From NCBI GenBank assembly GCA_903858595.1, contig CAIOJL010000182.1:1-41867 (forward strand): a stretch of 41,867 nt of DNA. Reading direction: 5' to 3'. Positions 1 through 41,867 of the stretch are shown here, in pieces. A program made the translations under genes and the position numbers. Position 1 is the stretch's first letter. The number at the start of each line of letters is the position of its first letter. Origin of the DNA: an uncultured Spartobacteria bacterium. Its GTDB lineage: Bacteria; Verrucomicrobiota; Verrucomicrobiia; Chthoniobacterales; UBA6821. The notes under the pieces were generated by a model, which saw nothing but the letters and a program-made list of their open reading frames with translations, ran no database searches and was not told the DNA's origin.

Positions 1-1
1 G

Positions 2-274
2 ATCAAGCTACAGCCCGCCCCTGCCGCAGCCGCCCGCAAGCCCGGTGCAGCCCCTTCGGCTACATCTGAGCCGGCTACGACATCTACAACACCTGCCAAG
101 ATTTCGGGTAAAGCCGTAGATGACGTTCCTAAAAATCTGAACCTCAGTAAGTCTACTGATGAGATTGAAGAAGAGACCGCTTCTTCGTCCGGGTTGTCGC
201 TTCCCTTGGTGATTGCAGTTGCTGTTCTTGCCCTTGTGGCATTTGGTATTCAGCTCTGGACCTTCCTGGCTTAG
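2..274 (+). CDS. C-terminal part of a hypothetical protein: Ala/Pro/Thr-rich segment followed by a C-terminal transmembrane helix (5' end outside window)
   Basis: Open frame from the window edge: IKLQPAPAAAARKPGAAPSATSEPATT...SGLSLPLVIAVAVLALVAFGIQLWTFLA*; hydrophobic C-terminal segment; stop TAG at 272-274. Confidence 0.6.
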   Translation: MKLQPAPAAAARKPGAAPSATSEPATTSTTPAKISGKAVDDVPKNLNLSKSTDEIEEETASSSGLSLPLVIAVAVLALVAFGIQLWTFLA

Positions 275-305
275 ACACTTTTTTACTCACCAACATCTAC
301 TTATC

Positions 306-629
306 ATGGCTTCCGAACACGTCCTTGAACTCAATGATGCAACCTTCGATCAGACCGTTGCTTCCTCGCCCGTCCTACTTGTCGACTTTTGGGCTCCTTG
401 GTGCGGACCCTGTCGTATGATTACCCCAGTCATCGAGGAACTCGGCAAGGAGCTTGCCGGCAAGGTGACCGTGTCCAAGGTCAATGTGGACGAGGCGCCT
501 GGTGTGGCGCAGACCCATCAGATCACCGCTATCCCGACGCTGATGATTTTTCGCAATGGAGTCCTCGCAGAGCGTATGACGGGTCTTTCTTCCAAGGCTG
601 CTCTTCTGGAGAAGCTCCAGGTTGCCTAA
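306..629 (+). CDS. trxA: Thioredoxin
   Basis: WAPWCGPCRMITPVIEEL active site and the cis-Pro region AIPTLMIF; internal ATG at 306 (MASEHVLELND) fits the fold better than the ORF start at 213. Confidence 0.95.
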   Translation: MASEHVLELNDATFDQTVASSPVLLVDFWAPWCGPCRMITPVIEELGKELAGKVTVSKVNVDEAPGVAQTHQITAIPTLMIFRNGVLAERMTGLSSKAALLEKLQVA

Positions 630-738
630 TTGCCCAATTGCCTAAGCCTAATTGGCAGAAGCTCCAGCTTCCCCTTTTATCTCACTATCGGTTCGAGTGA
701 CGGACTCCGCCGCAACGCCTTGTTCCTTGGGTTACTCG

Positions 739-1743
739 ATGCCTGCGGAGTGGGAGAGACATGAGGCCACCTGGATTTCCTGGCCGCATGCGGATGGTCA
801 GAGCTTTCCCGAGAGTTATGACCGGGTTGTACCAACGCTTGTCAAGATGGCCTCGGTTCTTGCCGAGGCTGAAATCCTCAGAATCAATATCTCTAACTCC
901 GAACAGGAGAGTGTGCTGAGGCGACTTCTCTCGGCATTCGCTCCCATGGAGCGCATCGAGTTTCACAACAATCCGACCCATGAACCTTGGTGCCGGGACC
1001 ATGGTCCGATCTTTGTGAAACGTGCTCTGGCACCCCAGCTTGCAATCAACGACTTCGGGTATAATGCGTGGGGTAACAAGTATCCTCCCTTTGATGCTGA
1101 TGATATTGTCCCTACCCGGATCGCACGCCATTTTGGTTACCCTCTGTTCGAACCGCCATTCATCCTCGAGGGGGGATCCGTAGAGCCCAATGGAGCGGGT
1201 GCCTTACTCACCACGGAGTCGTGCCTTCTGAACCCCAACCGTAATCCCTCGATGTCCCGGGATCAGATCGAGCAGGGATTGAGGGATTATCTCGGAGTGG
1301 AGCAAATCCTCTGGCTCGGTGACGGTATTGAGGGGGATGATACCGACGGACATGTTGACGACATCACCCGCTTTGTCTCTCGTGACACTGTTATCACCGT
1401 CGTTGAGCCAAATCAGGCTGATCCCAACCACCTCCCCTTGAAGGAAAACCTCGAACGTCTTCGCGGCATGAAGCTGTCCGATGGAACTCCGCTGAAAGTT
1501 ATCGAGATGCCGATGCCCCCCCGAATCGACCGCGAGGGGATCCGCTTGCCGGCTAGTCATGCCAACTTCTACATCGCTAACGAATCCGTGCTGATGCCCT
1601 CATTCGGTGCTGATTCCGATGTGGAGGCAGTGGAGATCCTCGCGGAGCTTTTTCCTACTCGCATGATCCGGCCAATCGATTGCTGTGAGTTGATTTGGGG
1701 ACTGGGGGCGTTCCACTGCCTCACTCAACAGCAGCCCGCATAG
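739..1743 (+). CDS. aguA: Agmatine deiminase / peptidyl-arginine deiminase family protein (ORF opens at TTG 652; ATG 739 preferred)
   Basis: MPAEWERHEATWISWPH N-terminus; EPWCRDHGPIFV, EGGSVEPNGAGALLTTESCLLNPNRNP, GDDTDGHVDDITRF, ASHANFYIAN motifs of the PAD_porph family. Confidence 0.88.
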   Translation: MPAEWERHEATWISWPHADGQSFPESYDRVVPTLVKMASVLAEAEILRINISNSEQESVLRRLLSAFAPMERIEFHNNPTHEPWCRDHGPIFVKRALAPQLAINDFGYNAWGNKYPPFDADDIVPTRIARHFGYPLFEPPFILEGGSVEPNGAGALLTTESCLLNPNRNPSMSRDQIEQGLRDYLGVEQILWLGDGIEGDDTDGHVDDITRFVSRDTVITVVEPNQADPNHLPLKENLERLRGMKLSDGTPLKVIEMPMPPRIDREGIRLPASHANFYIANESVLMPSFGADSDVEAVEILAELFPTRMIRPIDCCELIWGLGAFHCLTQQQPA

Positions 1744-1828
1744 GCCTTAGAAATCCCTTTTTGGCGAAAATGTATCGGATGGATGCTTGCAAAAGCCTGT
1801 TGGGATGTTTGTCCTATCAGACTTACTT

Positions 1829-3802
1829 ATGAATAACGCAATCCTCCAACTAGCCGCCCGCGATGCCCGCGGACTCGCCATCGACGCCGTCACCGCCTGC
1901 AAGTCCGGACATCTCGGCCTTCCCCTCGGTTCGGCTGACATCGGTGCCGTTCTCTTCGGTGAGGCACTCCAGATCGACCCCTCGTCTCCTCGCTGGATCA
2001 ACCGTGACCGGTTCATCCTCTCCGCTGGTCACGGCAGCATGTTCCTCTACGCATGGTTGCACCTTTCCGGGTTCGATCTTCCTCTCGATCAGGTGAAGAA
2101 ATTCCGCCAGCTTCACAGCATCACTCCTGGACACCCTGAGTTCCATGTGACTCCCGGAGTCGAGGCGACCACTGGTCCTCTCGGCCAGGGTGTGGCCAAT
2201 GGCGTGGGCTTCGCGATGTCCCAGAAGATGGCCGCTGCCCGCTTCAACACTCCCCAGCACACCATCTTCAACAACCATGTCGTCGTTCTCTGCGGCGATG
2301 GCTGTCTTCAGGAAGGGGTTTCGGCCGAGGCCTCATCGCTTGCCGGCCACCTGGGACTCGACAATCTCATCGTTTTCTTCGATTCCAACAACGTCACTCT
2401 CGACGCCATGCTGTATGTCAGCCAGAGCGAGGATGTCGGCACCCGCTATGCCGCCTACGGCTGGCATGTCCAGATAATCGACGGCCATAACTTGGACGAG
2501 ATCCTGGCAGCCTTCAACAAGGCCAAGTCCACCAAGGGAAAGCCGCACATGATCATCTGCAAGACGATCATCGGAAAGGGAATCCCCGAGGTCGAAGGCA
2601 CCAACAAGGCCCACGGCGAGGCAGGTGTGAAGTTCTCGGACGAGGCCCGCAAGGGACTCGGTCTTCCTGATGAGAAGTTCTTCATCGCTCCCGAGGTCAG
2701 CGCTTACTTCGCAGATCTCAAGTCGAAGCGTGCCGAGGCGCATGCCGTATGGCAGACAGAGTTCGCAGCCTGGCGCACCGCCAATACCGAACTAGCCGCC
2801 CTTCTGGATGCCGGCATTGAGCAGAAGATTCCTGACATTCTCTCTCTCATTCCTTCCTTCAAGGCCGATGAGATGATCGCCACTCGCAAGGCCGGAAGCA
2901 TCGTTCTCCAGCCGATCGCCAAGGCCATGCCTCTGCTGGTCAGCGGTAGTGCCGATCTCTTCGGTTCCACGCTCAACTATATCGAGGGAGGGGGTGACTT
3001 CACCGATCAGAACCGCGAGGGACGCAATATCCATTTCGGTATCCGCGAGCACGCCATGTGCGCAATCATGAACGGCTATGCATACGATGGCATTTTCCGT
3101 ATCGCAGGGGCTACCTTCCTGGTCTTCAGCGACTACGGTCGTCCATCCATTCGTGTGGCCGCGCTTTCCAAGCTGCCCACAACCTACATCTTTACCCACG
3201 ACTCCGTCGCCGTCGGCGAGGATGGTCCGACTCACGAGCCCGTTGAGACCGTCGCCGCACTCCGCGCGATACTAGGTTTGGATGTCATCCGTCCCGCCGA
3301 TCCTGAGGAGACCGCCGGTGCCTTCGCCGCCGCCATGGAGCACACGGATGGTCCGACGCTTCTAGCGCTCTGCCGTCAAAATCTGCCAAACCTGAGTGAG
3401 ATTCCTGTCGATGTCCGTCGCCAGGGTGTCTTCAAGGGGGGGTACATTGCCCGCAAGGAGACCTCGGCCCTGGAGGTCATCATTCTTGCCTCAGGCAGTG
3501 AACTGAATGTCGCCATGGATGCCGCCAAGACTCTCGGTGCCGGTGCCCGTGTTGTCTCCATGCCGTGCATGGAGCGTTTCGAGCGTCAGGATGCGGCTTA
3601 CCGCGAGGAGGTCCTCCCTACCTCGTGCCGCAAGCGTGTCTCAATCGAGGCCGGCATCTCCGATCCTTGGTTCTGCTATGTCGGTTTGGATGGGAAGACT
3701 GTGGCAATCGACCGTTTCGGTCTCAGCGCCCCCGGTGGCACCGTCCTCAAGGAACTCGGAATGACCGCGGAGAACGTAGTCAAGACTGCCCAGTCTCTCT
3801 AA
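1829..3802 (+). CDS. tkt: Transketolase
   Basis: Full-length; [34 protein letters not shown]-binding region, [27 protein letters not shown]; start ATG 1829 ([21 protein letters not shown]). Confidence 0.95.
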
Positions 3803-3818
3803 GGAACTTCTTTCAGAT

Positions 3819-3851
3819 AGCCCCACCGGAGTGATCCGTTGGGGCTTTTTG
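3819..3851 (+). terminator. Rho-independent terminator downstream of tkt
   Basis: AGCCCCA - loop - TGGGGCT followed by TTTTT, 17 nt after the tkt stop. Confidence 0.75.
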
Positions 3852-3897
3852 CTTTTCAACAGGGTGACTTTCTTCGTTTCGTCGGTATAGTTTTTCC

Positions 3898-4830
3898 GTG
3901 ACCCTTTTCACGGCTTGGTTCCACTTTAGTTTTTCGGATTTCCAGTATGCCTTCCTCAGCATCCTTTTGGAGGGGCTTCCCTTCCTCTTGGGAGGGGCGA
4001 TTCTCTCGGGTCTCTTGGAGGAGTTTCTGCCCCAGTCGTTCATGACCCGCCTTCTGCCGAAGAACCCTCGTACAGCCATCATTGTCAGCGGACTGCTCGG
4101 GGTGATCTTTCCGGTCTGTGAATGCGGCATCGTTCCGGTTGTGAGGCGTCTGTTGAAGAAAGGGCTTCCTGTCTCCTGCGGCATCACCTACATGCTTGCC
4201 GCCCCGATCGTGAATCCTCTGGTCATTCTGAGTACTCTTGCCGCATTTCGCGGACAGGGGGCATGGGAGATGACCATCCTTCGTTTTGGCCTGGGGCTTA
4301 CGGTGGCCATCGTGGCGGGATGGATCGTGAGTTACGTTGCCCCCTTCTCGATCTTGCGACCCGGTCTGCTTGCTCCAGAGAATGACCATAAGCACAATCA
4401 CAGCGGATCTGGCGGAATGGTCGACCGCCTGCGGAATGCCGCTTCCGTGGCCACACGTGATTTCCTCGATGTCGCCGTCTACTTCGTGATCGGTGCCGCC
4501 GCCGCCTCGCTCTTCAGTACCGCAGTGAATCAGGAGATCATCCTACCCCTCGCGGCGAATCCCCCGCTGGCCATCGTCTCCCTCATGGGACTGGCCTCCA
4601 TCCTCTCGGTCTGCAGCACGACAGATGCCTTCATCGCGTCGACGCTCACCACTTTCCCGATGGCCGCGAAGCTCGCATTCCTCGTCTTCGGTCCGATGCT
4701 CGATTTCAAGTTGCTCTTCCTTTACGGGGCGGCCTTCTCCAAGCGCTTTATTCTCTCGCTGGCACTCGGTCTTTTCGTGGTGATCGGACTTCTCTGCTGG
4801 AGGCTCTCTGCTCTGAATCTCGCATGGTGA
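3898..4830 (+). CDS. Permease, DUF318/YraQ/UPF0718 family (GTG start)
   Basis: Polytopic membrane protein; LLEGLPFLLGGAILSGLLEEFLP, PVCECGIVPVVRRLLKKGLP, YMLAAPIVNPLVILST, CSTTDAFIASTL motifs. Confidence 0.85.
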   Translation: MTLFTAWFHFSFSDFQYAFLSILLEGLPFLLGGAILSGLLEEFLPQSFMTRLLPKNPRTAIIVSGLLGVIFPVCECGIVPVVRRLLKKGLPVSCGITYMLAAPIVNPLVILSTLAAFRGQGAWEMTILRFGLGLTVAIVAGWIVSYVAPFSILRPGLLAPENDHKHNHSGSGGMVDRLRNAASVATRDFLDVAVYFVIGAAAASLFSTAVNQEIILPLAANPPLAIVSLMGLASILSVCSTTDAFIASTLTTFPMAAKLAFLVFGPMLDFKLLFLYGAAFSKRFILSLALGLFVVIGLLCWRLSALNLAW

Positions 4831-4837
4831 CCGAATC

Positions 4838-5800
4838 ATGAAGAACTCCTCTTTCCTTCAAGGTCTTCGTGACTCCCTGATGCTCCTCCTCTGGGGAGGG
4901 TTCGTTCTCTGGCTTTCCTTTGCAGGGCAACTTGCCACCTACCTGCATCCTTCCCTCCAGAACTACACCACGGCAGCGGGCGTGGTCTTCCTAGTGCTCG
5001 CTTTCTTTGGATTCCGTTCACTCTTCACGCATCCGTTGCTGCACGAGCATCATGAACACCACGGGCACCACGAACGCTGTGGTAATCATCAGGGTCATGA
5101 TCATGCTGAGCAAGCCAAGGAACATCAGCACCACGGAACGGTTGATGAGATGGGAGCCATGCTCTTCAAGACCATCCTGCTACTTCTCCCGCTAGCCATC
5201 ATTGTTTCTGGCAAGGCGACTGCCTACTCGATCACCACGATTCAGATTAGGGGAGTCGTTGATAATATCAACAAGCTACCCTCGGCAAAAGCTGGAGCAG
5301 CAGCGGCGGCATCGGCTGCCTCTTCCGCGAAATCCACGACATCTTTCACCCCCTTCGCCATAACTGTTGCGACGAATGATGCTACGACCTCTGCACCTCA
5401 ATCATCCCCTTCATCGCATTCTTCTTCACCGGCTGCTTCCTGTGGCCCGATGCCGCTTCAGGTCATCGACATGCTCTATGCTGTCCAGATGCCCTCCTAC
5501 CGTGGGGAGTTCGAGGGCAAGGAGGTGGAACTGATCGGTCAATATATACCATTGACGACAGGCAATCCGAAGGGGGACCGCTTCCAGGCCATCCGGATGT
5601 TTATCACCTGCTGCGCCGCAGATGCCAAGCCGGTCGGAGTCACCGTTCAGTACCCGAAGCCTCTCAAGGTCTCAGAGATGGGTTGGGTGAAAATCACAGG
5701 CAAGCCTACCTTCCCTATGGAGGGTGGTCACCGCATGGCTGTGCTTGAAGCAACTAAGGTCGAGGAATGTCCCGCTCCATCAGAACCCTTTGTCTACTAG
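4838..5800 (+). CDS. TIGR03943/DUF1980 family membrane protein with His-rich cytoplasmic/linker segment
   Basis: N-terminal TM helices, HEHHEHHGHHERCGNHQGHDHAEQAKEHQHHG cluster, Ala/Ser-rich linker, C-terminal domain with FITCCAADAKPVGVTVQYP typical of DUF1980; pairs with the DUF318 permease. Confidence 0.8.
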   Translation: MKNSSFLQGLRDSLMLLLWGGFVLWLSFAGQLATYLHPSLQNYTTAAGVVFLVLAFFGFRSLFTHPLLHEHHEHHGHHERCGNHQGHDHAEQAKEHQHHGTVDEMGAMLFKTILLLLPLAIIVSGKATAYSITTIQIRGVVDNINKLPSAKAGAAAAASAASSAKSTTSFTPFAITVATNDATTSAPQSSPSSHSSSPAASCGPMPLQVIDMLYAVQMPSYRGEFEGKEVELIGQYIPLTTGNPKGDRFQAIRMFITCCAADAKPVGVTVQYPKPLKVSEMGWVKITGKPTFPMEGGHRMAVLEATKVEECPAPSEPFVY

Positions 5801-5895
5801 CACTCATCGCCTCTTTCCCGCTTCGTGCTCAGGAAGGAACGCGGGTTGATGCGTGGAAAAGTGCCCGGGCGGAACTAAGATTTCCCGAAAGATAA
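5767..5895 (+). CDS. Putative small (42-aa) secreted/exported peptide
   Basis: MSRSIRTLCLLALIASFPLRAQEGTRVDAWKSARAELRFPER*: signal-peptide-like N-terminus; overlaps the preceding CDS end by 34 nt; not in the supplied ORF list (short). Confidence 0.35.
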   Translation: MSRSIRTLCLLALIASFPLRAQEGTRVDAWKSARAELRFPER

Positions 5896-5907
5896 TAGAC
5901 TTATTGA

Positions 5908-5913
5908 TATAAT
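5908..5913 (+). promoter_or_regulatory. Candidate sigma-70 -10 box (TATAAT) upstream of rpoN, weak -35
   Basis: Exact TATAAT; no clear -35 at 16-18 bp spacing. Confidence 0.25.
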
Positions 5914-5921
5914 TCTCAAGA

Positions 5922-5937
5922 TGGCCCGAAAGTTGCT
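5922..5937 (+). promoter_or_regulatory. Sigma-54 (-24/-12) promoter upstream of rpoN
   Basis: TGGCCCGAAAGTTGCT versus consensus TGGCACGNNNNTTGCW; GG and GC are exactly 12 nt apart; 35 nt before the rpoN ATG. Confidence 0.7.
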
Positions 5938-5971
5938 TCCCTAATTCCGTGTGTTACTTTTTAATTAGTAA

Positions 5972-7390
5972 ATGCTAGGCATGGAACTCGTCGCGGGGGT
6001 TGCCCAACAGCAAGTGCTTTCCCCGCAAATGCAGCAGAGTCTCCAACTGCTGCAGACTCCTGTAGCAGAGCTCCGTCAGATGATTGCCGCTGAGTTGGCC
6101 AACAATCCCGTACTCGAGGAGGAGGACCTTCGAGGGGGGGCAGCTGATTTCGATGAGGATTTCCTAGAAAATGAGAAGAGGGACGGCAGTGGGACCAATA
6201 ATGAATTTTCACTACAGGATGAGTGGCGCGATTACCTGCCTCAGGCTTCAGCGCGACCTGCCTATTCCACAGAGGATGAGGAGCGCCGGAGGTTTCTTTT
6301 TGAATCGCAAGTCTCAAGGCCGACGCTCAGGAACCTAGTGATTGATCAGGCGGCTGGTTTTCCCTCCGAAGAACTGCCCCTTGTCGAACTCATTGCCGGA
6401 AGCCTGGATGAGGATGGCTATTTAAGAATATCCGTTGCTGATCTGGCTTTAGCAACCGGAGTTTCCGAGGCACCAATGGAAGCTGTATTGAGAAAAGTCC
6501 GTGAATTTGAGCCTCCGGGAGTGGCTGCCGCCGATCTCGCAGATTGTCTTCTCCTGCAGCTCTCAAGAAAAGGTGAGAAAAATGGCCTTGCCGCTAGGAT
6601 GCTCAGCCATCATCTCCCCCAGTTGGCCCGTCATCGCTATGACGAGATCGCTCGTGATCTTCGTGTTCCCCTAGCTGATGTCACGGCCGCCGCGCAACAC
6701 ATCGCAACGCTGGAGCCAAAACCTGGGCGTCCCTTTGCATTAACTGATGAGCAGGGTGTCATTCCTGATCTGATCGTCATTCCCAAGAATGCTGGGGGTG
6801 ACGAAGAGGGGTTCTCGGTTCGTCTTAACGAAGATGAATTTCCCCGTCTTAAGATCAGCAACGATTACAAGGAGTTGCTGGTAGAACGAGGGCAGAACGA
6901 GGAACTGATGCTGTACCTTCGCGAGAAGATCAAGGGCGCACGGTTTTTTCTACGTAGTCTCCAGCAGCGTCAGCAAACCCTGCTTGTAATCGGGAACCAG
7001 ATCGTTTTGCGGCAGGAAGAGTTTTTCCGCAAGGGGGCCTCGGCCCTCAAGCCCCTCATCATGGCTCAGATCGCCGATGCCGTTGGTCTGCATGTCACCA
7101 CGGTCAGTCGTGCTGTCTCTGGAAAATACATGGATACACCCCAGGGACTGCTCGAGATGAGATATTTCTTCACCCCGGGATTTCAGAACTCCGACGGAAC
7201 CGCGGTCAGTAATGAAATGGTAAAAGGGGTAATACGCGAAATGGTGGACAAGGAATCCCCCAGCGCCACGCTGAGCGATCAGGAAATTGTTGAGGAATTG
7301 CAAGAGAGGGGTCTGAAGATCGCCCGCAGAACAATTGCCAAGTACCGGGAGCAACTTGGGATTTTACCGAGCCATTTGAGGAAAAACTGA
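5972..7390 (+). CDS. rpoN: RNA polymerase sigma-54 factor
   Basis: Gln-rich region I (QQQVLSPQMQQSLQLLQTPVAELRQMI), HTH HVTTVSRAVSGKYMDTPQGLLEMRYFFT, and RpoN box IARRTIAKYREQLGI. Confidence 0.97.
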   Translation: MLGMELVAGVAQQQVLSPQMQQSLQLLQTPVAELRQMIAAELANNPVLEEEDLRGGAADFDEDFLENEKRDGSGTNNEFSLQDEWRDYLPQASARPAYSTEDEERRRFLFESQVSRPTLRNLVIDQAAGFPSEELPLVELIAGSLDEDGYLRISVADLALATGVSEAPMEAVLRKVREFEPPGVAAADLADCLLLQLSRKGEKNGLAARMLSHHLPQLARHRYDEIARDLRVPLADVTAAAQHIATLEPKPGRPFALTDEQGVIPDLIVIPKNAGGDEEGFSVRLNEDEFPRLKISNDYKELLVERGQNEELMLYLREKIKGARFFLRSLQQRQQTLLVIGNQIVLRQEEFFRKGASALKPLIMAQIADAVGLHVTTVSRAVSGKYMDTPQGLLEMRYFFTPGFQNSDGTAVSNEMVKGVIREMVDKESPSATLSDQEIVEELQERGLKIARRTIAKYREQLGILPSHLRKN

Positions 7391-7404
7391 TAACTCTGGA
7401 AGAT

Positions 7405-8451
7405 ATGACGCAATCCGCCATCTCCGAACAGTCGGTCAGGGAAATCCTTTCCACTATTTCCTATCCAGGCTTTACCCGCGATATCGTTTCCTTCGGTGTG
7501 GTGAGAGGAATCACGATGGGGAATGAGATTACCATCCAGATGGTTCTCTCCACGAATGACACCGGTGTGGCTTCGGAGTTAAGGAACCGCGCGACTCAAG
7601 CGCTCGGCGCTTCGTTTCCAGGGATTCCCGTCAAGGTTCTGCTCGATGTTCAGACGCCGATCCAATCCTCGGGGCAGGGGCCAGTTCCTATTCCAGGAAT
7701 CCGCCATGTGATTGCGGTAGCCAGTGGAAAAGGTGGGGTCGGCAAATCGACGATCTCCGTGAATCTCGCTGCAGCCTTAGCCTTAAAAGGGCTCAAGGTT
7801 GGGCTCTGTGACTGCGATCTCTATGGCCCGAGTATCGCACTCATGTGCGGTGCCCGGGAGCGTCCGTCTGCCGATGAGCAGGGAATGATCATTCCTCCTA
7901 AACATCATGGAATGAAAATCATGTCGATGGGGCTTCTGCTAGAACAGGATTCTCCAGCAATCCTGCGAGGTCCCATGGTGACGCGTTACACGCAGCAATT
8001 CCTAAGGAATGTCGTTTGGGGAGAACTCGATGTGCTCATCCTCGATTTGCCCCCGGGAACGGGTGATATTCAGTTGACCATCGTCCAGACGATCCCCTTG
8101 AGCGGTGCCGTGATCGTCACAACGCCTCAGGAGGTCGCGGTTATTGATGCGCGCAAGGCGGTCTCCATGTTTCAGAAAACAAATGTCCCGATCCTGGGTA
8201 TTCTTGAAAACATGGCCTATTTCGTGGTGCCGGGTGACACGACACGTCACGAGATTTTCGGCAGCGGCGGCGGTATTGGAGAGGCAACCAGGCTAGGGGT
8301 TCCATTTCTCGGTTCGCTTCCCCTGGACCCCGAACTGAGGGTAGCATCTGACAGCGGGGTTCCGTTAATGCTATCGCATCCCGAACTTCCCGTTTCCAGC
8401 TTGATTCAGATAGCTACAGAATCCCTCTTGCCGTTGCTTCAAAGACCGTGA
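7405..8451 (+). CDS. mrp: Mrp/ApbC/NBP35-type P-loop ATPase with N-terminal DUF59 (Fe-S carrier)
   Basis: ASGKGGVGKSTISVNLAAALAL deviant Walker A; DLPPGTGD; MIP18/DUF59-like N-terminus. Confidence 0.92.
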   Translation: MTQSAISEQSVREILSTISYPGFTRDIVSFGVVRGITMGNEITIQMVLSTNDTGVASELRNRATQALGASFPGIPVKVLLDVQTPIQSSGQGPVPIPGIRHVIAVASGKGGVGKSTISVNLAAALALKGLKVGLCDCDLYGPSIALMCGARERPSADEQGMIIPPKHHGMKIMSMGLLLEQDSPAILRGPMVTRYTQQFLRNVVWGELDVLILDLPPGTGDIQLTIVQTIPLSGAVIVTTPQEVAVIDARKAVSMFQKTNVPILGILENMAYFVVPGDTTRHEIFGSGGGIGEATRLGVPFLGSLPLDPELRVASDSGVPLMLSHPELPVSSLIQIATESLLPLLQRP

Positions 8452-8467
8452 GAGTCGTCTGAAAAAT

Positions 8468-9472
8468 CTAGCATTCCAGCATCCGTAAAGCGTTCCTTGC
8501 GGCGCCAAGTAGCGCGGTTTCGTCATTCAGAACAACATTAATCGGCATCGTTTCCAGAAGTGGCCTCAGTCGCCCTTTGTTCAGGAAGCTTTCCAGAAAG
8601 ATCGGACGGCGAAGAAGTCGCAAAAGCTTGGGAGGAATGCCGCCTCCTAGGAAGACTCCACCTATGGCCATGGTTTTGAGTGCCAGATTGGAAGCCTCGG
8701 AGCCGAGCGTCCGAACAAAGAGATCCATCGTTAAGGTGCAGAGTGGACAAGATCCGTCCGCAGCATACTTATCGATGACTGCAGCGGCATCCTGCTCCAT
8801 CATCTCGAGGGCGACAGCGGGTTTTTCGACTCGTCGCCCCGTGTTACGGAGAAAACGGTAGATGTTGGCGATGCCCATGCCTGAAACCACCCGCTCGAAG
8901 CTCACACTCGCGTATTCGTGCCGAAGGAAGTTGAGCAGATCGAGCTGAAGTTCGTCAGTTGGGGCAAAGTCCGCATGGCCCCCTTCGCTGGCCCAGGGTG
9001 TATGGCGTGTGCCATCCCAAAAGAGGCCTGCTTCACCCAGTCCCGTTCCGGGCGCGATAACGCATTGGTTCCCGGCATGAGAACCGGAACCCGCCTGAAG
9101 TGGAGCAAGATCGGTTTGATGCAGTGCCACCAGCCCATAGGCTGTCGATTCGAGGTCGTTGAGTACAGCGACACGCGCGATGCCTATGAGTTTTGGAAGG
9201 GCATTGATATCAATCTTCCAGCCCAGATTACTTGCCGTGACGACACCTGCTATATTCGGCCCCGGAACGCCGAAACAGGCAGTTCTGAGTGGGGTTGAGA
9301 GGGTAAGATCCTTTAGGAAAAGGTCGACCATTTCCTCGATAGAGGAATAGTCGGCGCTTCGGAACTTAGCGAAATGCAGGCGGGTCATCTCCGCATCGTC
9401 GCGAAAGACGGCCACACGGAAATTGGTCCCGCCGAGATCTCCGGCTAGAATCAAGGCGGGTGATTCAGGCAT
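8468..9472 (-). CDS. glk: Glucokinase
   Basis: ILAGDLGGTNFRVAVF, APGTGLGEAGL, ASEGGHADFAP, IGGVFLGGGIPPK motifs of the Glk (ROK/hexokinase clan) family. Confidence 0.9.
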   Translation of the reverse strand: MPESPALILAGDLGGTNFRVAVFRDDAEMTRLHFAKFRSADYSSIEEMVDLFLKDLTLSTPLRTACFGVPGPNIAGVVTASNLGWKIDINALPKLIGIARVAVLNDLESTAYGLVALHQTDLAPLQAGSGSHAGNQCVIAPGTGLGEAGLFWDGTRHTPWASEGGHADFAPTDELQLDLLNFLRHEYASVSFERVVSGMGIANIYRFLRNTGRRVEKPAVALEMMEQDAAAVIDKYAADGSCPLCTLTMDLFVRTLGSEASNLALKTMAIGGVFLGGGIPPKLLRLLRRPIFLESFLNKGRLRPLLETMPINVVLNDETALLGAARNALRMLEC

Positions 9473-9490
9473 GGCGCCGAGGAATTCTGC

Positions 9491-11086
9491 TTACAGACGG
9501 ATGACCTTGGCGGTCGAGATGTCGGCGTCTGATGTCACCTTGGCAAGCAGAGCCTCGTCTGGTGCAGAGTCGAGATTGAGCAGGGTCAGTGCCTGTCCCC
9601 CGACTTCATTGCGGCTCAGCGACATGCTTGCGATATTGACGTTGTTCTGACCGAGGATTGTGCCAAGATGGCCGACGATACCCGGACGATCACGGTTCTC
9701 GAGAAGGAGGATGATGCCTGAGGGCACTCCCTCGACAAAGCGGCCGTTAATCGTGACGATGCGCGGCTTGGAACCATAAAGCGTTCCGCCGACTGATGCC
9801 GTGACGCCATCCTGGGTGATGGAGGCCTCGATGAGGTCGGTGAATTCCCCCGCTTCGCTCTGGCGTGTTTCAATGACTTCAAGTCCCAGGTTAGCGAGGA
9901 TGGCGGGAGCATTGACGGGATTGACATCGTTGCCATGAGTATAACGAAGGAATCCGGTGATGAGCTCACGGGTGACGGCTGTCAAATCTTGCTCCACGAA
10001 GCGACCGCTGAAGCGTATGGAAAGCTTCTCGGCGCGCTTGGGCGCGATCTGCGCAAGAAAGAGTCCAAGCTTGCCACCCAGTTCAATCCAGGGACCGAGG
10101 ATGGAAATGGTCTTGGCGTCGATGTTGGGCATGTTGACGGAATTGCGGATCTCACCTTGGAGCAGGGTAGCTCGAACAGCCTCGGCAATCTCGATGCCTA
10201 CGAGTTCCTGAGCCTCTGCTGTGGAGGCGCCGAGGTGAGGGGTGAGCACGAGGTTCGGAACATCTCGGTGGGGCCATTCCGCAGGAACGGGCTCGACCTC
10301 GAAGACATCTAGGGCCGCTCCGCCGATCTGGCCGCTCGTGAGTCCCTCGGCGAGGACATCCTCGTCAATCAGTCCGCCGCGGGCGCAATTGATAATGCGG
10401 ACGCCTTTCTTGAGCAGGGGAAGCTGCTTGCGACCGATCATGTGCTTGGTCTCTTCGGTCAGAGGCATGTGGACAGTGATGAAGTCTGCTTGTGGAAGGA
10501 TGTCGTCCACCTTATCGACAACTTCGACCTGCAGTGACTTCGACTTGCTGGCTGAGATGTAAGGATCGTAGGCGAGCACTCTCATGCCGAAGGCAATCGC
10601 GCGGCGGGCCACTTCGGTGCCGATACGGCCCATGCCGAGGATGGCGAGGGTCTTGCCGTGAAGTTCGACACCCTCGAATTTTTTGCGGTCCCACTTGCCG
10701 GCCTTCATGCTGGCATCAGCCTGGGGAATAAAGCGGGCGGTCGCCAGCATGAGTGAGAAGGCGTGCTCAGCCGTGGATATCGTGTTGCCGCCGGGAGCGT
10801 TCATGACAATAACGCCGTGCTTGGTTGCGGCCTCCACGTCCACGTTGTCAATGCCGACACCGGCGCGTCCGACAACCTTGAGATTTTTGGCGGCTGCGAA
10901 AACGGCGGGCGTAACCTTGGTCTGGCTACGGACCACCAATCCTTGGAACTCGGGGATGATCTTAATCAGTTCCTCCTCTTTGAGGCCTGTCTTCACCACA
11001 ACATCGATGACCCCTCCCTCGGCAAGGGCTTCAATTCCACGATGGGAAACCGGATCTGCGACGAAAACTTTTGGGATTTTGCTCAT
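9491..11086 (-). CDS. serA: D-3-phosphoglycerate dehydrogenase (with ASB and ACT domains)
   Basis: VGRAGVGIDNVD, LGMGRIGTEVARRA, NCARGGLIDEDVL, TPHLGASTAEAQ; ~530 aa long form with C-terminal ACT (DRPGIVGHLGTILGQNNVNIASMSLSR); start placed at MSKIPKVFVAD. Confidence 0.95.
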   Translation of the reverse strand: MSKIPKVFVADPVSHRGIEALAEGGVIDVVVKTGLKEEELIKIIPEFQGLVVRSQTKVTPAVFAAAKNLKVVGRAGVGIDNVDVEAATKHGVIVMNAPGGNTISTAEHAFSLMLATARFIPQADASMKAGKWDRKKFEGVELHGKTLAILGMGRIGTEVARRAIAFGMRVLAYDPYISASKSKSLQVEVVDKVDDILPQADFITVHMPLTEETKHMIGRKQLPLLKKGVRIINCARGGLIDEDVLAEGLTSGQIGGAALDVFEVEPVPAEWPHRDVPNLVLTPHLGASTAEAQELVGIEIAEAVRATLLQGEIRNSVNMPNIDAKTISILGPWIELGGKLGLFLAQIAPKRAEKLSIRFSGRFVEQDLTAVTRELITGFLRYTHGNDVNPVNAPAILANLGLEVIETRQSEAGEFTDLIEASITQDGVTASVGGTLYGSKPRIVTINGRFVEGVPSGIILLLENRDRPGIVGHLGTILGQNNVNIASMSLSRNEVGGQALTLLNLDSAPDEALLAKVTSDADISTAKVIRL

Positions 11087-11252
11087 GATGAGAGGTGTGT
11101 GTTTTGTTGGTTGTGTGAATATTGCTACCATGGAGCTGCTTGCCCTTGCAGTAATGGACAAAGAACGATGCCACTGAGAGACTACGACCGGCTAGTAACT
11201 CCATCAAATCTGAAAAAAATACAAAACTCCACACGAGGGCGGATGACAAGAG

Positions 11253-11278
11253 GTGTTTGTGAAAAATTTCACAAACAC
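11253..11278. promoter_or_regulatory. Rex-like operator palindrome between serA and the atp operon
   Basis: GTGTTTGTGAAA-AA-TTTCACAAACAC perfect inverted repeat; core TTGTGAAAAATTTCACAA matches the Rex operator consensus TTGTGA-N6-TCACAA. Confidence 0.6.
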
Positions 11279-11289
11279 TCAAAAAGCAC

Positions 11290-11318
11290 TTGCCAGACGG
11301 GGCTTGCTTGATTGTTAT
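11290..11318 (+). promoter_or_regulatory. Candidate sigma-70 promoter for the atp operon
   Basis: TTGCCA - 17 bp - TGTTAT, ~38 nt upstream of the atpB ATG at 11356. Confidence 0.4.
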
Positions 11319-11355
11319 CCAGAACTCATTTTTTGACTTTCCCGAACTTCGATAC

Positions 11356-12184
11356 ATGGTTTTTTCAATCCTCCCGATAGCCAGCGCGGAACTTTCCGCG
11401 GAGACGCCTGAGTTTCTGACTCACTCCTTTCTTGCCTGGTTCACCAATTCGATCCTCGTCACGGCGATCGTGCTCGGGGTGATCATGTGGATCGTCCGCT
11501 CCTGCACCCGCAAGATCGAAGTCATCCCGGGGGCAGGTCAGAATTTCCTCGAGGCGGTCGTCGAGGGTTTTTACGGCGCCGTGGAGGGGATTCTTGGCGA
11601 CAAGATGACAAGGAAGTCTTTTGGTCTTCTCGGAACACTTTTCATTTTTATCCTGATCTCGAACTGGTTCGGCTTGCTGCCAGGCGTTGGTTCGATCGGT
11701 TGGCATGAGGGGGACAAATTCATTCCTCTCCTTCGTCCGGGGACCGCGGACATGAACATGACCATTGCCATGGCTGCAGTGTCGATGGTTCTCTGGTTTT
11801 ACTGGACGATGCAGGTCACGGGACCGGTTGCCTTCATCAAAGAACTCTTCGGCGTGAAAGGTGGCATGTCTGGCCCTATTCTCTTTCTCCTGGTGCCTCT
11901 CTTCCTCTTTGTGGGCGTGCTGGAGGTTGTTTCCATCGTAGTTCGCCCCGTCTCTCTCTCTCCGACTCTATGGAAATATCTTTGCCGGTGAGAACATGCT
12001 CGCGACGATGATCAATATAGGTCAAATCTTTCATTTCCCCCCTTGGCTCTCCTCGGTCCTGAGTTGCATTGTTCCCATTCCCTTCTATTTCCTGGAATTG
12101 CTTATCGGATTCCTCCAGGCAATGGTCTTCACTCTCCTGATTCTTGTGTACCTCCAACTCTCAACAGCGCACGAGGAACACTAA
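11356..12184 (+). pseudogene. atpB: ATP synthase F0 subunit a, frameshifted as given (5' part ends at 11991; remainder to 12184 in another frame)
   Basis: 5' frame ...LEVVSIVVRPVSLSPTLWKYLCR*; shifted frame from 11963 gives RLYGNIFAGENMLATMINIGQ...LLIGFLQAMVFTLLILVYLQLSTAHEEH*, the conserved subunit a C-terminus. Confidence 0.88.
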
Positions 12185-12272
12185 ACTTATCTTTTAAAGA
12201 CTTTTGGCAGCCGGGACCATGCGAGACGTGGACGACTGCCGGAAACAAAACAACAACAAACCAACACATCAC

Positions 12273-12515
12273 ATGCTCATCAACATTCTTGCCGAAGCCC
12301 TGACTTCGGCCAACACGATCACTGGCAGTTTCACTCTCGGCGTTGCCGGAGCAGGATCCGCCATCGGCATCGGTCTAATCGGAGCTCGCATGGTCGAGGC
12401 GATCGGCCGTAATCCCGCCACTCTTCCTAAGGTGCTCATGATCGGCATTCTGACCATCGCTCTGGCCGAGGCCATCGCAATTTTCGGTCTGATCTTCGCA
12501 TTCCAGGGCAAGTAA
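12273..12515 (+). CDS. atpE: ATP synthase F0 subunit c
   Basis: GAGSAIGIGLIGARMVEAIGRNP loop and LAEAIAIFGLIFAF with essential Glu; ATG at 12273. Confidence 0.95.
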   Translation: MLINILAEALTSANTITGSFTLGVAGAGSAIGIGLIGARMVEAIGRNPATLPKVLMIGILTIALAEAIAIFGLIFAFQGK

Positions 12516-12527
12516 TCCTTCTTGGGC

Positions 12528-12549
12528 GGCGCCCCGTCACCGGGGCGCC
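12528..12549 (+). promoter_or_regulatory. Strong intra-operon hairpin after atpE (partial terminator / mRNA stabiliser / processing site)
   Basis: GGCGCCCCG-TCAC-CGGGGCGCC, perfect 9-bp GC stem, 12 nt after the atpE stop; only a short T-run (ACTCAACCTTTTT) further downstream. Confidence 0.7.
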
Positions 12550-12601
12550 ACTCAACCTTTTTAATAAACCAAAAAACATTATCGGGAGAATCTAACGGAA
12601 G

Positions 12602-13099
12602 ATGGAAATTTTAAAACAATTCGGAGTTGATTGGCCGCACTTCATTGCCCAGTTGGTTCTTTTCCTCATCGTTTACTTTGTCCTGAACCGCTTTGCCTTC
12701 GCTCCCTTGCTGAAGGTTCTGGAAGAACGTCGCAAGCGCATTGAGGAAGGACAGCTCAATGCTGAGAAGATCAAGAAGCAGCTTGCCGAAGCGGAACTCC
12801 GTTATCAGGAGATTCTCCGGAAAGCCAATGATGATGCTCAGGTGATGATTGAGGAGTTACGCAAGAGCAATGAGGCATTTTCCCAACGGGAGATGGAAAA
12901 GGCTGTCAAGGAATCAGCCGCTATTGTGGAACGGGCTCGCCACGAAATTACTTCCGAGCGCAACCGCATGGTCGACGAAGTAAAGCGAGAGATGGTTTCT
13001 CTTGTCGTCAAGACCACGGCCCAGGTCGCAGGCAAGGTTCTCTCACCCGAAGATCAGAAGCGCCTCAGTGAGGAAGCCTCCAAGGAACTCGCTTCCTAG
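12602..13099 (+). CDS. atpF: ATP synthase F0 subunit b
   Basis: N-terminal TM helix followed by long charged coiled coil (VLEERRKRIEEGQLNAEKIKKQLAEAE...); operon position. Confidence 0.93.
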   Translation: MEILKQFGVDWPHFIAQLVLFLIVYFVLNRFAFAPLLKVLEERRKRIEEGQLNAEKIKKQLAEAELRYQEILRKANDDAQVMIEELRKSNEAFSQREMEKAVKESAAIVERARHEITSERNRMVDEVKREMVSLVVKTTAQVAGKVLSPEDQKRLSEEASKELAS

Positions 13100-13146
13100 G
13101 GCAATCTTGATCCGCTTTTCAGGAAACTCCCAACGTACCAACCACG

Positions 13147-13536
13147 ATGCAGATCCCCAAGGATGCCAAAATTAAGGCCAGGGAACTCTTCGAGTCCTCA
13201 CTCGATGACTCTGGACGCCCTGACAGTGCCAAGGCACTCTCCATCGCTGACCTCGTTGTGAATGCCGCCCCGCGTCACTCCGTTCAGATCCTCAGGGAGT
13301 TTGCGCGCCTGATCCGACTCGAGACAGCCAAGCATCACGCCGTGATCGAAAGCGCCGCCCTTCTAGACGAAGGAACCCGCGACTCGATTCTCAAGTCCCT
13401 GCAAGAACGGGATGGGGGAGCCGTCACGGTCGAAGTGAAAGTCGATCCAGTACTTATCGGCGGCGCTCGCATCCGTCTCGGAAGTGAAGTCTGGGATGCC
13501 TCGGTGCTGTCCCGTCTCTTAGCCCTGAATTCCTAA
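13147..13536 (+). CDS. atpH: ATP synthase F1 subunit delta (short form, 129 aa)
   Basis: C-terminal VEVKVDPVLIGGARIRLGSEVWDASVLSRLLAL resembles delta/OSCP (DPxLIGGxxIRxGxxxxDxSV...L); operon position. Confidence 0.85.
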   Translation: MQIPKDAKIKARELFESSLDDSGRPDSAKALSIADLVVNAAPRHSVQILREFARLIRLETAKHHAVIESAALLDEGTRDSILKSLQERDGGAVTVEVKVDPVLIGGARIRLGSEVWDASVLSRLLALNS

Positions 13537-13598
13537 TTATCACCATTGCCTGTTAACCCTTCCTCTTCCTAAAACTCACCTTTCAACACCCACAAACC

Positions 13599-15134
13599 AT
13601 GAGCAACCTCCTGCAAGAACTTGAAGCAAAGATCAGCGGTCTTTCCAACGCAACCGCTGCCAAATCCAATGTCGGAACCGTCCGCGAGATCGGAGACGGT
13701 GTCGCCCGCATCGAGGGACTCGGCGGCGTCATGCTCAACGAGATGCTCGAGTTCCCTGGTGGGATCTACGGCATCGCGCTGAACCTCGAGGAGACCGAGG
13801 TTGGAGCCATTATTCTCGGAGATTACACGTCGATCTCCGAGGGGGACGAGGTGAAGACCACCGGGCGCCTGCTTGAGGTGCCGGTCGGCAAGGAGCTTCT
13901 CGGTCGCGTTGTTGACTCACTCGGACAGCCGATCGATGGGAAGGGACCTATCCAGTCGAAGACCTTCTACCCCGTCGAGAAGACAGCTCCCGGTATCATC
14001 AAGCGTCAGAGCGTCAGTCAGCCTCTCTGCACCGGCATCATGTCCATCGACGCGATGATTCCTATCGGTCGCGGTCAGCGTGAGCTTATCATCGGTGATC
14101 GAGCCACTGGCAAGACGACAATCGCCATAGACACGATCATCAACCAGGCAAACATCAACCGCTCGGGTGAGGCCTCCGGAGATCCTTCCTTCCGTCCTAT
14201 CTACAGTATCTATGTTGGCGTTGGTCAGAAGAATGCGAACATTGCCCGTGTCGTCGACACGCTCTCCTCCCACAATGCCCTCCAGTACACGATCATCGTC
14301 TCTGCTCCCGCATCGGACAGTGCTTCAAACCAGTACCTTGCCCCCTTTGCCGGCGCGGCGATGGGAGAGTGGTTCATGGATAATGGCATGGATGCCCTGA
14401 TTGTTTTTGACGATCTCTCGAAGCATGCCGTGGCTTATCGTCAGATTTCTCTTCTTCTCAAGCGTCCTTCGGGACGTGAGGCCTATCCCGGTGATGTCTT
14501 CTACCTTCACAGCCGTTTGCTCGAGCGTTCCGCCCGTCTGAGTGAGAAGGCCGGAAACGGATCCCTCACAGCCCTTCCAATCATCGAGACTCAGGCTGGT
14601 GACGTGTCGGCCTACATCCCGACAAACGTCATCTCGATTACGGATGGCCAGATCTACTTGGAGACCGATCTCTTCTATCAGGGTATCCGACCAGCTATTT
14701 CGGTCGGTCTTTCAGTCTCACGCGTCGGTTCCGCAGCGCAGATTAAGGCGATGAAGCAGGTTGCCGGTAAGCTGAAGGGCGATCTTGCCCAGTTCCGCGA
14801 GCTAGCCGCCTTTTCCCAGTTCGGCAGTGATCTGGATGCCCGCACCAAATCTCAACTCGATCGCGGAGGGCGCATCGTGGAACTCTTCAAACAGCACCAA
14901 TATCACCCGCTTGCCGTGGAGCTTCAGGTTGCCATCCTCTGGACCATGCAGAAGGGGTACTTTGATGCGGTCGCGGTCGAGCGGGTCAAGGACTTCCAGG
15001 ATCAGCTTTCCCAGTTCCTAAACTCCCGCAAGGAGGCCCTCCTCTCACTCATCCTCAAGAAAGGTGCCGTTGATGCCGAGATCGAGAAAGAACTGACTGC
15101 GGCATTGGAAGAGTTCAAAGTCATTTTCCGCTAA
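13599..15134 (+). CDS. atpA: ATP synthase F1 subunit alpha
   Basis: [18 protein letters not shown] Walker [28 protein letters not shown]. Confidence 0.97.
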
Positions 15135-15163
15135 AATAACCATATAACGCATACTGGTAGCTT

Positions 15164-16048
15164 ATGGCTAATACCCGCGACATCCGCCGACGCATTAAGT
15201 CGGTCAAGAACACTGCCCAGATTACGAAGGCAATGCAGATGGTCGCCGCATCCAAAATGCGCAAGGCTCAGCAGGCTGCCATGGCCGGACATCCCTACTC
15301 CCTGGTTCTCAACAGGGTCCTTGTTTCCCTGCGGGACATGGTGAGCGCGGACTTCCATCCACTGCTGGAGGTTCGGCCTGTGAAGAAGACTCTGGTCCTC
15401 CTTGTCACCTCGGACAAAGGGCTCTGCGGTGCTCTTAATACCAACGTGCTTCGGGAGGCGATGCTGCTTGATCAGGAGAAGACTCTCTTCGTTGCCTCCG
15501 GAAAAAAGGGAGCTTCTTTTCTGGCAAGAACAGGGCGCAACATGATTGCTGATTTCGCACTGCCCGACAATCCAACCTTCCTTCAGACCAAAGCGATTTC
15601 CAAATATTGCTTGGAGAAGTTCCTCTCCGGTGAAGTCGACCGCGTTGAGGTGCTCTACCCGAAGTTCGTTAACACGCTGGTTCAGAAGCCTCTCCTGGTT
15701 ACTCTACTTCCCATCACGGATGATAAAGCCGCAGGAGTTTCCCAATCGGTTAGTGAACAGGTGGCTATAGAGGCAACGGCAACAACCGGAGCCCAGTTCC
15801 TGTTCGAGCCGGGTGCGGATGAAGTCCTCAATTCCGTTCTTCCCTATTACTTCCACTTCGAGGTGTTCCAGATGATCCTCGATGCACGAGCTTCGGAACA
15901 GAGCGCCCGCATGGTTGCGATGAAGAGCGCGACCGACAATGCGAAGAGCCTCGTGAAGGATCTCACTCTTGAGTACAACAAGGCCCGTCAGGCCAGCATC
16001 ACCACCGAACTTCTCGAAATCACAACCGCCCAGATGGCTCTTGCGTAA
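15164..16048 (+). CDS. atpG: ATP synthase F1 subunit gamma
   Basis: IRRRIKSVKNTAQITKAMQMVAASKMRKAQ; C-terminal MKSATDNAKSLVKDLTLEYNKARQASITTELLEI. Confidence 0.97.
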   Translation: MANTRDIRRRIKSVKNTAQITKAMQMVAASKMRKAQQAAMAGHPYSLVLNRVLVSLRDMVSADFHPLLEVRPVKKTLVLLVTSDKGLCGALNTNVLREAMLLDQEKTLFVASGKKGASFLARTGRNMIADFALPDNPTFLQTKAISKYCLEKFLSGEVDRVEVLYPKFVNTLVQKPLLVTLLPITDDKAAGVSQSVSEQVAIEATATTGAQFLFEPGADEVLNSVLPYYFHFEVFQMILDARASEQSARMVAMKSATDNAKSLVKDLTLEYNKARQASITTELLEITTAQMALA

Positions 16049-16063
16049 AAGCTAAAAACTTAA

Positions 16064-17599
<1,536 letters not shown>

Positions 17600-18010
17600 A
17601 TGAGCTCACTCCAACTCGAGATCGTCACTCCGGAGGCTCGCGTTTTCACGGGAAGTGCGCAGATGGTGATTGCTCCCGGGGTGGAAGGCGGTCTCGGCGT
17701 CCTGCCAGACCATATGCCTCTCATGACGGAAATTATTCCTGGGGAGGTCATTGTGACCACAGAAGATGGCGAACTCTCCTTCGCTGTGGGCGGTGGCTTC
17801 CTGGAGGTCCTGCCGGATCGTGTCTCCATTCTAACAGACATGGCGATCGTCGAGGCGGAGATCGACGAGAAGGCCGCCGAAGAAGCGGTAGCCCGTGCCG
17901 AACAGGAAATGCGTGACAAGGTTCTCTCCGGTGAGGAACTTGCCACAGTGCAGGCCTCCCTGCTTAGGTCCTTCGCACAACTTCACGTCAAACGTCGTTC
18001 TCATCGGTAA
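17600..18010 (+). CDS. atpC: ATP synthase F1 subunit epsilon
   Basis: LQLEIVTPEARVFTGSAQMVIAPGVEGGLGVLPDHMPLMTEI; starts directly after the atpD stop. Confidence 0.93.
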   Translation: MSSLQLEIVTPEARVFTGSAQMVIAPGVEGGLGVLPDHMPLMTEIIPGEVIVTTEDGELSFAVGGGFLEVLPDRVSILTDMAIVEAEIDEKAAEEAVARAEQEMRDKVLSGEELATVQASLLRSFAQLHVKRRSHR

Positions 18011-18050
18011 GGGATCCTTATCCCTTATCCTTATTTCTTGTTAAGGGCAG

Positions 18051-18689
18051 ATGCCAGTTGCCCCCTCATCTTGCTGTGAGTTGCTGGCCCAGTGTCTGGA
18101 ATCGGATCGGTTTCTGATCGGCCAGATTCTTCTGCGCTCCGACTACACATTGCGTCACGTCGAGGACGCTGATGGTGAAGACCTTGATTTCTTTAACTCA
18201 GCCACTGATGCCAGGCTTATTGCTCGTTATGATGCCCAAGAAGAGTTCCGCCCCCTGAAAACGGCACCGAACCTGAGGCGTGGCTGGCTCCTCAAGCTTG
18301 GCTCACTCGAGGAGATGGAACGTGCGATCGAATATTTTTATCCTGCAGCTCTTGGGCTCTGGCTTTCTTTCCTCAACGGGTCCCTTCAGCCTACGAGCCT
18401 TCGTCAGACCTTGGACCGCCAGACGGGAATGTACCGGATCACGCAATTATTGAAGCCCGATCAAGCCCAGGAGCTTGTGGCGAAGTGCTGCACCTCCGAC
18501 GGAGGATGCCTACGTACCATTCTGTGGGATCTGGCTCCCAGTGAACCGCTCTCAGGCTTTCCTGCCGAGAAGCTCTCCCTCGACATACTTCCCACTAACC
18601 GAATTCCGCTGATCTGCCGCGAACTCTGTAATCTGGTGGTCGCGGCCGCACGTCCGATTGCCAAGGGTAACCTTCCCAAGAAGGACTGA
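18051..18689 (+). CDS. Cys-rich conserved hypothetical protein, possibly a DR2241-like 4Fe-4S binding protein
   Basis: 212 aa; RITQLLKPDQAQELVAKCCTSDGGCLRTILWDL and NRIPLICRELCNLVVAAAR; the Cys spacing resembles the DR2241/CbiX-associated Fe-S domain (recalled, not searched). Confidence 0.45.
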   Translation: MPVAPSSCCELLAQCLESDRFLIGQILLRSDYTLRHVEDADGEDLDFFNSATDARLIARYDAQEEFRPLKTAPNLRRGWLLKLGSLEEMERAIEYFYPAALGLWLSFLNGSLQPTSLRQTLDRQTGMYRITQLLKPDQAQELVAKCCTSDGGCLRTILWDLAPSEPLSGFPAEKLSLDILPTNRIPLICRELCNLVVAAARPIAKGNLPKKD

Positions 18690-18746
18690 GGAGAGAGGTT
18701 TAAGGACAAAGAAACCAAGAACGAAAGGATTAGTCTCTAACACGCC

Positions 18747-19988
18747 ATGCCTGCCTCAGAAGCAATAAGGCTCTACAGGGCAACAAGCGTGCTTCCGATA
18801 AGTTCGCCTTATATCTCCGATGGAGGGCTTGCTGTGAGGGGTGATAAGATCCTTGGTGTGGGTACCTGGAAGGAGCTGGTTCAGGAGTATCCCGGCGCCT
18901 CGCAGGAAGATCTCGGGGAGGCAATCCTAATGCCCGGGCTGATCAACGCCCATTGCCATCTCGACTACTCGATGATGCGGAGCGCCCTTTTTGGAGGCGG
19001 CTCGTTTGCCGAGTGGATCCAGCGTCTCAATGCTATGCGTCGCTCGCTGGACCAGAGGGATTACTTGGATGCAATAGCAGCGGGATTGAATGAGCTCCAC
19101 CTGTGGGGATGTACTACGGTCCTGAATATCGAGTCCTTTCCGGAGTTGCTGCCCTTTCTTACCGAATCCCCGATCAGGGTTTGGTGGTTCCTCGAAGTGA
19201 TGGATGTGAGGAGTCGTCTCCAATCAGCAGAGGCCTTGGCAGGGGCAATCTATTTTCTTGAGAAGGCGGGTGAGGGGTTAGGAGTGTTCGGAATCTCCCC
19301 CCACGCCCCCTATACCGTCTCCCGCGAGCTCTACAAACTCTCATCGACCTATGCTCTCAAATATCAGCTTCCACTCTGCACACACCTGGCCGAGTCCGAG
19401 GAAGAAATGAGCATGTTTGCGAAGGGTGAGGGGCTTCTCTACGAATTTTTATGCTCCATTGGGCGTCCGATGGAGGATTGTGAGGGCATAACCCCTATTC
19501 AAGCAGTATTGGGGAGAGAGCTTGTTCCTGAGGGATCGATCCTTGTTCACATGAATCAGCTCGATAGTAACGACCGGGAGTTGCTGAAACGTACGGCAGG
19601 ACACTATCCTGTAGTACATTGCCCCAGAACCCATGCATTTTTCGAACGACCTCCCTTTGATCTGAATTTCTTCCGAGAAAGCGGGATTCCTCTTCTCTTG
19701 GGAACTGACAGTCTTGCTAGTAATCAGGATCTCAACATGTTTGCCGAAATGAGGGCTCTGTCCGAATCTTTTCCTATGCTTGATCCTGGCGAAATTCTTC
19801 GCATGGTGACGACATCCCCCGCTGCCGCGATCGGTCGCGCTGGAATGCTGGGGGAGCTTTCCTCGGGAGCTCTTGCGGATTTCATTGCTATTCCCGATCC
19901 GGCACCGAATGCCGGGTTAAAAGGAGTCACGGAACGGGTGCTCGCCAACCGGACTCCTCCGGCTGTATGGATCTCGGGTCGATCATGA
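18747..19988 (+). CDS. Amidohydrolase family protein (MTA/SAH- or aminofutalosine-deaminase-like)
   Basis: LMPGLINAHCHLDYSMMR metal site; HLAESEEE; LLGTDSLASNQDLNMFAEMR; PAAAIGRAGMLGELSSGALADFIAI. Confidence 0.85.
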   Translation: MPASEAIRLYRATSVLPISSPYISDGGLAVRGDKILGVGTWKELVQEYPGASQEDLGEAILMPGLINAHCHLDYSMMRSALFGGGSFAEWIQRLNAMRRSLDQRDYLDAIAAGLNELHLWGCTTVLNIESFPELLPFLTESPIRVWWFLEVMDVRSRLQSAEALAGAIYFLEKAGEGLGVFGISPHAPYTVSRELYKLSSTYALKYQLPLCTHLAESEEEMSMFAKGEGLLYEFLCSIGRPMEDCEGITPIQAVLGRELVPEGSILVHMNQLDSNDRELLKRTAGHYPVVHCPRTHAFFERPPFDLNFFRESGIPLLLGTDSLASNQDLNMFAEMRALSESFPMLDPGEILRMVTTSPAAAIGRAGMLGELSSGALADFIAIPDPAPNAGLKGVTERVLANRTPPAVWISGRS

Positions 19989-21934
19989 GTGCACTGCGAT
20001 CGTTTCTTGTTTGGATATCTTCCAGGTCTTGGTTTTCAAGTCTTCTCCTCGGACTTGTGCTTCTTACGGTGGCTGTCACCTATGCTCAGGTCCTGAGCTT
20101 CCATTTCCTGCCGTTCTGGGACGACGACACCAATATCCATCGGAATCCCCTCTATGCGCCGCTTTCGTGGGGAAGCGTGGCTACCTTTTGGAAGGCTCCC
20201 TTCCAGCAACTCTATATCCCCGTGACATATTCCGTTTGGGCGGGTCTTGTCGCCCTCTCACGTATCATGGCCGGGACAAGCATCAGTTTCGGGCCGATCA
20301 ATGCCGCGCTTTTTCACGGAACGAATCTTATTATTCACCTCCTTTCCGTAGGTATGGTTTTTCTCATTGTTCGTAGAATGCTGGGTGCGCGCTGTTCTAC
20401 TGATTCGATTACTTCGCAACGCGTTCTGCTGGCATCCACATCTGGGGCCCTGGCTTTCGGTCTTCACCCGGTCCAGGTCGAGGCGGTCGCCTGGGTCTCG
20501 GGATTGCGAGACCTTCTGGGCGGTGCATTTTCTCTTGCAGCCCTTGCTCTTTTCCTTTCATGGCTCGATCACTCCGGAAGGAATCCCCGACAGCTCTTCC
20601 GATACATTGCCGCCACCCTTCTTCTACTCTTGGCCTTCGGGTCCAAGCCGGGGAGCGTCGTTACGCCAGCTCTGGCCCTTCTTTGCGGCTTCTGGCTTTT
20701 ACGGGTCAGGGGACGTTTGCTCAAGCCCCTTCTCTGGCTGATTCCTTGGTTCATCGTAGCTGTTCTGGAGGTAATGATGACGTCCAAGGCACAGCCGGCT
20801 GCGGAACTTGCTCGTTCACTGGTGCCTCTCTGGGCGAGGCCTCTGGTGGCCGGTGACGCGATCTCCTTTTACATCTGGAAACTTCTCTGGCCTGCGGATC
20901 CCTGGGGACTCTGTGCTGATTATGGGCGTTCCCCAAACTCTCTTTTGTCGGCTGGTATTCTGTACTGGAGTTGGCTGATTCCAATCCTCCTCGCTTGCCT
21001 GCTGGCATTCTTCAAAAAACTCCGTCCTTATATGCTCCCGGCCACGCTTATGGTCATCGGAACGCTTCCGACGCTGGGTCTTATCCCTTTTAACTTCCAG
21101 GTTGTATCAACGGTTAGCGACCGATATCTCTATCTGGGCCTGCTGGGGCCGGCACTGGCCTTTGCCATGCTGATCAGCGATGCGCGTCTTCGGATTGCCA
21201 TTCTTCTGGCGGCTGTTTTTCTTTCCTTTTGGACAGTCTTGACGCTGCTTCAGATACCGCAATGGGAGGCCGGCGAGTTTTTCTTTCCTGCGACGTTGGC
21301 CCGCAATCCCACCAGCTGGAAGTCCCGCCATAACTATGCCTGCACACTAGATGCCCAGGGGAAACTTCCCGAGGCTCTGAAGGAATTCGTGGAGGCGATC
21401 CATCTGCGTCCCTCGAATGCCGAGGCCTACAACGATGTGGCCCTCACCCTCTTGAAGATGGGACGCCGTCAGGAAGCAATCCAGGAGTTCCAGCAGTCCC
21501 TCCAGGTGAGGGCGACAACTGGGGCCTCGCGGAATCTTGCGGCAGCCCTGCTGATGAACGGCGAACCGGCAAAGGCAGCTCAAGTTTACCGACTTGCGAT
21601 GCAGATCGACCCGGGTGACCTGCAGGACCAGCGCTCGCTGGCCTGGTTGCTTGCAACGCACCCCGATGGCACGGTCCGCAACGGCCAGGAAGCTGTGGCC
21701 CTTTCCAAACAGATCGTGGAAGCAACGAACGCGCAGGTTCCACTCTTCCTTCTCACGTATGCCGCGGCCTTAGCCGAATGCGGAACTTTTGATGAAGCCT
21801 CCCGGGTTGCCACAATGGCGGCATCCGCCTATGAGCATTCCGGTGATAACTCGATGGCACAGATGATTCAGACAAGAGTGCTTCCTGCACTAGGTGCTCA
21901 TCAGCCGATCAGGGATAATCCTGCACCGAGGTAA
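19985..21934 (+). CDS. Polytopic membrane protein with C-terminal TPR repeats (GT-C/TMTC-like)
   Basis: N-terminal WDDDTNIHRNPLYAPLSWGSVATFW and FGLHPVQVEAVAWVSGLRDLLGGAFSLAALALF (similar to the HPLHVESVAWVSERKDVL pattern of TMTC-like proteins), multiple TM helices, TPR motifs from ~21300. Confidence 0.75.
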   Translation: MSALRSFLVWISSRSWFSSLLLGLVLLTVAVTYAQVLSFHFLPFWDDDTNIHRNPLYAPLSWGSVATFWKAPFQQLYIPVTYSVWAGLVALSRIMAGTSISFGPINAALFHGTNLIIHLLSVGMVFLIVRRMLGARCSTDSITSQRVLLASTSGALAFGLHPVQVEAVAWVSGLRDLLGGAFSLAALALFLSWLDHSGRNPRQLFRYIAATLLLLLAFGSKPGSVVTPALALLCGFWLLRVRGRLLKPLLWLIPWFIVAVLEVMMTSKAQPAAELARSLVPLWARPLVAGDAISFYIWKLLWPADPWGLCADYGRSPNSLLSAGILYWSWLIPILLACLLAFFKKLRPYMLPATLMVIGTLPTLGLIPFNFQVVSTVSDRYLYLGLLGPALAFAMLISDARLRIAILLAAVFLSFWTVLTLLQIPQWEAGEFFFPATLARNPTSWKSRHNYACTLDAQGKLPEALKEFVEAIHLRPSNAEAYNDVALTLLKMGRRQEAIQEFQQSLQVRATTGASRNLAAALLMNGEPAKAAQVYRLAMQIDPGDLQDQRSLAWLLATHPDGTVRNGQEAVALSKQIVEATNAQVPLFLLTYAAALAECGTFDEASRVATMAASAYEHSGDNSMAQMIQTRVLPALGAHQPIRDNPAPR

Positions 21935-21987
21935 TCGGAACAGGATCTTCTTGATCTCCGAGCCTGCAGGGTTAACTCTCCGCGACC

Positions 21988-22731
21988 ATGACTGCACGCT
22001 CACGCTCCAACAATAGGGCTTCCGACAAACTCAGGGAAGTCACCTTTCAGACCGACATCGCGCCCCAAGCTTCCGGCTCCGTGCTGATTTCCTTCGGGCG
22101 CACTCAGGTTCTGTGCGCCGCCAGCATTGAGGAGGGCGTGCCTCGTTGGATGAAAGATCAGGGTGTCACAGGCGGTTGGCTAACCGCTGAGTACTCGATG
22201 CTTCCTTATTCCACCGCACCTAGAAAGCAGCGCGATAGCTCCCGCGGTAAGATCGACGGAAGGTCCACGGAGATCCAGAGACTCATTGGCAGATCCCTTC
22301 GCGCTGGAATAGACCTTGAGGGCCTGGGTTCCAGAACTCTCTGGGTCGATTGCGATGTCCTTCAAGCCGATGGAGGGACACGTACGGCATCCATCACCGG
22401 TGCTAGCGTCGCCATTGCTCTTGCCTGCAACAAATTGGTCAGGGAGGGAAAACTCGCCAAGAGCCCCGTGTCGCGACAGATCGCTGCCGTGAGTGTTGGC
22501 GTTGTCGGTTCCGAGGTTCTTCTGGATCTGGATTATCCCGAGGATAGGGATGCCGAAGTCGATCTGAATCTCGTGATGACAGGAGATCTGGAGTTTATTG
22601 AGTTGCAGGCCTCGGGTGAGGAGAATGTCTTCGGTGATGCCCAGTTGGCCACCATGCTGGATTATGGACGCCGAGGGATCTCCGAGTTGGTCGTCCGGCA
22701 GGAAGAAATTCTCGCGGCGACGCTTTCCTAA
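21988..22731 (+). CDS. rph: Ribonuclease PH
   Basis: GRTQVLCAASIEEGVPRWMKDQGVTGGWLTAEYSMLPYST; LWVDCDVLQADGGTRTASITGA. Confidence 0.97.
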   Translation: MTARSRSNNRASDKLREVTFQTDIAPQASGSVLISFGRTQVLCAASIEEGVPRWMKDQGVTGGWLTAEYSMLPYSTAPRKQRDSSRGKIDGRSTEIQRLIGRSLRAGIDLEGLGSRTLWVDCDVLQADGGTRTASITGASVAIALACNKLVREGKLAKSPVSRQIAAVSVGVVGSEVLLDLDYPEDRDAEVDLNLVMTGDLEFIELQASGEENVFGDAQLATMLDYGRRGISELVVRQEEILAATLS

Positions 22732-22805
22732 AGCGAAAATCGTCTCAAAAATCCTTGACCCCGAGGATGACAACTGACCATATCAACATCTCAACTAATT
22801 TCATT

Positions 22806-23069
22806 ATGTCCAGAAAGTGCTCCATTACCGGTTCGCGTCCCGTGCGCGGCTCTAAAATTCACCGCAGAGGTCTCGCCAAGAAAAAAGGTGGTATCGGTAT
22901 GCATGTCACTGCTGTGACGGCCCGTTATTTCACACCGAACCTTCGCAACAAGCGGATCTGGGTTCCCGAACTCAAGAAATTTGTGTCGGTCAAGGTCACG
23001 GCCCGTGCCCTGAAAACCATTTCGAAGAATGGTGCTCACGCCACTCTTTCGAAAGCTGGGCTCATCTAA
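22806..23069 (+). CDS. rpmB: 50S ribosomal protein L28
   Basis: MSRKCSITGSRPVRGSKIHRRGLAKKKGG...ARYFTPNLRNKRIWVPELKKFVSVKVTARALKTI. Confidence 0.93.
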   Translation: MSRKCSITGSRPVRGSKIHRRGLAKKKGGIGMHVTAVTARYFTPNLRNKRIWVPELKKFVSVKVTARALKTISKNGAHATLSKAGLI

Positions 23070-23115
23070 CCATTCACCATCAAACAACCCCCAACTAACG
23101 AAAGGACCCAATACC

Positions 23116-23319
23116 ATGTCATTCAGCGCAGTCAGCAAGAAAAGCGGCAAAACCTATTTCCTTCATCAACGCCTCCAGGAGCTTCGTGGTGGTCAGAAAG
23201 TGACTCTTTACTACTTCGGTGGTGAAGCTAAGGAAGGTGCTATCGATGCGCTTCCCGCAGGTTATGAAATCTCCGAGAACGAGCGTACCGGTCTTCCTCT
23301 CCTGAAGAAGAAGAAATAA
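23116..23319 (+). CDS. Small conserved hypothetical protein (67 aa)
   Basis: MSFSAVSKKSGKTYFLHQRLQELRGGQKVTLYYFGGEAKEGAIDALPAGYEISENERTGLPLLKKKK; RBS-like aaaggacc upstream; followed by a strong terminator. Confidence 0.8.
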   Translation: MSFSAVSKKSGKTYFLHQRLQELRGGQKVTLYYFGGEAKEGAIDALPAGYEISENERTGLPLLKKKK

Positions 23320-23348
23320 GCGTTTCCAAAATTTCCTCCCCGAAGATA

Positions 23349-23385
23349 CGGGCGCCGAAGAAATTCGGCGCCCGTTTTTGTTTTT
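23349..23385 (+). terminator. Rho-independent terminator
   Basis: CGGGCGCCGAA-GAAA-TTCGGCGCCCG followed by TTTTTGTTTTT. Confidence 0.93.
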
Positions 23386-23438
23386 ATCGATGGAGGAGGG
23401 GGTTTGACCCCATTCCCGTAAGTGTTTAAAAAGATAAG

Positions 23439-24302
23439 ATGAGCATAGACAACAATTACGCGCATCCCGATGCCCTCGTCACAACGTCATGGATGGCTGA
23501 CCATCTTAAGGATCCCGGCATCCGAATCATCGAGAGCAACGAGGATATCCTCCTTTATGATGTAGGGCATGTTCCGGGATCCGTGCATATAGATTGGCAG
23601 CGCGATCTACAGGATCACACGATCCGTGATTACATCCAGCCCGAGGCCTTTGCGGCTCTCTGCTCGAGGAATGGGATCACTCCGGAAACAACCTGCATTT
23701 TCTACGGAGACAAATCCAACTGGTGGTCCTGCTACGCTCTCTGGGTCTTCCGCCTTTTCGGTCATGAGAAGGTCAAGATCATGGATGGAGGACGCGACAA
23801 GTGGATCGAAGAGGGCAGACCGCTGACCCGGGAGGTTCCCCATTATGAGATGTCGGCCTATCCAGCGCCCTCGAAGCGTCGTGATGCCGAAATCCGCGCC
23901 TTTTATGACGACGCCCTTGCCCAGAGTCGTGGCAATCTTCCCCTGATCGATGTCCGCTCCCCTGGCGAATTCAAGGGACTGGTGACCCACATGCCGGAAT
24001 ATCCCCAGGAGGGGGTGCTGCGAGGCGGTCATATTCCTGGAGCACATGGCATCCCCTGGAAGCAGTCCGTGAATAACGACGCAACCTTCAAGAGTGCCGA
24101 GGATCTCCGCAAGATCTACCAGACCGATCTGGGTCTCAAGCCCGACGACCAGATCATCGCGTATTGCAGGATTGGCGAACGATCCAGTCATACGTGGTTC
24201 GTGCTGAACTATCTCTTGGGATTTGATAAGGTGCGCAACTATGACGGCTCCTGGACGGAGTGGGGGAACCGTGTCGGTGCGCCAATCGAAAAATCCCTCT
24301 AG
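23439..24302 (+). CDS. Sulfurtransferase (thiosulfate/3-mercaptopyruvate, two rhodanese domains)
   Basis: [27 protein letters not shown]; active-site loop [15 protein letters not shown]. Confidence 0.93.
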
Positions 24303-24313
24303 AGATCCTCGCG

Positions 24314-24781
24314 ATGTCCTATCCTGCGAAGCTGTCCGCGATCATTGAGCTTTTCTCGGGTCTTCCCGATGCGGAGAAACGCGAAACCTTGATCGCCTAT
24401 GCCGATCAGGCAAAGTCCCAGGAACCGAGGGATGGAGAGACGTTTGATCTTGAGGATGTGCGCAAGGACGAGGAGTGCACCGACACCGTTGCAATCTATC
24501 TCCGGCTGGACGAGCAGGGAGGGGCCCACTTCAGGATATCTCTCGGTCCCCAGGTCCAGACACTGACACGGGCCATGAGTTCAATCCTCTGCAAGGGCCT
24601 TGAGGGAGTTTCCCCGGCGGACATTCTGGAAATTCCTGCAGATTTTGTTCCTAAGATCGTCGGCGCTGAACTTGTCCGTCTGAGAAGTCAGACCGTTTAT
24701 TATCTGCTTACGCGCATTAAAAGCGTCTCCAAGGTCTGGTTGCAGCGCCAACGCAACGCGACTGAAGACAATAACGAGTAA
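24314..24781 (+). CDS. sufE: SufE family Fe-S cluster assembly protein (sulfur acceptor)
   Basis: MSYPAKLSAIIELFSGLPDAEKRETLIAYAD; Cys in DEECTDTVAIYLRLDEQGGAHF; ILCKGLEGVSPADILEIP. Confidence 0.85.
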   Translation: MSYPAKLSAIIELFSGLPDAEKRETLIAYADQAKSQEPRDGETFDLEDVRKDEECTDTVAIYLRLDEQGGAHFRISLGPQVQTLTRAMSSILCKGLEGVSPADILEIPADFVPKIVGAELVRLRSQTVYYLLTRIKSVSKVWLQRQRNATEDNNE

Positions 24782-24798
24782 TAGCCTTTTCACTGAAG

Positions 24799-25881
24799 GT
24801 GCCTCGCTGCTTTATTTTCAAGCCTGACGGGATCGGAGACTTCTTTCTGGCCTCGGGAGTAGTGCGTCTCATGGCGCGGGAATTTGGTGAGGAGAATCTG
24901 AGCATTGCAGTCCTCCCTGTCCTGGAGTCGGTTGTGATAGGTCAGTTTCCCAAGGCAGAGATTGTGATTCTGCCGATCCGGAAGCAACGGGTCATTCTGA
25001 ATGTTTTTGTTGCCAATTGCCTTCGCTGTTTCCCCTCGTGGATCAAACTCCTAGGGACACGAGTGGATACTGCGATCTCACTGCGTCATATGCGGGACTA
25101 TCTGCAGAGCTTTCTTTTCTACAGTATGCGGGCTGGGAGGAGGTTCATGGCCTCGAACCTTCTTTTGGGAAATGGTCGCAGGGTCCGGCGTTGGACGGAG
25201 AGCTCAATGACTGCCATTTTTTCAACGGAGATCGCGGATTATCCCGAGGCAAGCCCTGGGATTCCGAGCGAGTTAGAAGCACACCGTCTGCTTGTCTCGG
25301 CAGCTCTTAGCCGAAACGTTGATCCCAGTGAGATCTGGCCCGAATTGAAAGCGGTGAATCCTTCCCCGATCGACTCTCTTTATTCGCCCTACTTCGTCTG
25401 TGCACCCTACTCCAGCGACATCTGGAAAAACTTTCCCGAAGATCGCTGGCTCGAGCTCTTTATACTGCTCGATGCTCAAGGAAGAGTGCCCAGACTTCAG
25501 AACCTCGTGCTGACAGGCTCCCCAGATCAACGCCAATCCTTGGAAGCCTTTGGAGCCATGATCCGAAAGGCCCTTCCAGAGACGAGGATCAAGACCACTG
25601 TCCTGATAGCCGATGATCTGCAGGGATTCATCGATCTCTTGGCCGGTGCTGCCTGTATTTTAACCGTCGATACCGCCGCAGCCCATGGCGCTACAGCGCT
25701 TGATTGCCGAACCTTGATTCTGTTTTCAGGCCTTCATCAGGGTATGTTCGCTCCTTGGACCAGAAGCGATCGTCAGCATTGGGTTCTTCCCAAGAAATCC
25801 TCAAGCAATCTGCAATGGCATGACGCCCATTCGACTACTGAGATCATGATAAGCCTTGAGAAAATTCTTTCGGCTCCATGA
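24799..25881 (+). CDS. Glycosyltransferase family 9 / heptosyltransferase-like protein (GTG start)
   Basis: IFKPDGIGDFFLASGVVRLMAREF N-terminus; VDTAAAHGATALDCRTLILFSGLHQGMFAPW donor-binding region. Confidence 0.8.
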   Translation: MPRCFIFKPDGIGDFFLASGVVRLMAREFGEENLSIAVLPVLESVVIGQFPKAEIVILPIRKQRVILNVFVANCLRCFPSWIKLLGTRVDTAISLRHMRDYLQSFLFYSMRAGRRFMASNLLLGNGRRVRRWTESSMTAIFSTEIADYPEASPGIPSELEAHRLLVSAALSRNVDPSEIWPELKAVNPSPIDSLYSPYFVCAPYSSDIWKNFPEDRWLELFILLDAQGRVPRLQNLVLTGSPDQRQSLEAFGAMIRKALPETRIKTTVLIADDLQGFIDLLAGAACILTVDTAAAHGATALDCRTLILFSGLHQGMFAPWTRSDRQHWVLPKKSSSNLQWHDAHSTTEIMISLEKILSAP

Positions 25882-25963
25882 GTGGCGCCCGTTTTGCTCT
25901 CTTTGGAATGTTTTTTTGATTGCAGCGGGGGATGTGTCGGTGTTTGATTTTTTGTTCCATTGA

Positions 25964-26038
25964 TCCAGCGTAGCTCAGTGGTAGAGCGGTCGGCTGTTAA
26001 CCGATTGGTCGTAGGTTCAAATCCTACCGCTGGAGCCA
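25964..26038 (+). tRNA. tRNA-Asn (anticodon GTT), CCA encoded
   Basis: TCCAGCG...CGCTGGA acceptor stem + GCCA; GCTC-AGTGGTAGA-GC D-arm; CTGTTAA anticodon loop; GTAGGTTCAAATCCTAC T-arm. Confidence 0.96.
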
Positions 26039-26054
26039 TTTTTACACACTTTCC

Positions 26055-26276
26055 ATGAACACCCACTACATCGAAGAGGCCTCCAAGGTCATTACAAATA
26101 AGCAGCAGCTCGTTAACATGGTAAGCAAGCGTCTGCGCGAGCTCTCCGCCGGAAGCCGCCCCATGATCGAGGTGGACCTTCAGATGGGACTTGCAGACAT
26201 CGCCCTGGCTGAAATTGCAGCTGGTAAGCTCTCCACAGAGTTTACTTCGGATACGGAATCTTTGCAGGCAGCCTAA
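26055..26276 (+). CDS. rpoZ: DNA-directed RNA polymerase subunit omega-like protein
   Basis: 73 aa; NKQQLVNMVSKRLRELSAGSRPMIEVDLQMGLADIALAEIAAGKL resembles the omega core (xxxNRYxLvxvaakRarql..g). Confidence 0.7.
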   Translation: MNTHYIEEASKVITNKQQLVNMVSKRLRELSAGSRPMIEVDLQMGLADIALAEIAAGKLSTEFTSDTESLQAA

Positions 26277-26288
26277 ATAATCAAGCAC

Positions 26289-26313
26289 TGGCATTCGGTG
26301 TTATCGAATGCCA
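26289..26313 (+). other. Hairpin between rpoZ-like gene and smpB
   Basis: TGGCATTCG-GTGTTAT-CGAATGCCA perfect 9-bp stem, no U-tract. Confidence 0.5.
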
Positions 26314-26352
26314 CATGCTGGGCTGTGAAAAAGATGTTTGCCCACTTCACGC

Positions 26353-26811
26353 ATGGGTTCTGACATCGTCACCAACCGCAAAGCTCTCAGGGATTACCAG
26401 ATCCTTGAGAAGTTCGAAGCAGGCATCTCTCTTGTCGGAACCGAAGTCAAGTCGCTGCGTGCAGGCAAGGCTGATCTCTTGGGATGCTATGCAAAGGTTG
26501 AGAAGGGTGGGGTGTTCCTTTATGAGGCAACGATCCAAGTCTACGAGAAGGCCAGCCACTCAACCCATGATCCCAAGCGCCCCAGGCAGCTTTTGCTCAA
26601 CAAGGTCGAAATCCTCAGGATGCTGGAGCAGACAGCCCGCAAGGGACTGGCCCTGCCGGTACTGCGCCTCTACTGGAAGAAGGGGCGGGTGAAGGTCGAA
26701 ATCGGTCTGGCTAAGGGAAAGCATGCCGCTGATCAGCGCCAGGATCTCAAAAAGAAAGCCGAGCAGCGGGAGACAGACCGTGAGGTCGCGCACTTCAAGC
26801 GGGGTAAATAG
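26353..26811 (+). CDS. smpB: SsrA-binding protein
   Basis: TNRKALRDYQILEKFEAGISLVGTEVKSLRAGKADL...ATIQVYEKASHSTHDPKRPRQLLLNKVEI. Confidence 0.95.
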   Translation: MGSDIVTNRKALRDYQILEKFEAGISLVGTEVKSLRAGKADLLGCYAKVEKGGVFLYEATIQVYEKASHSTHDPKRPRQLLLNKVEILRMLEQTARKGLALPVLRLYWKKGRVKVEIGLAKGKHAADQRQDLKKKAEQRETDREVAHFKRGK

Positions 26812-26862
26812 TAGCATTTCCTCATTGCACGCCCACTCCGTCGACAGCACCCTTTTTTTCAA

Positions 26863-28395
26863 ATGAAGACAGACCGGAAGAATGATATTCCAACCCTGAA
26901 GGGAGTGCTTCCATCCGCTGAGGAGTTTGCCGCAGAGGCTGCGACTCATTCCGTTGTGCCTGTGTGGATCGAACTGGTTGCCGACAGTGAGACCCCACTT
27001 TCCGTTCTCTCGAAGCTTGGCTCCGAGGAATCATCCTTTCTTTTGGAATCTGCCGAGCAGAGCGATCTGGTCGGGCGTTATTCCTTTGTCGGTTCCGGTT
27101 CTCGTGCAGTGATCTCCTCCCGTGGCGAGACGATCACCCTGACCGATCGCAAGGGGACGCGGTCGTGGAAAGCTCCTGATCCTCTCAAGGAACTCGATAC
27201 CCTGATGTCAGCATACAGGTGTGCAGTTAACCCGCAGCTTCCGGGATTCACCGGCGGAGCGGTCGGCTATCTGGGATACGAGGCCGTACGGAGTTTCGAA
27301 CCCTCCGTTCCTGCTGCTCGGCGGGATGATCTGGGGGTTCCCGAGATGCTTTTCATGATTGCCGACACCGTGGTGGCCTTTGACCACAAAAGAAGGAGGA
27401 TCAAGGTGGTGGCGTGTGCCTTTCCGGGTGAACTCGGGGTTGAAGAATCTCGACGTGAAGCCCTGGAGCGGATCTCCGCACTCCTTGCAAGACTTGCCCT
27501 GCCGCTTGCGATGCATCCCTTTCCCGCCCGTGTGTATGCAGAACGTCTACCCGTTTTGAGTAATGTGACTAGGGAGGCTTTTGAAAACGTAGTCGAGAAT
27601 GCTAAGGAGTTTATACGTGCTGGGGATATCTTTCAGATCGTCCTCTCTCAGCGCTTTGCGATCGCTTACGAAGGAGACCCTCTGCATCTCTACCGGGCAC
27701 TCCGATTCATCAATCCCTCGCCTTACATGTTTTGCCTGCGACTACCCGGCGGATTTTCGCTCGTGGGAAGTTCTCCGGAAGTTCATGTCAAGGTCACGGA
27801 CGGAAACGTCCAGATCCGACCGATTGCCGGGACATGCAAGCGCGGTGCCACGCCGGAATCCGACGAAGCACTCTGCCTCGAGCTACTTGAGGACCCCAAG
27901 GAGCGGGCCGAGCATCTCATGCTTGTCGATCTTGCCCGAAATGATGTCGGACGCATCTCAGAATTTGGCAGCGTGTCGCTAACCGACTTCATGACGGTCG
28001 AGCGTTATAGTCATGTGATGCATATCGTCTCCAATGTGGTCGGTAAGCTCTCTGAAACTCATTCCCCGCTAGATGTGCTGAGGGCTACTTTCCCTGCCGG
28101 TACAGTCAGCGGATCTCCGAAGGTGCGCGCCATGGAGATCATTGCGACGATGGAGCCTACCGCGCGCGGTAGTTATGCAGGGGCAGTGGGATACCTTGGA
28201 TTCAATGGGGAGCTCGATTCCTGCATCGCCCTGAGGACAGTTTTGCTGAAAGAAGGCATTGCCTATGTCCAGGCCGGTGCCGGTATTGTGGCAGACTCTA
28301 CCGCTGCGGCTGAGTTTGAGGAAACCGTCAACAAGGCGATGGGAGTCATCCGCGCTGTCGAACTGGCATCATCGACTCTTTCCAACCCTTCATAG
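26863..28395 (+). CDS. trpE: Anthranilate synthase component I
   Basis: [72 protein letters not shown]. Confidence 0.95.
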
Positions 28396-28397
28396 TC

Positions 28398-28961
28398 ATG
28401 ATCCTTGTCATCGATAACTACGACTCCTTCACCTACAATCTTGTCCAATACTTTGGGGAACTCGGCGCGGAGCCCGTGGTTCGCCGCAACGACCAAATCA
28501 CGATTTCCGAAATTGAGGCACTCGGCCCTGACCGGATCTGCATCTCGCCCGGTCCCTGTACGCCGAAGGAAGCCGGCATTAGTTCCGAGGTGATACGGAC
28601 TCTCGCGGGACGATATCCCATTCTCGGAGTGTGCCTAGGCCACCAGTGCATGGGTGATGTCTATGGAGGTGAAGTGGTGAGGGCCGGGCGCCTGATGCAT
28701 GGTAAGACCTCTCCGATTCATCACAACTCGAAGGATTTGTTTGCCGGGCTACCAAATCCCTTCGAGGCAACTCGTTATCACAGCTTGCTCATACGTAGGG
28801 AGAGTTTTCCAGACTGCCTCGAGATCACGGCAGAGACCGCGGAGGGAGAAATCATGGGACTTCGCCACAAGGAGCTACCGCTCTGGGGGGTCCAGGTCCA
28901 TCCGGAGTCGATCCTTACTACTCATGGCAAGGAGCTGTTGGCTAATTTTTTGCGGCTGTAG
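28398..28961 (+). CDS. trpG: Anthranilate/aminodeoxychorismate synthase glutamine amidotransferase component II
   Basis: [55 protein letters not shown]. Confidence 0.95.
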
Positions 28962-29054
28962 GACTGATCAATGCGCAGGTCGCAATAGGCAAGTCGCTGA
29001 AAAACAAAAAAACCTGCAACTTTCCAGTAGGGATCGCCTTTAATCATCACACGC

Positions 29055-30353
29055 ATGACCCAAGCAACTCATCATTCTGGGGAAGGTGCATCTTCCTCCC
29101 AATCGGCCGATGTCCTCCCTTCTGTTAAGAAAGGCAGAGGCGGTGTCGGACAAGTCATTTTCTGCTTGCTGGTGCTCGTTATTCTAGGGGGAATCATCTG
29201 GCGGTTCACTCATCTTGCCCCCTCTGGTGACAGCCACAGTTCCCACTCTGGAGGGGCTGGATCTTTCCCCATTCCGGTGACGATGAAATCTGTCACGGTC
29301 GAGGATTTCCCTATCTATCTGGATGGCCTGGGTACTGTTCAGGCCTACAATTCAGCACTTGTGAATGCTCGCGTTTCTGGCCTCATCCAAGAGATCCGCT
29401 TCCAAGAGGGTCAGGATGTGAAGAAGGGTGATGTCATTGCCCTGATTGATCCGCGTACTTTTCAGGCCCAGTATGATCAGGCAGTTTCAAAAACAGCTCA
29501 GGATGCCGCGCAGATGGAGAGTGCCAAAGTCCTGCTTGCCAGGGATCAGGATCTGCTGAAAAAGAATGTTCTGGATCATCAGACTTACGATACCCAGAGG
29601 TATTTAGTGGCTCAGCTGCAGGCAACGGTGCAGGCCGACCAGGCCAATGCAGAGATGCAGAAGTCGCAGTTGGACTGGACGCAGGTCACCGCTCCTATTT
29701 CCGGCCGCACGGGAGTGAAGCAGGTTGATGTCGGCAATCAGGTCACCGTGGGAGCCAATAGTGCCAACGGTGCCTCCTCGATTGTCACCATTAACCAGAT
29801 CCAGCCGATTTTTGTCTCCTTCACCCTGCCCCAGCAGGATCTTGACCAGATCAGGCAGCCGCTTCTCGCTCACAAGACTCTCGAAGTGATAGCTCTTGAT
29901 AGGAATAATCAAACCGTTCTCAGCAAAGGAAAACTCAGTGTGGTCGATAACCAGATCGACACGACAACGGCAACGGTGAAGCTTAAGGCGGTTTTCAGCA
30001 ACGAGGATTTCAAACTCTGGCCAGGACAGTTTGTGAATGTGCGGCTACTGGTAACTGATCTCCCTGATGCTGTCGTGGTACCTTCCGAGGCAGTACAACT
30101 CGGGCCGGATGGCTCGTATGTTTATGTGGTGGGTTCCGACAGCAAGGCGGAGATGCGTCCTGTCACGACTGGCCCCGCCGAGTCCGGAATGACGCTTATC
30201 AAATCGGGATTGAAATCGGGCGAAAAGGTGGTGACGGATGGCCAGTACAGGCTTCAGCCTGATTCCATCGTCACAACGGCTCCTCCGAAATCTGGTGCTG
30301 GAGGCCAGCCCCATCCTAAGGAAACATTGATTAAATCCCATGATGGCCGCTGA
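29055..30353 (+). CDS. RND efflux system periplasmic adaptor (membrane fusion) protein, MdtA-like
   Basis: VTVEDFPIYLDGLGTVQAYNSALVNARVSGLIQEIRFQEGQDVKKGDVIALIDPRTFQAQYDQA; LDWTQVTAPISGRTG. Confidence 0.92.
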   Translation: MTQATHHSGEGASSSQSADVLPSVKKGRGGVGQVIFCLLVLVILGGIIWRFTHLAPSGDSHSSHSGGAGSFPIPVTMKSVTVEDFPIYLDGLGTVQAYNSALVNARVSGLIQEIRFQEGQDVKKGDVIALIDPRTFQAQYDQAVSKTAQDAAQMESAKVLLARDQDLLKKNVLDHQTYDTQRYLVAQLQATVQADQANAEMQKSQLDWTQVTAPISGRTGVKQVDVGNQVTVGANSANGASSIVTINQIQPIFVSFTLPQQDLDQIRQPLLAHKTLEVIALDRNNQTVLSKGKLSVVDNQIDTTTATVKLKAVFSNEDFKLWPGQFVNVRLLVTDLPDAVVVPSEAVQLGPDGSYVYVVGSDSKAEMRPVTTGPAESGMTLIKSGLKSGEKVVTDGQYRLQPDSIVTTAPPKSGAGGQPHPKETLIKSHDGR

Positions 30354-30453
30354 AGAGTATTTGATTGTTTACCAAGGCGTGCAGCGCAGTGGCAATACCC
30401 TTGAGGTCTTGCCCAAGCAAGCAACGCAGGAAAACGGCCAAATACTCTTCAGC
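30349..30453. other. 105-nt imperfect hairpin / inverted-repeat element between MFP and RND genes
   Basis: Perfect 15-bp terminal arms GCTGAAGAGTATTTG (30349-30363) and CAAATACTCTTCAGC (30439-30453); pairing continues inward with mismatches and an internal GGCAA/TTGCC stem. Confidence 0.65.
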
Positions 30454-30565
30454 CGAACGGTTCGCTGTGAGTTCCTAACTCTCTGTTGATTCAAGAGGCT
30501 CTCCGAAGGCTCTACATCCCAACGACCGACTGCCGGGAGAGAAGCCTTCAGGAAAATCGAATTTC

Positions 30566-33500
30566 ATGAATATTTCCGAACACTTCATCAAGAGGCCGAT
30601 CGCGACATCGCTTCTCATGGTGGCTCTGGTGCTAGTCGGTATTCTTGGCTACCGCTCGCTGCCAGTAGCGGCGCTGCCGACCGTCGACTTCCCCACTATC
30701 CAGGTCACCTCGCAGTATCCGGGGGCTGATCCCGAGGTGATGGCTTCCCTAGTGACCGCTCCCCTGGAAAAGCAGTTTGGCCAGATCAGTGGACTGGCCT
30801 CGATGAACTCCATCAGCTCGCTAGGCACATCGGTCGTCACGCTCCAGTTTGTCCTAGGCAAGAATATCGACCAGGCCTCGCAGGATGTTCAGGCGGCAAT
30901 CAATGCGGCGGGTGGGGTTCTTCCCCCGAATATGCCCAATCCGCCGGTCTATAATAAGGTCAACCCGGCCGATGCCCCCATCCTAACTCTTTCCATAACC
31001 TCGGACACGCTGCCGATCGTCAAGGTCAATGACTTTGCCGATTCCGTTCTGGCTCAGAAGTTGAGTGAGGTTCAAGGGGTCGGTCTTGTCACGATTCAAG
31101 GGAATCAGAAGCCTGCCGTGAGAGTAAAACTCAACCCCGCTGCACTCGATGCTCAGGGAATCAGCCTTGAGACGCTCCGCAATACGATCAACCAGGCCAA
31201 TGCCAATGCCCCGAAGGGGAGTTTCAACGGTGAGCACCAATCGTTCACGATCGGTGCCAACGATCAGATTCTGAATGCCGAGGATCTCTCCACTCTTATC
31301 CTTGCTTACAACACGAATAACAACGCACCTGTCCGTCTCAAGGATGTGGCCACCATCAGGGATGACGTTGAGAATTCCCTAATCCAGGCCTGGGTCTCCA
31401 CTGCCAAGATCCCCTTCCGCCAGGCCGTCCTGCTCGATATCCAGCGTCAACCCGGGGCAAACATCATCGACACAGTCGATCGTGTGAAGGCGCTTCTGCC
31501 GAAGCTCACAGCGTCGCTACCTCCCGGAATGCACATCACCATTTTTTCGGACAGGACGGAAACGATCAGAGCCTCGGTCAAGGATGTTCAGTTCACTCTG
31601 ATCCTGACGGTCTTTCTTGTCATCCTGGTGCTCTTCTTTTTCCTGAGAAAGATCGCGGCCACGATCATTCCAAGCGTGGCGCTTCCTCTCTCGGTGCTTG
31701 GAACCTTTGCCTTCATGTACCTGGCTGGGTTCAGTCTCGACAATCTTTCCCTCATGGCGCTCACGATCTCGACGGGCTTTGTTGTCGATGACGCCATCGT
31801 GATGATCGAGAACATCGTCCGCTACATCGAAATGGGAGACTCTCCCATGCAGGCCGCACTGAAAGGGGCGCGCCAGATCGGCTTCACTGTTATTTCCCTC
31901 AGTATCTCGTTGATTGCTGTCTTTATTCCCCTTCTCTTCATGTCGGGAATCGTCGGACGCCTCTTCCGTGAATTTGCCATTACCCTGAGCTGCTCCGTTG
32001 TCGTTTCAGCGATTGTCTCGCTGACCCTGACTCCGATGATGTGCTCAAGGATGCTGCGAAGGGAACATGAGCACGAGCAGCACAAGGAGACGGGTATTTC
32101 CGGTTTTCTAGAGAATGCTTTTGAACGCCTTCTTTGGTATTATGACAGGTCTTTGCTCTGGGTTCTCCGTCATCAAAGGAGCGTTCTTCTGGTGGCTATT
32201 CTGACTCTTGTTGCCACGGCCGTGCTGTTCGTCATGATCCCCAAGGGATTGTTGCCCTTACAGGATACGGGCCTAATTATCGGGGTCACTGATGCCTCCC
32301 AGGATATCTCGTTCAAGCAGATGCTCGAACGTCAGAAAGAACTCTCGGAGGTCATTGCCCGCGATCCTGATGTACTTCGAGTCGCGGCTTTCATCGGGAC
32401 CGGCACGGTTAATCCGACGCAGAACTCGGGGCGTTTTTATATCGTCCTGAAACCGCGTGAGCGCCGAGCCCCCATCCGGGAAATCATGACGCGCCTCTCG
32501 CAGGCCGCCCAGGGAATCCAGGGCATCAACCTTTACCTGCAACCGACCCAGGATCTGCAGATCGACACCAGGATCAGCCGCACGCAGTTCCAGTACCTGC
32601 TGGAGGATGTCGATCCGGCCACGCTCAGGCAGTGGGTTCCCAAATTGCTGGAAAAACTTCGTGCCATGCCCGCCCTCGAGGACGTGGCCAGCGATCAGCA
32701 GGATCTTGGGCTACAACTCGACATCAATATCGACAGGGTCGCTGCATCGCGTCTGAATGTTCCCGTCCAAGCCATCGACGACACTCTTTACGATGCCTTC
32801 GGACAGCGGCAGATTTCTGTTATTTACACCCAGCTCAATCAGTACCGCATTGTCATGGAGAATGCGGGGAAGTACAGCAACAAGCCCGAGGCACTGGACA
32901 AAATCTATGTCAGCTCGACCACAGGCAAGCTAGTTCCTCTGAACGCCCTGATGACGGTGAAGACCAAGACAGCCCCCCTTCTAATCACGCACCAAGGGCA
33001 GTTTCCATCCACCACAATCTCGTTCAATTTGAGGAGCGGTCACTCCCTAGGCGAGGCGGTGAAGGCCACTCAGACAGCCGAACACTCCATAGGCATGCCC
33101 GAAAGCATCCAGACCCAGTTTCTCGGAAGTGTTGCCGAGTTCCGCTCATCGCTTGCCACTGAGCCCTTCCTAATCCTTGCCGCACTCATTGTCATCTACA
33201 TTGTCCTGGGTGTTCTCTACGAGAGCTACATCCATCCAATCACGATTCTTTCCACGCTTCCGAGTGCAGGGGTCGGGGCTCTCCTGGCATTGCAGGCATG
33301 TCACATGGAATTCTCCCTTGTCGCACTGATAGGAGTTATCTTGCTGATAGGTATCGTAAAAAAGAACGCGATTATGATGATCGACTTTGCTCTCGATGCC
33401 CGGAAGGAAAAGCATGTGACCGCCAGGGAGGCAATCTATCAGGCCTGTCTTCTCCGATTCCGTCCCATCATGATGACAACGGCCGCCGCTCTTCTGGGGG

Positions 33501-33721
33501 CTGTGCCCCTTGCTCTCCAGTCAGGGACGGGCTCCGAGCTACGGCAGCCCCTCGGGATCGCTATCGTGGGTGGGCTCATGCTTTCCCAGTTCATCACTCT
33601 ATACACAACGCCGGTTATTTATCTCTATCTGGACCGCCTGGAGTCTTGGATCGGTGCGCGTCTCAAGAATGATGATTTGCAGGATTCCTGTGACGTGGGC
33701 ATCGCCTCTTCGGTCCGATGA
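30566..33721 (+). CDS. RND multidrug efflux permease (MdtB-like)
   Basis: 1051 aa; MNISEHFIKRPIATSLLMVALVLVGILGYRSLPVAALPTVDFPTIQV; GFVVDDAIVMIENIVRYIEMG; LIGIVKKNAIMMIDFAL. Confidence 0.95.
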   Translation: MNISEHFIKRPIATSLLMVALVLVGILGYRSLPVAALPTVDFPTIQVTSQYPGADPEVMASLVTAPLEKQFGQISGLASMNSISSLGTSVVTLQFVLGKNIDQASQDVQAAINAAGGVLPPNMPNPPVYNKVNPADAPILTLSITSDTLPIVKVNDFADSVLAQKLSEVQGVGLVTIQGNQKPAVRVKLNPAALDAQGISLETLRNTINQANANAPKGSFNGEHQSFTIGANDQILNAEDLSTLILAYNTNNNAPVRLKDVATIRDDVENSLIQAWVSTAKIPFRQAVLLDIQRQPGANIIDTVDRVKALLPKLTASLPPGMHITIFSDRTETIRASVKDVQFTLILTVFLVILVLFFFLRKIAATIIPSVALPLSVLGTFAFMYLAGFSLDNLSLMALTISTGFVVDDAIVMIENIVRYIEMGDSPMQAALKGARQIGFTVISLSISLIAVFIPLLFMSGIVGRLFREFAITLSCSVVVSAIVSLTLTPMMCSRMLRREHEHEQHKETGISGFLENAFERLLWYYDRSLLWVLRHQRSVLLVAILTLVATAVLFVMIPKGLLPLQDTGLIIGVTDASQDISFKQMLERQKELSEVIARDPDVLRVAAFIGTGTVNPTQNSGRFYIVLKPRERRAPIREIMTRLSQAAQGIQGINLYLQPTQDLQIDTRISRTQFQYLLEDVDPATLRQWVPKLLEKLRAMPALEDVASDQQDLGLQLDINIDRVAASRLNVPVQAIDDTLYDAFGQRQISVIYTQLNQYRIVMENAGKYSNKPEALDKIYVSSTTGKLVPLNALMTVKTKTAPLLITHQGQFPSTTISFNLRSGHSLGEAVKATQTAEHSIGMPESIQTQFLGSVAEFRSSLATEPFLILAALIVIYIVLGVLYESYIHPITILSTLPSAGVGALLALQACHMEFSLVALIGVILLIGIVKKNAIMMIDFALDARKEKHVTAREAIYQACLLRFRPIMMTTAAALLGAVPLALQSGTGSELRQPLGIAIVGGLMLSQFITLYTTPVIYLYLDRLESWIGARLKNDDLQDSCDVGIASSVR

Positions 33722-36700
33722 GCATCTCGTCCCCCTTCATCATGAGGCCAAGGGGGACCTCGCTCCTCGCCATGGGACTGCTGCTTCTCGGGATCATCGC
33801 CTATTTCAGTCTGCCGATCGCCCCGCTGCCGAACGTCGACTTTCCGACAATCCTAGTCAGCGCCTCCTTGCCGGGAGTCGATCCCCAGACTGCGGCGACA
33901 TCACTGGCAGCCCCGCTGGAAAAACGTCTAGGACAGATTCCCGGTGTGATCGAGATGACTTCATCCAGCACCTTGGGTGGTACTTCCATCACGGTTCAGT
34001 TTGACCTGAGTCGCAGTGTCGATGGGGCAGCGCACGACGTGCAGGCAGCCATCAATGCGGCGGACCATGACCTCCCCCCCAACATGCCTACCCCGGCAAC
34101 CTATCGTAAGGTCAATCCCGCAGGAGCTCCCGTCATGATTCTGGGAATGACGTCGGAGACGATGCCGCTTTCCAAGATCTTCAACCTTGCCGATGGGGTG
34201 ATTTCCCAACGTCTGAGTCAGATTCCCGGAGTCAGCCAGGTGGCTCTGTGGGGGGGGGCGAAGACAGCCGTCAGGGTTGAGGTGAATCCGTCGCAGCTTG
34301 CGAGTCTAGGAATGAGTCTGAACGATGTGCAAAGCTTTCTGGTCAATGCCAATCATTACGCTCCGCTCGGGACGATTGAGGGTAAGGGGAGAGCCTTCAA
34401 TATAAGGGCTAATGACCAACTCATGGATGCGGATGACTACCAGTCGCTTGTCATCGCGCAGACAACGAACGGCATTCCGATACCGATCTCCTCGGTGGCA
34501 CGGATTATCAACGGGACGGAAAACACCCTCCAGGGTGGTTGGATCAATGGAAAGCGGGCGGTGATCCTGCCGGTTTTCAAGGATCCCGACGCCAACGTGA
34601 TCAAGATCGCCGCAGAGATCCAGAGAATCATGCCCCAACTCCGCTCTTGGTTGCCGCCGGGGGTTCACCTCATTATTGCTTCAGACCGCACACAGACGAT
34701 CCGCGCCTCGGTGAATGATGTTCAGTTCACGCTGATGCTCACGAGCGCGCTCGTCATTCTCGTGATGTTTCTCTTCCTGCGTCGTCTGGGCCCGACCTTT
34801 GTGGCCGGCATCACGGTTCCCCTTGCGCTTGCGGGGACATTCGGGCTCATGTGGCTTTGTAATTACAATCTCGATAATCTCTCCCTCATGGCACTGACCG
34901 TTTCGGTCGGTTTTCTCGTGGACGATGCGATTATCGTGATCGAGAATATTGTTCGCTTTCTTGAGAAGGGAGAGGCTCCCTTAAATGCCGCCCTCCTGGG
35001 AGCCCGTCAAATCGGATTCACGGTGATTTCGATGAGCATCTCTTTGATAGCGGTCTTTATTCCCATCCTGCTGATGGGGGGCGTGATAGGACGCCTCTTT
35101 CACGAGTTTGCAGTCACGCTGAGTGCCTCTATTGTGGTATCGGCCCTGATTTCACTGACACTCACACCAACTCTCTGCGCCCGTTTCCTCCAGCGTGAAA
35201 ATCATGCAGGGGAGGGACGTTTAGGCAAATGGCTCGAGTCTCTTTATATGGCCAGTTTTGAGCTCTACAGGGAGGGACTGGACTGGGTTCTCGCCCACAG
35301 GCGTCTCACTCTTTGGTTTACGCTGGCAACGGTCGTAGCGACGATCTTGCTGTACGTCATCATTCCCAAGGGATTCTTCCCACAGCAGGACACCGGAGTT
35401 CTTACCGGTGTCTCGGAGGCAGCTCAGGATATCTCCTTCAGTGCCATGGAAAAAAAACAGAAGGCCTTGGCAAAAATAATTTCTGATGACCCGGGGGTGG
35501 ATTATGTGATCTCAAGTATCGGAAGTGCCGGAGGGGGCCCTATCAACAACGGACGATTCTTCATTTCCCTCAAGCCGATGGATAAGCGTCGGGCAACCGT
35601 CGATGATATCATTAACCGCTTGAGGCCGAAACTGGCAGCCAATCGAGGTGCCCGGGTGTTCCTGAGTCCCATGCAGGATCTTCGCATGGGAGGCCGCGTT
35701 TCGAGAGCCCAATACCAGTATGCATTGCGAGCGGACAACCTCGACCTTCTTACGAAATGGGCTCCCAAGCTTGTGAGCTATCTCAAAGCCTACCCGCAAT
35801 TAGCCGACATCAACAGCGACCAGCAGTTTCAGGGACTGCAGGTCAGGGTGGTGGTTGACAGGAATCTGGCCGGAAGGTTAGGAATTCAACCCACGCAGAT
35901 CGATTCGGTGCTCAATAACGCCTTTGGTCAGAACATGGTTTCCAACATGTATTCAACGATCAATCAATTCCATGTGATCCTTGTTGGTAATCCGGAACTT
36001 TTGGAAGATCCCAGTTATCTGAACAAAATCTTTGTTAAATCTTCGGCGGGCAGAATGATTCCCTTGAGTTCGATTGCCCATTTCGAACAGACGAACATGC
36101 CCCTTTCGTTGAATCACCAAGGGCAGTTTCCCGTCGTCACCTTTTCCTTCAATCTGATGCCCGGGATTTCTCTGGGGCAGGCGGAAGCTCTAATTGAGCA
36201 AGCAGAGAAAGAACTGAATATGCCACCCGCTATCAAGGGCGAATTTGCCGGGAATGCCCTCCTTTTCAAGGAGTCCTTCAGCGCACTTCCCCTGCTTGTT
36301 ATCGCCGCGATCCTAGCCGTCTACATCGTGCTGGGGATTCTCTATGAAAGCCTGATCCATCCCTTCACCATTCTCTCCACGATTCCAACGGCTGGGGTAG
36401 GCGCCTTGTTGGCGCTGATTCTTGCGGGGATGGAACTCAGCATTGTCGGGATGATAGGCATCGTACTTCTGGTGGGCATCGTGAAGAAGAATGCGATTAT
36501 GATGGTTGATTTTGCCATCGAGGCTCAGAGGGAGAGGGGACTTGGCCCGAAAGAAGCCATCTATGAGGCTTGTTTAGTTCGCTTCCGTCCGATCCTGATG
36601 ACAAGTGTTGCAGCCATCTTTGGGTCGCTACCCCTGGCCATCGGCATGGGAGTCGGATCGGAGCTTCGCCAGCCCTTGGGTGTCGCTATCGTGGGTGGCT

Positions 36701-36870
36701 TGATCGTCTCCCAAGTCCTGACCCTCTTCACGACTCCCGTGGTTTATCTGGCCATGGAACACCTTCATGTCAAATTCAGTGGGGTTCGGAAGCGTTCCGC
36801 CCTGTCCTTGAGAGCGGCTTTTGTGAGGCTAACTAAAACCGTCCCTCAGGAAGCATTTCCAAATTCCTGA
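33718..36870 (+). CDS. RND multidrug efflux permease (MdtC-like), 4-bp ATGA overlap with preceding gene
   Basis: 1050 aa; MSISSPFIMRPRGTSLLAMGLLLLGIIAYFSLPIAPLPNVDFPTILV; GFLVDDAIIVIENIVRFLEKGE; LVGIVKKNAIMMVDFAIEAQ. Confidence 0.95.
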   Translation: MSISSPFIMRPRGTSLLAMGLLLLGIIAYFSLPIAPLPNVDFPTILVSASLPGVDPQTAATSLAAPLEKRLGQIPGVIEMTSSSTLGGTSITVQFDLSRSVDGAAHDVQAAINAADHDLPPNMPTPATYRKVNPAGAPVMILGMTSETMPLSKIFNLADGVISQRLSQIPGVSQVALWGGAKTAVRVEVNPSQLASLGMSLNDVQSFLVNANHYAPLGTIEGKGRAFNIRANDQLMDADDYQSLVIAQTTNGIPIPISSVARIINGTENTLQGGWINGKRAVILPVFKDPDANVIKIAAEIQRIMPQLRSWLPPGVHLIIASDRTQTIRASVNDVQFTLMLTSALVILVMFLFLRRLGPTFVAGITVPLALAGTFGLMWLCNYNLDNLSLMALTVSVGFLVDDAIIVIENIVRFLEKGEAPLNAALLGARQIGFTVISMSISLIAVFIPILLMGGVIGRLFHEFAVTLSASIVVSALISLTLTPTLCARFLQRENHAGEGRLGKWLESLYMASFELYREGLDWVLAHRRLTLWFTLATVVATILLYVIIPKGFFPQQDTGVLTGVSEAAQDISFSAMEKKQKALAKIISDDPGVDYVISSIGSAGGGPINNGRFFISLKPMDKRRATVDDIINRLRPKLAANRGARVFLSPMQDLRMGGRVSRAQYQYALRADNLDLLTKWAPKLVSYLKAYPQLADINSDQQFQGLQVRVVVDRNLAGRLGIQPTQIDSVLNNAFGQNMVSNMYSTINQFHVILVGNPELLEDPSYLNKIFVKSSAGRMIPLSSIAHFEQTNMPLSLNHQGQFPVVTFSFNLMPGISLGQAEALIEQAEKELNMPPAIKGEFAGNALLFKESFSALPLLVIAAILAVYIVLGILYESLIHPFTILSTIPTAGVGALLALILAGMELSIVGMIGIVLLVGIVKKNAIMMVDFAIEAQRERGLGPKEAIYEACLVRFRPILMTSVAAIFGSLPLAIGMGVGSELRQPLGVAIVGGLIVSQVLTLFTTPVVYLAMEHLHVKFSGVRKRSALSLRAAFVRLTKTVPQEAFPNS

Positions 36871-37477
36871 GAAAAATCCGTCCGGCAATCTGGGCGACAG
36901 CGTGCGTCTCCAAATCCTCTCCGCATTCCGCCGAGAGTGAGGTCATTCTGACGCCAGCAATCCCGCAGGGAATGATCTCATCGAATCCCGGAAGATCTTT
37001 TGCTACGTTCAGCGCGAATCCGTGCATCGAGATCCAGCGGCGCACACCGATGCCGATGGAAGCGATTTTACTCTCTTTTACCCAGACGCCGGTCAGGCCT
37101 TCCCTCCGGATACCCTGGACGGAATATTCTGCAAGAATGTCGATGATGACCTCCTCCAGGAACCGAAGATATCGGTGAAGATCGTGTCCCTTTCTGTTTA
37201 GATTCAGGATAGGATAGCCAACCAACTGGCCGGGACCGTGGTAGGTCGCCTGTCCGCCTCGATTTGTGCGATGGATGGGATGGGGGAGACGGTTCTCCTC
37301 ACCTAGGCTCAACTCATTGCGTGAGCGTCCCATCGTATAGACAGGGTCATGCTCCAGAAGAAGGAGGTCATCGTTCGATTCCCCTGCGATTTTTTCTCTT
37401 ACCAAGGATTCCTGAAGCTCCATCCCCTTCTCATAGCCGATTCGTCCGAGCCACCGGGTCTTGAGTTTGAAGCTCAT
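36833..37477 (-). CDS. lipB: Octanoyltransferase (lipoyl(octanoyl) transferase)
   Basis: LLLLEHDPVYTMGRS; NRGGQATYHGPGQLVGYPILNL; RREGLTGVWVKESKIASIGIGVRRWISMHGFALNV. Confidence 0.95.
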   Translation of the reverse strand: MSFKLKTRWLGRIGYEKGMELQESLVREKIAGESNDDLLLLEHDPVYTMGRSRNELSLGEENRLPHPIHRTNRGGQATYHGPGQLVGYPILNLNRKGHDLHRYLRFLEEVIIDILAEYSVQGIRREGLTGVWVKESKIASIGIGVRRWISMHGFALNVAKDLPGFDEIIPCGIAGVRMTSLSAECGEDLETHAVAQIAGRIFLRNLEMLPEGRF

Positions 37478-37977
37478 TTTCCGCGAGTGGCTGTCACTTT
37501 AAGCACAGGGGAGGTTATTGTTCGCAGGTGAGTCAGTCCGATGGCGATTGCGTCCGCAGCATCACTGGGAGGTGTTTCCGTAAGGCCAAGAAGCGCCCGG
37601 ATCATGAAGGCCACCTGTTCTTTACGGGCGGCTCCCTTGCCTACCACTGCCTGCTTCACGCGCTTGGGAGGGTATTCATGGACCGAAAGTCCTCGTTGAG
37701 CGGCAGCCAGAACGGCCACTCCACGAGCCGCACCCAGAATGATCGCCGTGGCATAACTCTGGACAAAGATGACCTTCTCGATGGCTAGCGCGGTCGGCGT
37801 GTGGCGCTCAATAACGCTTCCAAGTTTCTCGTAAATTGCGATAAGGCATCCTTCCTGTGAAAGGGAAGAATGATTTTTTATCACTGCGTATTCGCGACAA
37901 CTGGTCTTCCCATTAGCCTCCTCAAGGATGGCAAAACCGGTACCGCGAAGCGATGGATCTATTGCTAAAATGCGCAT
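37474..37977 (-). CDS. ruvC: Crossover junction endodeoxyribonuclease RuvC
   Basis: MRILAIDPSLRGTGFAIL; LAIEKVIFVQSYATAIILGAARG; VVGKGAARKEQVAFMIRALLG; DAADAIAIGLTH. Confidence 0.95.
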   Translation of the reverse strand: MRILAIDPSLRGTGFAILEEANGKTSCREYAVIKNHSSLSQEGCLIAIYEKLGSVIERHTPTALAIEKVIFVQSYATAIILGAARGVAVLAAAQRGLSVHEYPPKRVKQAVVGKGAARKEQVAFMIRALLGLTETPPSDAADAIAIGLTHLRTITSPVLKVTATRGK

Positions 37978-38087
37978 TGTTCGGAGTCTTCGATGAGATC
38001 AGCCATAAATATTCTCAATAACAATCAAAAGAAGCCCCCTGCCGGGCGGGAAAGGGTGGAAGTGACTGCTGAGTTAGCCGGGTCAAT

Positions 38088-38270
38088 TCAATGGCCGCCT
38101 TGAGGCATGAAGCCACCCAAGGCACCAGAGCCCTCCCAACTTGCCGGCTTGTTCCATGGGATCGCACTCACCGCCGAACTTTCGGGCGTCGTGATATCAT
38201 TGCTAGTGGATGTGGCGCATCCAGCTAGCAGTAGTATGAAGAGAATAAGGAAAATCCCGAATCGTTTCAT
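38088..38270 (-). CDS. Small putative lipoprotein
   Basis: MKRFGIFLILFILLLAGCATSTSND...: lipobox LLAGC; 4-bp overlap with upstream coiled-coil gene. Confidence 0.6.
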   Translation of the reverse strand: MKRFGIFLILFILLLAGCATSTSNDITTPESSAVSAIPWNKPASWEGSGALGGFMPQGGH

Positions 38271-39085
38271 GGATTGGACTTATTGTCGGAGGAATCATCG
38301 CCCGGACCGGAATAGATGACGGTGTCACCCGGTTGAACGCTCAAACCACCACGGACGCTGTTGACAACAATGTCGGCTATCGAAGTAGAGGGTTCCACGG
38401 TGGTGATACGCACCTTGCCGATTAACTGAGATTTACGTTTGATGAGCATCTCGGCATTGTTTACCACTCCATTGCGGTCCCCTAGATTCAGGACCACAAA
38501 ATTCCATGAGGAATTAACAGCCAGAATACGACCTTCAAGGCCAGCGCGCATCAATTTGCTGCGGCGCTGTGCCTCGCGCTCCTTGAGTGCTTTGAGTTGG
38601 CTCTCCTGATCCCTGAGATTAGCCTGCAGTCTCGTGATTAGGATGTCCTTTTCCTCGAGTTGCTTCTTGAGTTCCTCCGTCGGGTCATTTGCAGGTTTTG
38701 TTGCTGAGTTCAACTTTGCCTCGAGATCCGTAATATGGGCATCCTTGGCAGCCATGTCCGTTTTCAGCTGAGTCAAGGAAGTGTCCTTATCGGCCAGTTG
38801 TTTCTGACTATCGGCGAGGGAATCAGTGAGTTTCGCCTTGGCCGAATTTAGTTCCAGGATCTCAGCGGATTTTTTTTCCCCGTCGCTGGAGAGAAGTGCG
38901 ACTTTTTGATTCGACTCCTTCAAGTCGTTAGACGTCTTGCTTAGATTGTTCTTGGTCGAATCAAGTTCGGTTATCGTCTGTTGCTTGATTCCCCGTTCCT
39001 TGAGAAAGTTGCTACGATTCAGGTAACCAAGTCCCGCAGCAGCAAGTGAGAGAACCGCGGCAAGAATAAGGATGATTTTTTGCAT
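38267..39085 (-). CDS. Coiled-coil membrane-anchored hypothetical protein (longer ORF start at 39136)
   Basis: MQKIILILAAVLSLAAAGLGYLNRSNF signal-anchor, long heptad-like Lys/Glu/Leu/Ser region, C-terminal beta-rich domain (AVNSSWNFVVLNLGDRNGVVNNAEMLIKRKSQLIGKVRITTVEPSTSIADIV). Confidence 0.75.
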   Translation of the reverse strand: MQKIILILAAVLSLAAAGLGYLNRSNFLKERGIKQQTITELDSTKNNLSKTSNDLKESNQKVALLSSDGEKKSAEILELNSAKAKLTDSLADSQKQLADKDTSLTQLKTDMAAKDAHITDLEAKLNSATKPANDPTEELKKQLEEKDILITRLQANLRDQESQLKALKEREAQRRSKLMRAGLEGRILAVNSSWNFVVLNLGDRNGVVNNAEMLIKRKSQLIGKVRITTVEPSTSIADIVVNSVRGGLSVQPGDTVIYSGPGDDSSDNKSNP

Positions 39086-39194
39086 AAAGGGGGACGAAGA
39101 ACTATTTTTTTTAAAGGGTTTGGATCTATTTCTCAAGTAGCAAAAAGATGTTTCCTTGATTGTTTTACCTTCTTTCTCGGAGTAGCTTTGAAAA

Positions 39195-39284
39195 GTCAGG
39201 GGCTATGGATGAAAGACCGGCGAACCCCGCCAGGGCAGGAATGCAGCAACGGCAGCCAGCTCTCTCTTGCCGTAGTTCCCTGAC
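39195..39284 (+). ncRNA. ffs: Small bacterial signal recognition particle RNA (4.5S-type), with T-rich terminator following
   Basis: GCCAGGGCAGGAATGCAGCAACGGCAG matches the domain IV (CAGGxCxGGAAxxxAGCA) pattern with GGAA tetraloop; closing stem GTCAGGGgCTATGG / CCGTAGttCCCTGAC; followed by ACTTTTTTTCTCC. Confidence 0.9.
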
Positions 39285-39357
39285 ACTTTTTTTCTCCGTT
39301 CACCCCGAGTGCTGCATTCGGGCTTTCGGTCTCATCAAAAACAGCTAGAAACAGGGG

Positions 39358-40722
39358 ATGCGCCACGGTCGTTTCGAAGAATCCATGTCCAACCTCCTCA
39401 GGAATTACGGTGAATCTGTCTCTTTTGACTGGAGGCTTTATGCCCACGATATCTTGGGAAGCATTGCCCATGCGCGGGCCCTGGTGAAGGCGGGTTATCT
39501 TACCGGAGACGAGTTTGCATCCATTGAAACGGGATTGAAAGCAATCGGGGAAGAGATCTTTGCGGGCAAGTTCAACTTCTCCGTCGGTCTCGAGGATATC
39601 CACATGAACATCGAGAAGGAACTCACGTCCCGTATCGGCGATGTAGGTGCCAAGCTCCACACGGCACGCAGTCGCAACGATCAGGTGGCCACCGATCTGC
39701 GCCTTTACCTCCGGGATGAGATTGCCGCCCTGCAAAAAGGAGTCCGAAGATTGCAAGGTGCTCTAATAGGGCTCGCCTCCGCGAATGAGACCGTGCTGAT
39801 ACCGGGCTATACCCATCTTCAGCGTGCCCAGCCAATTCCTCTGGCCCATCATCTTCTGGCCTATGTCGAGATGCTAGATCGCGATCTCGGCCGTCTGAGT
39901 GATACGGCCATCCGGATGGATGAGCTGCCGCTCGGCTCTGGGGCCTTAGCTGCCTCAACCCTGCTCCTTGATCGCAAGGCGATCGCCAAGGAACTCGGTT
40001 TTTCTCGCGTTACTCAGAATAGTCTCGACGGGGTGAGTGATCGGGACTTCGCGCTGGAGTTGCTCTCTGCCCTCGCGATTCTGGGAATGCACCTTTCGAG
40101 GCTTTCGGAAGATGTTGTCCTCTGGACCACAACGGAGTTTGGATTCGCCAATCTCAGCGACCGCCATTCCACGGGCTCAAGCCTGATGCCTCAAAAGAAA
40201 AATCCGGACATCGCCGAGCTGACGCGCGGCAAGACAGGTCGCCTTTACGGAAACCTTTTCAGTCTTCTGACCGTCCTCAAAGGGCTTCCGATGGCCTACA
40301 ATCGCGACCTTCAGGAAGACAAGGAAGCGGTCTTCGATTCCGTGGACACGGCCAAGATGGCCCTTGCCGTGACGGCCGAGATGATGACTGCTCTGGTGAT
40401 CAACACGGAAGCCACGACGAAGGCTGCCAACGACCCGGCTCTACTTGCCACGGATCTGGCCGACGAACTGGTGCGGAAGAATATCCCCTTCCGCAAGGCT
40501 CACGATCTTGTCGGAAAACTCGCCGCAGAATCAGCCAAGACCGGCATACCCCTCGACAAGCTTCCGAAAGATTTCATCCTGGAGATCTGCCCGGAACTCA
40601 TCGGGGAGTGGGAGTGGTTGTTTGACCCGATTAGGTCACTAAAGGCCCGGTCCGCAACAGGTGGCCCCTCTCCAGAGAATGTTTCCAGACGGCTGGCCCA
40701 CTGGAAAACCATCCTCACTTAG
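39358..40722 (+). CDS. argH: Argininosuccinate lyase
   Basis: LEDIHMNIEKELTSRIGDVGAKLHTARSRNDQVATDLRLYLRDE; GSSLMPQKKNPDIAELTRGK. Confidence 0.95.
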   Translation: MRHGRFEESMSNLLRNYGESVSFDWRLYAHDILGSIAHARALVKAGYLTGDEFASIETGLKAIGEEIFAGKFNFSVGLEDIHMNIEKELTSRIGDVGAKLHTARSRNDQVATDLRLYLRDEIAALQKGVRRLQGALIGLASANETVLIPGYTHLQRAQPIPLAHHLLAYVEMLDRDLGRLSDTAIRMDELPLGSGALAASTLLLDRKAIAKELGFSRVTQNSLDGVSDRDFALELLSALAILGMHLSRLSEDVVLWTTTEFGFANLSDRHSTGSSLMPQKKNPDIAELTRGKTGRLYGNLFSLLTVLKGLPMAYNRDLQEDKEAVFDSVDTAKMALAVTAEMMTALVINTEATTKAANDPALLATDLADELVRKNIPFRKAHDLVGKLAAESAKTGIPLDKLPKDFILEICPELIGEWEWLFDPIRSLKARSATGGPSPENVSRRLAHWKTILT

Positions 40723-40753
40723 GCCTGACTCGGGTAAACGGGTAAGTGCATTT

Positions 40754-41533
40754 ATGGAACTAAAGAACGTCTTCTCCTTCCGCGAGCAGGATGACGAGGC
40801 GCTTCCGTTCATGGATCATCTCGGCGATTTACGAGTGATGATCATCCGGATTGCCCTGACCCTTGTTGTGGCAATGGTCGGGGCGTTTTTCTTTCGGGGG
40901 ATGCTGGCAACTGTTGTGCAGCGACCCCTGATTGCAGTCGATCCTGTCAGGGCCAACTCCCTTCAGTCTCTTGGCGTGCCCGATTCCATGACCATCTCCT
41001 TGGAGCTCTCCTTCTACGCGGGGCTTATCATCTCCTTCCCGATCCTCCTGATTTTCCTAGCCCAATTCCTCTTTCCCGCTCTCAAGCCTACCGAACGGAA
41101 GATCCTCCTTCCGGTGGCAGCCTTCGGTATGGCCCTCTTTGTGACTGGGATTCTCTTCGCGTATTTCGTTGTCCTTCCCGGCACGCTCGATTTCTTCTTC
41201 AAGGATGCCAAGTCGATGCATTGGACTCCGACTTGGACCGTGCGCGAGTACTATTCCTTCACCACACAGTTCCTCATTGCCTTCGGTGTCGCCTTTGAGA
41301 TGCCGATGGTGGTTCTGGCCCTGGTCAAGTTAGGTCTTCTGAATGCTGAGAAGCTCCGCAAGGCCCGATCGGTCTCGATTATTACGATCTTTACAGTAGC
41401 CGCCTTCATCACACCCTCACCCGATCTCGTGACCTATCTCCTGATGGGGGGACCGATGGTTCTACTTTACGAATTCTGTATTGTGCTCGCCCGCTGGGTC
41501 GAACCCAAGGTGGAGGCAATTTCACAGGGATAA
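40754..41533 (+). CDS. tatC: Sec-independent protein translocase TatC
   Basis: FMDHLGDLRVMIIRIAL; SLELSFYAGLIISFPILLIFLAQFLFPALKPTERK; AFGVAFEMPMVVLALVKLGLL; AAFITPSPDLVTYLLMGGPMVLLYE. Confidence 0.95.
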   Translation: MELKNVFSFREQDDEALPFMDHLGDLRVMIIRIALTLVVAMVGAFFFRGMLATVVQRPLIAVDPVRANSLQSLGVPDSMTISLELSFYAGLIISFPILLIFLAQFLFPALKPTERKILLPVAAFGMALFVTGILFAYFVVLPGTLDFFFKDAKSMHWTPTWTVREYYSFTTQFLIAFGVAFEMPMVVLALVKLGLLNAEKLRKARSVSIITIFTVAAFITPSPDLVTYLLMGGPMVLLYEFCIVLARWVEPKVEAISQG

Positions 41534-41559
41534 AGGGGATAAATGCGATGGAGGAATTT

Positions 41560-41867
41560 TTTTGAAAGCTTAAGCCCCACTTGTGGAGTTGGTGCCAGAG
41601 CGCGGGTTCTTTCAGGGCAATGCCCAACTCCTTAGCAAGACGTTCACAAAGCTCAGCCAAGGTCAGATCAGGTTGTTTGGCGATCCAGTCGCGAATGAGT
41701 CCCTCCACGGGGGCTATGCGGGAAACACGGTTGCCTCCTTGCGCGAGACTTCTGGTTTTGCCGCTCTCTTCAAAAACGCTTCTTCACCAAGTAGACCCAG
41801 GGACGGCTCACCTCAAATCGCTTGGCTATATCAACTGGTCCATCACCACGTTCCAATGCCCGAATCA
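41560..41867 (-). mobile_element. IS630-family transposase N-terminal region, frameshifted and apparently truncated next to tatC
   Basis: Minus-strand: IRALERGDGPVDIAKRFEVSRPWVYLVKKRF* then, in the adjacent frame, FEESGKTRSLAQGGNRVSRIAPVEGLIRDWIAKQPDLTLAELCERLAKELGIALKEPALWHQLHKWGLSF; similarity then stops just past the tatC 3' end. Confidence 0.75.

Follow-up and report, generated by a model that had tools for sequence, protein, structure and literature searches.

A predicted Rex operator upstream of the ATP synthase operon of an uncultured Spartobacteria bacterium, and its co-occurrence with rex in Chthoniobacterales

Results

A predicted Rex operator precedes the ATP synthase operon

The stretch of DNA analysed here (41,867 nt, hereafter the window) carries an inverted repeat between serA and atpB that is very probably the operator through which the NADH/NAD+-sensing repressor Rex controls the atp (F1Fo ATP synthase) operon (Table 1). 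This reading rests on sequence comparisons of five kinds: the site itself, a rex gene in the same genome, the co-occurrence of the two across the order, their joint loss within the genus, and the respiratory targets that the sites share. Binding by Rex, its response to NADH and repression as the outcome are properties that we infer from the Rex family.

The initial annotation described a perfect 26-bp palindrome. Its letters and coordinates were correct; the two arms pair perfectly, but the AA spacer is not self-complementary and the whole is therefore not a perfect palindrome. The window held two repeats whose arms reach 12 bp or more around a spacer no longer than 6 nt, whereas 20 dinucleotide shuffles yielded 0.1 on average; the second repeat, at 23348, has a 4-nt spacer. 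The proposal that the 18-bp core fits the Rex operator was upheld, as the core matches 14 of the 14 specified bases of the published operator TTGTGAANNNNTTCACAA. When up to three mismatches to TTGTGAAANNTTTCACAA were allowed, the window held one match, where 0.18 were expected.

Table 1. Features of the serA–atpB region, in window coordinates
Feature	Position	Strand	Remarks
Inverted repeat GTGTTTGTGAAA-AA-TTTCACAAACAC	11253-11278	.	Arms 12/12 bp, perfect; 2-nt spacer AA
Predicted Rex operator core TTGTGAAAAATTTCACAA	11257-11274	.	18 bp; consensus match, conservation with rex
atp promoter, -35 box TTGCCA	11290-11295	+	15 nt from operator core; conserved in congeners
atp promoter, -10 box TGTTAT (inferred)	11313-11318	+	17-nt spacer; position common to congener alignment
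atpB (ATP synthase subunit a), first target gene	11356-11991	+	PF00119; frame interrupted, continues at 11951-12178 in another frame
atpF, delta subunit, atpA, atpG (same operon, downstream targets)	12602-16048	+	PF00430, PF00213, PF00006, PF00231
serA (D-3-phosphoglycerate dehydrogenase), divergent neighbour, candidate target	9491-11086	-	PF02826, PF00389, PF19304, PF01842
Probable main serA promoter, TTTGAT (11208-11203)-N16-CGTAGT (11186-11181)	11181-11208	-	Same element upstream of congener serA
TTGTCA box, at best a second, operator-proximal serA -35	11244-11249	-	7 nt from core

In the 2.35-Mb genome assembly the exact core was present in two copies, one in the window and one on contig C215, and these were also the only exact copies of TTGTGAAANNTTTCACAA; the reversed-pattern control for exact TTGTG-N8-CACAA gave no match in the genome. 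Beside the exact copy on C215, the genome search for further sites that the initial annotation had called for returned a one-mismatch core copy on contig C212, where a polyprenyl-diphosphate synthase gene starts. A larger native regulon at up to three mismatches (nine real matches versus four in the reversed control) stood little above chance. Because only two native sites were detected, the exact-sequence regulon of this genome is small. Contig C215 (2.5 kb) carries another serA/atpB junction (locus L006), with an AtpB 90% identical to that of genome G001. It probably comes from another species of the genus (a congener) and was binned here by mistake, and therefore would provide an independent footprint of the site, not a second native copy.

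The operator lies upstream of a conserved atpB promoter

We confirmed that serA, on the minus strand, and atpB, on the plus strand, flank the repeat, and that TTGCCA-N17-TGTTAT and the minus-strand TTGTCA occur where the initial annotation had placed them. A strict sigma-70 scan called no promoter in the serA–atpB intergenic region, and the atpB promoter was assigned because it is conserved in congeners. In the alignment CTTGCC-N17-TTnnAT is found genus-wide, and CTTGCC or CTTGCA is kept in nearly all aligned congeners, including those lacking rex or the operator (G003 has CTTGAT). The atpB frame itself changes within 11951-11991, with the first part at 11356-11982 and the remainder matched at 11951-12178; as atpB is essential and its frame is unbroken in congeners, this change is probably an assembly or sequencing error.

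The operator core ends 15 nt before the inferred -35 box, so that the operator lies upstream of the atp promoter without overlapping it, and its centre maps to about -60 relative to the inferred start. Promoter overlap is a usual, not a defining, property of Rex operators; it is lacking at atpB and is found at other sites, for instance at the polyprenyl synthase start. An order-wide search for the operator followed by CTTGNMA, which counts only promoters that carry this box, gave 36 matches, nearly all verified as directed toward atpB or actA, with one mqnE match on the wrong strand. Among the 34 gaps tabulated, 23 measured 5–7 nt, one 13 nt and ten 15–16 nt. The two main gap classes differ by about one helical turn, and a single genus (g11) has gaps of both 6–7 and 16 nt. 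With one value per genus-level set, the sets not being fully independent, the phases clustered (Rayleigh P about 0.001). Given this partial dependence and the uncounted promoters without the box, we regard a fixed helical phase of the operator relative to the -35 box as suggestive.

The genome encodes a Rex ortholog

The Rex reading had been made contingent on a rex gene, and the search for one identified an ortholog in this genome. The single Rex encoded (216 aa, L001:1453-2100) lies in the gene order miaB-rex-ogg, where ogg is an 8-oxoguanine glycosylase-like gene, annotated by reading. The protein combines an N-terminal winged helix (PF06971) with a C-terminal Rossmann domain (PF02629) bearing GxGNLG, and it scored 218.6 bits against the NCBIfam model NF003995, "redox-sensing transcriptional repressor Rex" (cut-off 126). 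Its best PDB matches were all Rex proteins, one of them labelled "AT-rich DNA-binding protein". The structure of Thermotoga maritima Rex bound to DNA gives the residues that contact the operator (PMC8836258), and eight of these are identical here (Arg12, Ser33, Gln46, Arg48, Gly58, Arg60, Gly61 and Tyr64), while Lys49 is replaced by Arg and Lys43 by Gln. No exact operator site was found at rex itself.

rex and the operator co-occur across the order and are lost together within the genus

The genome studied is a metagenome-assembled genome (MAG), and its nearest named relatives are MAGs of freshwater Spartobacteria/Chthoniobacterales. We compared 146 Chthoniobacterales genomes, taking TTGTGAANNNNTTCACAA as the exact site, and found rex in 61, the exact site in 61 and both in 56. 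The resulting table (56 with both, 5 with rex only, 5 with the site only, 80 with neither) gives a Fisher P of 2e-28, a value uncorrected for phylogeny. The conservation that the initial annotation had expected from footprinting was also seen, the operator core being kept at the same place in congeners with rex.

The ten discordant genomes differ in kind. Those with rex and no exact site are G015, G035, G070, G123 and G132, and in G123 and G132 the rex matches are weak or partial. We rejected G015 as a case of rex without a site: its two Rex-like genes are remote, lie elsewhere and lack several DNA-contact residues. This congener, itself without an exact operator, carries them in divergent orientation (G015:C124:11246-12814, L077/L078), and their products are 31–33% identical to the Rex described here, with changed DNA-contact residues. 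The site without a detected rex occurs in G007, G012, G027, G064 and G069. We also rejected G007 and G012 as counter-examples: in both, the contig breaks off within miaB or directly behind it, at the very place expected for rex, which went undetected because of these assembly gaps. G064 and G069 are MAGs of 89–92% completeness, and the single site of G027 adjoins unrelated genes.

Six species of the genus (G003, G005, G009, G010, G013 and G014) have a clean miaB-ogg junction; as miaB is followed directly by the glycosylase gene, rex is truly missing from them. In the five whose region upstream of atpB could be read (the contig of G014 starts at atpB), the promoter is kept and the operator is replaced by degenerate sequence. 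An AtpB tree is weakly resolved, but those of its branches that have support require the "no rex, no operator" label to have changed three times or more.

Sites elsewhere in the order precede respiratory genes

Elsewhere in the order, sites precede nuoD, nuoEF, the alternative complex III genes actAB, cydA, ndh2, mqnE and polyprenyl-diphosphate synthase. The actA/actB site stands before a pentaheme cytochrome in an alternative complex III neighbourhood, an assignment made by reading the genes (Pfam gives a multiheme cytochrome), and the polyprenyl synthase site lies beside or overlaps the start codon. No fermentation gene was seen at the identified sites. The atpB site likewise sits at the promoter of a respiratory operon and, as predicted from these comparisons, is part of a respiratory Rex regulon.

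Control of serA by the same operator is doubtful

The initial annotation had suggested shared redox control of the ATP synthase operon and serA. The atp half of this is strongly supported by co-occurrence with rex and joint loss; the serA half is weak, as the site follows atpB and not serA. In G002, G004, G007 and G012 serA starts about 1.3–1.4 kb away and the site still lies about 80 bp before atpB, a distance that it keeps throughout. Only at four loci (the window, C215, G001 and G008) does serA lie directly across the operator. At each of them a -35-like box is placed 7 nt from the core (TTGTCA in the window and G001, TTGCCA in G008, CTGACA in C215), and a second, Rex-controlled serA promoter is possible for that reason. 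These four cases are not independent, however, as the window and G001 share intergenic DNA, and the serA promoter in Table 1 is closer to the gene than the operator is and is present in the genus also where the operator is distant or absent. That one operator would control both divergent genes therefore seems to us doubtful. In G004, G012 and G002, serA and the operator are separated by a gene or long open frame (L115, L148, L149 and L155); the window, C215, G001 and G008 have no such intervening frame, although the AtpB of the window groups with those of G012 and G004.

Discussion

In the mechanism that we propose, a Rex dimer that carries no NADH while NAD+ predominates would bind the 18-bp core, a short way ahead of the atpB promoter, and lower atpB transcription. 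A rise in NADH/NAD+ would release Rex from the operator, and ATP synthase would be made together with quinone synthesis and, elsewhere in the order, with complex I, NDH-2, alternative complex III and cytochrome bd. As the operator precedes the -35 box at an apparently fixed helical phase, bound Rex may hinder upstream contacts of RNA polymerase without covering the -35 and -10 boxes, which is the least certain step of the mechanism. Several findings count against this explanation as a whole: a centre near -60 is unusual for a simple blocking repressor; rex occurs in G035 and G070 without an exact site, and sites occur in G027, G064 and G069 without a detected rex; and this genome yielded only two native sites.

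The same position bears on two other protein-based readings. Rex could bind the site and yet activate the atp promoter, or play both roles, by contacting RNA polymerase from upstream. Operator-to-(-35) gaps of 5–7 or 15–16 nt, with the one exception, form a helical-turn pattern that would suit such contacts, but the spacing counts are phylogenetically dependent and cover only promoters with the CTTGNMA box. The cited Rex studies all describe a repressor, switching ATP synthase on when NADH is low would be less plausible physiologically, and at another target, polyprenyl synthase, the site is at the start codon; we consider activation improbable. A CRP/FNR-family activator could also be envisaged. 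CRP binds TGTGA-N6-TCACA, which the letters of the core match, and the operator, which precedes the -35 box at an apparently fixed helical phase, has its centre close to the class I CRP position. Against this, a search for the CRP/FNR-type helix-turn-helix domain PF13545 (HTH_Crp_2) returned nothing from this genome and nothing from 13 of 15 congeners, whereas 14 of 14 control genomes matched; with no such domain detected, this reading is left without a candidate regulator, and we rejected it. The inner AAA-NN-TTT is moreover conserved, which CRP does not require, and the presence of the site tracks rex and its targets are respiratory, making a CRP/FNR site very unlikely.

The repeat could instead act as RNA, in a terminator or attenuator hairpin. 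As a transcript it would form a strong fold (-20.3 kcal/mol, z -4.75), but the repeat precedes the conserved atpB promoter, is flanked by divergent genes and has no T tract. No Rfam family matched the repeat, and its loss tracks that of a protein gene, rex. We rejected this candidate too, and give it next to no credence.

The Rex operator reading finds its closest counterpart in Streptomyces avermitilis, where the operator consensus is TTGTGAANNNNTTCACAA and Rex represses atpIBEFHAGDC, nuo (nuoA1-N1), cyd (cydA1B1CD) and ndh2 (PMC5355995). The two systems are alike in this consensus, in the presence of a Rex ortholog, and in having ATP synthase, complex I, cytochrome bd and NDH-2 among the predicted targets. 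They differ in operator position, as the S. avermitilis atpI operator spans -50 to -22 (PMC5355995) and, like that of nuoA1, covers the -35 region, whereas the operator here lies 15 nt upstream of it. Rex of S. avermitilis is also autoregulated, with hemACDB, in contrast to the miaB-rex-ogg arrangement and its lack of a detected exact site, and targets in the order extend beyond those of S. avermitilis to alternative complex III and menaquinone/polyprenyl synthesis. The core is also a perfect match to the Staphylococcus aureus consensus TTGTGAAWWWWTTCACAA, as cited in PMC5355995. Targets of Rex in S. aureus are genes of fermentation and nitrate respiration, whereas the sites identified here showed no fermentation gene.

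On a broader and tentative view, which we hold to be possible but rather less likely than not, Rex of Chthoniobacterales would be the master regulator of oxidative phosphorylation as a whole (complex I, NDH-2, quinone synthesis, alternative complex III, cytochrome bd and ATP synthase). At the atp promoter it would then act from upstream and in helical phase, and would contact RNA polymerase or stand in its way without covering the promoter. We found no Rex regulon for Verrucomicrobiota in the literature searched, a search that did not extend to Ravcheev et al. 2012, reportedly the main comparative study, and priority for such a regulon is not established.

The repeated disappearance of rex together with the atpB operator amounts to a natural experiment, and the helically phased position poses a small open question on the mode of Rex regulation. 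Together with the respiratory sites elsewhere in the order, the predicted operator would give concrete redox-control wiring to an abundant, little-cultured freshwater lineage.
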